Assembly: GCF_003751265.1 (NCBI RefSeq)
Contig: NZ_RJKN01000012.1
Coordinates: forward strand, 1 to 52,024
Length of the DNA stretch: 52,024 bases
Origin: Pseudokineococcus lusitanus
GTDB lineage: Bacteria; Actinomycetota; Actinomycetes; Actinomycetales; Quadrisphaeraceae
Reading direction: 5' to 3'
The notes beneath the pieces are model-generated. The model had not been told where the DNA came from. It ran no database searches and saw only the letters and a list, made by a program, of their open reading frames with translations. Shown here piece after piece: positions 1 to 52,024 of the stretch. The position numbers and the translations under genes are program-made. Each line of letters starts with the position of its first letter. Positions within the stretch are counted from its first letter, which is position 1.

Positions 1-137
1 GCTCGGTCGAGCGGATGACCGGCCTGGACGTCACCGAGGTCAACGTCGAGGTCGTCGACGTGTTCATCCCCGGCCTGGACGACGCCGACGACGACTCCGA
101 CGACGCCGACGGGGGCAGCACCTCGCGCGTCCAGTGA
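1..137 (+). CDS. Asp23/Gls24 family envelope stress response protein, C-terminal end (partial)
   Basis: Only the last 44 codons lie in the window, read from base 3 to the TGA at 135-137. The visible part contains RMTGLDVTEVNVEVVDVFIP, which closely matches the end of the Asp23/Gls24 domain, where the family has a 'V..VNV.V.DV..P' strand. An acidic Asp-rich tail follows. These small proteins are associated with the cell envelope and alkaline or envelope stress in Gram-positive bacteria, and actinomycetes often carry several in tandem. A strong hairpin at 184-225 ends the transcript. The start and upstream neighbours are outside the window, so operon membership cannot be judged. Confidence 0.8.
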   Translation, partial: SVERMTGLDVTEVNVEVVDVFIPGLDDADDDSDDADGGSTSRVQ

Positions 138-183
138 CACCCCGCCGGGACCACCCCCCGCACAGGTCGTCCCGGCCACCGAC

Positions 184-225
184 CACGACGCCGGCGCACC
201 ACCCCCCGGGTGCGCCGGCGTCGTG
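184..225 (+). terminator. Hairpin terminator after the Asp23 gene
   Basis: A perfect 17-bp inverted repeat (184-200 with 209-225) encloses an 8-base C-rich loop, 47 bases after the stop of the Asp23 gene. There is no T tract, as is usual in high-GC actinomycetes. The rest of the gap 138-455 shows no coding potential that I trust. Confidence 0.75.
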
Positions 226-455
226 CTGAGCCGGGACGGCCTGCCTCAGGTGCGTACCCGCACGAGCGCCCGGACGCCCGAGCCGCGCGACCTCCTCCCC
301 CGGCCCGCCACGCCGGGCCTCACCGGCACGCCCTGCCGACCCGGCGACCGACGTCCCGGTCGGTGGACGACGACCCACGACCAGAGACACCGTCCCCGAC
401 GCGACCCGCGAGGTCGCAGCCGTCGGGGCGGTGCACCAGCAAGGACCCCACCGCG

Positions 456-890
456 ATGCCTTCCCCGCTGACCGAGCACCACGGCCTGCTCCTCTCCCGA
501 GCCGGTGTCGTCACAGCAGACGGCCACGACCTCGGGCCGGTCGTCGACCTGTACTTCGACGACCTCACCGGGCAGCCGACCTGGGCCACCGTCCGCGCGG
601 CCACCCCGGCCCTCCCGTCCGGCTCCCCCGGGCGTCTCGCGCTCGTCCCCCTGCGCTCCGCCACCTACTCCCGCGGGGTGCTGCGTGTCGTGGCCATCGC
701 CGAGCAGGTCGCCGGCGTGCCCGCCCTCCCGAGCGGCGACCACCTCGGCGGCCTCGACGAGCGCAGGCTCCTCGCCCACTACGGCCTCACCGCTCCGGCC
801 GACCCCGCCACCGTGCCGCAGGCCCCGGCGGCGCGGACGGCCGAGGCCGGGAGCGACGGGCCGGCAGGCCAGGAGCTCACGCCCGCCTGA
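456..890 (+). CDS. PRC-barrel domain protein
   Basis: A 144-residue cytoplasmic protein. I chose the ATG at 456 because AAGGAC precedes it by about 10 bases and the family resemblance begins just after it; the longer open frame upstream runs through the terminator. Residues 8-85 resemble a PRC-barrel beta-domain: a VVDLYFDDLTG strand-turn, then a WATVRA strand, then LVPLRSATY. The end has the 'ERRLLAHYGL' helix common in actinobacterial PRC-barrel proteins, followed by a Pro/Ala-rich tail. PRC-barrels are small binding or adaptor modules, sometimes involved in RNA processing or photosystem assembly; no specific role is visible here. The gene stands alone, convergent with the GH43 gene, with a shared hairpin between them. 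Confidence 0.75.
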   Translation: MPSPLTEHHGLLLSRAGVVTADGHDLGPVVDLYFDDLTGQPTWATVRAATPALPSGSPGRLALVPLRSATYSRGVLRVVAIAEQVAGVPALPSGDHLGGLDERRLLAHYGLTAPADPATVPQAPAARTAEAGSDGPAGQELTPA

Positions 891-991
891 CCCTCACGCG
901 GACGTGCCCCGGCGGGCGCCGTCCGGCATGCAGCAGGGTCGCGGTCGGATCCGTGGACCGGGCCACGCTCGACGGCGACCGCCGACGACGA

Positions 992-1020
992 GGGCCCCGC
1001 AGCGCATCGCTGCGAGGCCC
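992..1020. terminator. Bidirectional hairpin between convergent genes
   Basis: An inverted repeat with 7 bp around a CAT loop (998-1004 with 1008-1014) is extended by 5 bp (992-996 with 1016-1020) after one mismatch. It lies between the PRC-barrel gene and the end of the GH43 gene. Confidence 0.6.
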
Positions 1021-1037
1021 CCGCGGTGCTCCGGCGG

Positions 1038-3443
1038 TCAGCCGATCGTGACCGCCACGCTCACCCGCTCGCCCGAGACGGCGCCCGTGGCGACCATCTC
1101 GGAGGTGCCGGCAAGGGTGCGGCGCGGGACGCGCACCACGCCCGTGGCAGCGCCGTCGGCGTAGGTGCGGACGCGGGCGACGCGCTCGCCGCCGAGCGTG
1201 ACCACGACGGCCTCGCGGGCGTCGAAGCCGGACAGGTCGACCTCCACCCGGTCGCCCGCCGCGATCGCGGTGCCGCCGGTCAGCACCAGCTGCGGTCCCT
1301 CGGGCGCCGACGAGAAGGTGTAGGTGTCGACCTCGACGAGGTCCTCGCCCTCCGGACCGGTGAAGGTGATGTAGACGTCGTGGACGCCCGCCACCCCGGT
1401 GAGGTCGGCGGTCGCCTCGGACCACTCGCCGAGCGGGCCGTCCAGCGCCATGGTCGCGACGACCTCGCCCTCGCGGTCGTCGAGGCGGACCTCGACGGCA
1501 CCGCCGGCCACCAGCGGCCTGACGCGCGCCGTGAGCGAGCCGGCCCCGTCGCCGAAGTCGGCCTGCGCGAGCGACGTCCAGTCGCCCGCGTCGACGTCGG
1601 TGAGGACGAGGTTGGGGGTGCCCTCCCCGAACTGCGCCGAGGAGCCCTCGACCTGACGCGTGGTGAGGCCCTGCTGCCAGGCGATGGTCTCCGCCTCGAG
1701 CACGCCGTCGTGGACGGCGAGCGGCTTCACCTGGTCGACGCCCGCGTAGGTCCCCACGACAGGCTGCATCGTGCCGTCCTCGTCGAACACCAACCGCTCG
1801 ATGTGGGGGCTGCGGTAGCCCTGCGTCTGGTCGCCGTTGATGCGCTTGTTCAACGTGGGCGCGTGGTGGGTGAAGTAGTGCTCCCCGCCGAGCTCGAACA
1901 CCGACTGGTGGTTGTTCCCGCCGGTGCCTGCGCCGAAGAACTGCGACTGGTTGGGGAAGAGGACGCCCTCGTAGGCCTCCGCCGGCCAGGAGGTGGGGTC
2001 GTCGGACATCAGGTAGGGGATCTGACCGCCACCGGGGTAGCCCGGCAGCGGTGCCTGGTTGCCGCCGAAGTCCGGGCCGCCGAAGTGGGAGGAGTACGTC
2101 AGGTAGTACAGCCCTCGGCGCTCGAAGACGTGCGGCGCCTCGAACGACACGGGGGTGTCGAGGACGAACGCGGACCCCTCGGTGTCGATCATGTCCTCGG
2201 TGAGGCGGATGCCCCGCATGTTCTTGGGGTTGTTGAACCGCTCGGCCGGCGGGAGCGACGTCGACGCGGGCCCGCCGCCGAAGAAGAGGTACTCCTCCTC
2301 GTCGGCGGGGTCGATGAACGGCGCGGGGTCGAACTTCCAGGCGACGTCCTCCGCGCCCGGCGTCCCGCCGTCGATGAGGGTGTCGTCGCGCGGGTCGTCC
2401 CAGGGCCCGAGCGGGGAGTCCCCGACGACGACGTTGCTGGAGCCGCCGCCGTTGGCGTAGTACAGGAACGTCTTCTTCTCGCCGTCGACGACCTTCTGCA
2501 CCGCACCCGGCGCCCACGAGTTGTTCGTGTACGGCGCGACGCCGTCCGGGCCGGCGACCTGGATCTCGCCGTGGTCGGTCCAGTTGACCAGGTCCTCCGA
2601 CGAGATCACGGTGAGCTGGTTGATGTCGCCGTAGTCGATCCCCGGCGAGACACCGGTCTGAGCGTCGGGCGCGTAGCCCTGCGTGTCGTTGGTCATGTAC
2701 ATGTACACGCGGTCGCCGTCGACCATGCCGAAGCCGTCGGCGCCGAACTTGTGCGAGATGAGCGGGTTGCTGTCGCCCGGGACCTTGCCGAGCACCTCGA
2801 TGGTGCGCGAGCCCGGCTCCGGCGCCGGTGGGGCCGCGACGCCGACGAGCGACACGTCGTCGACGGTGAAGTCCATGAGGTGGACGTCCGGCGCGGCCTG
2901 CGGGTCGGCCGTCCACGGCGTCTCCAGGAACACCCGCGCGGTCGACACGTCCTGGCCGGCCGGCACGGTGAAGGAGCCCTCGACGAGACCCCACTCCCCA
3001 CGGGCCACCGTGGCGGTGCCCATGTTGGTGTACGACCCGCCGCCGTAGTGGATCGTCATGAAGAACTGCTTGGTGGCCGGCGCGTCCGGGTCGTCGTACC
3101 GGACGCGGGCGCTCAGCCGGTAGGTCTGGCCGGCGACGACCTTGCCCGACAGGTCCTGCATCGGCCCGGAGCCCGTGGTCGCCCGGTCGGTGACGAGCAC
3201 CGCGTGCTCCCCCGAGTACGCGTCGTCGGTGAGCGTGAGCGTCGCCCCGTCCGTCGCGTTGCCGTCGTTGTCGAACCACGGGTCGAGGCCGTCCTCGAAG
3301 CCGCCGTTGACGAGGAGCTCCTCGTCCGCCGCGGCCGCGGTGCCGGTCGTGAGGGCGCCGGCGACCAGCGCGCCTGCCGCGCCCATCGCGAGCACGGCGA
3401 CCTGCCGTCGCCTGCGGGTGCGAGGTCCTGTGGGGTGCGTCAT
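1038..3443 (-). CDS. Secreted GH43 family glycosidase (arabinofuranosidase/xylosidase type) with two carbohydrate-binding modules
   Basis: An 801-residue exported enzyme predicted to cleave arabinose or xylose units from plant polysaccharides. The ATG at 3443 is fixed by AAGGAG seven bases upstream and by a signal peptide (RRRR, then a hydrophobic stretch, cleavage near residue 38). Domains: a CBM4/9-like jelly roll (NGGFEDGLDPW, about 43-190); a five-bladed GH43 propeller (about 205-550); a CBM6-like module (about 560-690); and a C-terminal Ig-like strand domain. Likely GH43 catalytic acids are the Asp in FGADGFGMV (base), the Asp in WKFDPAPFID (pKa modulator) and the Glu in SFEAPHVF (acid). 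The gene is monocistronic, with no sugar transporter beside it. A LacI-type operator candidate lies at 3680-3693. The family assignment is firm; the exact substrate is not. Confidence 0.88.
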   Translation of the reverse strand: MTHPTGPRTRRRRQVAVLAMGAAGALVAGALTTGTAAAADEELLVNGGFEDGLDPWFDNDGNATDGATLTLTDDAYSGEHAVLVTDRATTGSGPMQDLSGKVVAGQTYRLSARVRYDDPDAPATKQFFMTIHYGGGSYTNMGTATVARGEWGLVEGSFTVPAGQDVSTARVFLETPWTADPQAAPDVHLMDFTVDDVSLVGVAAPPAPEPGSRTIEVLGKVPGDSNPLISHKFGADGFGMVDGDRVYMYMTNDTQGYAPDAQTGVSPGIDYGDINQLTVISSEDLVNWTDHGEIQVAGPDGVAPYTNNSWAPGAVQKVVDGEKKTFLYYANGGGSSNVVVGDSPLGPWDDPRDDTLIDGGTPGAEDVAWKFDPAPFIDPADEEEYLFFGGGPASTSLPPAERFNNPKNMRGIRLTEDMIDTEGSAFVLDTPVSFEAPHVFERRGLYYLTYSSHFGGPDFGGNQAPLPGYPGGGQIPYLMSDDPTSWPAEAYEGVLFPNQSQFFGAGTGGNNHQSVFELGGEHYFTHHAPTLNKRINGDQTQGYRSPHIERLVFDEDGTMQPVVGTYAGVDQVKPLAVHDGVLEAETIAWQQGLTTRQVEGSSAQFGEGTPNLVLTDVDAGDWTSLAQADFGDGAGSLTARVRPLVAGGAVEVRLDDREGEVVATMALDGPLGEWSEATADLTGVAGVHDVYITFTGPEGEDLVEVDTYTFSSAPEGPQLVLTGGTAIAAGDRVEVDLSGFDAREAVVVTLGGERVARVRTYADGAATGVVRVPRRTLAGTSEMVATGAVSGERVSVAVTIG

Positions 3444-3679
3444 CTCGTCTCCTTCGCGAGCGTGCCGACCGGGTGGCCGGAGGTGACGACCGCACGAGCT
3501 CCGCGGTGGCTCGTGGGGTCGGACGACGAGCGGGTCAGGGCTCGTCCGAGAAGCGGTGTCGGTCGTGCGAGCAGCTCTGCTCACCGCTCGCCACGAGGTC
3601 CGGACGAGGGCGGCCGCGTCGTTGCCGGTCGGCCCGTTGCCGAAACTACGCTTGTGCGACAGTGCACAGATATCGGAAA

Positions 3680-3693
3680 TGTTAGCGCTCCTA
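3680..3693 (-). promoter_or_regulatory. Candidate LacI-family operator upstream of the GH43 gene
   Basis: TGTTAGCGCT followed by a degenerate right half. The left ten bases equal those of the palindrome TGTTAGCGCTAACA, known for LacI-type regulators of arabinose and arabino-oligosaccharide genes in actinobacteria. It lies 237 bases before the GH43 start and about 20 bases from AT-rich sequence (AGATATCGGAAAT), unusual for this genome. The binding role is inferred. Confidence 0.4.
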
Positions 3694-3854
3694 CGGCGCA
3701 CGGTCCAGGTGCGTCACCGACGGGCCACCTCGGACCGGGAGGGGCGGCCGGGTCACGAGGCCTCGTCAGCGGGACGCTGACCGACCACCGACCCTGTGCC
3801 GCAGGCCTCGACGAGGAGGCCTGCGTCGGCGACCACTGCTGGGCACCTGGTGAC

Positions 3855-3886
3855 CGATGGGCCGATGGGCCGATGGGCCGATGGCG
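3855..3886. repeat. 8-bp tandem repeat, four copies
   Basis: The unit CGATGGGC is repeated three times exactly, then once as CGATGGCG. It lies in non-coding DNA about 410 bases upstream of the GH43 gene. Confidence 0.85.
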
Positions 3887-4149
3887 ACGACGTCCCCGGT
3901 GCGCCGCAGGTGCCGCGGGACGTCGTCGTCGCCCGTTGACACGTCGAGCGTTGCGCTGCCTCCCCCGAGGCCGAGCAGGACCAGCGCAGCAGCACGGCCG
4001 CGTCGTCGGGGACAGGTGCTCGTCGACCTCGAGGGGTACCGCACGACTGCTCGCCTCCGCCGCGGGAGCGACGACGAGCCGGACCCGTCACCTCGCTGGT
4101 CGAGGCACGACGCCGCGGGCCCGGCGCCGGCCGGTCCCGCTGACGACCC

Positions 4150-4408
4150 TCAGGAGGGCTCGACGTCGTGGCGGCGCGACGACGCCTCGCGCAGCCCCTC
4201 GGCGAGGGCGAGGGCCTCGGGTCCGTCTGCCACGGAGTACGTCACCTCCACCACCGACCCCTCCTCGTCGTCCAGCTCGACGGTGGAGGTCGCGTAGTCG
4301 CGGGCTCGATCGGCCTCGGCGGTGCGGGGTGCCCGGGGTCGCCCTTCTGACGTGAGCGGGAGCCGACCCGGGGACCATGACGTCGGGAGGCGCCGGCGGC
4401 ATGTCCAC
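4150..4408 (-). pseudogene. Small gene with apparent frameshift (about 86 codons)
   Basis: The frame ending at the TGA 4150-4152 has strongly coding-like third positions over its last 50 codons and a sensible peptide (STVELDDEEGSVVEVTYSVA ... HDVEPS), but no ATG or GTG start upstream in that frame. The neighbouring frame begins with GTG at 4408 (MDMPPAPPDVMVPG), just after the stop of the lipoprotein gene. Joining the two needs a one-base shift somewhere around 4290-4340. This is either a decayed gene, a sequencing error or a true frameshift. I do not recognise the family. Confidence 0.35.
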
Positions 4409-4419
4409 GCCGCGCCCCG

Positions 4420-4869
4420 CTAGGCGATGAGGACGTCAGGCGCTCCGCCCGGGTTGCGGTTCTCGACGGTGCTGCCGGCGGTGCAGCGGTCGTTCAGCTC
4501 GAGGGTCGCGGCGTCGAACCACTCCGTCGGGTCGAGGGGCGAGGTCGCGCTGACCACCAGCGTGTCTCCCCTCTCGACGACCGATCCGTCGGGGAGCTCG
4601 ATCGACTGCCCCGGGACGGACCACGTCGACCCGGAGGGCCAGGCCAGCACGTTCTCGTCGTCGATGGTCGGGCAGCCAGCACCGTTGACGGTGAGGACCC
4701 CCTCGCGCCCGCTGGCGTCGAGACCTCGGTCTCCGGTGGGGTCGGGACCGACGGTGACGAGCGGTACCTGCTGCTCGCCGGGCGCGGGGGAAGCGCACGC
4801 CGTGGTCGCCGTCAGGGCTGCTGCCGCGAGCAGGACCAGTGCCTTGCCTGTCTTCGGGCCGAGGACCAT
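4420..4869 (-). CDS. Putative small lipoprotein of unknown function
   Basis: 149 residues. The N-terminus has a Lys, a hydrophobic stretch and ALTATTAC, a weak lipobox; Cys near residue 26 would be the lipidated residue. The mature part has two further cysteines (AGCPTIDD and NDRCTAG) that could form a disulfide. The motif between them (a Trp-Pro-x-Gly-Ser turn, then LPDGSVVERGDTLVV) recurs in the membrane protein encoded just upstream (4983-5480), so the two look like distant paralogues. GGAGG precedes the ATG at 4869 by only three bases, so the exact start is open. Codon third positions are less biased than in the surrounding core genes. I do not recognise a named family. Confidence 0.6.
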   Translation of the reverse strand: MVLGPKTGKALVLLAAAALTATTACASPAPGEQQVPLVTVGPDPTGDRGLDASGREGVLTVNGAGCPTIDDENVLAWPSGSTWSVPGQSIELPDGSVVERGDTLVVSATSPLDPTEWFDAATLELNDRCTAGSTVENRNPGGAPDVLIA

Positions 4870-4982
4870 GGGCCTCCGACGGCTCGCGCGCGGGCTGCGG
4901 TTCCTGGGCCGAGATCGCTGCACCCGTGGTCGGCGGCCCGCCGACGATCGACCGGCGGCGCCCCGGCCCGACCGTCCCGAGC

Positions 4983-5480
4983 TCACCGTGAGATGTAGCC
5001 GAAGAAGAAGACGTCGACGACCCCGCCGCACGACTCGCGCGTGTCGTCGTCGGCCGGCTGGGTCCCGCCGGCCACCTCGAGGCGATCGCCGGCCTCGACG
5101 ACGCGACCGGTCGGCAACCTCACCCCCACCCGGTCGTCCAGGGGGCGGCTGCCCCGGGGCCACGAGACGACCGTGCCCTGGCTCCCTGCCCTGCCGACGA
5201 AGCCCAGGCACCCGTCGACCACACCGACGGTGCCGCCGCCGGCGGCCTCCATCGCCGAGTCCGCGGGCGACGTCGCGACCACGGTGACGCCCTCGGCACC
5301 GGTCAGCACCCGCGCAGGCGCTCCGGTACCCGGTGGGTGCCCCAGGAGGTAGATGCCACCGGCGACGGCGCCGACGAGGAGGACGCCCGTGACGTAGCCG
5401 ACCACGGCGCCCTCGCGCCTGCTCCTGGACGTCGGGGTAGGCACCCACCGAGCGTGGCACTCCCGCAGAGGTGTGCGCAC
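4983..5480 (-). CDS. Single-pass membrane protein of unknown function
   Basis: 165 residues from the GTG at 5480, or 153 from the GTG at 5444; neither has a strong ribosome site. An Arg-rich cytoplasmic N-terminus precedes one membrane segment (VVGYVTGVLLVGAVAGGIYL), so the C-terminal 110 residues should face outside. That part has two cysteines (DGCLGFVG and ESCGGVVD) and the motif WPRGS ... LPTGRVVEAGDRLEV, which parallels the lipoprotein encoded downstream. The pair probably form one transcript (gap 113 bases). No enzyme motif is visible and I do not recognise the family. Confidence 0.55.
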   Translation of the reverse strand: MRTPLRECHARWVPTPTSRSRREGAVVGYVTGVLLVGAVAGGIYLLGHPPGTGAPARVLTGAEGVTVVATSPADSAMEAAGGGTVGVVDGCLGFVGRAGSQGTVVSWPRGSRPLDDRVGVRLPTGRVVEAGDRLEVAGGTQPADDDTRESCGGVVDVFFFGYISR

Positions 5481-5956
5481 GGTCGAGGCGCGGTCCGACG
5501 CCGACTCGTCACCTCCTGCCCATCGGCACCGCGGGGGCCGGGGGCGGTCGAGGACACCGACGGCGGCTTCGTCGTCCGCGATGGCCCGGCCCTTCCGCCC
5601 GGCTCGTGGATCTCCGCGGAAGTCGGCTTCGCCGCCTCCCTTCGCCGACCCGACCGGACGACGGGCTCGTCGGACGAGCTCTTCATCACCTCGCCGTCAC
5701 GAGAGACCCTGGAGCGGTCGCGGCTCTTGCCGCGGCCCACGGTCCCGGTCGACGACCGCTCGCCGGCGGGGCGGGCAGCTCAGGTCCCTGCCGTCGGCAC
5801 CGCTCGTGGCCGTCTGCGCGGGAGCGTCAGCGGGACGCCGACCGGCCGTCGGTCGTCGGCCTCCTCGACGCGGCGAGCCCTCCCGCGACGACGTCGGTGG
5901 CGCACGGCGCCGACGGGGGACGGAGCCGCGGGACACCTGGGAGGCGTCGGAGTCGG
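5481..5956. other. Intergenic region, no convincing gene
   Basis: 476 bases between the divergent membrane-protein gene (minus) and lipoprotein gene (plus). The longest frame on the minus strand (ending at 5303, beginning at 5740) overlaps the membrane gene and has unbiased third positions, so I do not call it. The region must contain the promoters of both neighbours, but I could not define them. Confidence 0.5.
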
Positions 5957-6382
5957 ATGACGACCAGCACTCGAGGAGCCGTGGTGGCTGCCTTGCTCGT
6001 GTCCTTGCTCGCGGTGCCGACGGGGTGCGCGACGGTCCAGACCCCCACCGCACCGTCCGCCTCGTCCTGCCTCCCCCCGGCTCGGGGTGACGCGCAGATC
6101 GACTGGGTGCCGTTCGTGGTCGTCGACGGGCAGATGTACGCGACGTCCTACGACCCGGAGCACGCCCTCGAGGAGTCCGAGGTCGGCGACGTCGTCGCCA
6201 CGGTCTCCTGCCGCATCGCCGACGTCGGGGACCCCGACTTCCGGCCCCGTGACGGCGACTCCGCGTACCTGCCAGCCGGTACCTCGTTGCACGAGGTGCG
6301 AGGCAGAGCACCCGGGTCGGCCCTGGCAGCACTCGAGGACGGCACCTGGCGCCTCTTCACGCCCGTCGACGAGCAGGGGTAG
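5957..6382 (+). CDS. Putative lipoprotein of unknown function
   Basis: 141 residues. A hydrophobic leader ends in LLAVPTGC, an acceptable lipobox with Cys at about 23, so the protein is probably anchored on the outer face of the membrane. The mature domain contains WVPFVVVDGQMYATSY, EVGDVVATVSC and DSAYLPAGTSLHEVRG. This resembles small Gram-positive lipoproteins whose 'YLP.GT..Y.V.G' strand pairs occur in uncharacterised families; that resemblance is from memory and weak. GGAG precedes the ATG by four or five bases. Its codon third positions (TTG, GCT, CGA and others) are less GC-biased than in neighbours. It is convergent with the phosphotransferase gene, with 49 bases between them. Confidence 0.6.
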   Translation: MTTSTRGAVVAALLVSLLAVPTGCATVQTPTAPSASSCLPPARGDAQIDWVPFVVVDGQMYATSYDPEHALEESEVGDVVATVSCRIADVGDPDFRPRDGDSAYLPAGTSLHEVRGRAPGSALAALEDGTWRLFTPVDEQG

Positions 6383-6431
6383 ATCGGCCGTCGTCCCGTC
6401 TCGGGCCGTGCCGTCGACGACACCGGCCGCA

Positions 6432-7481
6432 TCATCCCGGCGCCCACGGCCGACGTCGGAAGGCGTGCACCGCCACGAGCCGGACCGCGGTCACCTCGCG
6501 CAGGACGTCGACCCGAGCGGCCCCTGCCGGGTGGAGGGCCAGTGGGTGGCCGCCCTGCCGGAGCCCGGCGCGCAGGCCGGCGGCCGCCGCCGCAGCCGCG
6601 CGTCGTCGTGCCGGCGAGGACGCCGCGAGGAGGTCGAGGTGCGCGGCGAGGTTGGCGACGTCGCCCGCCGGGTCGGCCAGAGCCGCGGTGTCCCAGTCGA
6701 GGAGCAGCACCCCGTCGTCGCGGACGAGCACCTGGCCCTCGTGCAGGTCGCGGTGCGTCGGGACGGGCGCGGCCGCGGGCAGCGCCGCCAGCGCGGCGAG
6801 CGCCCGGTCCTGGCGCGCCACGAGCCGCTCGGCCTCCCCGGGGTCGAGGACGTCGGCGGCGACGGCCGCGGCCGTCCACCGGCGGGTCGTCACGGCCTCG
6901 TCCTCGGGCGAGTGCACGGGCCACCCCTCCCCCTCGCTGCCCGCCCCCGGGGCGGCGAGCGCCAGGGCGGCGAGGGCCCGGCCGAGCAGCACGCCGGCCC
7001 GACGGCACTCCCGGGCGCTCCCCCGTGCGAGCAGGTCGTCCAGCGGCGTCCCCGCGGCCGGGGCGAGGACCACGACGCCGCCGCCCGGGTCGGCCGTGAC
7101 CACCTCCGGGCGAGCGGGAGCGGCCGGAGGTGCCGCGGCCAGGAGGGCGTCGACGGCCGCGAGCCGGGCCAGCGCCCGGCGGGTCGCACTGCGGCGGGCG
7201 ACCTTGGCGAAGGTGCCGTCGGCGCGACGCACCACCGCGCGCCGGCCGGCACGGTGCCCGACGACGACGGCGCCCGGCTCGGCGGCCAGGGCGGCGAGCG
7301 CGGGCAGGTCGGGGTCGTCGTCGAGCACCTCGAGGCGGCCGTCGACGACGCGTCCGGCACGGACGCGGTCGTCCACCGCGAGCTCGAGGACGAGGTCACG
7401 GGACGGGGCCTTGAGGTCGGCCGGCCACGCGCGCCGCTGGACCACGCCGCCGCCCGCCGACCCCGCGGCAATTGCGCTCAC
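6432..7481 (-). CDS. APH-fold phosphotransferase (second kinase of the glycosyltransferase/ABC operon)
   Basis: 349 residues, last gene of the six-gene minus-strand operon. The GTG at 7481 overlaps the stop of the preceding kinase by four bases. The fold is assigned from the catalytic loop HRDLHEGQVL (His243, Asp245) and the metal-binding DWD (262-264), the signature of aminoglycoside/choline/maltokinase-like kinases. The metal ligand that is normally Asn in 'HGDxxxxN' is Gln here, as in its neighbour. Basic residues and a Thr-Phe-Ala-Lys segment (about 105-110) sit where the ATP lysine would be. It probably phosphorylates a small hydroxylated molecule, perhaps a sugar or lipid intermediate made or moved by the operon; the substrate is unknown. 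Confidence 0.75.
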   Translation of the reverse strand: MSAIAAGSAGGGVVQRRAWPADLKAPSRDLVLELAVDDRVRAGRVVDGRLEVLDDDPDLPALAALAAEPGAVVVGHRAGRRAVVRRADGTFAKVARRSATRRALARLAAVDALLAAAPPAAPARPEVVTADPGGGVVVLAPAAGTPLDDLLARGSARECRRAGVLLGRALAALALAAPGAGSEGEGWPVHSPEDEAVTTRRWTAAAVAADVLDPGEAERLVARQDRALAALAALPAAAPVPTHRDLHEGQVLVRDDGVLLLDWDTAALADPAGDVANLAAHLDLLAASSPARRRAAAAAAAGLRAGLRQGGHPLALHPAGAARVDVLREVTAVRLVAVHAFRRRPWAPG

Positions 7482-8689
7482 CGTGCTCCCCCGAGCGCGT
7501 CCTCGGCCACGGCGAGCAGGTCCTCGACGGCGTCCGGCCACGCGGGGTGACGGCGACGGAACGGCTCGACGGCGCGGACGAGGTGGGCCGCGGCCACCAC
7601 CGCCCCCGAGGGCCGACCCGCTCCACCGAGCGGCACCGGCTGCGCGGCAGCGGTGGTCGCCCGCTGCGCGGCGTCCCAGCTCGCGGCGTCCCACCCGCGC
7701 GGGAGCAGCCCTGCGCGGTCCCAGTCGAGGACGTGAAGGCGGCCGTCGGGGCCGACGACGACCTGGTCCGGGGAGAGGTCGCCGTGGGCGGGCGCGAGCG
7801 GCTCGTGCGCGAGCCGGGCCCGCAGCCGCGGCAGCAGCTGCCCCGCGCGTGACGCCCAGCCGTCGTCGAGGACGCCCAGGCCGCCGACCGCGGCGGTGAC
7901 CGCACGCTCCAGGCGTCGCCGCGCCTCCGCGGCCGCCCCCGGGTGCCCGTCGTGACGACCGGCGGCGTGCTCGACGAGCCGGGCGCGGACGGCGTCCGTC
8001 CCGTCGGCGGGGGCCCACGGGCGTCCGGGCACCCACGGCAGCACCTCGGCGTCGCCGTCGGCGTGGCGGCGGACGAGCAGCGACGTGCCGTCGGTGCCGG
8101 GCGCGGGGTCCAGACGGCCGACCCAGCGCCGTCCGGGGTTGTAGGAGAGCGTCGTCGCGACGACGTCCCCGCCACCGCGGGCCTCCCGGGGCCGGCGGAC
8201 CGCCAGACCCGTGTCGGGCCGCAGCCGCGCGAGGCCGCGGAGCGCGCGGTCCGCGGCGGCCGGGGCGAGCAGCACCCGGGTGGCGGGCTCCACGCACGCG
8301 GGCAGCTCGGCCCGCCGGGCGGCGTCGACCTCCTTGCGCGCCTTCGCCTCCCAGTCGTCGGCCGCCCGCGCGGTCACGAGGACGCGCGGCGACCGCCCGT
8401 CGGGCCCCTCGAGGCGGACGCCCGCGCGCACGGAGGCCCCGGGCTTCACGCGCAGCCGCTCGACGACGGCCGTCGCGGCGACCTCGGGCGGGACGAGGGC
8501 GGCGAGCGCCGTCCGCAGCCGGTCGACGTCGAGGACGAGCGCGAGCCCCGGCAGCCCCGGGTGCCGCGCCGTCACGGCGGCGTCCGCCGCGGCCGCCCGC
8601 GACGCGGCGACGGCGGCCGCCACGTCCTCGGCGGGCGGGGCCGCCCATCCCGTGGGCGCCTCGGGGACGGTGCCGGCGGGCGCGGTCAC
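7478..8689 (-). CDS. APH-fold phosphotransferase (first kinase of the operon)
   Basis: 403 residues. The GTG at 8689 overlaps the ABC transporter stop (GTGA). The C-terminal lobe has HGDLSPDQVVV (His302) and LDWDRA (322-324), typical of the APH/maltokinase superfamily, with Gln replacing the usual Asn. The N-terminal 230 residues are longer than in simple APH enzymes and include VERLRVKPGASVRAGVRLEG, a nucleotide-lobe-like strand pair also seen in actinobacterial phosphotransferases linked to sugar metabolism. It is similar in architecture but clearly divergent from the kinase that follows it, so the two may act on different substrates or as a heteromer. The operon context (three glycosyltransferases and an exporter) suggests a glycosylated substrate. 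Confidence 0.75.
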   Translation of the reverse strand: MTAPAGTVPEAPTGWAAPPAEDVAAAVAASRAAAADAAVTARHPGLPGLALVLDVDRLRTALAALVPPEVAATAVVERLRVKPGASVRAGVRLEGPDGRSPRVLVTARAADDWEAKARKEVDAARRAELPACVEPATRVLLAPAAADRALRGLARLRPDTGLAVRRPREARGGGDVVATTLSYNPGRRWVGRLDPAPGTDGTSLLVRRHADGDAEVLPWVPGRPWAPADGTDAVRARLVEHAAGRHDGHPGAAAEARRRLERAVTAAVGGLGVLDDGWASRAGQLLPRLRARLAHEPLAPAHGDLSPDQVVVGPDGRLHVLDWDRAGLLPRGWDAASWDAAQRATTAAAQPVPLGGAGRPSGAVVAAAHLVRAVEPFRRRHPAWPDAVEDLLAVAEDALGGAR

Positions 8690-10485
8690 CGGCCCACCTC
8701 CTGCGCCGCGGCCACGGGCGCCGCCGGCCGGGGCCGCTCCACGAGCCGGCCGTCCTCGAGGGCGACGACCCGGTCGACGTGGTGCAGCAGCGCCGGGTCG
8801 TGGGTGACGAGCAGGGTGGTGCGCCCGCGGGACAGCTCGAGCAGCGAGCCGAGCACCTCCGCGGCGCTCCGCGCGTCCAGGCCGGTCGTCGGCTCGTCCA
8901 GCAGCACGAGAGCAGGGTCCCGCAGGAGCGCCCTCGCCACGGCGACCCGCTGGCGCTGGCCGCCCGACAGCGTCGCGCCGCGCTCGGCGACGGACGTCGC
9001 GAGCCCCTCCGGCAGGACGTCGAGGAGCGAGCCGAGGCCGGCCCGGCGCAGGGCGTCCTCGACCTCGGCGTCGGTCGCGTCGAGGCGGCCGAGGCGCACG
9101 TTGTCCGCGAGGGTGCCCTGCAGCAGCACCGAGTCCTGCAGGACGACGGCCGTCGCGGCGCGCAGGCTCTCCCGCGTGACGGCGGTGACGTCGTGCCCGT
9201 CGACGCGGACGGTCCCGTCCTGCGGCTCGAGGAAGCGCAGGAGCACCTGCAGCAGCGTGGACTTCCCGGCGCCGCTGGCCCCGACGAGGGCGACGGTCTC
9301 GCCCGCGCGGATGCGCAGGTCGGCGCCCCGGAGCACGGGCGTGCGGCCGGGGTGTCCGACGACGAGCCCCTCGACGTCGACCGCCAGCGAGCGGCCGGGG
9401 GTGCGGCGCAGCGGGCGCGCCCAGGACCGGTCGCGCTCGGGGACGGCCTCGTCGAGCGCGTCGGCGATCCGCTCGCCCGACGCCGCGGCCTTCGCGATCC
9501 GGCCGGTGTGCTTGGCCAGGTCGCGCAGCGGCTTGAAGGCGGTCTTGAGGTAGGTGAGGAAGACGACGAGCTCGCCGGGGGTGATGGCGCCCTGCAGCAC
9601 GCGCCACCCGCCCATGACGAGCACGACGGCGGTGGCCGCGCCGACGACGACGTCCGTCCGCCGCTCGAGGCCGGCCGTGAGCCGCTTGGTCCGGACGCCG
9701 TCGGCGAGGCCCTTGGCGTCGTTGCCGCGCAGGCGCGCGGAGAGGTGGTCGACGAGCCCGTAGGCCTGGACGGTGCGGACGGCGGCGAAGGCCTCGCCCG
9801 CGTCGCCGGCCATCGCGCCCTCCTGGGTGCGCTGGCTGCGCGAGGCGCCGGTGATCCGCTTCGCGGACGTGCGGCCCGACAGGACGAGCAGCGGCAGGAC
9901 GGCCACGACGACGAGGGCCAGCAGCGGGTCGAGGACGAGGACGACGACGACCATGCCGACGACCGTGAGCACGTTGGCGAACAACGGCAGGCCGGCGGTG
10001 ACGGCGACCTCCTGGACGCGGCCGACGTCGCCGACGACGCGCTGCACGAGGTCGCCGCTGCGGGCGGTCTCGTGGAAGGTCAGCGGCGCGCCGAGCAGCC
10101 GCTCGTGGAGGTGGGCGCGCAGGCGCGTCGTGACCCGGGCCCCGACGAGGGCGAAGGCGACCGTCGACAGGTACGCGGCGCCGGCGCGCATCCCCGCGAC
10201 GACGAGCACGGCGACCCCGGCGCCGACGAGCAGCTGCGTCGTGCCGGGGGGCACGCCCTGCCCGGTGACCGCCGGGATGACGCCGTCGACGACCCAGCTG
10301 ACCGGCCACGGCTCGAGCAGCCGCGCGGCCACCTCGACGAGGACGGCGAGGAGCCCGCCGCCGGCGAGCAGGCGTGCGCCGCCGGTGTGGGGGCGGATGA
10401 CGCCGAGCGTGCGGCGCAGGGCCCCGGCCGGGGGCCGCTGCACGGGCCCCGCGGCGGGGGCGCTGCCCCGTCCTCGGCGGCTCAC
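8686..10485 (-). CDS. ABC exporter, fused membrane and ATPase domains (ABCB/MsbA type)
   Basis: 599 residues. The GTG at 10485 overlaps the upstream glycosyltransferase stop. The N-terminal half carries a type I exporter membrane domain (about 25-330) with long hydrophobic segments, including FANVLTVVGMVVVVLVL. The C-terminal ATPase has Walker A GASGAGKST, Q-loop VVLQDSVLLQ, signature LSGGQRQR, Walker B LVLLDEPTT and H-loop THD, so it should be active. Such half-transporters work as homodimers and export lipids, glycolipids, peptides or drugs. The absence of a partner half-transporter supports a homodimer. Between glycosyltransferases and kinases, it most plausibly exports or flips the product of this operon. 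Confidence 0.88.
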   Translation of the reverse strand: MSRRGRGSAPAAGPVQRPPAGALRRTLGVIRPHTGGARLLAGGGLLAVLVEVAARLLEPWPVSWVVDGVIPAVTGQGVPPGTTQLLVGAGVAVLVVAGMRAGAAYLSTVAFALVGARVTTRLRAHLHERLLGAPLTFHETARSGDLVQRVVGDVGRVQEVAVTAGLPLFANVLTVVGMVVVVLVLDPLLALVVVAVLPLLVLSGRTSAKRITGASRSQRTQEGAMAGDAGEAFAAVRTVQAYGLVDHLSARLRGNDAKGLADGVRTKRLTAGLERRTDVVVGAATAVVLVMGGWRVLQGAITPGELVVFLTYLKTAFKPLRDLAKHTGRIAKAAASGERIADALDEAVPERDRSWARPLRRTPGRSLAVDVEGLVVGHPGRTPVLRGADLRIRAGETVALVGASGAGKSTLLQVLLRFLEPQDGTVRVDGHDVTAVTRESLRAATAVVLQDSVLLQGTLADNVRLGRLDATDAEVEDALRRAGLGSLLDVLPEGLATSVAERGATLSGGQRQRVAVARALLRDPALVLLDEPTTGLDARSAAEVLGSLLELSRGRTTLLVTHDPALLHHVDRVVALEDGRLVERPRPAAPVAAAQEVGR

Positions 10486-11762
10486 GCGCGGCTCCCGACG
10501 AGCGGCGCGGCGGCGCGGCCGGGCCCGGGCGCGACGGCGTCGGCGGCGGCCCGGGCGGCGTCCGCCCCGGCGAGGGTGCGGGCGACGACGTCGTCCCAGG
10601 TGAAGCGGCTCGTCGCGGCGGCGCGCCCGGCGTCGGCCAGCCGCCGGCGCAGCGCCGGGTCCCGCACGAGCCGCCGGAGGGCGCCCGCCATCGCGGCCAC
10701 GTCCCCCGGCGGCACGAGCAGGACCTCCCGCTCGTCGTGGAGCAGCCGCGGCACGTCGGCCACGGCGGAGGCCACGACCGGGAGGCCGGCCGCCAGGTAC
10801 TCGACGAGCTTGAGCGGCGAGAAGTACGCCTCCCCGGCGGGGTACGGCGCCGCGGCGACGTCGCAGCCGGCGAGGAGGGCGGGCACCTCCGCGGGGTCGA
10901 CGGCCCCGGGCGCGACGACGTCGACGCCCGGCGCGGCGGCGCGCGCGAGCACCTGCTCGCGGGTGGGGCCGTCGCCGACGAGGAGCAGCCGCACGGCGTC
11001 GGGCGTCCCGACGAGGGCGGCGGCGGCGTCGACGAGCAGCTCGAGGCCGTGCCACGGCCGGAAGGTGCCGACGAAGCCGACCGTGAGCGGGGCGCCCGGG
11101 ACGGCGCCGCTGCCGGTGGCGGGGGCGAAGCGGTCGGCGTCCACGCCGTTGGGCACGACGGTGACGGGCGCGCCGGACAGCTCGCGGGCCCAGGTGGCGA
11201 CGGCGTCGCTCACCGCGACCGCGGCGTGCGCGCTGCGGAGCGCGCGGCGGCTCAGGGCCACGGCACCGGCGTCGTCGACGAGGACGCGGTGACGCGCCTG
11301 CTCGTCGACGAGCGGGGCGTTGACCTCGAGCACCGTCGTGGCGCCAGCGGCGCGGGCGCGCTCGAGCGTGCGGGCGCTCCACAGGCCGTAGCGCTGGTAG
11401 ACGACGGGGACCCCGGTCGTGCCGGGCAGGTCGTGCAGGTCGGCCACGAGGTCGGCGACGAGGTCCGCCGCCCGCTCGTCGAGCGCGGTCAGCGCCCGCT
11501 CGGCGGCGGCGGGGCCGTCGGCGCGGGGGCGTCCGAGCTCGTGGACGACGACGCCCTCGAGCCCCGCGGGCGCGTCCCCGCCGAGGCGGGCGGCGACGAG
11601 GTGGACGGGGGCGCCGTCGGCGCGGGCGACGAGGCGGCGCAGCACCTCCTGCACGTGCACCGAGCAGCCCTTGCGGCCGTAGGCGGGCACGCCCGGGTCG
11701 AGGACGACGTGGACCGCGGCGCGGCCGGTGCCCGCCGTGCCGGGCACGGGGACGGCGCTCAT
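10482..11762 (-). CDS. GT4-type glycosyltransferase
   Basis: 426 residues, GT-B fold. The N-terminal acceptor domain begins VHVVLDPGVPAYGRKGCSVH, where the Gly-rich loop after the first strand is typical. The C-terminal donor domain has VPNGVDADRF, LTVGFVGTFRPWHGLELLV and SPLKLVEYLAAGLPVVAS, the last being the EX7E-type region of retaining GT4 enzymes that transfer from UDP-, GDP- or ADP-sugars. The ATG at 11762 overlaps the stop of the upstream GT4 gene (ATGA). It is most likely cytoplasmic and builds a glycan or glycolipid together with the two other transferases of the operon. Confidence 0.85.
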   Translation of the reverse strand: MSAVPVPGTAGTGRAAVHVVLDPGVPAYGRKGCSVHVQEVLRRLVARADGAPVHLVAARLGGDAPAGLEGVVVHELGRPRADGPAAAERALTALDERAADLVADLVADLHDLPGTTGVPVVYQRYGLWSARTLERARAAGATTVLEVNAPLVDEQARHRVLVDDAGAVALSRRALRSAHAAVAVSDAVATWARELSGAPVTVVPNGVDADRFAPATGSGAVPGAPLTVGFVGTFRPWHGLELLVDAAAALVGTPDAVRLLLVGDGPTREQVLARAAAPGVDVVAPGAVDPAEVPALLAGCDVAAAPYPAGEAYFSPLKLVEYLAAGLPVVASAVADVPRLLHDEREVLLVPPGDVAAMAGALRRLVRDPALRRRLADAGRAAATSRFTWDDVVARTLAGADAARAAADAVAPGPGRAAAPLVGSRA

Positions 11763-13066
11763 GCCGTCACCGCCGGGGCGGTCGTGCGGGCGGCGGCGAC
11801 GTCGGCGGTGATCCGCCGCAGCGCCGCGGCCTGGCCCCGGACGTCGAACCGGAGCTCGACGTGCGCGCGGCCGGCCCGCGAGAGCCGCTCGCGCTCCTCG
11901 CCGTCGGCGAGCAGGCGCTGGAGGGCGTCGGCCAGGGCCGCGGCGTCGCGCTCGGGCACGAGGTGGCCGGTGACGCCGTCGATCACCGCCTCGGGGACGC
12001 CGGTCACCGGCGTCGAGACGACGGGCGTCCCGACCGCGAGGGACTCGAGCACGACGGTCGGGAGCCCGTCCCGGTCACCGTCCTCGGCCACGACGCAGGG
12101 CGCCGCGAAGGCCGCCGCCCCGCGCAGCAGCGCGACGACCTCGTGCTGCGGCAGCGGGCCGAGCAGCTCCACGGCGTCCTCGAGCCCGAGGCGGGTGACG
12201 CGCGCGGCCAGGTCGGCGGCGCCGTCGCCGGCCCCGGCGAGGCGCAGCCGGACGTCGACCCCGCGGCCGCGCAGGAGCGCGACGGCGTCGAGGAGCACGT
12301 CGAAGCCCTTCTTCGGGACGAGCCGACCGACGGCGGCGACGACGGCCGGGCGGTGCGCCGGGCTGCTCCACGTCAGCTCGTCGAGGTCCAGGCCGTTGTG
12401 GACGCGGTGCAGCCGGGCCGTCGGGTGGCGCTCGGCGAGCCACGCCGTCGTCATGTCGCTGACGGCCACGACGCCGTCGGCGTCGGCCATGACAGCGGCG
12501 AGGCGGCGCGGGTCGACGTCCTCGTGGAAGACGTCCTTGGCGTGCGCCGTCATGGTCCACGGCAGCCCGGTGAGCATCGCCGCGAGCCGCGTCGTCCGGC
12601 CCGGGAGCGAGGCGAAGTGCGCGTGCAGGTGGGTCACGCCCTCGGCGACGGCCCAGCGGGCGACCCCGACGGCCTGGGCGGCGACGCCGGGGTCCTCGTC
12701 GAGCAGCGCGTCGAGCGCCTCGCGCGACGGGGCGACGCCTGCGGCGCGCAGGGCGGCGAGGCCCTCCCACACCCGGACGAGGCCGCCGCGCACGTCGTCC
12801 GGCACGTAGGTCACCGGGGCCTGCACGCGGGCGAGCAGCGCGTGGAACCGCGGGTCCTTCGGCGGCCGGAGGCTCGCGACCACGGCGCGCTCCCCCGCCT
12901 CCTCGCGGGCGACGAGCTCGCGGACGATGAAGGTCTCCGAGAACCGCGGGTAGCTCTTGACGACGTAGCCGACGAGAGGTCGGTCGGCGTCGGCCGGGGC
13001 ACCGCCGTGGACGGGACCCGCGGGGGCGGCCGTGGCGGTCGGGGTGAGGGGCTCAGACAGCAGCAC
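11759..13066 (-). CDS. GT4-type glycosyltransferase
   Basis: 435 residues. The N-terminus contains VGYVVKSYPRFSETFIVREL, the hallmark start of exopolysaccharide-type GT4 enzymes ('YP..SETFI..E'). The donor domain has VHNGLDLDEL, VAAVGRLVPKKGFDVLL, and EDGDRDGLPTVVLESLAVGTPVVS with the EX7E glutamates. The GTG at 13066 lies 14 bases inside the upstream gene. Related enzymes of this type add sugars to lipid-linked or exopolysaccharide intermediates; donor and acceptor are unknown. It is only distantly similar to the GT4 gene that follows it. Confidence 0.87.
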   Translation of the reverse strand: MLLSEPLTPTATAAPAGPVHGGAPADADRPLVGYVVKSYPRFSETFIVRELVAREEAGERAVVASLRPPKDPRFHALLARVQAPVTYVPDDVRGGLVRVWEGLAALRAAGVAPSREALDALLDEDPGVAAQAVGVARWAVAEGVTHLHAHFASLPGRTTRLAAMLTGLPWTMTAHAKDVFHEDVDPRRLAAVMADADGVVAVSDMTTAWLAERHPTARLHRVHNGLDLDELTWSSPAHRPAVVAAVGRLVPKKGFDVLLDAVALLRGRGVDVRLRLAGAGDGAADLAARVTRLGLEDAVELLGPLPQHEVVALLRGAAAFAAPCVVAEDGDRDGLPTVVLESLAVGTPVVSTPVTGVPEAVIDGVTGHLVPERDAAALADALQRLLADGEERERLSRAGRAHVELRFDVRGQAAALRRITADVAAARTTAPAVTA

Positions 13067-14384
13067 GGTCGGTCTCCCAGGTGGTGTCGGTGGCGGCGAG
13101 CTGGACGGGGACGGCGGGGCGCAGCCGGCGGGCGACCCGCTCGCCGACGGTGCGCAGGCCGCCCAGGGCCAGGCCCGAGCGGTCGGTGCGGCGGGTGACG
13201 GCGCCCGCGAGCCAGGCGCCCAGCCGGCCGGGGGTCACCTCCTCCGGCAGCAGGACGTCGAGCGCGCCCCGCGCCTCGAGGGCGCGGGCGCGCACCTCCT
13301 GCTCGCGGCGCGGTCGCGTGCGGGGGACGACGAGCGCCGGGACGTCGGTGGCGAGCAGCTCGGCCACGGTGTTCGCGCCGCCCATGGCGACGACGGCCTC
13401 GGCGCCGGCGGCCCAGGCGGCGCTGTGCCGGCTGAAGCGGACGACGTGGAGGTCGTCGCGGGCGAGGGCGCGCTCGCGCAGGACGCGCAGCTCGTCGTCC
13501 GGCAGCTGCGGCCCGGCGACGAGGACGAGCGTCGTGCCCTCGGGCGCGGGCGCCTCGGCGAGCGCCCGGGCGAGCGGCGCGCCGTCCTGGCCGCCGCCGA
13601 CGACGCCGAGGACCCAGCGGTCGGTGGGCACCGGCGGGCGGGAGGCGGCGTCGGCCTCGGGCACGCGGCCCTCGGCGAGGTAGCCGACGTGGACGCACCG
13701 GGCGGCGACGTCGGGCGCCATGCCCGCCGCGGCGGGGAGGTCGTGGACGGCCCGGTCGCCGTAGACCCACACCTCGTCGTAGCAGCGGCGGACGGCGTCG
13801 TCGCCCTCGTCGGCGGCCCACTGCGTGGTGGCCGTCGCGGGGTCGTCGAGGACGTCCCGCAGCCCGAGGACGACGCGGGTGCCCCGGGCGCGCAGGACGG
13901 GGAGGACGTCGGCGAGTTCTCCCCCGAAGCCCCAGGGCGCCTTGTCGACGACGAGCAGGTCGGGCGCGAAGGAGGTCAGGGCGGTGGCGAGGAGGGCGCT
14001 GCGGATGCTGACGACGTCGGCCAGGTCCGAGCGCAGGGCCCGCGGGGCGTAGCCGCCGTCGGCGTCCTTGCGGACGCCGGGGAGGACGACGACGTCCACG
14101 CCCTCGGGGCGGGGGAAGAGGCCGGCCTCGGGGGCGCCGGACAGGACGAGGACATCGGCCCCGGCGCCGTCGGGCCCGTCGTCGGCGAGCACCTCGGCGA
14201 GGGCGAGGTTGCGGCGGAGGTGGCCGAGGCCCTGGGTGTCGTGGCCGTAGAGGGCGACGCGGGGGCGGGCGCTGCCGCGGGTGGGCAGCGCCCGGACAGC
14301 GGCGGTGCGGACCCGGCGGGCCCCCGCCGGCCGGGGGGCGGCGGCGGTACGGGCGGCGGGTGAGGTGCTGCTGCTGTCGACCAT
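13053..14384 (-). CDS. GT-B glycosyltransferase of the COG4671/GT28-like type
   Basis: 443 residues, first gene of the six-gene operon. The N-terminal domain opens with VALYGHDTQGLGHLRRNLAL, the Gly-His-rich loop of MurG/MGDG-synthase-like transferases. The C-terminal domain has WVLGVVGGGQDG and VVAMGGANTVAELLATDVP, matching the 'GG..T..E' UDP-sugar-binding region. I chose the ATG at 14384 because AGGG stands eight bases upstream; ATGs at 14390 and 14420 are alternatives. A palindrome (14430-14445) and three 11-bp-spaced repeats (14403-14433) lie just upstream. This family is poorly characterised; an inverting UDP-sugar transferase is likely. Confidence 0.8.
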   Translation of the reverse strand: MVDSSSTSPAARTAAAPRPAGARRVRTAAVRALPTRGSARPRVALYGHDTQGLGHLRRNLALAEVLADDGPDGAGADVLVLSGAPEAGLFPRPEGVDVVVLPGVRKDADGGYAPRALRSDLADVVSIRSALLATALTSFAPDLLVVDKAPWGFGGELADVLPVLRARGTRVVLGLRDVLDDPATATTQWAADEGDDAVRRCYDEVWVYGDRAVHDLPAAAGMAPDVAARCVHVGYLAEGRVPEADAASRPPVPTDRWVLGVVGGGQDGAPLARALAEAPAPEGTTLVLVAGPQLPDDELRVLRERALARDDLHVVRFSRHSAAWAAGAEAVVAMGGANTVAELLATDVPALVVPRTRPRREQEVRARALEARGALDVLLPEEVTPGRLGAWLAGAVTRRTDRSGLALGGLRTVGERVARRLRPAVPVQLAATDTTWETDRAAV

Positions 14385-14402
14385 GGGCATGACCCTGACG
14401 GC

Positions 14403-14445
14403 CGTCCATGACGCGTCCATGAGCCGTCGATGAGGGCGCCCTCAT
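14403..14445. promoter_or_regulatory. Direct repeats and palindrome upstream of the glycosyltransferase/ABC operon
   Basis: CGTCCATGA occurs at 14403-14411 and 14414-14422, and CGTCGATGA at 14425-14433, giving three copies with an exact 11-bp period. Overlapping the last copy is a perfect 16-bp palindrome, ATGAGGGCGCCCTCAT (14430-14445). An 11-bp period is the helical spacing used by OmpR/PhoP-type regulators; the palindrome could bind a dimeric repressor. Both sit 19-61 bases before the first start codon of the operon. Confidence 0.45.
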
Positions 14446-14523
14446 GAGCCGGCTCTCACGGAGAGGCCGTCGAGACCGGCGGCCGCGCAGCCTCTCCCAC
14501 TCCCCCGCGGCTCCCCCGACGCG

Positions 14524-14563
14524 ACGAGGCGCCGCCGGCCCGGACGGGTCGACGGCGCCTCGT
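14524..14563 (-). terminator. Hairpin terminator after surface protein gene 1
   Basis: A perfect 11-bp inverted repeat (14524-14534 with 14553-14563), loop 18 bases, begins 10 bases after the stop at 14573 in the direction of transcription. No T tract. Confidence 0.6.
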
Positions 14564-14572
14564 GGGCGTCGG

Positions 14573-15844
14573 TCAGGCGGGGCTGCGGCGCTGCGTCCGG
14601 ACGACGGCGACGCCCGCCACCGTGCCGAGGGCGAGCAGCCCGCCGCCGAGACCGGCCAGCTGCCCGTCGGAAAGGCCCGGCACGGCAGCGGTCTCGACGC
14701 CCGTGTTGGAGCGCAGGCCCGGGTTCTGACGCGGCGGCGTGGTCGCCGTCGGCGTGGGGACCGGAGCGGCCGTGGCCGTGGGCTCCGGCGTCGGGGCCGG
14801 CTCGACCGCCGCGGCGGCGACCTCCGCCTCGGCGGTGAGGACCACCGGCGCCGTGTCGCCGTAGGCGACGAAGATGACGCCGTAGGAGCCGGCCTCCTCC
14901 TCGGCGGCCAGGGTCACCGACGCCGTGGTGCCGGCGCCCTCGACGAGCGGGAAGCCCACGAGCGGCTCGGCGTCGTCGACGTCCTCCTCGACCGCGGAGC
15001 CGGCCGCGCCCTCGGCGATCTCGGAGAGCGCGGACAGGTCGGCCGAGCCGCTCGCGGCCGCGGCGTCGCCGAGGCCCGCGAGCTCCTCGGCGCCCAGCAC
15101 GTCACCCGGCTCCACGCCGAGCTGCTCGAGCTCGTCGAGGGGGAAGAGGAAGACCCCGAGGTCGTCGAGCGTCTCGACGCCGAGCGAGGGCAGCAGGCCC
15201 TCGGGGGGCAGCGAGACGGTGAAGTCCTCGCCGGCACGCGCCTCGATCGGGTCGTCGTCGAGCTCGCCGTAGAAGGTGAGGGTGGTCTGGACGACGGCGG
15301 GGTCGTCCTCGGCGGCGGGGAAGAGGTCGAGCGCCACGAGCAGGGGGGACGTCGCGTCGAGCAGGTCCACCACGACGCCGTCGACGACGAGGTACGTCTC
15401 GTCGACGTCGGCGAGGAGGTCGTCCTCGAGGGGGATTGTCACCTCGACCGTCGTCACGCCGGCGGCCTCGACGACCTGGACGGCGAGCCCGTCGAGGAAG
15501 GGCTCCGGCAGCACGGGGTCGTCCGCGTACAGGCTCCGGTCGTACTCCTCGGCGTCGACGAGGCCGGCCGTGACCTCGCCGTCCACGGCGGACAGGCCTG
15601 CGGTGAGCTCGATGCTCACCGCGCCAGAGGCGGGCACGGAGACGACGTCGTCGAGCGAGACGAGGCCTTCCTCCTCGTCCTCGGTGAAGGAGAGCGCCGC
15701 GACCTCGGCCACGACGCTGCCCTCCACGGGGTCGAGGACGACCTCGTCGGTCGCGGCGAGGGCCGACGGGGCGGCGAGGACGACGGCGGCGAGGGCGCCG
15801 ACGCCGATCCCGGCGGCGCGACGGCGTGAGGTGCTGCGGGACAT
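14573..15844 (-). CDS. Surface-anchored secreted protein 1, probable sortase substrate
   Basis: 423 residues. The ATG at 15844 has GGGAG a few bases upstream and begins a typical signal peptide (SRRRAAGIGVGALAAVVLA, cleavage near residue 30). The mature protein is very acidic (Asp/Glu-rich beta-type sequence) with no enzyme motif that I recognise. A Pro/Thr-rich, wall-spanning linker (about 345-373) leads to NPGLRSNTGVETAA (374-387), a hydrophobic segment (about 394-416) and an Arg-rich end, the layout of a cell-wall sorting signal. The N-terminus, linker and C-terminus match surface protein 2 (16740-18107), with the sortase gene between them. The core domains have diverged, so the two probably carry different binding functions at the cell surface. 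Confidence 0.75.
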   Translation of the reverse strand: MSRSTSRRRAAGIGVGALAAVVLAAPSALAATDEVVLDPVEGSVVAEVAALSFTEDEEEGLVSLDDVVSVPASGAVSIELTAGLSAVDGEVTAGLVDAEEYDRSLYADDPVLPEPFLDGLAVQVVEAAGVTTVEVTIPLEDDLLADVDETYLVVDGVVVDLLDATSPLLVALDLFPAAEDDPAVVQTTLTFYGELDDDPIEARAGEDFTVSLPPEGLLPSLGVETLDDLGVFLFPLDELEQLGVEPGDVLGAEELAGLGDAAAASGSADLSALSEIAEGAAGSAVEEDVDDAEPLVGFPLVEGAGTTASVTLAAEEEAGSYGVIFVAYGDTAPVVLTAEAEVAAAAVEPAPTPEPTATAAPVPTPTATTPPRQNPGLRSNTGVETAAVPGLSDGQLAGLGGGLLALGTVAGVAVVRTQRRSPA

Positions 15845-15940
15845 GGGTCTCCCAGGCTCGGTGCGGGCGCGCACGGCCCGCGGCACGGCGACCGTAGACG
15901 GCTCACCGCGCCCGCGGGGCGGAAGCGCAACCGATTGCCC

Positions 15941-15967
15941 GGCGCACCCACCGACGGTCGGTGCGCC
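15941..15967 (-). terminator. Hairpin terminator after the sortase gene
   Basis: An 8-bp inverted repeat GGCGCACC/GGTGCGCC (15941-15948 with 15960-15967), loop 11 bases, begins 18 bases after the sortase stop. An alternative inner stem CACCGAC/GTCGGTG is also possible. Confidence 0.55.
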
Positions 15968-15985
15968 CGGCGCGGCCCGCCGGCC

Positions 15986-16738
15986 TCAGCGCGCCCGCGG
16001 CGGGACGAGCTCCGTCGTGACGACGAGGTTCTCGGTCGACCGGCGGCCGTCCTCGCGCTGGAAGCACGTGATGAGCACGAGCCGCCCCGGGGAGACCTCC
16101 CAGACCTCGTCCGCGTCGGGCAGGGCGTCCTTGCCGTACCGCTTCACCTCGGTGACGCGGTAGGTCGCCGTGCCCGACGGCGTCTCGACCTCGACCTCGT
16201 CGCCGACGTCCACGGCGCCGCCCTCGTGGTCCTCGTCGAGGAGCTTGTTGAAGGCGGCGTCGCCGCGGCTCCACGAGTGGGCGGCGATGTAGACGGTGTT
16301 GTCCGGGGCGGCGTCACCCGCGCCGGGCTCGCCGTAGGGGTCGATCCAGTAGGCGTCGCTCATCGTCGGCGGGTTGATGGCCCCGCTGTCGGGCTCGAGC
16401 GCGTGGACCGGGAGGTCGATGCCGACGGCCGGCACGCGGAGCCGGATGTCGGCCTCCGCCTCGAGCGTCGGCACGGCCGTCGGCTGCGGCGCCACCGACG
16501 GGGACGGCGAGGGCTCCGGTGCCGGGGGCTCCGGGGACGGCGAGGGCGACGCCGTGGCCGACGGCACGGGAAGGGGCGCCGCGACGGGCTCGTCGTCGCC
16601 GAGCAGGCCGGCGGCGAGGAGACCGCCGCCGGTGAGCACGAGGGCCCCCGCGACCACGGCCCCGACGACCCGGGCGCGGACGCCCCGAGGGCGCCGCCGA
16701 CCCGCGGTGGGGTCGGCGGCGCCCTCGGAGGGGGTCAC
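15986..16738 (-). CDS. Class F-type sortase
   Basis: 250 residues. The GTG at 16738 is one base after the stop of surface protein 2 (TGA-C-GTG), so the two are translationally coupled. An N-terminal membrane anchor (about 21-47) is followed by a Ser/Pro-rich stalk (about 50-90) and the sortase domain (about 96-250). Catalytic residues are visible: His154 in IAAHSW, Cys225 in VLITCFQ and Arg232/233 in GRRSTENL. The domain opens with RVPAVGIDLPVHAL, as in single-domain actinobacterial sortases of class F. It would cleave the C-terminal signals of the two flanking proteins and join them to the cell wall. No housekeeping-sortase features or pilin genes are present, which suggests a dedicated system. 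Confidence 0.88.
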   Translation of the reverse strand: MTPSEGAADPTAGRRRPRGVRARVVGAVVAGALVLTGGGLLAAGLLGDDEPVAAPLPVPSATASPSPSPEPPAPEPSPSPSVAPQPTAVPTLEAEADIRLRVPAVGIDLPVHALEPDSGAINPPTMSDAYWIDPYGEPGAGDAAPDNTVYIAAHSWSRGDAAFNKLLDEDHEGGAVDVGDEVEVETPSGTATYRVTEVKRYGKDALPDADEVWEVSPGRLVLITCFQREDGRRSTENLVVTTELVPPRAR

Positions 16739-16739
16739 G

Positions 16740-18107
16740 TCAGGCGCGGGCACGCCGCTGCGACCTGAGGGCGACGGCCCCGGCGGCGGAGCCGAGGAGG
16801 AGGAGACCGGCGCCGAGGCCGACGAGCTGCCCGTCGGACAGGCCCGGCGCGGCGGCCGTCTCGACACCCGTGTTGGAGCGCAGGCCCGGGTTCTGGCGGG
16901 CCGGGACGCGGGTGGCGGTGGCGGTCTGGGCCGGCGCCGGCGCGATCACCGTGACGGTGGGCGTGGGCTGGGGCGCGGGGGCCGGGGCGGAGGGCTCGGG
17001 CTCCGGCTCGGGGGCGGGCTCGACCGGGGCGGCCGCGACCTCCGCGAAGGAGATGCCGCCGACGTTGAGGTCGCTGTCGTAAGAGGCGACGTTGACGTAC
17101 AGGAGGTACTCGCCTTCCGGCAGAGCGGTCGAGCTCTGCAGGGTGGCGCCGCGACCGTCCTCGTCGACCTCGGCCTCGAGGTAGTAGGGGTCCTCCTCCT
17201 CGTCCACCACGTCGTCCTGCGCCAGCGTGGCGCCGTCCTCGACCTCGACCGAGTACTCGTCGGCGACGTCGGCGAGGCCGTCCTCGGTCCGACCGGTCGC
17301 CACGGCCGCCGCGAGCGAGTCCGGCGAGGCCGAGAGAGCTCCCGCGGACTCGCGCGTGGAGGCGAACCAGCCGAACTGGCCGTCCTCCCCCGGGATGACC
17401 ATGACGTCGGCGTAGTCGATCCGGCCGAGACCGAGGACGTCGAGCGCGGAGTCGGTCGGGACCTCCAGCCGCACCTGGTCACCGGCTCGGAACGCGACGT
17501 CGTCGAGGTCGAGGAAGACGTCCGCGAAGCCCTCGACCGGGGCCGGGTCCTGGATGAGGAGCTGGCCGAGCTTGCCCGGCTTGAGGTCCACCGTCGTGGT
17601 GGCGACGACGAGGGCGCCCGGGAGGCCGTCCACCTCGAGCCCTGTGACGGTGAGCTCGACCTCGTCGACCTCGACGAGCGCCGGGTCGTCCTGCGGAATC
17701 GTGATGAGGAGGGAGTCGAAGCCGTCGTCGGTCGTGGCGGGGACCACGTCGACGTCGACGTCGAGGGTCGGCAGCTCGCCGTCCTCGGGGATCTCGAAGT
17801 CCGGGTCCTCGTACACGGCGTTGTCGACCAGGGTGACGACCGGGTCGCCCGGGAGCACCGGTGCAGGGAGCAGGAAGGAGACCGCGCCCGACTCGGGGAC
17901 GGGGATGGTGTCGAGGACCGAGGCCTGGTCCTCGTCGGCCGGGCCGCCGTAGACGACGACCTGGACGTCCTCCGGCTCGGCGCCGAGCTCGATGGTCGGC
18001 AGGTCCTCGGCCGGGGCAGCGGCCACCGGAGACGCGACGAGGGCGACGGCGGCCAGGGCGCCGAGCCCGATGCCGGCGGCGCGGCCTCGGGACGTGGTGC
18101 GGGACAT
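16740..18107 (-). CDS. Surface-anchored secreted protein 2, probable sortase substrate
   Basis: 455 residues. The ATG at 18107 follows GAGGGAG with proper spacing. Signal peptide 1-31 (SRGRAAGIGLGALAAVALVA). The mature part is acidic and beta-rich (TLDVDVDVVPAT, LEVDGLPGALVVAT), resembling repeated Ig- or jelly-roll-like strands, with no catalytic motif. The Pro/Glu linker PAPEPEPEPSAPAPAP (about 365-400) would cross the cell wall. It ends with NPGLRSNTGVETAA (406-419), a hydrophobic helix and RSQRRARA. The same 14-residue signal is present in surface protein 1. It is first in the transcript with the sortase. Likely role: ligand binding or adhesion at the surface; no ligand can be inferred. 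Confidence 0.75.
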   Translation of the reverse strand: MSRTTSRGRAAGIGLGALAAVALVASPVAAAPAEDLPTIELGAEPEDVQVVVYGGPADEDQASVLDTIPVPESGAVSFLLPAPVLPGDPVVTLVDNAVYEDPDFEIPEDGELPTLDVDVDVVPATTDDGFDSLLITIPQDDPALVEVDEVELTVTGLEVDGLPGALVVATTTVDLKPGKLGQLLIQDPAPVEGFADVFLDLDDVAFRAGDQVRLEVPTDSALDVLGLGRIDYADVMVIPGEDGQFGWFASTRESAGALSASPDSLAAAVATGRTEDGLADVADEYSVEVEDGATLAQDDVVDEEEDPYYLEAEVDEDGRGATLQSSTALPEGEYLLYVNVASYDSDLNVGGISFAEVAAAPVEPAPEPEPEPSAPAPAPQPTPTVTVIAPAPAQTATATRVPARQNPGLRSNTGVETAAAPGLSDGQLVGLGAGLLLLGSAAGAVALRSQRRARA

Positions 18108-18283
18108 GGGGGCTCCCTCAGGAGTCGGTGCGGGCGGCACCGCCCGCGAGTACCCCGGAAAGTAGTCGGGCGCACCCCGGTCCCGGGAGGGTTCTGCGCA
18201 AGCGCCTGCGCGACGGGGCGAACCGTGACCCGGGCGTGACGGCGCCGTGACCAGCCGTCGCCCGGGCGGGTGACCGGCCGGTC

Positions 18284-18323
18284 CGGTCGGGTGAGGGCGC
18301 CTCACGGCGCCCTCACCCGACCG
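18284..18323 (-). terminator. Very strong hairpin terminator after pdxS
   Basis: A perfect 18-bp inverted repeat (18284-18301 with 18306-18323) with a TCAC loop starts two bases after the pdxS stop. It closes the PIM/pdxS operon and insulates the sortase locus. Confidence 0.85.
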
Positions 18324-18325
18324 GG

Positions 18326-19309
18326 TCACCAGCCGCGGCTGGCGAGGCGGTGCGGCTCGGGGATGGCGTCGACGTTGAGACCCACCATGGCCTCGCCGAG
18401 GCCGCGCGAGGCGTCGGCGACGGCGTCGGGGTCGTCGAAGAAGGTCGTCGCCCGGACGATGGCCGCGGCGCGCTGCGCCGGGTTGCCGGACTTGAAGATG
18501 CCCGAGCCGACGAAGACGCCCTCGGCGCCCAGCTGCATCATCATCGCGGCGTCGGCCGGGGTGGCGATGCCGCCGGCGGTGAAGAGGACGACGGGCAGCT
18601 TGCCCGCCGCGGCGACCTCGGCCACGAGCTCGTAGGGCGCCTGCAGCTCCTTGGCGGCGACGTAGAGCTCGTCGCTGCTCATCGAGGAGAGCTTGGCGAT
18701 CTCGCCGCGGATGGTGCGGATGTGCCCCGTGGCGTTGGAGACGTCGCCCGTGCCCGCCTCGCCCTTCGAGCGGATCATCGCCGCGCCCTCGGTGATGCGC
18801 CGCAGCGCCTCGCCGAGACCCGTGGCGCCGCAGACGAAGGGCACCGTGAAGCGCCACTTGTCGATGTGGTGGACGTAGTCGGCGGGCGTGAGCACCTCGG
18901 ACTCGTCGACGTAGTCGACGCCGAGGGACTGCAGCACCTGCGCCTCGACGAAGTGGCCGATGCGCGCCTTCGCCATGACGGGGATGGAGACGGCGTCGAC
19001 GATGCCCTGGACGAGGTCCGGGTCGCTCATGCGGGCGACGCCGCCCTGGGAGCGGATGTCGGCGGGGACCCGCTCGAGCGCCATGACGGCGACGGCCCCG
19101 GCGTCCTCGGCGATCTTCGCCTGCTCGGCGGTGACGACGTCCATGATCACGCCGCCCTTGAGCATCTCGGCCATGCCGCGCTTGACGCGGGCGGTGCCGC
19201 GCGCCGCGGCGCCGGCGGCCGTGTCGCCGGGCCCCGTGGGGGGCGCCGGGGAGGTGCTGCCGGGGGTGCTCGTCGTCTCGCTGGTCTCGGGCGTCGTCAC
19301 GGCCCGCAT
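18326..19309 (-). CDS. pdxS: Pyridoxal 5'-phosphate synthase, PdxS subunit
   Basis: 327 residues from the ATG at 19309 (a GTG at 19300 is the alternative). PdxS joins ribose 5-phosphate, glyceraldehyde 3-phosphate and ammonia to make PLP, with ammonia supplied by the glutaminase PdxT. The TIM-barrel body starts at [23 protein letters not shown] and includes the Schiff-base lysine segment [14 protein letters not shown] and the phosphate-binding [10 protein letters not shown]. The first 40 residues are a low-complexity Thr/Pro extension not needed for the fold. It is the last gene of the minus-strand operon. Unusually, pdxT is not next to it: a terminator and the sortase locus follow. Confidence 0.95.
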
Positions 19310-19310
19310 C

Positions 19311-19991
19311 CTAGGCGCCGGTCCCCCGCCCGCCCGACCCGGCCACCGGCCCACCGGGCAGCCCGACGGCGGCCTCGACGAGTCCCGGCGGCGGGGCGTC
19401 GTCCACCTCGAAGGTACGCGGTGCGGGCGCCCGCCCGGCGAGGCGGGCCCACCGCACGAGGCGGCCGCGCCGACGCCGCCGCACCTGCACCTGGGCGTCG
19501 TTGGAGAAGCGGCGGGCGAGGGTGAGCCGGTGGCCGGCGACCGCGAGGTCCTCCACGACGCCCGCGGCGGCCGGCTGGTCCGCGAGCACGACGAGCACCT
19601 CCGGCGGCAGCGCGGCGCGCAGCGCGGCGGACAGCTCGCTCTCGGCCCTCTCGCGGGCCGGCCCGAGCGGCCCGTCGTCGGCGGAGGACGTCGTCCCGTC
19701 CCCCGGCCCGTCGTCCTCCCCGGCCGCCAGCGCCTCGGCGGCCGCGGCGGCGAGCAGCACCGAGGCCGCGGGGTCGAGTAGGCCGGAGCGGGCCGCGCGG
19801 TCCGCCGCGGCGGCCCGGCGGACGAGCTGCTCGAGCAGCGCGGCCCGCGCGGCGTCCGCCCGCCGGTGGAGGCGGTCGAGGCGGCGCGCGGCCGTGCTGA
19901 GGCCGACGGCCAGCAGCACGAGCGCGAGGAGCAGGAGCGGCGCGACGACGAGGAGCCAGCGGTCGACGAGCACCTGCTCGGCGCCGGTCAC
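19311..19991 (-). CDS. Membrane-anchored protein of the PIM operon, possibly LemA-like
   Basis: 226 residues. The GTG at 19991 overlaps the pimA stop (GTGA). One N-terminal membrane segment ([18 protein letters not shown]) is followed by an Arg/Ala-rich helix that should form a coiled coil, an acidic insert ([16 protein letters not shown]) and the conserved-looking stretch [12 protein letters not shown] ... PRTFEVDD. LemA-family proteins have a comparable 'ARRxYNdav ... FE' ending, so a LemA-type protein is possible, but the N-terminal half does not settle it. Mycobacteria have a Nudix gene at this place after pimA. It ends one base before the pdxS start codon. Function unknown; context points to the cell envelope. 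Confidence 0.6.
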
Positions 19992-21226
19992 GGCCCGCCC
20001 CGCACGGGCCGCCGCCACCACGACGCCGGGGTGGCGGCGCCGGGGTCGGCCGCCAGCGAGCGCGGCCCCTGGAGGACCGTCTCGTAGACGGCCTCGAGCT
20101 CGGTGGCGACGACCGACCAGTCGTAGCGCGCCACCGCGGCGGAGGCCGCGGTGCGCCGCTCGACGGCCGGGCCGGTGCCCGCGGCGCCGTCGGCCAGCAC
20201 CCCGCCCAGCGCGGTGGCGAGTCCGCCGGCGTCCCCGACGGGGAAGAGGGCGCCGAGGGTGCCGTCGGCGAGCACGCGGCGGAAGGCGGGCAGCCCGCTC
20301 GCGACGACGGGAGCGCCGGCCGCCATCGCCTCGACGAGGACGATGCCGAAGGACTCCCCGCCGGTCTGCGGGGCCACGTACGCGTCGACGGAGGCGAGCA
20401 GCGCCCGCTTGGCCTCCTCGTCGACGGGACCGAGGACCTCCACGGCCGCGGCGTCGGCGGCCGGCAGCCGGCGGAGCACCTCGCCGTCGCCCGTCCCGGC
20501 GACGAGCAGGCGCAGGCCGGGGTGCGCCGCCCGCAGCGCCGGGAGGGCCGCCGCGAGGACGGCGAGGCCCTTGCGCGGCTCGTCGAGGCGCCCGAGGAAG
20601 GCGACGGCCGGCGGCCGTCCGGCGCGCAGCCCCTCCCACTCCCGGCGCGGGGCCGCGGAGACGAAGTCGTCGACCTGCACCCCATTCGGGACGACGACGG
20701 CGTCACCGCCCAGGTGCTCGACGACGGTCCGCCGCGCGTCCTCGCTGACGGCGACCCGCGCGGACAGCCGCTCGAGACCGGGCCGCAGCAGCGGCTGGGC
20801 CGCCCGCATGGCCCGCGAGCGCTCCAGCGCGCTGTGGAAGGTCCCGACGACGGGCACCTGGGCGGCCAGCAGCGCGAGGAGGCCGAGGCTCGGGGACGCG
20901 GGCTCGTGGACGTGGACGAGGTCCCAGCGCCCCTCGGCCAGCCAGCGCCGGACCCGTGCCGCCGCCAGCGGCCCGAAGGCGAGCCGGGCGACGGAGCCGT
21001 TGAAGGGGACCGCGACGGCGCGGCCGGCGAGCTCGAGGCCCGGGTCGTCGGCGAGCCCGCCGTCCCCCGGGACGGGCTCTCCCTCGGGGCCCTCGGCCTC
21101 CGCACCGGGTGCGAGCACCCCGACGACGTGCCCGCGCCGGCGCAGCTCGCGCGCCTGGTCGCGCACGTGGAGCTGGACGCCGCCCGGGACGTCGACGGCG
21201 TACGGGCAGACGACGCCGATCCTCAC
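19988..21226 (-). CDS. pimA: Phosphatidyl-myo-inositol mannosyltransferase PimA
   Basis: 412 residues. The GTG at 21226 overlaps the acyltransferase stop. PimA adds the first mannose from GDP-mannose to phosphatidylinositol on the inner membrane face. The start VRIGVVCPYAVDVPGGVQLH contains the family's glycine-rich 'PGGVQxH' loop. The donor domain has VPNGVQVDDF, VAFLGRLDEPRKGLAVL and QTGGESFGIVLVEAMAAGAPVVAS with the EX7E pair. The genes before it (PIP synthase, acyltransferase) supply and modify its substrate, in the same order as in mycobacteria (Rv2610c-Rv2612c). Confidence 0.9.
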   Translation of the reverse strand: MRIGVVCPYAVDVPGGVQLHVRDQARELRRRGHVVGVLAPGAEAEGPEGEPVPGDGGLADDPGLELAGRAVAVPFNGSVARLAFGPLAAARVRRWLAEGRWDLVHVHEPASPSLGLLALLAAQVPVVGTFHSALERSRAMRAAQPLLRPGLERLSARVAVSEDARRTVVEHLGGDAVVVPNGVQVDDFVSAAPRREWEGLRAGRPPAVAFLGRLDEPRKGLAVLAAALPALRAAHPGLRLLVAGTGDGEVLRRLPAADAAAVEVLGPVDEEAKRALLASVDAYVAPQTGGESFGIVLVEAMAAGAPVVASGLPAFRRVLADGTLGALFPVGDAGGLATALGGVLADGAAGTGPAVERRTAASAAVARYDWSVVATELEAVYETVLQGPRSLAADPGAATPASWWRRPVRGGP

Positions 21227-22170
21227 GACGACGCCCCGGCCGCCGGGGGGCCCGGCGGCAGGAGCACGGGCTGCAGGACGTGCCAGTCCTCGGGGTGCCG
21301 GCGGACGGCCTCGCCGAGGAGGTCGGCGACGCGCTGCGTCGTCGCGGCCACCCGCGCGGCCCGCGGCCCCGTCCTCACCCGCTCGACCTCGTGCGCCCGG
21401 CCGACGACGACCCACCCGCCGGGCGCCCCGCCGTCGCGCTCGTACGAGGACTCGAGCACGAAGAGGCGGGCGTCCGCGACGTCGGCCAGCGCGGCCGCGC
21501 CGCCGCCCACCCGGGCGCGCCCGCCGAGCAGGTCGACCTCCACGCCGGCGCCGCCGAGGTCGCGGTCCACGAGCAGCGGGACGACGCCGCCCGCCCGCAC
21601 GCGCCGGACCAGCGTGGGCATGGGCGGCGGCCCGCCGGTGAGCGGGAGCGCCTCGACGCCGACCGCCGCGCGGGCGGCCACGAAGGCCTCGAAGACCTCC
21701 GGCGGCTCGAGCCGCTCGGCGACCGTCGTCACCGGCCCGAGGTGCAGCGACCCCCAGGCACCGGGGACGTCCCAGCTCGCCGAGTGCGAGAGGGCGACGA
21801 CGACGCCGCGTCCCGCGGCGAGCTCGGCGTGCATCGGCTCGAAGCCGACGGGGCGGAAGGCCCGGGTGCGCCGGTCGTCGTCCCACGTGCCCACGCGGAA
21901 GACGTCGACCCAGCAGCGGGCGTACGAGCGCAGCCCGTCGCGGACGAGGCGGCGGCGGGCACGGCCGACGACGTCCGGCCGCACGGCCGCGAGCGTCCGC
22001 GCGTACTGCCGCACCCCGCCGAGACGTCCCTCGCCGGCCGGGCGCGGGGGCGCCGCCCGCCAGGCGAGCCACAGCGCGTCGGCGGCCAGGGCCGCCGCCC
22101 CGCGCACGAGGGGCTCCGGCAGGAGGCAGGCCGCCCGCCAGGCCAGGAGCAGCGGCGGCCGCCGGGTCAC
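21223..22170 (-). CDS. PIM acyltransferase (PatA-like, lipid A lauroyl acyltransferase family)
   Basis: 315 residues. The GTG at 22170 overlaps the PIP synthase stop. The HxxxxD catalytic motif is SHSASWD, within VVVALSHSASWDVPGAWG; downstream VPLLVDRDLGGAGVEVDLLG matches the family's second conserved block. The mycobacterial homologue at the same position (PatA) transfers palmitate to mannose of PIM1/PIM2. The N-terminus has a membrane-associated helix. Operon position between pgsA and pimA supports the PIM role. The gene is often annotated as an HtrB-type lauroyl transferase, but no lipid A is made in this lineage. Confidence 0.85.
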   Translation of the reverse strand: MTRRPPLLLAWRAACLLPEPLVRGAAALAADALWLAWRAAPPRPAGEGRLGGVRQYARTLAAVRPDVVGRARRRLVRDGLRSYARCWVDVFRVGTWDDDRRTRAFRPVGFEPMHAELAAGRGVVVALSHSASWDVPGAWGSLHLGPVTTVAERLEPPEVFEAFVAARAAVGVEALPLTGGPPPMPTLVRRVRAGGVVPLLVDRDLGGAGVEVDLLGGRARVGGGAAALADVADARLFVLESSYERDGGAPGGWVVVGRAHEVERVRTGPRAARVAATTQRVADLLGEAVRRHPEDWHVLQPVLLPPGPPAAGASS

Positions 22171-22829
22171 GGGCGGGCCCGGCCGGCCCGCCGCCGGGGG
22201 CGTGCGGCGTCGCCGCCCAGCGCCTGGCGCCGCACGGTCGCGACGCGCTGGCCGATCGTGAAGGCCGACAGCACGGCCAGTACCGCGAGCACGACGACCA
22301 TGAGGGCCGTCGGCGCGCCGAGGCCGACGAAGAAGGTGGCGGCGAGGACCGCCACGAGCCGGTCGGCGCGGGCAGCGATGCCGACGTCGGCGGTCATGCC
22401 CAGGCCCTCGGCGCGCGCCTTGGCGTAGGAGACGACGGAGCCGAGCACGAGGCAGCCGAGCGCCAGGAGACCGGCCGTGCGCTCGGCGGGGCCGTCGGCC
22501 CCGGCGCCGAGGAACCACAGGGCCACGCCGAGGAAGATCGCCGCGTCGCCGAGGCGGTCGAGCGTCGAGTCGAGGAACGCCCCCCAGGTCCCCGTGCGGC
22601 CCATCTCCCGGGCCATGGCGCCGTCGAGGGAGTCCGTCAGCGTGAACACGGTGACGACGAGCGAGCCGGCGACGAGGTGGCCGTCCGGGAGCAGCAGCAG
22701 GGCCGACAGCACCGTGCCGAGCGTCCCGAGGACGGTGACGACGTCGGGGTCCACCCCGCGGCGGACGAGGGCCCGCGCCGCGGGGGCGAAGACCGCGGAG
22801 ACGACGGCACGGGCGTAGCGGCTCAGCAT
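22167..22829 (-). CDS. pgsA: CDP-alcohol phosphatidyltransferase, probable phosphatidylinositol phosphate synthase
   Basis: 220 residues, about six membrane helices. It carries the full CDP-alcohol transferase motif DG-x2-AR-x8-G-x3-D-x3-D in DSLDGAMAREMGRTGTWGAF followed by LDSTLD. In actinobacteria this operon position encodes the enzyme joining CDP-diacylglycerol with inositol 3-phosphate to give PI phosphate. I chose the ATG at 22829 (MLSRYARA), the usual family start; a GTG at 22841 would add four residues. The C-terminus is short and Arg-rich. The gene lies 62 bases after the HIT gene, then overlaps the acyltransferase gene. Confidence 0.9.
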   Translation of the reverse strand: MLSRYARAVVSAVFAPAARALVRRGVDPDVVTVLGTLGTVLSALLLLPDGHLVAGSLVVTVFTLTDSLDGAMAREMGRTGTWGAFLDSTLDRLGDAAIFLGVALWFLGAGADGPAERTAGLLALGCLVLGSVVSYAKARAEGLGMTADVGIAARADRLVAVLAATFFVGLGAPTALMVVVLAVLAVLSAFTIGQRVATVRRQALGGDAARPRRRAGRARP

Positions 22830-22891
22830 GGTGCTGTGCACCCTAGCCAGCGGCCCGCCGTCGCCCCTCCCCGCGGACGACGGCGCGCCGC

Positions 22892-23479
22892 TCAGGGCTG
22901 CGTGCGGTCCGGCGCCGGCCACGCGGCGGCCAGCAGCCCCCGGGTGTCGGCGAGCAGCTGCGGGACGGCCTTCGTCCGCGCCACGACGGGCAGGAAGTTG
23001 GCGTCCCCGCCCCACCGCGGGACGACGTGCTGGTGCAGGTGGGCCGCGATGCCCGCGCCCGCCACCTCGCCCTGGTTCATGCCGAGGTTCATGCCGTGCG
23101 GCGCGCTGACCTCGGTGAGCACGCGCATGGCCGTGCGCGTCATCCGGGCGACCTCGACCGTCTCGGACTCGGTGAGGTCGGTGTACGACGCGACGTGCCG
23201 GTACGGGCACACGAGCAGGTGCCCGGGGTTGTACGGGTAGAGGTTGAGGACGACGAAGCACTCCTCGCCGCGGGCGACGACGAGGCCGTCGGCGTCCGGC
23301 GCGTCCTGCGCGCGGCAGAACGGGCACTGCGGCCCGGCGTCCGCGTCGGCCGGCTTGCCCTCGCCCCCGACGTAGACCATCCGGTGCGGCACCCACAGCC
23401 GCTCGAAGGCGTCGGGCGTGCCGGCGAAGCCCGACGCCGCCTCCGGCGCCGGGCCGTCGCCCGTGCTCGGGTCGCCCAC
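22892..23479 (-). CDS. HIT family protein (Ap4A phosphorylase-like)
   Basis: 195 residues from the GTG at 23479, eight bases after the thrS stop. The histidine triad HLHQHVV is intact, and CPFCRAQD probably holds a structural zinc. VVLNLYPYNPGHLLVCPYRHV is the typical strand-loop before the triad. The mycobacterial equivalent (Rv2613c) in the same position after thrS cleaves diadenosine tetraphosphate by phosphorolysis. The pairing with a tRNA synthetase makes sense, because synthetases make Ap4A as a side product. Confidence 0.9.
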   Translation of the reverse strand: MGDPSTGDGPAPEAASGFAGTPDAFERLWVPHRMVYVGGEGKPADADAGPQCPFCRAQDAPDADGLVVARGEECFVVLNLYPYNPGHLLVCPYRHVASYTDLTESETVEVARMTRTAMRVLTEVSAPHGMNLGMNQGEVAGAGIAAHLHQHVVPRWGGDANFLPVVARTKAVPQLLADTRGLLAAAWPAPDRTQP

Positions 23480-23487
23480 GGCCGGGC

Positions 23488-25608
23488 TCAGACCTGCGCC
23501 CGGGAGCGGACGGCCTCGACGACGCGCGCCACGGCCTCCTCCACGGGCACGCCGTTGTCCTGGGTGCCGTCGCGGAAGCGGAACGAGACGGCGCCGTTCT
23601 CGGCGTCCTCGCCGCCCGCGATGAGCATGAAGGGCACCTTCTGCTTCGTGTGGGTGCGGATCTTCTTCTGCATCCGCTCGTCGGAGTCGTCGACCTCGAC
23701 CCGGACGCCCTGCTCGCGCAGGCGCGCGGCGACGTCGTGCAGGTAGGGGCTGAAGGTCTCCGCGACCGGGATGCCGACGACCTGCACGGGCGCGAGCCAC
23801 GGCGGGAAGGCGCCGGCGTAGTGCTCGAGCAGCACGCCGAAGAAGCGCTCGATCGAGCCGAAGAGGGCGCGGTGGATCATCACGGGCCGCTGCCGGGTGC
23901 CGTCGGCGGCCTGGTACTCCAGCTCGAAGCGCTGCGGCAGCTGGAAGTCCACCTGGATCGTCGACATCTGCCACGTGCGGCCGATGGCGTCGCGGGCCTG
24001 GACGGAGATCTTCGGCCCGTAGAAGGCGGCGCCGCCCGGGTCCGGGACGAGGTCGAGGCCGGAGGTGCCGGCGGCCTGCCGGAGCGCCTCGGTGGCCTCC
24101 TCCCAGTCCTCGTCGCTGCCGATGGACTTGTCGGGGTTGCGGGTCGACAGCTCGAGGTAGAAGTCGTCGAGGCCGTAGTCGCGCAGCAGCTGCAGGACGA
24201 ACTCGAGCAGGCTGCCGAGCTCCCCGGCCATCTGCTCGCGGGTGCAGTAGATGTGCGCGTCGTCCTGCGTCATGCCGCGCACCCGCGTGAGCCCGTGGAC
24301 GACGCCGGACTTCTCGTACCGGTAGACCGACCCGAACTCGAAGAGCCGCAGCGGGAGCTCGCGGTAGGAGCGGCCGCGGCTGCGGAAGACGAGGTTGTGG
24401 AACGGGCAGTTCATCGGCTTGAGGTAGTAGTCCTGCCCCTGCCGGCGCACCTGGCCGTCGGCGTCGCGCAGCTCGTCGAGGTGCATCGGCGGGAACATGC
24501 CGTCCGCGTACCAGTCGAGGTGCCCCGAGGTCTCGAAGAGGTCCTTCTTCGTGACGTGCGGGGTGTTGACGAAGGAGTAGCCGGCCGCCTCGTGACGACG
24601 GCGCGAGTAGTCCTCCATCTCGCGGCGGACGAGGCCGCCCCGCGGGTGGAAGACGGGCAGCCCCGAGCCGATCTCCTCGGGGAAGGAGAAGAGGTCGAGC
24701 TCGGTGCCGAGGCGGCGGTGGTCGCGTCGCTCGGCCTCGGCGAGGCGCTCGGTGTACGCCGTCAGCCCCTCCTTGGTGGCCCACGCCGTCCCGTAGACGC
24801 GCTGGAGCTGGGCGTTGTCCTGGTCGCCGCGCCAGTAGGCGGCGGCGACGCGGGTGAGCGCGAAGGCGTTGCCGACGAGGCGGGTCGAGGACACGTGCGG
24901 GCCCCGGCAGAGGTCACGCCAGGCCACCGAGCCGTCGCGGCGGAGGTTGTCGTAGATCGTCAGCTCGCCCTCGCCGACCTCGGCGGCGGCGCCCTCGGCG
25001 ACCTCGCCCTGGCCGGCCGGGCCCTTGAGCCCGACGAGCTCGAGCTTGTAGGGCTCGTCCGCGAGCTCGGCGCGCGCCTCGTCCTCGGTGACGACGCGGC
25101 GGCGGAAGCGCTGGCCCTCCTTGACGATCTTCGCCATGGCCTTCTGGAGGGCCTGCAGGTCCTCGGGCGTGAAGGGCGTCTCGACGTCGAAGTCGTAGTA
25201 GAAGCCGTCGGTCACGGGCGGGCCGATCCCCAGCTTCGCGTCGGGGTGCGCCTGCTGGACCGCCTGGGCGAGCACGTGCGCCGCCGAGTGCCGCAGCACC
25301 GAGAGGCCGTCGGGCGACGCGGCGAGGACGGGCTCGACGACGTCGCCGTCGGCCAGCCGCGTGTCGAGGTCGCGCAGCTCGCCGCCGACGCGGGCGACGA
25401 CGAGGGCCTCGTCACCGCGACCGGCCTTGTGCTCCGCCTCGAGGGCGTCCCACGCCGTCGCGCCGGCGGGCAGCTCCTGCTCCGTGCTCCCCGCGGCGCC
25501 GACGACGACCACGGTGATCGTCGGGCCGGCGGGGCCACCGCCGTCGGGCGTCGTCGTCGACGCCCCGTCGCTCGGGGCTGCGGGCTCTTCGGGTGCGGCG
25601 GAGGTCAC
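23488..25608 (-). CDS. thrS: Threonyl-tRNA synthetase
   Basis: 706 residues from the GTG at 25608. Order of domains: a disordered N-terminal extension (1-28), TGS domain (about 29-95), the editing domain with [13 protein letters not shown] and YYDFDV, the class II catalytic core (about 290-590) with the zinc ligand Cys in [10 protein letters not shown] and the zinc/ATP region [20 protein letters not shown], and the anticodon-binding domain (about 600-700). It charges tRNA-Thr and edits mischarged serine. It lies 10 bases after the MOSC gene and leads the PIM genes, as in mycobacteria. No T-box leader is visible. Confidence 0.96.
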
Positions 25609-25618
25609 GCCGCCGAGC

Positions 25619-26290
25619 CTAGCCAGCGGCGGGCGTGTCCCCGGCGGGCAGCAGGACGACGTCGTCGCCGACGGCGGCGCGGCCAGGGACGACCACCTCG
25701 GCGTACACGCCGAGGCACCTCTTCGGCGTCCGGACGACGCGCAGCAGCGCTCCCCCCTCGCCGCCGACGCGCAGGCCCGCGCCGGTCCAGCCGCGCTCCG
25801 CGCCGGGCCCCTCGGCGGGGTCGAGCGCCAGGACGACGTTGGCGCGCGGGAAGGGGTCGCAGCCCTCGGCGTCCGGGCCGGCCTCGGCGCCCTCGCTGAC
25901 GACGTGCAGCGGGGCGACGCCGTCCGACCCCGGACCGGCGGCGAGGTCGGCGGACGGGACGGCCCTCGCACCGGCGACGCCGGCCGCGGCACCGACGTCC
26001 GCGCCGTCCAGAGGGGTGCCGTCGGCGTCGACCACCCGCGGGCGGCCGTCGACGAGGGTGGCGCGCAGGCGTGCGAGACCGGGGGCGTCACGGCTGCGCA
26101 GGGGGCGCCCGTCGGGGCCGGCGAGGACGGCGACCCGGTCCCCCTCCAGCCCGTCGGGCGTCACGGCCACGGCGTCCAGCGCCTCGCCGCCGGCCGAGCG
26201 CAGCGGGTACCGGGTGAGCGAGGCGACACGGCCGACGTGACGGCCGCCCGCCCCCGAGACGTGCTCGGCGGGGTGCGGCTGCTGGTCCAC
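25619..26290 (-). CDS. MOSC domain protein
   Basis: 223 residues from the GTG at 26290, which GGAGG precedes by four bases. The N-terminal beta-barrel part opens with [21 protein letters not shown], typical of MOSC N-domains; the MOSC core contains [13 protein letters not shown] and [14 protein letters not shown], where the Cys is the likely sulfur-carrying residue. MOSC proteins handle activated sulfur for molybdenum cofactor or reduce N-hydroxylated compounds; which applies here cannot be told. Placed 10 bases before thrS, it may be co-transcribed with that operon. Confidence 0.85.
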
Positions 26291-26333
26291 GGGACCTCCG
26301 TCCGACGGGAGCCCGTCCGGGCCCGGACGCACG

Positions 26334-26363
26334 AGCGGCCGGCCCCTGGAGGGACCGGCCGCT
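26334..26363 (-). terminator. Hairpin terminator after tRNA-Val(CAC)
   Basis: AGCGGCCGG pairs with CCGGCCGCT (26334-26342 with 26355-26363); a further GGG/CCC pairing inside is possible after one mismatch. It begins 8 bases past the tRNA 3' end on the minus strand. Confidence 0.65.
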
Positions 26364-26370
26364 GCCGTGC

Positions 26371-26445
26371 TGGTGGGCGATACTGGGATCGAACCAGTGA
26401 CCCCCTCGGTGTGAACGAGGTGCTCTACCGCTGAGCCAATCGCCC
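26371..26445 (-). tRNA. tRNA-Val(CAC)
   Basis: 75 bases including an encoded CCA end. The acceptor stem GGGCGAT pairs with ATCGCCC; the anticodon stem is CCTCG/CGAGG with loop TTCACAC (anticodon CAC); the T loop is TTCGATC. The acceptor and T arms are the same as in the tRNA-Val(GAC) gene at 29792. Confidence 0.97.
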
Positions 26446-26936
26446 GTGGCACCAGGTGCGGCGCCGGGTGCCCACAGTACCCGATCGACGCCCGACGTCC
26501 AGCGGCGTCGACGACGACGTCGCCCGGCCGGTCGACGGGCGGACCCGGGAGCGCCCGGCACGGTCGGGACGCGATCGGGGAACCCCCGGCAGGACGCGAG
26601 CCTCCCGAGCCCTGCACGACCTCCCAGGACGCGACCGGGGAGCACCCGGCACGGCCGGGGCCTCGCGAGCCGTGCCCGACGCTCCCCGGACGCCCCGCCG
26701 GCGTGCACCACGCTCCCCGGACGCCCTGCCGGCGTCCTCCCGCCCCGACCCGTCGTGCTCGGCATCCGGGGGACGCGGCTTGAGCCGAGCGGGTCCGCGG
26801 CTAGCCCGTCCGGGTCACGCAGGGGTCCCGTTCGGTCCTCGTGTTTAGCTCTGGCGCCGCCTGGGCACATGCTCGTCAGACCGGTCGACCGATCGGGTCG
26901 ACCACCTCATCGCACGAGCCCCCGCTGGAGGCCCGC
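26446..26936. repeat. Non-coding region with degenerate tandem repeats
   Basis: 491 bases with no credible gene. From about 26541 to 26740 a unit of roughly 60 bases recurs imperfectly: 'cggggaacccccggcagg' at 26576 and 'cggggagcacccggcacg' at 26637 open two similar copies, and half copies ending in GCTCCCCGGACGCC follow at 26682-26724. The right-hand part (from 26800) must carry the promoter of the SsgA-like gene. Confidence 0.5.
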
Positions 26937-27383
26937 ATGTCCCCCGCAACGCCGCGCAGCGCCGGACGCCCCCAGGACGTCGAGGTCCCCGTGGACCTCC
27001 GTCTCGTCTCCCCGGAGGGCGACGCCGTCGCCCTCCCCGTCACCCTGCGCTACACCTCCGACGACCCCTTCGCGGTCACCGTCGCGTTCGGCACCGGCGC
27101 CGACGCGGGGGCCGACGTCCAGTGGGTCTTCGCCCGCGAGCTCCTCCTCGCCGGTCTCGACGCCGCCAGCGGCGACGGCGACGTCCGGGTGTGGCCGGCG
27201 GCCGACGGCCGCCCCGACACCACGTGCGTCGCGCTCAGCTCGCCCGACGGCCGCGCGCTCCTCGAGGCCAGCACGAGCGACCTCCGTGCCTTCGTCGTCC
27301 GCACCCTCGCCGTCGTCCCCCGGGGCGGGGAGTCCCGGTGCATGGACCTCGACGCCGAGATCGGGCACCTGCTCACCGCCTGA
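26937..27383 (+). CDS. SsgA-like (SALP) cell division/sporulation regulator
   Basis: 148 residues. The ATG at 26937 follows GGAGG with six bases spacing. The protein matches SsgA/SsgB-like proteins over nearly its whole length: VPVDLRLVSPEGDAVALPVT, LRYTSDDPFAVTVAF, WVFARELLLAGL and a C-terminal helix with SDLRAFVVRT. In Streptomyces these small proteins direct septum placement; SsgB recruits FtsZ during sporulation. A single copy of this length is most like SsgB, the form found in morphologically simple actinomycetes too. It is a single-gene unit closed by a hairpin at 27396. Confidence 0.88.
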   Translation: MSPATPRSAGRPQDVEVPVDLRLVSPEGDAVALPVTLRYTSDDPFAVTVAFGTGADAGADVQWVFARELLLAGLDAASGDGDVRVWPAADGRPDTTCVALSSPDGRALLEASTSDLRAFVVRTLAVVPRGGESRCMDLDAEIGHLLTA

Positions 27384-27395
27384 CCCGCGGCACCC

Positions 27396-27431
27396 CGACG
27401 CCCGTCCGCCGACCTCGGCGGGCGGGCGTCG
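27396..27431. terminator. Hairpin terminator between the SsgA-like gene and pabC
   Basis: A 17-bp stem (27396-27412 with 27415-27431) with one G-T pair. The two convergent genes share it. Confidence 0.75.
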
Positions 27432-27467
27432 TCGCGTCCGGACCCCGGCGGGGACGCCGTCGCCCGG

Positions 27468-28370
27468 TCAGCGCGGGTCGACGTCCTCCGCGGCCCGCCG
27501 TGCGAAGAGCTCGGCGGCCCGGGCGGGCAGCCCGTCGGTCGCGAGCGGACGGCCGTCGAGCGTCGCCTGGACCTGGACGTCGCGCAGCGACGAGGTGAGC
27601 AGGACGGCGACGGCGTCGTCGAGGGCCGCGAAGGGCAGGTCCCGCTCGACGACGGGCAGCCCCTCCTGGGCGGCCCACCCCAGGAGCAGGGCGCGCGAGA
27701 CGCCCGCGAGGCAGCCGGACGAGAGCGGCGGCGTGACGAGCTCGTGCGCCGGCCGGCCGTCCGCGCCGCGCAGCTGGACGACGACGTTGCTGCCCGTGCC
27801 CTCGCAGAGCTCGTCGCGGGTGTTGGCCAGCAGCGCCTCCCCCGCGCCGGCGGCGTGGGCGGCGCGCAGGGCCACGACGTTCTCGGCGTACGAGGTGGTC
27901 TTGAGCCCGGCCGTGGCCGACCGCTCGTTCCGGGTCCAGGGCACCGTGACGACGGCGGGGGCGGCGGCGAGCGGCAGGGCCTCCGACGCCGCGACGACGA
28001 GCGTCTGCGCGGCGGGCACCCGCTCGGAGCCGAGGGGGCCCGGCCCGCTCGTCCACGTGATGCGCAGGCGCCCGCGCGCCAGGGGCCGGGCGCCGAGGAC
28101 GGCGTCGACGGCCTCGCGGACGAGGCCCGCGTCGGGCGCCTCGAGACCGAGCCCGGCGGCGGAGCGCGCGAGCCGCTCGAGGTGGAGCTTGAGGGCGAAC
28201 GGGACGCCGTCGGCGACCTTGCACGTCTCGAAGATGCCGTCGCCCGTCGTCAGGCCGTGGTCGAGGGCGTCGACGGGCGCTCCCCCGTCCGGGAAGAGCC
28301 GGCCGCCGGCCCACACGACGGTGGGGACGGCGGGGGCCTGCGGGGCGGCGGGGCCGGGCGCGGCGGTCAT
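27468..28370 (-). CDS. pabC: Aminodeoxychorismate lyase (class IV aminotransferase fold)
   Basis: 300 residues; the ATG at 28370 overlaps the pabB stop (ATGA). Family features: VWAGGRLFPDGG start, DHGLTTGDGIFETCKV with the phosphate-site Arg region, and KTTSYAENVVALRAA, where Lys is the likely PLP Schiff-base residue; then GSNVVVQL and TPPLSSGCLAGVSRALLL for phosphate binding. Next to pabB the job is almost certainly to release pyruvate from 4-amino-4-deoxychorismate, giving p-aminobenzoate for folate. A branched-chain or D-amino acid aminotransferase is a less likely alternative. Confidence 0.88.
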   Translation of the reverse strand: MTAAPGPAAPQAPAVPTVVWAGGRLFPDGGAPVDALDHGLTTGDGIFETCKVADGVPFALKLHLERLARSAAGLGLEAPDAGLVREAVDAVLGARPLARGRLRITWTSGPGPLGSERVPAAQTLVVAASEALPLAAAPAVVTVPWTRNERSATAGLKTTSYAENVVALRAAHAAGAGEALLANTRDELCEGTGSNVVVQLRGADGRPAHELVTPPLSSGCLAGVSRALLLGWAAQEGLPVVERDLPFAALDDAVAVLLTSSLRDVQVQATLDGRPLATDGLPARAAELFARRAAEDVDPR

Positions 28371-29518
28371 GCGCCGATCCTGCCCTGGTCGGCGGACGTG
28401 AGGGCCAGGAGCCGCGCCGCCTTGAGCTCGGTCTCCGCCCACTCCGCCTCCGGGTCCGACCCCCACGTGATGCCCGCCCCCGTCCCGAGCCGCAGGACGC
28501 CGTCCGCCGCGACGAGGGTCCGGATGCCGACGGCCAGCTCCGCGGTGCGGCGGTCGGCGTCCACCCACCCGACCGCCCCGCAGTAGGGGCCGCGCGGGAC
28601 GGGCTCCAGCGCGGCGACGGCGTCGAGGGCCGACCGCTTCGGCGCCCCGCTCACCGAGCCCGGCGGGAAGGTCGCCGCCAGGACCTCGCCCCACCCGACG
28701 TCCGGGCGCAGCCGTCCGCGCACCGTGGACACGAGGTGGTCGAGGCCCGGGTGGGGCTCGCGGGCCAGCAGCGACGTCACCGCCACGGTGCCGGGGCGGC
28801 AGACGCGCTGGAGGTCGTTGCGGACCAGGTCGGTGATCATGACGTTCTCGGCGACGTCCTTCGGCCCGAGGTCCTCCCCCGGGCGCGACGTCCCCTTGAT
28901 GGGCCCGCTCTCCAGCACGTCGCCGTCGCGGCGCAGGTAGACCTCGGGCGACGCCGAGACGACGAAGCCCTCGTCCCCGAGGTCGAGGACCCCCGCCAGC
29001 GGCGCGGGGTTGCCGGCGCGCAGCCGCGCCGAGAGTGCCCACGGCGCCCACGCGTCACGCCGGCCGTCCGGGCCGACCGGCAGCGGCGCCTCGAGCACCC
29101 GGCAGAGCGTCGCCTGGTAGACGACGCCACGGCGCACCAGCTCGCGCACCGCCCGGACCCCGGACGTGTAGCCCTCGCGGTCGAGCGACGAGCGCCACGC
29201 CGTCGCCGGCGGCCCGACCCACATGCCGCCCTCGGGGGCGGGCGCCGGACGGACGTCGGCGAAGCGCCAGGCGCGGGCCCTCCCCGCCGGGGCGGCGGAC
29301 CGGTCGTCGGCGGGCGGGGCCGTGAGCGCGGACGGCTCCCCCACGGCCGCGCCGAAGTCGGCGACGACGAACCACCAGCCGCCGCGGTCCAGCGCGCCGG
29401 GGTCCACCCGCAGGTCGACCTCCTCGACCGCGGAGGTGGCGAGGAGACCGCCCCACCACGCGGCCGGGGGCGCCGGCGGGGCGGCTCGGCGGGGCTGGTT
29501 GGACGGACTCGCGCGCAC
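28367..29518 (-). CDS. pabB: Aminodeoxychorismate synthase component I (chorismate-binding)
   Basis: 383 residues from the GTG at 29518. A TTG at 29545 and GTG at 29533 are upstream options but run into the promoter of the divergent tRNA cluster. The chorismate-binding domain has ESGPIKGTSRPG, with the lysine typical of PabB-type enzymes, then DLVRNDLQRVCRPGTV, TFPPGSVSGAPK and the C-terminal GAGITWGSDPEAEW. It adds the amino group to chorismate with a PabA-type glutaminase, which is not in this window. The N-terminal domain is short and divergent. Confidence 0.88.
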   Translation of the reverse strand: MRASPSNQPRRAAPPAPPAAWWGGLLATSAVEEVDLRVDPGALDRGGWWFVVADFGAAVGEPSALTAPPADDRSAAPAGRARAWRFADVRPAPAPEGGMWVGPPATAWRSSLDREGYTSGVRAVRELVRRGVVYQATLCRVLEAPLPVGPDGRRDAWAPWALSARLRAGNPAPLAGVLDLGDEGFVVSASPEVYLRRDGDVLESGPIKGTSRPGEDLGPKDVAENVMITDLVRNDLQRVCRPGTVAVTSLLAREPHPGLDHLVSTVRGRLRPDVGWGEVLAATFPPGSVSGAPKRSALDAVAALEPVPRGPYCGAVGWVDADRRTAELAVGIRTLVAADGVLRLGTGAGITWGSDPEAEWAETELKAARLLALTSADQGRIGA

Positions 29519-29529
29519 TCCGTTAGAGT
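29499..29529 (+). promoter_or_regulatory. Promoter of the tRNA Gly-Cys-Val cluster
   Basis: TTGGAC (29499-29504) and TAGAGT (29524-29529, a TANNNT -10 box) are separated by 19 bases; reading the -10 as TTAGAG gives 18. Transcription would begin about 42 bases before tRNA-Gly. Confidence 0.5.
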
Positions 29530-29577
29530 CCACGACGCACGCCAACGCGGGACCAGCGGGTCCGGCGGGGGAAGCAT

Positions 29578-29649
29578 GCGGACGTGGCTCAGTGGTAGAG
29601 CATCACCTTGCCAAGGTGAGGGTCGCGGGTTCGAATCCCGTCGTCCGCT
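29578..29649 (+). tRNA. tRNA-Gly(GCC)
   Basis: Acceptor GCGGACG/CGTCCGC, D arm GGCTCAGTGGTAGAGC, anticodon stem-loop CACCT TGCCA AGGTG (anticodon GCC), T loop TTCGAAT, discriminator T. CCA is not encoded. Confidence 0.97.
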
Positions 29650-29675
29650 CGAGATCGCACCTCGGTGCGACTCAC

Positions 29676-29746
29676 GGTGGAGTGGCCGAGTGGCTAGGCA
29701 GCGGCCTGCAAAGCCGTCCACACGGGTTCGAATCCCGTCTCCACCT
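29676..29746 (+). tRNA. tRNA-Cys(GCA)
   Basis: Acceptor GGTGGAG/CTCCACC, anticodon stem CGGCC/AGCCG region with loop CTGCAAA (anticodon GCA), T loop TTCGAAT, discriminator T. CCA is not encoded. It follows tRNA-Gly by 26 bases. Confidence 0.95.
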
Positions 29747-29791
29747 CGGTACGCCGGGGCGGCGACGTCGAGCCACGGTCGTGGAACCCCC

Positions 29792-29866
29792 GGGCGATTG
29801 GCGCAGCGGTAGCGCGCTTCCCTGACACGGAAGAGGTCACTGGTTCGATCCCAGTATCGCCCACCA
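29792..29866 (+). tRNA. tRNA-Val(GAC)
   Basis: Acceptor GGGCGAT/ATCGCCC, anticodon loop CTGACAC (anticodon GAC), T loop TTCGATC and an encoded CCA end, unlike the two tRNAs before it. It forms a pair with tRNA-Val(CAC) 3.4 kb away on the other strand. Confidence 0.97.
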
Positions 29867-29869
29867 GCC

Positions 29870-29905
29870 AGAAGAGCCCCGGTCCTCGCGGACCGGGGCT
29901 CTTCT
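29870..29905. terminator. Strong hairpin closing the tRNA cluster and the nagA operon
   Basis: A perfect 16-bp stem AGAAGAGCCCCGGTCC (29870-29885 with 29890-29905) with loop TCGC. It starts four bases after the tRNA-Val gene. A second small hairpin (29910-29916 with 29922-29928) lies between it and the nagA stop on the other strand. Confidence 0.85.
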
Positions 29906-29930
29906 GCGTCCGGGCGTCCTGCGCCCGGGC

Positions 29931-31109
29931 TCAGCCCGACGGCCGGTGGACCCACGACCCGCCGAGCATGACCCCGTCCACCTCCAGGTCCGCGTCGAGG
30001 ACGACGAGGTCGGCCGCCCGGCCCCGGTCGAGCGAGCCCGCCCGGTCCGCCACCCCCAGGGCGCGGGCCGGGACGACGGTCGCGGCGTCCACCGCCCCGA
30101 CGAGGTCCGCGCCGAGCTCGGTGACGGCCCGTCGTAGCGCGACCCCCAGCGTGACGACGCCCCCGCCCAGGGACGACCCGTCGGCCGTCTCGACGCGGCC
30201 CTCCCGGCTCCGGATGCCCACGCGCCCGAGCCGGTAGTCGCCGTCGGGGGCCGCCGTGGCGGCGACGCCGTCGCTGATGAGGGCCAGCCGGCCCGCGCCG
30301 GCCGCCCGACGAGCCACCCGCGCCGCCGCGGGGTGGACGTGCTGCCCGTCGTTGATGAGCTCGACGACGACCCGGTCGTCGTCGAGCAGCGACAGCACCG
30401 GGCCGGGCTCGCGGTGGTGCGGGGGCCGCATGCCGTTGAAGAGGTGCGTCCCCACGGTGACCCCCTGCGCCAGCGCGGACCTCGTCTCGTCGTACGTCGC
30501 CGCGGTGTGCCCCATGGCCGCGACGACCCCCTCGTCCCGCAGGAGCCGCAGGACGTCGTCGGCGCCGGGCAGCTCGGGCGCCAGCGTGACCATGAGGACG
30601 GTGCCGCCGGCGGCGTCGAGCAGCCGGCGGGCGACGGCGGCGTCCGGCGGCCGCAGCGAGGGGCCGTGGTGGGCCCCCTGGTGCAGCGGCGAGAGGAACG
30701 GGCCCTCGAGGTGGGTGCCGACGAGGCGGGTCGTGCGGGGGACGGGCACCGCCACGAGGCCCGCGAGGACGTCGAGGGTGGCGAACATCTCCTCCTCGGG
30801 CACGGTGACGAGGCTCGCCGCGCAGGAGGTGACCCCCGCCGCGAGCAGGGCCCGCAGCGCCGTCACCGCGGCGGCGCGGTCGCCCGCCGTGAGGTCGCCG
30901 CCGCCCGCGCCGTGGACGTGCATGTCCACGAGGCCGGGCACGACCGTCGCCGTCCGGGGCAGGACCGTCGTCGTCGCCGCCGGCGGCGCCGGACCACTGC
31001 CCACGTCGGCGACGAGGCCGTCGGCGACGAGCACCCAGCCGGGCGCGAGCCGCCGTCCGTCGGTGACGACGGCGCCGGCGCTGACGAGGTGGTCCTCCGG
31101 ACCGCTCAT
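29931..31109 (-). CDS. nagA: N-acetylhexosamine-6-phosphate deacetylase (NagA/AgaA type)
   Basis: 392 residues; the ATG at 31109 overlaps the ROK kinase stop. Amidohydrolase TIM barrel with the expected metal and catalytic elements: PGLVDMHVHGAGG, THLEGPFLSPLHQGAH (metal Glu), MGHTAATYDE, TVGTHLFNGMRP, and ISDGVAA holding the catalytic Asp. It removes acetate from GlcNAc-6-P or GalNAc-6-P. The linked AgaS, tagatose kinase and aldolase genes point to GalNAc-6-P as the natural substrate (AgaA role). It is the last gene of the minus-strand uptake operon. Confidence 0.92.
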   Translation of the reverse strand: MSGPEDHLVSAGAVVTDGRRLAPGWVLVADGLVADVGSGPAPPAATTTVLPRTATVVPGLVDMHVHGAGGGDLTAGDRAAAVTALRALLAAGVTSCAASLVTVPEEEMFATLDVLAGLVAVPVPRTTRLVGTHLEGPFLSPLHQGAHHGPSLRPPDAAVARRLLDAAGGTVLMVTLAPELPGADDVLRLLRDEGVVAAMGHTAATYDETRSALAQGVTVGTHLFNGMRPPHHREPGPVLSLLDDDRVVVELINDGQHVHPAAARVARRAAGAGRLALISDGVAATAAPDGDYRLGRVGIRSREGRVETADGSSLGGGVVTLGVALRRAVTELGADLVGAVDAATVVPARALGVADRAGSLDRGRAADLVVLDADLEVDGVMLGGSWVHRPSG

Positions 31110-32116
31110 GCGGCGCCCCCGTCCGTGCGGTCCGTGCCATCCGTGCCGTCCGTGCCGTCCGTGCGGTCCGCGCCGTCCGTGCCGTCGAGGAGGGCGAGGC
31201 CGGCCAGGGCCGCGCCGTGGAGGCCGGCCAGCCGGCCGAGCCGGGCGGGCACCACCGGCGGCGGGGTGCCGACGAAGCGGACCTGCTCGGCGAGCGCGGC
31301 GCGCAGGGGCGGGAGCAGCGGCACGGCGCTCGCCGCCAGTCCCCCGCCGACGACGACGAGCGAGGGCTCGAGCACCTCGACGACGCCGGCGAGCACCTCC
31401 GCGAGGGAGGTGACGGCGGTGCGCCACACCGCGGCGGCGTCGTCGTCGCCCGCGGCGGCGGCGTGGAGCACCCGGCGTGCGGGGAGGTCCCGCCCGGTCC
31501 GGTCGCGGTACCGCGCCTGCAGCGCCGCCGCGCCCATGAGCGTCTCGAGGCAGCCGCGCTTGCCGCAGGGGCACCGCGGTCCGGCGGGGTCGACGACGAC
31601 GTGGCCCAGCTCCCCGCCCCAGCCCGTGGCCCCGCGGTAGGGCCGTCCGCGCAGGACGAGCGTGGAGCCGAGGCCCGTGCCGAGGGCGAGGAAGAGCCAG
31701 TCCTCGTGGCCGACGGCGGCACCGAGGCGCCCCTCGGCGGTCGCGCCGGCGCCGACGTCGTGGACGAGCCGGACGGGCAGCCCGGCGGCCTCCCCCACGC
31801 GGTCGCGCAGCGGGACGTCGTGGAGGTCGAGCATGAGCGACAGCCGGACGACGCCCGCCGCCTCGTCGTGGATGCCCGGTGCGGCCAGGCCGACGCCGCG
31901 GACGTCGAGGCCGGGCGGGGCGTCGTCGGCCATCCGCCGCACGAGGCGGCCCAGGCCGGTGACGAGGTCCCCGCCGTCGGCCGTCAGGTCCGCCACCTCG
32001 ACGACGCGCTCGCCGACGAGGTCGCCCGCTCGCGCGCACCACGCGACCTTGGCCGACCCGCCGCCGAGGTCGACGGCCACGACGCCGGGCCCCGGGGCCC
32101 CCTCCGCGACGCTCAT
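31106..32116 (-). CDS. ROK family sugar kinase, probable N-acetylhexosamine kinase
   Basis: 336 residues; the ATG at 32116 overlaps the permease stop. The ATP-site VVAVDLGGGSAKVAW opens the protein; FLALGTGLGSTLVLRG is the second nucleotide motif, and the zinc motif CPCGKRGCLETLMG is complete. GELGHVVVDP carries the sugar-binding Glu-Leu-Gly-His. It would phosphorylate the imported sugar at the 6-position before deacetylation by the next gene's product. The last 26 residues are a Asp-Gly-Thr/Asp-Arg-Thr repeat encoded by a 9-bp tandem repeat (31121-31183), outside the normal ROK fold. Confidence 0.9.
   Translation of the reverse strand: MSVAEGAPGPGVVAVDLGGGSAKVAWCARAGDLVGERVVEVADLTADGGDLVTGLGRLVRRMADDAPPGLDVRGVGLAAPGIHDEAAGVVRLSLMLDLHDVPLRDRVGEAAGLPVRLVHDVGAGATAEGRLGAAVGHEDWLFLALGTGLGSTLVLRGRPYRGATGWGGELGHVVVDPAGPRCPCGKRGCLETLMGAAALQARYRDRTGRDLPARRVLHAAAAGDDDAAAVWRTAVTSLAEVLAGVVEVLEPSLVVVGGGLAASAVPLLPPLRAALAEQVRFVGTPPPVVPARLGRLAGLHGAALAGLALLDGTDGADRTDGTDGTDGTDRTDGGAA
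31121..31183 (-). repeat. 9-bp tandem repeat, seven units, inside the ROK kinase C-terminus
   Basis: The plus-strand unit GTCCGTGCC, with variants ending G or having A or C changes, is repeated seven times without interruption. It is in frame and encodes Gly-Thr-Asp / Arg-Thr-Asp triplets at the kinase C-terminus, so copy-number change would not shift the frame. Confidence 0.9.
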
Positions 32117-33036
32117 CCCTTCGTCGCGCCGACGGTGAGGCCGCCGACGAGCTGCTTCTGCAGCACGACGAAGACGACGACGGTGGGCAGGGCGATGAGC
32201 ACGGCCCCCGCGGCCACGAGGTTGTTGTCCGTGAAGAAGCCCGCGCGGAGGTTGTCGAGCGCCGAGGTGATGGGGCGCTTGTCGCCCGTGACCATGAGCA
32301 CGAGCGCCCAGAAGAAGTCGTTGTACATCCACGTGAACTGCAGGGTGGCCAGCGCCGCCAGCGGCGCCCGGCACAGCGGCAGGACGACGGAGGCGTACTG
32401 GCGCCACACCCCGGCCCCGTCGACGCGGGCCGCCTCCGTGAGCTCCACCGGGAGGGTCCGCATGTAGCTGCTGAGGACGAAGACGCAGAAGCCGACCTGG
32501 AAGCCGACGTGCACGAGCCCGACCCCCCAGTACGAGTCGAAGAGGGCGCCGGACGAGCTGAGGACGTCCGGCAGCGGGACGTCGCGGAAGATGCTGACGA
32601 GCGGCGTGATGATGACCTGCGGGGGCAGGAGGTTGCCGGCCGTGAAGAGCAGGAGCAGCGGCAGGTTCAGGCGGAAGCTGAAGCGGGACAGCACGAACGC
32701 CGCCATCGAGGCCAGCGCCAGGGTGACGACGAGGGCGGGCACGACGATGACGACGGTGTTGAGGAAGAAGGGCAGCAGCTGCCCGTCCTGCAGCGCCGTC
32801 CGGTAGTTGTCGAGGGTGAGGGTGTCGGGGACGCTCACGTAGCCCCTGCGGGCCGTCTCCTCGTAGGGGCGCAGGGAGGTGAGGACGGCCCAGGCGACCG
32901 GCAGGAGGAAGGCCGCGGCCACGAGCGTCAGCGCCACGTGGAGGACGACGCGCGCCGGCCGCGGTCCCCGCCGGCGGGGCCGGCGAGGTGGGGCCGGCGC
33001 CCGTCCCGGCGCCGCCGCCGTCGTCGCGGCGCTCAC
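32113..33036 (-). CDS. Carbohydrate ABC transporter permease (MalG-like)
   Basis: 307 residues with six predicted membrane helices (for example VVLHVALTLVAAAFLLPVAWAV is longer than one helix). The cytoplasmic EAA loop ELTEAARVDGAGVWRQYASV docks a shared ATPase. The GTG at 33036 overlaps the partner permease stop. The operon lacks its own ATP-binding gene, as is normal for actinobacterial CUT1 importers that use a common MsiK-type ATPase. The protein is the second half of the translocation channel. Confidence 0.92.
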   Translation of the reverse strand: MSAATTAAAPGRAPAPPRRPRRRGPRPARVVLHVALTLVAAAFLLPVAWAVLTSLRPYEETARRGYVSVPDTLTLDNYRTALQDGQLLPFFLNTVVIVVPALVVTLALASMAAFVLSRFSFRLNLPLLLLFTAGNLLPPQVIITPLVSIFRDVPLPDVLSSSGALFDSYWGVGLVHVGFQVGFCVFVLSSYMRTLPVELTEAARVDGAGVWRQYASVVLPLCRAPLAALATLQFTWMYNDFFWALVLMVTGDKRPITSALDNLRAGFFTDNNLVAAGAVLIALPTVVVFVVLQKQLVGGLTVGATKG

Positions 33037-33980
33037 GACGCGCCCCGGCGCTCGCGGAGCACGACGACGAGGTACGGGACGATGACGCCGAGCGACACGA
33101 CGAGCAGGATCGTCGCCACGGCCGAGCCGTACCCGATCCGACTGGCCTCGCCGATGATGTTGTCGGTGACGAGCACGGAGAGCAGCTCCAGGCCGTTGCG
33201 TCCGCGGTTGAGGACGTAGACGAGGTCGAAGGCCCGCAGGGCCTCGATGACGGTGATGACGAGGACGACCACGGACGTCGGCGCCAGCGAGGGCAGCGTG
33301 ACGTGCCGGAAGACCTGCACCTCGCCCGCCCCGTCCAGCGCGGCCGCCTCCTTCAGCGCGGGGTCGACCCCCTTGAGGCCGGCCAGGAAGAGCACCATGA
33401 CGTACCCGACGTGCCGCCACGACGCGGCGAGCAGCGCGGCCCAGAGGTTGATGCTGCTGTCACCGACCCAGTCGACGTCCGTGCCCAGCACGGCGTTGAG
33501 CAGCCCCTGGTCGCGGCTGTAGACGAGCTGCCAGATGAAGCCGACGAGAGCCAGCGAGAGCACCACCGGCAGGAAGATCGCCGACTGGTAGACGCGCGTG
33601 CCCCGCAGCTCCTTGTCGAGCAGGACGGCGAGCAGCAGCCCCGTCGGCGTCGCGAGCACGAGGAAGACGACGAGCCAGACGACGTTGTGCTGCAGCGCCG
33701 GCCAGAACGGCGGGTAGTTGGTGACCACCTGCCGGTAGTTCTCCAGGCCCACGGGGACGGCGTCCGTCAGCTCGCCGACGCCGTTCCACCGGGTGAAGGA
33801 CAGCGCCACGGACAGCAGCGCCGGGCCCCAGACGAGCGCCAGGCTCAGCAGCAGCGGGACGCCGAGCATCGCGGCGAGGACGGCGGTGTCGCGCCGGCCG
33901 AGGTGCGCGGCGCCGCGGCGGCGCCGGCGGCCGGCCTCGCGGGGCGGCGTCCCGGTGGGAGCGGGTGCGGTGGTGGTCAT
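33033..33980 (-). CDS. Carbohydrate ABC transporter permease (MalF-like)
   Basis: 315 residues. The ATG at 33980 lies one base after the binding-protein stop (TGA-C-ATG). Six membrane helices; the N-terminal segment AAMLGVPLLLSLALVWGPAL and the LYFTRWNG-like SFTRWNG turn are typical of the first CUT1 permease. EAA loop: ALKEAAALDGAGEVQVFRHV. It partners with the downstream permease. Confidence 0.92.
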   Translation of the reverse strand: MTTTAPAPTGTPPREAGRRRRRGAAHLGRRDTAVLAAMLGVPLLLSLALVWGPALLSVALSFTRWNGVGELTDAVPVGLENYRQVVTNYPPFWPALQHNVVWLVVFLVLATPTGLLLAVLLDKELRGTRVYQSAIFLPVVLSLALVGFIWQLVYSRDQGLLNAVLGTDVDWVGDSSINLWAALLAASWRHVGYVMVLFLAGLKGVDPALKEAAALDGAGEVQVFRHVTLPSLAPTSVVVLVITVIEALRAFDLVYVLNRGRNGLELLSVLVTDNIIGEASRIGYGSAVATILLVVSLGVIVPYLVVVLRERRGAS

Positions 33981-33981
33981 G

Positions 33982-35283
33982 TCAGTCGACGAAGGTCGCC
34001 TCGGCCTGCTGCTGCACCTGCTCCAGCACCGCCTCGACGCCGCTCGGGTCCTCGATGAAGGCCTGCAGCGCGGGGATGACGGCGGGCGCCGCGAAGTCCG
34101 GCCGCGTGTCGCGGTCGAGGTACTGCGCGAGGTTCGGCGTCGAGGCCAGCACCTCGACGAACTTCTGCTGCAGCGGCGAGTAGGCCGCGGTGTCGACGTC
34201 GGCCGCCGTGCCGACGGTGTTGGCGTCGGTCTGCGCGTAGACGCCCTGCGCCGCACCGGTGCCCAGGTAGCGGAGCAGCTCGAGGGAGCCGTCCCGGTTG
34301 TCCGGGTCGGCGACCATCATGAAGCCGTCGACCGGCGCGTCGACCGCGTCCTGCCCGTGCTCCGCCTCCACCTCCGGGTAGACGAAGAAGTCGAGGTCGT
34401 CGCGGTCGGGGCCCTCGAACTGGTCGAGGACGAAGCTGCCCATGAGGAGCATGGCGCTCTCGCCGCGCTGGACCGAGGCGGCGGCGTCCTGCCACGTGCG
34501 GCCGAGGGCGCCGGTCTGGTGCAGCGGCAGCAGCTGCTCCCACACCCGGAAGGTCTCGCGCACCCGCGGGTCGGTCCAGCTCTCCGCGCCGTCCAGCAGC
34601 GACAGGTGGAAGTCGTAGCCGTTGACCCGCATGTTGAGGGCGTCGAAGGTGCCCATGGCCTCCCAGCCCTCCTGGTCGGCGAAGGCGAAGGGGGTGACGC
34701 CCCTGCCCTGCATGGCCGACCCGAGGGACTCGAGCTCGTCGAGCGTCGTCGGCACCTCCCAGCCGTTCTCGGCGAAGAGGCTCGGGCGGTAGTAGACGAC
34801 CCAGGGGTAGGTGTAGAAGGGCACGAGGTACTGCTGCCCGTCGGCGGCCGTGCACGCCTGCCGGACGCCGTCGGCGACGCCGTCGCCCACCTCCGCCCAC
34901 ACCTCGGACAGGTCGCCGACGAGCCCCTGCTCGGCGAAGAAGCGCATGCGGTAGCCCGCGTTCCAGATGAGGACGTCGTCCGGCGCCGACTGCAGGTAGT
35001 TGTTGACCTGCTCCGTGTAGAGCAGCCGGTTGACGGTGACGGCCGTGCCCGTCTCCTCGGTGAAGGCCCGGAAGACGGCGTCGTAGCCGGCCGTCGGGAT
35101 GGCCGCGTTGGCGTTGAGGCCGAAGGTCACGCCCCCGGCGTCGGCGTCGCCGGACGACCCGCCGCCGCACCCGGCCAGCGCCGCCAGCCCGCCGGCGCCC
35201 AGGGCACCGCCGAGGAAGGTGCGCCGGGCGAGCGGGACGGACGGGCCGGGGCGGCCGTGGCGGTGGCGGGGGGTGGTGGGCAT
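33982..35283 (-). CDS. Extracellular sugar-binding lipoprotein of an ABC importer
   Basis: 433 residues. The ATG at 35283 follows GGAGGAG with six bases spacing. The leader LARRTFLGGALGAGGLAALAGC combines a twin-arginine motif with a lipobox, so it is probably a Tat-exported lipoprotein (Cys near residue 39). The body is a cluster D/MalE-type binding protein, with IWNAGYRMRFFAEQGLVGDL and LVPFYTYPWVVYYRPSLF in the lobe hinge regions. It captures the sugar outside the cell and delivers it to the two permeases. First gene of the uptake operon, transcribed from a promoter at 35339-35367. Confidence 0.9.
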   Translation of the reverse strand: MPTTPRHRHGRPGPSVPLARRTFLGGALGAGGLAALAGCGGGSSGDADAGGVTFGLNANAAIPTAGYDAVFRAFTEETGTAVTVNRLLYTEQVNNYLQSAPDDVLIWNAGYRMRFFAEQGLVGDLSEVWAEVGDGVADGVRQACTAADGQQYLVPFYTYPWVVYYRPSLFAENGWEVPTTLDELESLGSAMQGRGVTPFAFADQEGWEAMGTFDALNMRVNGYDFHLSLLDGAESWTDPRVRETFRVWEQLLPLHQTGALGRTWQDAAASVQRGESAMLLMGSFVLDQFEGPDRDDLDFFVYPEVEAEHGQDAVDAPVDGFMMVADPDNRDGSLELLRYLGTGAAQGVYAQTDANTVGTAADVDTAAYSPLQQKFVEVLASTPNLAQYLDRDTRPDFAAPAVIPALQAFIEDPSGVEAVLEQVQQQAEATFVD

Positions 35284-35338
35284 CGTCGCTCCTCCGGGAC
35301 GCCGGTCGACCCGATCAGCCGACCGCGCGGTGCGCCGA

Positions 35339-35367
35339 ACCGTAGGAGCGGTCTGCCGGTCGGTCAA
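35339..35367 (-). promoter_or_regulatory. Promoter of the sugar uptake operon
   Basis: On the minus strand TTGACC (35367-35362) is followed after 17 bases by TACGGT (35344-35339, TANNNT). The start would be near 35332, giving a leader of about 49 bases that contains the GGAGGAG site. It is close enough to the GntR start region to be controlled by the same regulator. Confidence 0.6.
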
Positions 35368-35376
35368 CAGTCTGCT

Positions 35377-35396
35377 ACTGGTACGGTCTTGGTATG
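35377..35396. promoter_or_regulatory. Candidate GntR operator at the divergent promoter
   Basis: ACTGGTACGGTCTTGGTATG: TGGTA occurs twice with an 11-base period, and the first half ACTGGT equals a half-site of DasR/NagR-type operators. It overlaps the GntR start codon and lies just upstream of the -35 box of the uptake operon. Assigned from resemblance only. Confidence 0.35.
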
Positions 35397-36185
35397 CCAG
35401 CGTCGTCGTCGACCCCTGCGCCGCCCGCCCCGTCCGACGGGCCCCTCCTCCCCCGCGCCGCCCTCGACGGCGGCCTGCCGCTGTACGGCCAGGTCGCTGC
35501 GCGGCTCGCGGAGGACCTCGCCGGTGCGGCCCGCGGCGACCGGCTGCCCCCGGAGCGCCGCCTCGGCGAGCGGTACGGCGTCTCGCGGGTCACCCTCCGG
35601 GCGGCCCTCGGCGAGCTGGAGCGCCGCGGCATGGTGTCCTCCTCCCCCTCGCGGGGCTGGTTCGTCGAGGACATGAAGGTGGCCGGGCCGGGGCGCCGGT
35701 CACCGCGGCTGCAGGGTTTCGCGGACTTCGCCGCCGAGCACGGGCTCGGGACGCGCACGGACGTCCTCCACGCCACCACCCGGGGCTGCACCGTCGAGGA
35801 GGCGGTGACGCTGAGGATGGCGCCCGGCGCCCCGCTCTTCGACCTCCGGCGGCTCCGCTTCCTCGACGACCACGTCGTCGTCGTCGAGCGCAACCGGCTG
35901 CCGCTGCACCTGTGCCCGGCGCTGGCGACGACGGACTTCACCCAGGCGTCGCTCTACGCGACGCTGCGCCTCGCCGACCCGCCGCAGGTGCCGTGGCGGG
36001 CGGACTACTCCGTCGAGGCCCGGCCGCCGGAGGACGAGGAGCGGCGGCTGCTCGAGGTCGACGCCCACGTGCCCCTGCTCGTCGCGACCCAGCTCTCCTA
36101 CAACGAGGAGGGGCGGCCGCTGGAGTACACCGTGGCCGCCTACCGCGGCGACCGGTACCGCTTCACCGCGTCCATCACGAGCTGA
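35394..36185 (+). CDS. GntR/HutC family regulator with UTRA effector domain
   Basis: 263 residues from the ATG at 35394, with no Shine-Dalgarno visible. The N-terminal winged helix (about 28-95) has PLYGQVAARLAEDL, GDRLPPERRLGERYGVSRVT (recognition helix) and LRAALGELERRGMVSSSPSR. The UTRA domain (about 110-255) includes LFDLRRLRFLDDHVVVVERN and ends with TVAAYRGDRYRFTASI, the typical closing strand. UTRA domains of NagR/DasR/AgaR-like members bind amino-sugar phosphates. Located between the uptake and catabolic operons, it is the evident local regulator, most likely a repressor released by GalNAc- or GlcN-type phosphates. Confidence 0.92.
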   Translation: MPASSSTPAPPAPSDGPLLPRAALDGGLPLYGQVAARLAEDLAGAARGDRLPPERRLGERYGVSRVTLRAALGELERRGMVSSSPSRGWFVEDMKVAGPGRRSPRLQGFADFAAEHGLGTRTDVLHATTRGCTVEEAVTLRMAPGAPLFDLRRLRFLDDHVVVVERNRLPLHLCPALATTDFTQASLYATLRLADPPQVPWRADYSVEARPPEDEERRLLEVDAHVPLLVATQLSYNEEGRPLEYTVAAYRGDRYRFTASITS

Positions 36186-36234
36186 GCCCGGGTCGCCGGC
36201 CGGGACGCCCACACCAGCGGCCGTACGGACCACA

Positions 36235-36247
36235 TCGGTCATACCGA
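36235..36247. promoter_or_regulatory. Candidate operator upstream of the agaS operon
   Basis: The inverted repeat TCGGT-CAT-ACCGA is flanked on both sides by ACCACA (about 36230 and 36247). It lies 23 bases upstream of the -35 box of the leaderless promoter, a position fitting control by the neighbouring GntR protein. Confidence 0.4.
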
Positions 36248-36269
36248 CCACAGACCGGACGCAGGCCGG

Positions 36270-36298
36270 TTGACGACCGACCGGACCGGGCCTAGCGT
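36270..36298 (+). promoter_or_regulatory. Promoter of the agaS operon, probably giving a leaderless mRNA
   Basis: TTGACG (36270-36275), 17-base spacer, TAGCGT (36293-36298, TANNNT). The expected start of transcription, about 7 bases after the -10 box, coincides with the GTG at 36306, and no Shine-Dalgarno is present. Confidence 0.6.
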
Positions 36299-36305
36299 CC
36301 GCCGC

Positions 36306-37535
36306 GTGACGCAGACGTCCCCGGCCCCCGGCCCCGCCGACCCCCTCGCGCCCGAGCGCTCCGCCCCCGGCGCGCGGTGGACGGCGGAGGAGGTGGCGCA
36401 GCAGCCGGCGCTCTGGCGCGAGGTGGCCCGGGCGGCGGCCACGGCCCCCCGCGTCCCGGCGGACCTGCTGGCCCGCGAGGACCTGCGCGTCGTGCTCACG
36501 GGGGCGGGGACGTCGGCCTTCGCGGGCGGGCTCCTGGCCCCCGCGCTCGCCCGGGCGCTCGGGCGGCGCGTCGAGGCGGTGGCGACGACCGACGTCGTCC
36601 CGTCCCCCGCGGACGCCTTCGCCGACGACGTCCCGACGCTGCTCGTCTCCTTCGCGCGGTCCGGGGACAGCCCCGAGAGCCTGGCCGCGACCCGGCTCGC
36701 CGACGAGCTGCTCACCGAGTGCCACCACCTCGTCGTCACGTGCAACCCCGACGGCGCCCTCGCCCGCGCCCACGCCGACGCGCCCCGCTCGACGGTCCTG
36801 CTCATGCCCCCCGCGGCCGACGACCGCGCCTTCGCCATGACGTCGAGCCTCACCTGCATGACGGTGGCCACCCGGCTGGCGCTGGACCCGGCCGTCCCCG
36901 CGGACGCCGTGGAGCGCGTCGCGGCCGCCGCCGAGCAGGTGCTGGCCACCGCTCCCGCCCGGACCCGGGCGCTCGCCGCCCAGGCGCCCCCGCGCGTCGT
37001 CTACCTCGGCAGCGGCGCGCTGACGGCGCTGGCGCGCGAGTCGGCGCTCAAGCTCCTCGAGCTGACGGCGGGCCGCGTCGTCGCCTACGCCGACTCCTCC
37101 CTCGGCTTCCGCCACGGCCCCAAGGCGGTGCTCGACCCGACGACGCTCGTCGTCGTGCTCGTGTCGGGCGACCCGCACGCCCGCCGCTACGACCTCGACC
37201 TCGTCGCCGAGCTGCGGGCCGGCCTCCCCGCGGGCCACGTCGTCGTCGTCACGGGCGACGCCGCGGACGGGGACGCGGGCGGCGCCGACGGCGACGACGG
37301 GGCCACCTGGCGCGTCCCCGGCCTCGAGGGGCTCGACGACGCCTGGCGCGCCCTGCCCTTCGTCGTCCACGCGCAGCTGCTGGCCCTGCAGACGTCGGTC
37401 CACCTCGGGCTCACGCCCGACAACCCCTTCCCCACCGGCGAGGTCAACCGCGTGGTGCAGGGCGTCACCGTCCACCCGTACGACGCCGGCCCCGCCGCCG
37501 CCCGGACGGACCCGTCGACCTCCGCGCCGTCGTGA
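36306..37535 (+). CDS. agaS: SIS-domain sugar isomerase/deaminase, AgaS type
   Basis: 409 residues from the GTG at 36306. Two SIS domains: VLTGAGTSAFAGGLLAPAL and SFARSGDSPESLAATRLAD in the first, VYLGSGALTALARESALKLL in the second. SSLGFRHGPKAVLD and the C-terminal GEVNRVVQGVTVHPY are typical of AgaS, which converts galactosamine 6-phosphate to tagatose 6-phosphate and ammonia. A NagB-II-type glucosamine deaminase role is the alternative, but the linked tagatose kinase and aldolase genes favour AgaS. It heads a five-gene operon joined by 4-base overlaps; the mRNA is probably leaderless. Confidence 0.85.
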   Translation: MTQTSPAPGPADPLAPERSAPGARWTAEEVAQQPALWREVARAAATAPRVPADLLAREDLRVVLTGAGTSAFAGGLLAPALARALGRRVEAVATTDVVPSPADAFADDVPTLLVSFARSGDSPESLAATRLADELLTECHHLVVTCNPDGALARAHADAPRSTVLLMPPAADDRAFAMTSSLTCMTVATRLALDPAVPADAVERVAAAAEQVLATAPARTRALAAQAPPRVVYLGSGALTALARESALKLLELTAGRVVAYADSSLGFRHGPKAVLDPTTLVVVLVSGDPHARRYDLDLVAELRAGLPAGHVVVVTGDAADGDAGGADGDDGATWRVPGLEGLDDAWRALPFVVHAQLLALQTSVHLGLTPDNPFPTGEVNRVVQGVTVHPYDAGPAAARTDPSTSAPS

Positions 37536-38530
37536 GCGGACCCTTCCTCGGGGTCGACGGCGGGGGCAGCGGCACCCGCTTCGTCCTGGTCGGCGGGGAC
37601 GGCGTCGTCCTGGCCGAGGCCGCGGGGCCGACGACCTACACGCCGACCGGCGGGACGGCCCTCGTCCGCGACGTCCTCGCCGCCGGCGTCGCCGAGGTGT
37701 GCGCGGCCGCGGGCACGCGCCCGCGAGAGGTCGCCCACGCCTTTCTCGGGCTCCCCGGCTACGGCGAGTCCCCCGACGGGACAGCGCCTCTCGACGACGT
37801 CGTCGTGGAGGTCCTCGGCCACGACCGGTGCGCGGCGGACAACGACATGGTCTGCGGCTGGGCCGGCTCGCTGGCCGGCGCCGACGGGGTCAACGTCATC
37901 GCCGGGACGGGCTCGATGGCCTACGGCCGCCGCGGCGACCGGGGCGCGCGCGTGGGCGGCTGGGGCGAGGTCTTCGGCGACGAGGGCTCCGGCTACGCCG
38001 TGGCCGTGGCGGGGCTCCGCCTCTTCAGCCGCATGGCCGACGGCCGCGAGCCGGCCGGGCCGCTGCTCGACGTCGTCCGCGACCACCTCGACCTGCGCCA
38101 CGACCTCGACCTCGTGGGCCTCGTCCACGAGCGCTGGGGCGCCGACCGCGGGCGGGTCGCCGCCCTCGCCCCGCTCGTCGGGCGGGCCGCGCGGGCCGGC
38201 GACACCGCCGCGCGCCGAGTGCTGCAGGACGCCGGCGGCGCCCTCGCCGAGCTCGTCGCCACCGCGCGCGAGCGCCTGGGCCACGACCCCGACGAGGTCG
38301 TGCCCGTCTCCTGGTCCGGCGGCCTCCTGGCCGACGACGTCGTCCGCGCCGCCCTCCTCGAGGGCCTGCGCGGGCGCGGCGGGCGCTACGAGCCCCGCCC
38401 CCCGGCCCTCCCGCCCGTCCTCGGCGCCGCGCTGCACGCGGCGGCCCTCGCGGGCACCCCCCTCGACGACGCCGCGCTGGCCCGCCTGCGCACGTCGTCG
38501 ACCGCCCCTCCCGAGCGAGGACACCCATGA
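37532..38530 (+). CDS. BadF/BcrA-type sugar kinase (N-acetylglucosamine kinase-like)
   Basis: 332 residues; the GTG at 37532 overlaps the agaS stop. ASKHA fold: FLGVDGGGSGTRFVLV (phosphate 1), ADNDMVCGWAGSLAG and NVIAGTGSMAYGRR (phosphate 2), WGEVFGDEGSGYAVAV with the sugar-site residues, and a C-terminal VSWSGGLLAD adenosine motif. Mammalian NAGK and bacterial amino-sugar kinases share this fold. As the uptake operon already encodes a ROK kinase, this one may act on a second sugar, for example galactosamine or a sugar entering via the DMT transporter next to it. Confidence 0.87.
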   Translation: MSGPFLGVDGGGSGTRFVLVGGDGVVLAEAAGPTTYTPTGGTALVRDVLAAGVAEVCAAAGTRPREVAHAFLGLPGYGESPDGTAPLDDVVVEVLGHDRCAADNDMVCGWAGSLAGADGVNVIAGTGSMAYGRRGDRGARVGGWGEVFGDEGSGYAVAVAGLRLFSRMADGREPAGPLLDVVRDHLDLRHDLDLVGLVHERWGADRGRVAALAPLVGRAARAGDTAARRVLQDAGGALAELVATARERLGHDPDEVVPVSWSGGLLADDVVRAALLEGLRGRGGRYEPRPPALPPVLGAALHAAALAGTPLDDAALARLRTSSTAPPERGHP

Positions 38531-39480
38531 CCAGGAACAGCTGGATCCCCTACGCCGCCGGCCTCGTGCTCTTCTGGGGCGTCTGGGGCGCCACCTCGGG
38601 GCTGCCCACCGCCCGGTACGGCTACCCCGACGAGATGGTCTACGTCATCTGGGCCTTCACGATGCTCGTGCCCGCGGCGGTCGTCCTGCGGCGCACGACG
38701 TGGGACCGCCGCGGCGTCGCCACGGGCTACGGCCTCGTCGTCGGGCTCACCGGCGCCGGCGGCCAGCTCCTGCTCTTCAAGGCGCTGACGCTCGGCCCCG
38801 CCTACCTCGTCTTCCCCCTCGTGGCGCTCTCCCCCGCCATCACCGTGCTCCTCGCGCTCGTGCTCCTCCGCGAGCGCCTGAACCGCCTCTCGGCGGCCGG
38901 CGTCGTCATGGCGCTCGTCGCCGTCGTGCTCTTCAGCGTCTCCTCGGGCGACGGGCAGGGCGGCTCCGTCGCCGCCTGGCTGCCCCTCGCGGCGCTCGTC
39001 ACGGTCGCCTGGGGCGTGCAGGCCTTCGTCATGCGCCTCGCCGCGGTGCAGGGCGTCAACGACGGGACGACCTTCGGCTGGATGACGATCAGCGGGCTGC
39101 TGCTCGTGCCGCTGGCCCTCGTCATGGCCGGCGGGCTGCCCTCGGGCGTCGGCTGGGAGGCCCCCACGCTGGCCGGCGGCACCCAGCTGCTCAACGCGGT
39201 CGGCGCCCTCTTCCTCGTCATGGCGCTGTCGCGCGGCAAGGCCTCGGTCGTCGCCCCCGTCACCAACGCGCTGGCGCCCGTCCTCACCATCGTCCTGTCG
39301 CTGCTGCTCTTCCGGACGCTGCCGAGCGTCCCCGCTACGGTCGGCATCGTGCTCGCCCTCGTCGGCTCGACCCTCATGGTCCGCAGCGACGAGCGGCGCG
39401 GCGAGGCCCTCGCCGCCTCGCACGTCCCGGAGGCACGCCGTCGCACGGCCACGGGCGCCGACCCCGCGGGCCGCGGGTGA
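38527..39480 (+). CDS. DMT/EamA family membrane transporter
   Basis: 317 residues; the ATG at 38527 overlaps the kinase stop (ATGA). About ten hydrophobic helices in two EamA-like halves: a first half with FWGVWGATSGLPTARYGYP and ALSPAITVLLALVLLRERLN (the 'P.....L......E' DMT hallmark), and a second with VAPVTNALAPVLTIVLSLLL. An Arg/Ala-rich tail ends the protein. Placed inside the catabolic operon, it could import a hexosamine or export a by-product such as acetate-linked or amino sugar compounds; the substrate is unknown. Confidence 0.82.
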   Translation: MTRNSWIPYAAGLVLFWGVWGATSGLPTARYGYPDEMVYVIWAFTMLVPAAVVLRRTTWDRRGVATGYGLVVGLTGAGGQLLLFKALTLGPAYLVFPLVALSPAITVLLALVLLRERLNRLSAAGVVMALVAVVLFSVSSGDGQGGSVAAWLPLAALVTVAWGVQAFVMRLAAVQGVNDGTTFGWMTISGLLLVPLALVMAGGLPSGVGWEAPTLAGGTQLLNAVGALFLVMALSRGKASVVAPVTNALAPVLTIVLSLLLFRTLPSVPATVGIVLALVGSTLMVRSDERRGEALAASHVPEARRRTATGADPAGRG

Positions 39481-40439
39481 GCGCGCCGCCCGTCGTCGTC
39501 CTCACGCCGAACCCCGCCGTCGACGTCACCTACGCCGTCGACGCCCAGGAGGTCGGCACCACCGTCCGGGTCCGGCGCGTCTCGCGCCGGCCCGGCGGCA
39601 AGGGCGTCAACGTCGCCGCCGTGCTGCGCACGCTCGGCGAGGACGTCGTCGCCCTCCTCCCGCTGTCCGGCGACGCGGGGCGATGGGTCCGCACGGCCCT
39701 CGAGGCCGAGGGCCTGCCCGTCGCCGTCGTCGACGTCGGGGGCACCGGGACCCGCTCGACCGTCACGGTCGTCGACGACGCCCTCCCGCCGACGGTCTAC
39801 GCCGAGCCGGGCGACCCCCTGCCGCCCGCGGCGTGGGAGGACGTGCTGGCCGAGGTCCGCGCCCGCTGCGCCCCGGGCGGGTGGTTCGTCGTCGCCGGGT
39901 CCTTCCCGCCCGGCGACGAGCGCGTCGTCGGCGACCTCGTCCGGACGGCGCGCGGGGCGGGCGCCCGGGTGGTCGTCGACGCGAGCGGGCCCGCGCTGGT
40001 CCTCGCCGCCGACGCCGGCGCCGACCTCCTCGTCCCCAACGAGGAGGAGGCCCGCGCCGCCACGGGCGCCGCCGACCTCGCCGGGGCGGTGCGCCGGCTC
40101 CGGCAGCACGCCGGCGCCGTCGTCGTCGTGTCCCGCGGCGCGGACGGGCTCGAGGCCCACGCCGACGGCGCGCCCGTCCTCCAGCCCGGCGTCCCCGGCG
40201 TCGTCGGCAACCCCACCGGCGCCGGCGACGCCGCGACGGCCGGCCTCGTGGCGGCCCTGCGCGGCGGTGCCGACCTGCCGACGGCGGTGGGCCGGGCCGC
40301 CGTGCTCGGCGCGGCCGCGGTCCTCGCCCCGCTCGCCGGGCAGGTCGACCCCGCCGACGTCGCCGCGCTGGGCGCGCGGCTCCCGGCCCCCCGTCCCGCC
40401 ACCGTCCCGCCGTCCCCCGACCCGGAGGTCACCCCGTGA
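39477..40439 (+). CDS. PfkB-type 1-phosphofructokinase/tagatose-6-phosphate kinase
   Basis: 320 residues; the GTG at 39477 overlaps the transporter stop. PfkB/LacC/FruK signature elements: TPNPAVDVTYAVD at the start, RPGGKGVNVAAVLRTLG (sugar binding), VPNEEEARAATG, and GNPTGAGDAATAGLVAAL with the catalytic Asp and anion hole. In this operon it should phosphorylate tagatose 6-phosphate to tagatose 1,6-bisphosphate. The family does not sharply separate tagatose-6-P and fructose-1-P use, so the assignment depends on the adjacent aldolase. Confidence 0.87.
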   Translation: MSAPPVVVLTPNPAVDVTYAVDAQEVGTTVRVRRVSRRPGGKGVNVAAVLRTLGEDVVALLPLSGDAGRWVRTALEAEGLPVAVVDVGGTGTRSTVTVVDDALPPTVYAEPGDPLPPAAWEDVLAEVRARCAPGGWFVVAGSFPPGDERVVGDLVRTARGAGARVVVDASGPALVLAADAGADLLVPNEEEARAATGAADLAGAVRRLRQHAGAVVVVSRGADGLEAHADGAPVLQPGVPGVVGNPTGAGDAATAGLVAALRGGADLPTAVGRAAVLGAAAVLAPLAGQVDPADVAALGARLPAPRPATVPPSPDPEVTP

Positions 40440-41266
40440 GCCGTGCCCGCGACGTCCTGCTCGAGGCCCGGCGCGAGGGGCGCGGGCTCGGCGCCTTCAA
40501 CGTCGTCCTCCTCGAGCACGCGGAGGCCTTCGTCGCCGCCGCCGAGGCGGTGCGCCTGCCCGTCGTGCTCCAGGTCAGCCAGAACTGCGTGCGGTACCAC
40601 GGGGGCGCCGCACCGCTGCTGGCCGCGACCCGGGCGCTGGCGGACGCCTGCGAGGTCCCCGCGCTCGTCCACCTCGACCACGCCGACGACGTCGACCTCG
40701 TCCGCGCGGCCGTCGCGGCGGGCGTCGACAGCGTCATGTACGACGGGTCGGTCCTCCCCTACGGGGACAACGTGCGCACGACGCGCGAGGTCGTCGACCA
40801 CTGCCACGCGCACGACGTCGCCGTCGAGGCCGAGCTCGGCGAGGTGGGCGGCAAGGACGGCGTCCACGCGCCCGGCGCCCGGACCGACCCGGCCGAGGCC
40901 ACCGCCTTCGTGGCCGCCACCGGCGTGGACGCGCTCGCCGTCGCCGTCGGCACCTCGCACGCCATGACCGAGCGGGTGGCCTCCGTGGACACCGAGCTCG
41001 TCGCCGCGCTCGCCGCGGCGCTCGAGGTGCCGCTCGTGCTCCACGGCTCGTCGGGGCTGTCGGACGACGAGCTGCGCGGTGCCGTCCGCGCCGGCATGAC
41101 GAAGGTGAACATCTCCACCCACCTCAACGGCGTCTTCACCGCCGAGGTGCGGGCCCGCCTCGACGCCGCGCCGGCGCTCGTCGACCCCCGGCGCTACGTG
41201 GGCCCGGCGCGCGACGCCGTCGCGACGGAGACGGGGCGGCTGCTGCGGCTCCTCGCCTCGCCCTGA
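40436..41266 (+). CDS. Class II tagatose/fructose-bisphosphate aldolase (KbaY/GatY type)
   Basis: 276 residues; the GTG at 40436 overlaps the kinase stop. Zinc-dependent aldolase barrel: LGAFNVVLLEHAEAFVAAAE at the start, VHLDHADDVDLVRAAV with zinc His and the catalytic Asp, EAELGEVGGKDG, VAVGTSHAM, and VLHGSSGLSDDEL plus VNISTHLN, binding phosphate. It splits the bisphosphate into dihydroxyacetone phosphate and glyceraldehyde 3-phosphate, the end of the pathway. The last gene of the operon, it converges with the YihY gene with only five bases between the stops. Confidence 0.88.
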   Translation: MSRARDVLLEARREGRGLGAFNVVLLEHAEAFVAAAEAVRLPVVLQVSQNCVRYHGGAAPLLAATRALADACEVPALVHLDHADDVDLVRAAVAAGVDSVMYDGSVLPYGDNVRTTREVVDHCHAHDVAVEAELGEVGGKDGVHAPGARTDPAEATAFVAATGVDALAVAVGTSHAMTERVASVDTELVAALAAALEVPLVLHGSSGLSDDELRGAVRAGMTKVNISTHLNGVFTAEVRARLDAAPALVDPRRYVGPARDAVATETGRLLRLLASP

Positions 41267-41271
41267 CGGGG

Positions 41272-42183
41272 TCAGCGCGTCGCGTCGTCGTGCTGGGCCT
41301 CGGCGGCGGCGTTGACACCGGCGCCCACGAGGACGGCGAGGGCCAGCAGGTACAGCCACAGCAGCAGGACGATCGGCGCGCTCAGCGGGCCGTAGATCGT
41401 CACGCCGGTCTCGGTCCCGGTCGTCAGCCCGAGGACGACGCGCAGGCCCCACGACGCGAGCACCCAGAGCCCGAGCGCTACGACGGCGCCCGGCACCGTG
41501 CGCCGCCACGGCAGCCGCTCCGGCGTGGCCGCGTGGTAGAGAACGGCCAGGAGCAGCGAGCCGGCGAGCAGGACCGCGGGCCAGTAGAGGCCGACGAGGT
41601 CGGCGAGCGCGTCCGGCAGCAGCCGCTCGAGGACGCCCGGCCCCGCGAGCAGCAGCGGCAGCGCGACGGCGCCGAGGAGCAGGCCCACGACGTAGAGGAC
41701 GACCGACAGGGCCCGGGCCCTGACGACGCCCCGGCGCCCGCCCATCCCGTACATGATCGAGACGGTGTCGAGGAGGACGGCGAGCGCCCGCGAGCCCGAC
41801 CACAGCGACAGCAGGAAGCCCAGCGAGATGACGTCGAAACGTGGTCCCTCGAGCGCCTGCGCCAGCGTCGGCAGGATCGTCGAGTCGACGACCCGCTCGG
41901 TGAGGAAGGGGCTCAGCTGGGTGCGGAGGACGTCGGTGAGCTGGGTCGTCGTGTCCGCGCCGAGCCGCGAGCCGACGAGGGCGGCGAGGCCCGCGAGGCC
42001 GAGGACCAGCGGGGGCAGGGACAGCAGGGCGAAGAAGGCCGCCTCGGCCGCGAGCCCGGTGACGCGGTGACGGGCGCCGAGCCCGACGGCACCGGTGACG
42101 ACGGCCCACGCCCGGCCCCGGCGGGTGCGCCGGCGGGCAGGCGCGAGGTCGCCCCGGCGCAGGGCCTGCCGCACGTCCGCCAC
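41272..42183 (-). CDS. YihY/BrkB-type inner membrane protein
   Basis: 303 residues from the GTG at 42183 (a GTG at 42174 is possible). About six membrane helices; the family motif region is VTGLAAEAAFFALLSLPPLV at the first helix, then FDVISLGFLLSLWSGSRAL and YGPLSAPIVLLLWLYLLALA near the end. The end is a short charged tail (AEAQHDDATR). YihY proteins were once called ribonuclease BN; their real function is unsettled. It stands alone and diverges from glgX. Confidence 0.88.
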   Translation of the reverse strand: MADVRQALRRGDLAPARRRTRRGRAWAVVTGAVGLGARHRVTGLAAEAAFFALLSLPPLVLGLAGLAALVGSRLGADTTTQLTDVLRTQLSPFLTERVVDSTILPTLAQALEGPRFDVISLGFLLSLWSGSRALAVLLDTVSIMYGMGGRRGVVRARALSVVLYVVGLLLGAVALPLLLAGPGVLERLLPDALADLVGLYWPAVLLAGSLLLAVLYHAATPERLPWRRTVPGAVVALGLWVLASWGLRVVLGLTTGTETGVTIYGPLSAPIVLLLWLYLLALAVLVGAGVNAAAEAQHDDATR

Positions 42184-42346
42184 GGCTCCGCAGGCTAGGC
42201 CCGGCGGGGGGCGGGCGGCGCGCCGTCGGGCCCCGACGCGCGGGCGACCCCCCGGTGCGGTTGGGTGACCGTGCTCCCGACGCCGGGTCCCGGCTCCCCG
42301 GGGACCGTCGCGCGGGGCGCACCTGCCCGACGAGACGGACGGACCC

Positions 42347-44623
42347 ATGCTCACCTACCCCGGCAGCCCCTACCCCCTCGGGGCCACCTACGACGGCACC
42401 GGCACGAACTTCGCGCTCTTCAGCGAGGTCGCCGAGCGCGTCGAGCTGTGCCTCATCGGCGACGACGGCCGGGAGACGCGGGTCCCGCTCACCGAGGTGG
42501 ACGGCTTCGTGTGGCACGCCTTCCTGCCGAGCGTCCGCCCCGGCCAGCGCTACGGCTACCGCGTGCACGGCCCCTACGACCCGGCGGCGGGGCACCGGTG
42601 CAACCCGGCCAAGCTGCTGCTGGACCCGTACGCCAAGGCGATCGACGGGCAGGACGACGGCGACGAGTCCCTCTTCTCGTACCGCTTCGACGACCCGTCG
42701 GCCTTCAACGACGACGACAGCCTCGGCCACACGGCCCTGTCGGTCGTCATCAACCCCTTCTTCGACTGGAGCCGCGACGTCACGCCGCGGCACGAGTACC
42801 ACGAGTCGGTCATCTACGAGGCGCACGTCAAGGGCCTGACGATGACGCACCCCGACATCCCCGAGGAGCTGCGCGGCACCTACGCCGCCGTCGGGCACCC
42901 GGCGATGGTCAAGCACCTCGTGGAGCTGGGCGTCACGGCCGTCGAGCTCATGCCCGTCCACCAGTTCGTCCAGGACACCCACCTCGTCGACAAGGGCCTG
43001 TCGAACTACTGGGGCTACAACACGATCGGATTCTTCGCGCCGCACGGCCAGTACTCCTCGTCCGGCACGCGCGGCGAGCAGGTCCCCGAGTTCAAGGCGA
43101 TGGTGCTGGCGCTCCACCAGGCGGGCATCGAGGTCATCCTCGACGTCGTCTACAACCACACGGCCGAGGGCAACGAGCGGGGCCCGACGCTGTCGTTCCG
43201 GGGCATCGACAACGCCGCGTACTACCGGCTCGTCGACTCGGACAAGCGCCACTACTTCGACACCACGGGCACGGGCAACAGCCTGCTCATGCGCCACCCG
43301 CACGTCCTGCAGCTCATCATGGACTCGCTGCGCTACTGGGTCACCGAGATGCACGTCGACGGCTTCCGCTTCGACCTCGCCTCGACCCTGGCCCGCCAGT
43401 TCCACGAGGTGGACCGCCTGTCGGCGTTCTTCGACCTCATCCAGCAGGACCCGGTCGTCAGCCAGGTCAAGCTCATCGCCGAGCCCTGGGACGTCGGCGA
43501 GGGGGGCTACCAGGTGGGCGGCTTCCCGCCCCTGTGGACGGAGTGGAACGGCAAGTACCGCGACACCGTCCGCGACTTCTGGCGCGGCGAGGGCGGCACC
43601 CTGGCCGAGTTCGCCAGCCGCATCACCGGGTCGAGCGACCTCTACGAGTCCTCGCGCCGCCGCCCCGTCGCGTCCATCAACTTCGTCACGGCGCACGACG
43701 GCTTCACGATGCGGGACCTCGTGTCCTACAACGACAAGCACAACGAGGCCAACGGCGAGGGCGGGGCCGACGGGGAGAGCCACAACAGCTCGTGGAACTG
43801 CGGCGTCGAGGGGCCGACGGACGACCCCGAGGTGCTCGTCCTCCGCTCGCGCCAGCAGCACAACTTCCTGCTGACCCTCCTGCTGAGCCAGGGCGTGCCG
43901 ATGATCGCCCACGGCGACGAGCTGGGCCGGACGCAGGGGGGCAACAACAACGTCTACTGCCAGGACAACGAGACCGCCTGGATCGACTGGCAGCTCGACG
44001 ACCAGCAGCGCGAGCTGCTCGCCTTCACCCGGCGCGCGGTCCACCTGCGCAAGGCCCACCCGATCTTCCGGCGCCGCCGGTTCTTCCGCGGCGAGGCCTC
44101 CAAGGGCGGGCAGTCCGACCTCTCGGACATCGTCTGGATGACCCCGGCCGCCGGCGTCATGCGCGACGGCGACTGGAACAGCCACTTCGCCCGCGCGGTC
44201 ATGGTGTGGCTCAACGGCCACGACATCCCCGAGCCCGGGCCCCGCGGCGAGCGCGTGGACGACGACTCCTTCCTCGTCCTCTACAACAGCCACCACGAGG
44301 TGCTCGAGTTCGTCATGCCCGACGCCGCCTACGGCCCGGCCTGGCGGGTCCTCGTCGACACGGCCAGCCTGCTCGACGGCCAGGTCGTGCAGGCCGGGCA
44401 GTCGCTGCACCTCGGCGCACGCAGCCAGGTGGTGCTCGTCGCCGACCCGGAGGCCGCCGCCGAGGAGGTCCGCACCGCGGCGCGGGCCAGCGCCGCCGCG
44501 GACGGCGGGGCCACCGCCCGCCGCACCCGGGCCGCCAGCACGCCCGGGGCCACCGACTCCCCCGCCACCCCCGTCGCCGGCTCGCGCCGCACGCCCCGCC
44601 GTCGCAAGGGAGACCCCCGATGA
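42347..44623 (+). CDS. glgX: Glycogen debranching enzyme GlgX (TreX)
   Basis: 758 residues from the ATG at 42347. CBM48 module (about 1-110) then a GH13 barrel. Conserved regions: DVVYNHTAEGNE, DGFRFDLASTLAR (nucleophile Asp), LIAEPWDVGEGGYQ (acid Glu) and NFVTAHDGFTM (third Asp). It cuts alpha-1,6 branches of glycogen to release linear maltodextrins, the substrates of treY and treZ downstream. The last 50 residues are an Ala/Thr/Arg-rich tail beyond the usual family end. No strong ribosome site is visible before the start. Confidence 0.95.
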   Translation: MLTYPGSPYPLGATYDGTGTNFALFSEVAERVELCLIGDDGRETRVPLTEVDGFVWHAFLPSVRPGQRYGYRVHGPYDPAAGHRCNPAKLLLDPYAKAIDGQDDGDESLFSYRFDDPSAFNDDDSLGHTALSVVINPFFDWSRDVTPRHEYHESVIYEAHVKGLTMTHPDIPEELRGTYAAVGHPAMVKHLVELGVTAVELMPVHQFVQDTHLVDKGLSNYWGYNTIGFFAPHGQYSSSGTRGEQVPEFKAMVLALHQAGIEVILDVVYNHTAEGNERGPTLSFRGIDNAAYYRLVDSDKRHYFDTTGTGNSLLMRHPHVLQLIMDSLRYWVTEMHVDGFRFDLASTLARQFHEVDRLSAFFDLIQQDPVVSQVKLIAEPWDVGEGGYQVGGFPPLWTEWNGKYRDTVRDFWRGEGGTLAEFASRITGSSDLYESSRRRPVASINFVTAHDGFTMRDLVSYNDKHNEANGEGGADGESHNSSWNCGVEGPTDDPEVLVLRSRQQHNFLLTLLLSQGVPMIAHGDELGRTQGGNNNVYCQDNETAWIDWQLDDQQRELLAFTRRAVHLRKAHPIFRRRRFFRGEASKGGQSDLSDIVWMTPAAGVMRDGDWNSHFARAVMVWLNGHDIPEPGPRGERVDDDSFLVLYNSHHEVLEFVMPDAAYGPAWRVLVDTASLLDGQVVQAGQSLHLGARSQVVLVADPEAAAEEVRTAARASAAADGGATARRTRAASTPGATDSPATPVAGSRRTPRRRKGDPR

Positions 44624-47172
44624 CCACGACCGACGCCGCACCCGGCACCGGGGACGTCGAGGACGGCGCCCGCCGCCGGGCGCACCGGCCCGGCCCGGGC
44701 CGCCCGGTGCCGACGTCGACGTACCGGCTGCAGGTGCAGCCGGCCTTCACCTACGACGACGCGGCCGCCGTCGCCGGGTACCTCGCCCGCCTCGGCGTCA
44801 CGCACGCGTACCTGTCGCCCGTCCTCCAGGCGGCGCCGGGCTCGGAGCACGGGTACGACGTCGTCGACCACTCCCGGCTGTCCGACGAGGCCGGCGGGCG
44901 CCCCGCCTTCGAGCGGATGCTCGCCGCACTGCGCGCCGAGGGCCTGTCGGCGGTCGCGGACGTCGTCCCCAACCACATGGCCGTGCCGACGCCCGCGTCG
45001 GCCAACACGGCGCTGTGGTCGGTGCTGCGCGACGGGCCCTTCTCGCCGTACGTCGCGTGGTTCGACGTCGACTGGACGACCGACGACCACGCGCTGCTCA
45101 TGCCCGTCCTCGGCTCCCGCATCGGGCAGGTGCTCGCGGCCGGCGAGCTCGAGCTCGACACGAGCGGGGACGAGCCGCTGCTGCGGTACTTCGACCACGT
45201 CTTCCCCGTGCGGCCCGGCAGCGAGTCGCTGCCGATGGACCGGCTCGTCGAGGCGCAGTGGTACCGGCTGGCGCACTGGCGGGTGGCCGACGAGGAGCTC
45301 AACTACCGCCGCTTCTTCGACGTCGACACGCTCGCGGCGGTCCGGGTCGAGGACGAGCAGGTCTTCGACGCCAGCCACGCGCTGCTGCTCGACCTGCTGC
45401 GCGACGGCGAGCTCGACGGCCTCCGGATCGACCACCCGGACGGCCTCGCCGACCCGCGGGAGTACCTGCGGCGGCTGGCCGACCGGACGGGAGGCGCCTG
45501 GGTCGTCGTCGAGAAGATTCTCGAGGGCGCCGAGCAGCTGCCCGACGACTGGCCCTGCGCGGGGACGACCGGCTACGACGCGCTGCTGCGCGTGGGCGGC
45601 CTCTTCGTCGACCCGGCCGGGGAGGCGCCGCTGACGGCGCTCTTCACGCAGCTGACGGGCGACCCCGCGGACTTCGCGGGCGTCGTCGAGCAGGCCAAGC
45701 GCGAGGTCGTCGCCGACAACCTCTACACCGAGGTCCACCGGCTCGTGGACCTCCTCGCGGGCATCACCCACGCCGACGTCCTGCTGCGCGATCACACCCG
45801 CCGCGCGTTCACCGAGGTCGTCACCGAGCTGCTCGTCGCCTTCGACCGGTACCGCGCGTACGTCGTGCCCGGCGAGGACGCCCCCGCGGAGGCGGTCCAC
45901 GTCCTCGACGAGGCCGTGGAGCACGCGCGGGGACGGCTGGCGCCGGAGCGGCACGAGACCCTCGACCTCGTCCGCGACCTCCTGCTCGGCCGCGAGGCCG
46001 GGTCGGCGGGCCGCACCGCGGAGGCGGAGCGGGCCGAGCTCGTCGTCCGCTTCCAGCAGACGTGCGGGCCGGTCATGGCCAAGGGCGTGGAGGACACCGC
46101 CTTCTACCGCTGGTTCCGGCTGTCGAGCCTCAACGAGGTCGGCGGCGCCCCCGAGCGGTTCGGCGTCTCCCCCGAGGAGTTCCACGCCTTCTGCGCCGGC
46201 CTCGTGACGTCCTGGCCGACGACGATGACGACGCTCTCGACCCACGACACCAAGCGGGCCGAGGACGCCCGCGTGCAGCTGTCCGTCGTCGCCGGGGTCC
46301 CGGCGGCGTGGGCGGAGGCGCTGACGCTCTGGCGTGCCGCGGCCGCCGCCCACCGCTCCCCGCTGCTCGACGGGCCGACCGAGCTGCTCTTGTGGCAGAC
46401 GCTCGTCGCGACGTGGACGCCCGCGGGCGTCGAGGGCCCGGGCGGGCCGATCACCGAGGAGCGCCTGCTCGCGTACCTCGAGAAGGCGGTCAAGGAGGCC
46501 AAGCGGCACACGACGTGGACGGCGCCCGACGCCGACTACGAGGAGGCGGTGGCGGCCTTCGCCCGCGGCGTCCTCGGCGACGAGGCGGTGCTGGCCCAGG
46601 TCGGCGACTTCGTGCGCGCCACGGCGCCCGCGGCGCGCACGGCCGTGCTGGGGCAGAAGCTCGTCCAGCTGACGATGCCGGGCGTGCCCGACGTCTACCA
46701 GGGCACCGAGCTGGGCGAGCGCTCGCTCGTCGACCCCGACAACCGTCGCGCGGTCGACTACGACCGCCGCAGCACGCTGCTCGACCGGCTGGACGGCGGT
46801 GCCCGCCCGCGCGACCTCGACGAGGAGAAGCTCCTCGTCACCTCGCGGGCCCTGCGGGCGCGGCGCGACCTCGTCGGCGCCTTCACCGGGCCGGACGCCG
46901 GGTACGCACCGCTGCCGACCTCCAGCGGGTCGGCCGTGGCCTTCGCCCGCACCGAGGCCGGGCGCGCCCGGGCCGTCACGGTGGCCACCCGCCTGCCGGA
47001 CGCCCTCGCCCGCTTCGGCGGGTGGGGCGACCACGTCCTGACGCTGCCCGACGTCGACGACGGCGGCACGTGGGTCGACGTCCTCACGGGCCGCGAGCAC
47101 GCGGCCGGCGCCGCGCGCCTGGCCGACCTGCTGGCCGACCTGCCCGTCGCGCTCCTCCTCGAGCGCTCCTGA
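44620..47172 (+). CDS. treY: Maltooligosyl trehalose synthase
   Basis: 850 residues; the ATG at 44620 overlaps the glgX stop (ATGA). GH13 enzyme turning the reducing end of maltodextrins into a trehalosyl unit. Family elements: VPTSTYRLQVQPAFTYDDAA at the start, GSEHGYDVVDHSRL, VADVVPNHMA, DGLRIDHPDGLADP (nucleophile Asp), VVVEKILEGAEQLP (acid Glu), and TLSTHDTKRAEDAR (third Asp). GVPDVYQGTEL near the end is also typical. Length is normal for the family. It produces the substrate for TreZ. Confidence 0.95.
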   Translation: MTTTDAAPGTGDVEDGARRRAHRPGPGRPVPTSTYRLQVQPAFTYDDAAAVAGYLARLGVTHAYLSPVLQAAPGSEHGYDVVDHSRLSDEAGGRPAFERMLAALRAEGLSAVADVVPNHMAVPTPASANTALWSVLRDGPFSPYVAWFDVDWTTDDHALLMPVLGSRIGQVLAAGELELDTSGDEPLLRYFDHVFPVRPGSESLPMDRLVEAQWYRLAHWRVADEELNYRRFFDVDTLAAVRVEDEQVFDASHALLLDLLRDGELDGLRIDHPDGLADPREYLRRLADRTGGAWVVVEKILEGAEQLPDDWPCAGTTGYDALLRVGGLFVDPAGEAPLTALFTQLTGDPADFAGVVEQAKREVVADNLYTEVHRLVDLLAGITHADVLLRDHTRRAFTEVVTELLVAFDRYRAYVVPGEDAPAEAVHVLDEAVEHARGRLAPERHETLDLVRDLLLGREAGSAGRTAEAERAELVVRFQQTCGPVMAKGVEDTAFYRWFRLSSLNEVGGAPERFGVSPEEFHAFCAGLVTSWPTTMTTLSTHDTKRAEDARVQLSVVAGVPAAWAEALTLWRAAAAAHRSPLLDGPTELLLWQTLVATWTPAGVEGPGGPITEERLLAYLEKAVKEAKRHTTWTAPDADYEEAVAAFARGVLGDEAVLAQVGDFVRATAPAARTAVLGQKLVQLTMPGVPDVYQGTELGERSLVDPDNRRAVDYDRRSTLLDRLDGGARPRDLDEEKLLVTSRALRARRDLVGAFTGPDAGYAPLPTSSGSAVAFARTEAGRARAVTVATRLPDALARFGGWGDHVLTLPDVDDGGTWVDVLTGREHAAGAARLADLLADLPVALLLERS

Positions 47173-47228
47173 CCGACCCCGGCGGCCCGCCGGCTCCCGC
47201 ACCTGCACCACGCACCAGGAGGCACCCC

Positions 47229-49037
47229 GTGCACGACTTCTCCGTCTGGGCCCCCGACGCCGCGCGCGTCGAGGTCCTGCTGCCCGCCGCCGGCGCCGCG
47301 GCGGACGACGCCCCGCGCGTCGAGGCCGTCCGCGCGGGCGGGGGCTGGTGGTCCGCGTCCGTCGCGGACGCCGGCCACGGCACCGACTACGCCTTCTCGC
47401 TCGACGGCGGGCCCGCCCGCCCCGACCCCCGCAGCGCCTGGCTGCCGCAGGGGCCGGACGGGCCGAGCCGGGTCTTCGACGCGGCGGCGTTCGCCTGGAC
47501 GGACGAGGGCTGGGCGGGGGTCGACGGGCGGGGCGCGGTCTTCTACGAGCTCCACGTCGGCACCTTCACCGCCGAGGGCACCCTCGACGCCGCGGTGGGG
47601 CGCCTGGACCACCTCGTCGACCTCGGCGTCCAGGTGGTCGAGCTGCTGCCCGTCGCCGCCTTCCCCGGCCGGTGGGGCTGGGGCTACGACGGCGTCGGCC
47701 TGTGGGCCGTCCACGAGCCGTACGGCGGGCCGGAGGCGCTCCAGCGCTTCGTCGACGCCTGCCACGCCCGCGGCCTCGGCGTCTGCCTCGACGTCGTCTA
47801 CAACCACCTCGGGCCGGCGGGGAACTACCTGCCCGAGTTCGGGCCGTACTTCACCGACGAGCACGAGACCCCCTGGGGCACCGCGGTCAACCTCGACGCC
47901 CCCGGCTCACGGGAGGTGCGCGCCTACGTCGTCCAGGGCGCGCTGCGCTGGCTGCGCGACTTCCACGTCGACGCGCTGCGGCTCGACGCCGTCCACGCCC
48001 TCGTCGACGACTCGGCGGTCCACGTCCTCGCCGAGCTGTCGCTCAAGGCGGCGGAGCTCTCCGACGAGGTCGGCCGCCCGCTGACGCTCGTCGCCGAGTC
48101 GGACCTCAACGACCCGCGCACCGTCGAGCCGGCGCGCGACGGCGGCTGGGGCATGCAGGCGCAGTGGGCGGACGACGTCCACCACGCGCTGCACGCCCTC
48201 GTCACCGGGGAGCGGCAGGGCTACTACGTGGACTTCGGCTCGGTCGACGTGCTCCGGACGACGATGACCGGCGCCTTCCTCCACGCCGGGACGTTCTCGA
48301 CCTTCCGGGACGAGGTGTGGGGCCGGCCGGTCGACCCGACGCTGCACCGCGGCGGCTCCTTCGTCGCCTACACGTCCAACCACGACCAGGTCGGCAACCG
48401 CGCGACGGGCGACCGTCCCTCGGCGACGCTGCCCGGCGGCGTCCTCGCCACGAGCGCGGCGCTCGTCCTCCTCGGCCCCTTCTCGCCGATGCTCTTCATG
48501 GGCGAGGAGTGGGGAGCCCGCACCCCCTGGCAGTTCTTCACGGACTTCCCCGACCCGGAGCTGGCCGCCGCGGTCCGCGAGGGCCGGCGGGGCGAGTTCG
48601 CCTCCCACGGCTGGGACGCCGAGGACGTGCCGGACCCGCAGGACGCCGCGACCCGCGACGCGTCGGTGCTCGACTGGGCGGAGCCGACGACGGGCCGCGG
48701 GGCGGCGCTGCTGGACTGGCACCGCCGCCTGCTGGCGCTGCGGGCCGCCGAGGGCGACCTGCGCGACGACGTCCTGGGCCGGTCTCCGTCGCTCGACCTC
48801 GTCGGCGACGAGGACGCGGGCTGGCTCGTGCTCGTGCGCGGTGCGTTCCGCGTCGTCGCCAACCTCGGCGACACGGCGCAGGAGGTCGGCGTCCAGCGCG
48901 GCGGCGGCGTGGAGGGCGAGAGCGGCGCCGAGCTCGTGGCCGCGTACGGCGGCGAGGACGGGGACGCCGAGGTCGTCGCCGAGGGCGAGGTCGTCCGGCT
49001 GCCGGCGCACTCGGTGGCGGTCGTCCGGCTCCGCTGA
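47229..49037 (+). CDS. treZ: Maltooligosyl trehalose trehalohydrolase
   Basis: 602 residues. The GTG at 47229 has AGGAGG six bases before it, and follows treY after 56 bases. It opens with an N-terminal beta domain (FSVWAPDAARVEVLLP), then a GH13 barrel: VFYELHVGTFTAEGTL, LDVVYNHLGPAGNY, DALRLDAVHALVD (nucleophile), LVAESDLNDP (acid Glu) and YTSNHDQVGNRA (third Asp). It hydrolyses the trehalosyl bond, releasing trehalose. With glgX and treY it completes the TreXYZ route from glycogen. A hairpin follows at 49061. Confidence 0.95.
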   Translation: MHDFSVWAPDAARVEVLLPAAGAAADDAPRVEAVRAGGGWWSASVADAGHGTDYAFSLDGGPARPDPRSAWLPQGPDGPSRVFDAAAFAWTDEGWAGVDGRGAVFYELHVGTFTAEGTLDAAVGRLDHLVDLGVQVVELLPVAAFPGRWGWGYDGVGLWAVHEPYGGPEALQRFVDACHARGLGVCLDVVYNHLGPAGNYLPEFGPYFTDEHETPWGTAVNLDAPGSREVRAYVVQGALRWLRDFHVDALRLDAVHALVDDSAVHVLAELSLKAAELSDEVGRPLTLVAESDLNDPRTVEPARDGGWGMQAQWADDVHHALHALVTGERQGYYVDFGSVDVLRTTMTGAFLHAGTFSTFRDEVWGRPVDPTLHRGGSFVAYTSNHDQVGNRATGDRPSATLPGGVLATSAALVLLGPFSPMLFMGEEWGARTPWQFFTDFPDPELAAAVREGRRGEFASHGWDAEDVPDPQDAATRDASVLDWAEPTTGRGAALLDWHRRLLALRAAEGDLRDDVLGRSPSLDLVGDEDAGWLVLVRGAFRVVANLGDTAQEVGVQRGGGVEGESGAELVAAYGGEDGDAEVVAEGEVVRLPAHSVAVVRLR

Positions 49038-49060
49038 CGCCGCGGCGCCCGCCCCGGCGG

Positions 49061-49088
49061 CGGGCCGGCGGGACGTCCCGCCGGCCCG
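49061..49088. terminator. Bidirectional terminator between treZ and the secreted barrel protein gene
   Basis: A perfect 28-bp palindrome (49061-49074 with 49075-49088), giving a 12-bp stem with an ACGT loop, lies between two convergent stops. Confidence 0.8.
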
Positions 49089-49094
49089 CGCGGC

Positions 49095-50543
49095 TCAGCG
49101 GAGCCCGGTGCGCCGGAAGGGGTTGGCGCCCTCGACGGCCATGACGTACCAGGCCGTCGCCCCGACGTGCTGGGACGGGAAGTAGCCGAAGCCGAAGCCC
49201 GTGTCGATCGGGCTCGTCGCGGCGACGAGCCCCGACGCCGCCGGCAGCGGGCGGCCGCCGACCGTCTGGCCCTGCCCGACGCCCTCCTGGGCGCGGCGCA
49301 TCTTCTGGAGCAGCGCCGCCGCGCGCTCCTCGTCGGCCCGGCCGGTGGCGCGGCGGCCGGCCCGGTCGACGAGGGACGTCGCGAGCTGCGCCGTCCCCTC
49401 GCACCACACGCCCTGCGGGTTGACCCCGCGCCCGTCGTAGACGGCGGTCGACGTGAGGCTCGCGGAGCTGAAGGTCACGCCGCCGACGCGCAGGCCGTCG
49501 GGCAGCGCGCTCCGCGGCTGCGCGGCGTCGTCGACGACCGCGAGGGCGGACGCGGCCCAGTCGAGGGCGCCGGCGAAGCGCCTGTCCTGCAGCGCGAGCC
49601 AGCTCCAGGTCTGGGGGTCGAGCGGCAGCGGGTCGCGGTTGAGCGTGCTGCCGTCGTTGCTGCCGGTGTAGAAGTACCCGCCGACCGGCTCCCACGTGCG
49701 CTCGACGAGGGCGCGGGCCTCGTCGGCCTCCCGGGCCCACGCGGCGTCGCCCGTGGCCGCGGCGAGCTGGCCGAAGAACCCGACGCAGTCGACGTTGTGC
49801 TCGGTCGAGACGTTGGGGACACGGTTCCCGGCGGCGTCGACGCCGAAGGAGAAGCCGCCGAGGGCGCCGCCGTTGCGCGCGTTCGTCGTGATCCACCGGC
49901 CGATGCGCAGCGCCCCCTCGAGGTAGCGCGCCTCCCCCGTGCGCCCGGCGAGCTGGGCGAGGGCCATGCCCGGCCAGGCCATGTCGCCGACGGCGGTGCC
50001 GAGGAAGCCGAACTGGTAGCCGACGTTGGCGGTCCCGTCGGGCAGCCGGAGCCCGTGCTCGTTGCGGGAGCCGTCGTAGAACGTGTACGGGCCGACGTTG
50101 TAGGCCTGGCGCAGCCGGCCGTCGTCGTGGACGGGGTCGTTGTCCTGGGCGAAGAGGAGGCCGTCGCCCAGGCGGCGGGCCACGGCCTCGCCGGGGCGAC
50201 CGGCGGCGAGGGCCGCGCAGACGGCCAGCGCCTGGTCGTAGACGAAGGCCGTGGCGAACAGGCCGTTCTGGTCGCTGTAGCTCTGCGCCAGGACGGGCCC
50301 GCCGCCCGTGACGTCGTCGTAGGCGGCGGTCATGCGGCCGAGGAAGTCCAGCCCCCTGCGGGCGGACCGCAGGACGCGCGGGTCGCGCCGCGGCGTCCGG
50401 GCCGTGGCGGCCGTCGGGGCCCCCACGGCGAGGGCCGCCGCCCCCGCGGCCCCGGCCAGGACGGCCCGGCGCCCCGGGCGGGACGCCACCGCGGGGCGGG
50501 GCGTCGGGACGCTCCGCGTGGTCGGCTGGTCGTGACGGCTCAT
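49095..50543 (-). CDS. Tat-exported alpha/alpha-barrel protein, possible glycoside hydrolase
   Basis: 482 residues. The ATG at 50543 follows GGGGGAG. The leader SRPGRRAVLAGAAGAAALAV followed by GAPTAATA is a twin-arginine signal with cleavage near residue 48. The mature protein is made of repeated helix pairs with aromatic turns (QAYNVGPYTFYDGSRNEHGL, QTWSWLALQDRRFAGALDWA, GFGFGYFPSQHVGATAWY), as in six-hairpin glycosidases and similar secreted proteins. It has several Asp/Glu residues in suitable loops (STEHNVDCVGFF, VWCEGTAQLA), but I cannot name the catalytic pair or the GH family. It is monocistronic. Confidence 0.65.
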   Translation of the reverse strand: MSRHDQPTTRSVPTPRPAVASRPGRRAVLAGAAGAAALAVGAPTAATARTPRRDPRVLRSARRGLDFLGRMTAAYDDVTGGGPVLAQSYSDQNGLFATAFVYDQALAVCAALAAGRPGEAVARRLGDGLLFAQDNDPVHDDGRLRQAYNVGPYTFYDGSRNEHGLRLPDGTANVGYQFGFLGTAVGDMAWPGMALAQLAGRTGEARYLEGALRIGRWITTNARNGGALGGFSFGVDAAGNRVPNVSTEHNVDCVGFFGQLAAATGDAAWAREADEARALVERTWEPVGGYFYTGSNDGSTLNRDPLPLDPQTWSWLALQDRRFAGALDWAASALAVVDDAAQPRSALPDGLRVGGVTFSSASLTSTAVYDGRGVNPQGVWCEGTAQLATSLVDRAGRRATGRADEERAAALLQKMRRAQEGVGQGQTVGGRPLPAASGLVAATSPIDTGFGFGYFPSQHVGATAWYVMAVEGANPFRRTGLR

Positions 50544-50698
50544 GGCGCTCCCCCTCGCCGACGTCGTCGTCGGCCCCTGGTCCTGCCCGCACGGCCTCGG
50601 CGGGTGCGCGGCGGCGTCGGTGCCGCTGCGGCGCGGCGAGCGTCGCCCGCGGACGGCCCGGGGTCAAGCGTCGTGGCCGGCGGCGCGGGGCCGGGGCG

Positions 50699-51754
50699 TC
50701 AGGCCGTCCCGCGGGCCAGCGAGGTGAGGCGGGACAGGGCGCGGTAGTACTTCTTGCGGTACCCGCCCTCGAGCATCTCGGGGGTGAAGAGGTCCGCGAG
50801 GCCGGCGCCGGACACGGCCAACGGGAGCGAGAGGTCGTACATCCGGTCGGCCAGGACGACGGTTCGCAGGGCGACGTTCTGGTCCGCGAGCGGGCGGACG
50901 TCCCGCCAGAAGACGGCCTCGACCCCGTCGAGGAGCGCGCGGTAGCGGCTGGGGTGGACGCGGGCGAGGTGCTCGGTGAGGGCGCCGAAGTCGTCGAGCA
51001 CGGCGCCGGGCCCGGCGTCGCGGGCGGCCGTGACGAGGTCGGCGTCGTCGAGCGGCGCGGGCGGGTCGGGGAGGCCGCGGTGGCGGTAGTCCTCGCCGTC
51101 GACGCGGGCGACCTCGAAGTGGCTGCCCACCGCCTGGATCTCGCGGAGGAAGTCGTCGGCGGCGAAGCGCCCCTCGCCGAGGGACCCGGGCAGCGTGTTC
51201 GAGGTGGCGGCGAGGTGGACGCCGGCGTCGACGAGCTCGCGCAGGAGCCGGGCCATGAGGACGGTGTCGCCCGGGTCGTCCAGCTCGAACTCGTCGATGG
51301 CCACGAGCGTCATGGGCGAGAGCGCGCGCACGGCCTCGGCGAAGCCCAGGGCGCCGACGAGGTTGGTGTACTCGACGAAGGTGCCGAAGGCCTTGGGCCC
51401 GGGGACGGCGTGCCACGTGGACGCGAGCAGGTGGGTCTTGCCGACACCGAAGCCGCCGTCGAGGTAGACGCCGGGGGCGCCGGCGGGCGCCTTGGGTCGT
51501 CCCCCGAGGAGGCGGCGCAGGCCGGAGCCGCCCTGCTCCCCCGCACGCCCCGCGCGGACCCGCTCGGCGAGGCCCTGCAGCACCTCGACGGCCCGCGCCT
51601 GGGAGGGCTGGTCGGGGGCGGGGACGTAGGACCCGAAGGAGACGTCCGCGAACCTGGGCGAGGGCACGAGCTCGGCGACGATGCGGTCGCGCCCCAGCTG
51701 CGGCGTCCTGCCGACGAGGGAGCCGACGCCGTCACCAGTGCGGGGGTCCACCAC
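50699..51754 (-). CDS. zapE: Cell division protein ZapE (AFG1-like ATPase)
   Basis: 351 residues from the GTG at 51754; the GTG at 51751 is also possible and no strong ribosome site decides. AAA-type ATPase: VYLDGGFGVGKTHLLAS (Walker A), LVAIDEFELDDPGD (Walker B), ATSNTLPGSLGEGRF (sensor). The AFG1/ZapE C-terminal pattern FRRDVRPL-like VFWRDVRPLADQNVALRTVVLADRMYD is clear. In E. coli ZapE binds FtsZ under stress. The divergent arrangement with a sulfurtransferase is common in actinobacteria. Confidence 0.9.
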   Translation of the reverse strand: MVDPRTGDGVGSLVGRTPQLGRDRIVAELVPSPRFADVSFGSYVPAPDQPSQARAVEVLQGLAERVRAGRAGEQGGSGLRRLLGGRPKAPAGAPGVYLDGGFGVGKTHLLASTWHAVPGPKAFGTFVEYTNLVGALGFAEAVRALSPMTLVAIDEFELDDPGDTVLMARLLRELVDAGVHLAATSNTLPGSLGEGRFAADDFLREIQAVGSHFEVARVDGEDYRHRGLPDPPAPLDDADLVTAARDAGPGAVLDDFGALTEHLARVHPSRYRALLDGVEAVFWRDVRPLADQNVALRTVVLADRMYDLSLPLAVSGAGLADLFTPEMLEGGYRKKYYRALSRLTSLARGTA

Positions 51755-51931
51755 GGGCGTCGACCCTACGCAGGACGCGCCGCCGCGGCGTCCCGGCTGG
51801 CGGGCAAGGGCACGGACGCGGGGTGCCGTCCGGGAAGATCGGTCCGCGCGGGCGACGTTGCGCCCAGCAGGTACGAGACCGAGACCCCTCCGCCTCCCGC
51901 GAGGCGGCCCGGCCCCACCAGGAGGAGACCC

Positions 51932-52024
51932 GTGAGCGTCCCGACCGACCCGAGCCCCGCGCTGGCGCAGTACGCCCACCCCGAGCGCCTCGTGACCACG
52001 CAGTGGCTGGCCGACCACCTCGGC
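51932..52024 (+). CDS. Thiosulfate sulfurtransferase (rhodanese), N-terminal part
   Basis: The GTG at 51932 follows AGGAGGAG with good spacing and runs off the window after 31 codons. SPALAQYAHPERLVTTQWLA matches the start of actinobacterial two-domain rhodaneses, which transfer sulfur from thiosulfate to cyanide or thiols. The catalytic Cys is outside the window. Its promoter shares the 177-base gap with zapE. Confidence 0.82.
   Translation, partial: MSVPTDPSPALAQYAHPERLVTTQWLADHLG

Follow-up and report, generated by a model that had tools for sequence, protein, structure and literature searches.

The window analyzed here, a stretch of 52,024 nucleotides from Pseudokineococcus lusitanus, a soil-type actinobacterium, encodes a sortase flanked by two predicted surface proteins, the C-terminal tails of which have the anatomy of an LPXTG/LAXTG-type sorting signal, namely, a motif, a hydrophobic helix and a basic tail. 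An earlier note on this DNA had stated that both proteins lack LPXTG and LAXTG, and a pattern scan of the two for L[PA]xT[GA] indeed found none. The question that this locus raises is what such a sortase would recognize, and whether the enzyme and its neighbors make up a dedicated system with a recognition motif of its own.

The locus and its tagged proteins

The features of the locus are as follows.

16740..18107, minus strand: larger surface protein, putative substrate 1 (455 aa; predicted signal peptide, unnamed core, P/T-rich linker, C-terminal signal)
16860..16892, minus strand: NPGLRSNTGVE motif of substrate 1 (residues 406-416)
15986..16738, minus strand: divergent sortase (250 aa; GTG at 16738, stop ending at 15986; PF04203 match)
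16277..16279, minus strand: catalytic His154 of the sortase (AAHSW), invariant in a 32-row alignment
16064..16066, minus strand: catalytic Cys225 of the sortase (LITC), invariant in the same alignment
16028..16030, minus strand: Asn237 of the sortase, in the column that holds Arg in the class E-like sortase of this genome
14573..15844, minus strand: smaller surface protein, putative substrate 2 (423 aa)
14693..14725, minus strand: NPGLRSNTGVE motif of substrate 2 (residues 374-384)
18283..18324, no strand assigned: 19-bp hairpin with perfect pairing, located between the larger substrate gene and the gene upstream of it (pdxS-like by eye)
15937..15971, no strand assigned: 17-bp hairpin (88%) between the sortase and smaller substrate genes
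14524..14563, no strand assigned: 19-bp hairpin (89%) directly past the smaller substrate gene

Coordinates and reading frames bear out the three-gene arrangement described in the earlier note: on the minus strand, between 14573 and 18107, the larger substrate gene is followed by the sortase gene and then by the smaller substrate gene, and the GTG start of the sortase lies one base past the TGA of the larger gene. The hairpin at 18283..18324, upstream of the larger substrate gene, suggests that this gene may have its own promoter; it has no T run in the T-run scan and is therefore not a canonical terminator. Scans of the locus for sigma-70 promoters and T-run terminators gave no match.

The two proteins, which on sequence are paralogues of each other with signal peptides and P/T-rich linkers predicted in both, share NPGLRSNTGVETAA at residues 374-387 of the smaller and 406-419 of the larger one. 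In both tails, NPGLRSNTGVE is followed by a hydrophobic helix and then by an Arg-rich tail. Amino acid identity is 32% in the core vs 96% over the motif region, so that the sharing of the tag exceeds chance, and the description of divergent cores with a common motif, helix and Arg-rich tail holds. A third tagged protein is encoded elsewhere in this genome, unlinked to the locus.

Homologs of the larger protein are found as substrates in relatives from the genus, and comparison with relatives redefines the limits of the tag. The proposal of LRSNTG as the recognition motif stands insofar as the proteins carry a motif of their own, but its length has to be revised: the tag spans nine residues, more than a pentapeptide, with N, G and T kept. 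The conservation of VETAAxPGLSDGQL past the motif, also claimed, did not survive the comparison. The corresponding stretches in relatives from the same genus and family read VEGGGVDGGL, VEAATDGSD, VEEPTAPGS and VEDTGTSTT, with VE kept and the rest not, and the Modestobacter tails do not keep even VE. Because relatives lack it, the stretch shared beyond VE is attributable to the two window genes being paralogues, and we rejected it as part of the sorting signal.

Database models have little to say about these proteins. The cores of the window pair received no Pfam or NCBIfam name, and a scan of ten proteins from relatives gave an above-cut-off match in one (L128), to a collagen-like repeat; a search of solved structures with the substrate profile found none at E up to 0.1. 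No NCBIfam model matched the window tail above its cut-off. Among 18 tails searched at E up to 1, the LPXTG model TIGR01167 matched 2 (best 0.0054; the first window tail was unmatched) and NF058571 matched 4 (best 0.00019), the latter scoring 15.1 bits on the tail of the larger protein, below its cut-off of 29.

Linkage of the tag to one sortase clade

The pattern N-x-G-[YFLMV]-[NR]-x-[QEND]-T-[AGST] occurs in the ORF immediately preceding the sortase gene in 78 of the clade's 80 named loci, and in 14 of 15 when loci are clustered at 70% sortase identity. Since the pattern requires N, G and T, these residues are constant within the 78 by definition, and the quantity left free was the share of the 80 loci that carry such a tag at all. 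An initial scan that used a stricter motif and also filtered for a helix had recovered 69 of the 80 loci, with 70 tagged ORFs upstream of the sortase and 1 downstream. As background, 5 of 4,873 other ORFs, in all frames, of the same loci and the window match, and all five look substrate-like: the two window proteins, a second protein in L135, and one each in L109 and L140, where the tagged ORFs lie upstream of their sortases and were missed by the helix filter. None of 30 canonical class F loci, each read for about 1.5 kb on either side, carries the tag. Two divergent members of the clade (L094 and G228) have no tagged neighbor within reach, the L099 locus starts at a contig end, and the tagged ORF of L151 ends 18 residues past the motif and thus has no helix in frame.

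Identity to the larger window protein is only 24-40% for substrates from six other records, two of Pseudokineococcus and four of Modestobacter, yet all of them share NPGLRS-x-TG with it. A genome from another order of the same class (G647) has NDGLRSNTGVE beside a sortase with CFQRGGGRNSTENLVVFAES. In G006 the tag reads NPGLSSATG, the R and N being replaced by S and A, so that specificity may be loose. The presumed cleavage site of Micrococcaceae tags has the letters NVQTA or NVQTG, and many neighbors of canonical class F sortases carry GG[VA]xTG-like tails instead.

Motif-reaching tails were also sought in 297 genomes of the order and 394 genomes of the class, with a tail profile built partly from the genomes that were searched and with a limited number of candidates scored in each genome. 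In the order sample, at least 10 of the 297 genomes have such a tail. Nine of these have a clade sortase by a threshold of 80 bits or more, chosen with the data already in view; the tenth, G001, is truncated by a contig end at the position expected for the sortase. Sortases of at least 80 bits occur in 17 genomes of the order, eight of them with no tag among the matches listed. The resulting table (9 with both, 8 with the sortase, 1 with the tag, 279 with neither) gives a Fisher p of 5e-12, with relatedness ignored and the 80-bit line post hoc. In the class sample, at least 4 of the 394 genomes are tagged, and they are the same 4 that have a clade sortase above 150 bits, with no other tagged genome among the matches listed. 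Hence the motif was not found to be widespread in the sampled genomes devoid of such sortases; wide occurrence in such genomes is what the earlier note had singled out as speaking against its proposal. The clade sortase accompanies the motif in 9 of 10 tagged genomes of the order and 4 of 4 of the class. With regard to absences, a PF04203 search of the window genome failed to list the window sortase itself despite an hmmscan score above the cut-off, so that absence in such searches is weak evidence.

Co-occurrence across genomes and the tagged upstream ORF in 78 of 80 loci thus support the proposal that the sortase and its substrates form a dedicated system with a recognition motif of their own. 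On comparative genomics, a dedicated sortase-tag system is well supported, recognition and cleavage being putative, and the recurrence of enzyme-tag pairs in other actinobacteria suggests a separate protein-anchoring code.

Affinity and active site of the sortase

The window sortase contains a sortase superfamily domain (PF04203, 47.7-47.8 bits, cut-off 26.6 in hmmscan), apparently preceded by an N-terminal membrane segment and a P/S-rich linker. Its best-scoring named class is class F, at 42.7 bits, below the NF033748 cut-off of 166. In a midpoint-rooted tree of 20 of the 32 rows of alignment A3 and 36 others (one of those 36, L060, left out), its clade is separate from canonical class F with support of 100/99. 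No class B model was listed for the window sortase (E up to 10) or for the 32 members (E up to 0.001). Against solved structures, sortase profile A1 retrieved two unrelated chains only, profile A3 six sortase chains, weakly (E 0.44-0.85), and one canonical class F domain none at 0.01.

The earlier note had all three catalytic residues in place. This holds for His154 and Cys225, both invariant in 32 rows, whereas the Arg is questionable: by sequence alignment alone, the column that has Arg in the class E-like sortase holds Asn237. No Arg after the Cys is invariant in the 32-row alignment; Arg residues are present near Asn237 in the window sortase and are not conserved. Among 80 relatives, the residue before the Asn237 column is Lys in 61, Thr in 5, Arg in 4, Asp in 4, Gln in 3 and Glu in 2, with one (L094) unparsed, and 9 of the 80 have neither Arg nor Lys between the Cys and the Asn. 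The active-site HSW is found in 80 of 80 relatives, whereas canonical class F rows mostly have GHxD. Because the third catalytic residue is not conserved, sortase activity cannot be taken for granted.

That the enzyme has decayed, or acts other than as a transpeptidase, for example, as a hydrolase that only releases proteins, would fit the alignment of Asn237 with the class E-like Arg and the nine relatives without a basic residue in that interval. We nevertheless regard this as quite improbable, given the invariant His and Cys and given that the Arg column of 15 aligned canonical class F rows also holds Asn (Ser in two), which, by sequence alignment alone, points to a trait of the group rather than to decay. 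Four further sortase-domain genes are present in the genome, two of which (C1 and C5) score above the class F cut-off, and one of these enzymes, class E-like or canonical class F, might anchor the tagged proteins while the neighboring enzyme does something else. Such a division of labor is unlikely in view of the co-occurrence of the tag with the clade sortase, the untagged canonical class F loci and the different tails of many canonical class F neighbors. Finally, the two proteins could be ordinary C-terminally membrane-anchored proteins, with the motif a membrane-proximal linker kept by shared descent rather than a recognition site; as paralogues, they do share flanking residues beyond it. 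This appears very unlikely because the motif is recognizable in Pseudokineococcus, G006, Modestobacter and Micrococcaceae (rows chosen for the motif) while cores and the rest of the tail change, and because the order of tagged ORF and sortase is kept in nearly all loci.

Anchoring model, related systems and implications

Gene order, tag anatomy, the sortase domain and the co-occurrence of the tag with the enzyme clade are seen in the sequences, and we consider it probable that the locus is a dedicated protein-anchoring module, with a tag-specific sortase and wall-linked products. The flanking proteins and the third, unlinked one would leave the cytoplasm through the Sec pathway and stay anchored in the membrane via the C-terminal helix and Arg tail. 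The sortase would then recognize N-P-G-L-R-S-N-T-G just before the helix and cut between Thr and Gly via a Cys225 thioester, a cleavage site proposed because the Thr is constant and the residue after it varies among A, G, S and T. The new C-terminal Thr would be joined to a cell-wall precursor, yielding wall-linked proteins.

The closest known enzymes are class F sortases (NF033748; Cutibacterium acnes SrtF), which resemble the window enzyme in being the best-scoring class, in lying beside a putative substrate gene and in having Asn or Ser in the Arg column, but differ in the score, clade and HSW motif described above; C. acnes SrtF is reported to recognize LPXTG (PMC7913060, PMC13257024). The GVDTG sorting domain (NF058571), found on some canonical class F neighbors, likewise combines a C-terminal Thr-Gly signal with a helix and an Arg tail, and its gene adjoins a class F sortase, but it lacks the N-x-G upstream element and its model scores the window tail below cut-off.

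The class B sortase of Clostridioides difficile is associated in the literature with motifs such as NVQTG. The same letters stand at the presumed cleavage site of the Micrococcaceae tags. The tag of the clade, however, has the extra N and G upstream, no class B model was listed for its enzymes within the E-value limits given above, and the group of organisms is another one.

Class E offers an actinobacterial precedent for a non-LPXTG Thr-Gly signal, the LAXTG of Streptomyces coelicolor SrtE1 (PMC5148588), although the window substrates lack LAXTG and the class E Arg column is Asn in the window enzyme. Compared by description, the window substrates also resemble AMIS_11010 and AMIS_36440 of Actinoplanes missouriensis, which are encoded next to srtF genes and have a signal peptide, a C-terminal helix and a basic tail; a 2026 study reports no known pentapeptide motif in either, and its authors state that they may be substrates (PMC13251363). 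According to the same study, deletion of all four class F sortases of A. missouriensis caused no phenotypic change, and two class F neighbors were left unanalyzed for want of a known motif (PMC13251363). In the literature on class F sortases, largely that outside subscription papers, we found no description of the tag (LRSNTG, NVQTA and kin).

With the tag, sequence by itself suffices to predict substrates for one clade related to the class F-type sortases of soil actinobacteria. Recognition is directly testable with one peptide (QNPGLRSNTGVE), and if the enzyme does read a longer and different tag, it could serve as an orthogonal ligase for labeling proteins. More tentatively, and with the balance somewhat against it, class F-related actinobacterial sortases may have diverged into clades, each with a private tag to read: here, a nine-residue tag in which an obligatory N and G precede the usual pentapeptide by four and two residues, respectively, read by an enzyme that works with Asn for the catalytic Arg; in other clades, GG[VA]xTG, PTAVxAG or similar tails. 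If this is true, the private-tag clades would be a set of orthogonal anchoring enzymes.

A sortase gene between two tagged surface protein genes

The locus consists of the following genes.
16740-18107, minus strand: larger surface-type protein, 455 aa (putative substrate 1)
15986-16738, minus strand: sortase, 250 aa, GTG start
14573-15844, minus strand: smaller surface-type protein, 423 aa (putative substrate 2)

The gene coordinates agree with the arrangement described in the earlier note, namely a sortase gene between two surface protein genes and one base after the larger of these, the single base lying between the TGA of the latter and the sortase GTG. Hairpins without T runs are present at three sites (between the large substrate gene and the upstream gene, which we take by eye to be pdxS-like; downstream of the sortase gene; and downstream of the gene for the smaller protein), and the smaller surface protein may therefore be a separate transcription unit.

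Read by eye, both surface proteins begin with a Sec-type signal peptide and contain a P/T-rich linker. Both C-termini consist of NPGLRSNTGVETAA, followed by a hydrophobic segment and a tail rich in Arg. The tag, a motif of the form N-x-G-[YFLMV]-[NR]-x-[QEND]-T-[AGST] preceding the C-terminal helix, reads NPGLRSNTGVE in both, and a pattern check for L[PA]xT[GA] found no match in the two proteins, bearing out the previous observation that neither LPXTG nor LAXTG occurs. The cores share 32% amino acid identity (53% at third codon positions) and have no Pfam or NCBIfam assignment above cut-off; the motif region shares 96% (79% at third codon positions).

Distribution of the tag among related sortases and genomes

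A public genome scan for relatives of the sortase matched 133 stretches, of which 127 were confirmed; the best 80 of these are the loci analyzed here (2 from Pseudokineococcus, 4 from Modestobacter and 74 from Micrococcaceae, some genomes being represented twice). Reading of the neighbors of related sortases identified NPGLRSNTGVE in two genomes of the window genus, NPGLSSATGVE in another genus of the window family, and NPGLNVQTG, NQGYNAQTA and similar sequences in f6 genomes. Under a strict motif and helix filter, the tag was found on the sortase strand in 69 of the 80 loci; inspection of the remaining 11 detected it in nine, namely, two that failed the helix filter, six in which the key Thr precedes a Ser or another Thr, and L151, in which the tagged ORF stops 18 residues past the tag. 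With the motif widened, which was done only after the data had been seen, and the helix filter dropped, the tag is present in 78 of these best 80 loci and in 14 of 15 after collapse at 70% sortase identity, the pattern itself fixing N, G and T. It was not found in L099, which lies at a contig end, or in the divergent member L094. In the 78 tagged loci, the Thr is followed by A (64), G (8), S (5) or T (1), and the fourth tag position is occupied by Y (34), F (26), L (16), V (1) or M (1). One Arthrobacter tagged substrate (L128) has a region of collagen-like repeats (PF01391, 32.6 bits, cut-off 27.2).

The strict motif occurs in 5 of 4,873 other ORFs in all six frames of the 80 loci and the window, and all five look like the same kind of substrate. 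The tag is absent from all 30 canonical class F loci examined over about 1.5 kb on each side (three loci being shorter); a loose G[GSA][VAP]xT[GA]-like pattern was seen in 17 of these, some in dubious reading frames.

A profile of substrate tails (A5, 18 rows) was searched in 297 genomes of the order, with up to 23 candidates scored per genome and matches listed down to an E-value of about 0.012. Among the matches listed, those that extend into the motif, with a start at profile position 1 or 2, come from at least 10 of the 297 genomes (G000, the window genome, and G001, G002, G003, G006, G017, G035, G118, G157 and G183). Five of the 10 (G000, G002, G003, G006 and G157) supplied rows of the profile, so five are independent. 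Listed matches starting at positions 4 to 7, six in the order sample and one in the class sample, all lacked the tag when read; the many weaker matches starting at position 8 or later were read in part. Nine of the 10 tagged genomes encode a sortase scoring at least 80 bits against the clade sortase profile A1, and in the tenth, G001, a 3.1-kb contig breaks off within the substrate gene, toward the expected position of the sortase. Eight further order genomes have such a sortase with no tag among the matches listed: five of genus g10, whose loci have [NH]PVVKTG tails, G060 (sortase at the contig end), G228 and G049. In the g10 relatives L052, L056, L057, L058 and L059, such tails (NPVVKTGAY in three, HPVVKTGAY in two) lie beside a sortase of a neighboring branch; L052 matched no NCBIfam model at 0.01. 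In the class sample of 394 genomes, which overlaps the order sample, the search identified the tag in G000, G017, G035 and G647, the same four genomes that have a sortase above 150 bits against the sortase profile A3; the next sortase scored 79 bits. G647, new in this sample, has NDGLRSNTGVE beside its sortase.

A single clade sortase might serve more than one substrate. The window genome encodes a third tagged protein, with NEGLRSNTGVE in a 422-residue frame:
G000:C4:241417-241554 (L202, L224): third tagged surface protein
G003 has a second tagged protein on its contig C1, and a pattern check found no sortase in the 16 kb around either protein. In a Modestobacter record (L093), tagged proteins flank the sortase on both sides, as in the window. 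This two-sided layout is also seen in L279 (G635), where a sortase-domain match lies between proteins with RGMSAQTG and RGMAAETG tails.

Class and catalytic residues of the sortase

The window sortase matches PF04203 above cut-off; its best named class is class F, yet at 42.7 bits versus a cut-off of 166. A midpoint-rooted tree of 55 rows (54 different) separates, at 100/99 support, 27 rows including the window sortase from 28 others, which include canonical class F and the four other sortases of the window genome; the class E-like row of that genome sits on a long branch, and the deep branching order inside the clade is weakly resolved.

All 32 aligned rows have His154 and Cys225, which agrees with part of the earlier claim of a full set of three catalytic residues. 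After the Cys, no Arg is invariant in these rows, and in a 20-sortase alignment (A6) one Asn shares a column with the Arg of the class E-like sortase of the same genome:
16028-16030, alignment A6: Asn237 of the window sortase
A complete catalytic triad is therefore not established. In the same alignment, the 15 canonical class F rows have Asn in this column, with Ser in two, and in a weak profile match to the solved sortase 2xwg (E = 0.77), Asn is likewise opposite an Arg. A 2026 paper ascribes His-Cys-Arg to all sortases (PMC13257024); the Asn (Ser in two) of the aligned canonical class F rows and of the window clade runs contrary to that statement.

Predicted cleavage and relation to known sorting signals

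At the level of sequence, the tail anatomy, the tag-sortase pairing and the conservation of the tag are established. By analogy with established sortase chemistry (PMC5148588), the sortase would cleave the substrate after the tag Thr, and the cleaved substrate would be transferred to a wall precursor. For the window, the presumed pentapeptide reads RSNTG, and for Micrococcaceae mostly NAQTA or NVQTA; the upstream N and G would sit eighth and sixth before the cut, outside the normal pentapeptide.

Another sortase group has TCEDWDG or a similar sequence after the Cys. Neighbors of such sortases in L263, L264, L265, L267, L268, L271, L273, L280, L283 and L284 end in P-T-[ASK]-V-x-A-G, a helix and a basic tail, an ending not found in L269 and L282 although both have a sortase of this group; the three tested (L263, L265 and L283) matched no NCBIfam sorting domain.

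The GVDTG sorting domain of NCBIfam (NF058571) matched all five canonical-type neighbors tested (L274, L242, L227, L244 and L064), with three scores above and two below the cut-off of 29. The L242 protein, which adjoins a canonical class F sortase, has both this tail and an ice-binding-like domain (NF045625, 107 bits, under the cut-off of 400). The tail of the larger window protein matched no NCBIfam release 20.0 model above cut-off, and among the best E-values for the other 17 tails, the lowest was 0.00019, for GVDTG. The literature searches yielded no description of the tag. The general principle of a sortase with a tag of its own is known, and an existing model, the GVDTG domain, fits neighbors of canonical class F, so the tag system would be a further variant on a familiar theme and not a category of its own.
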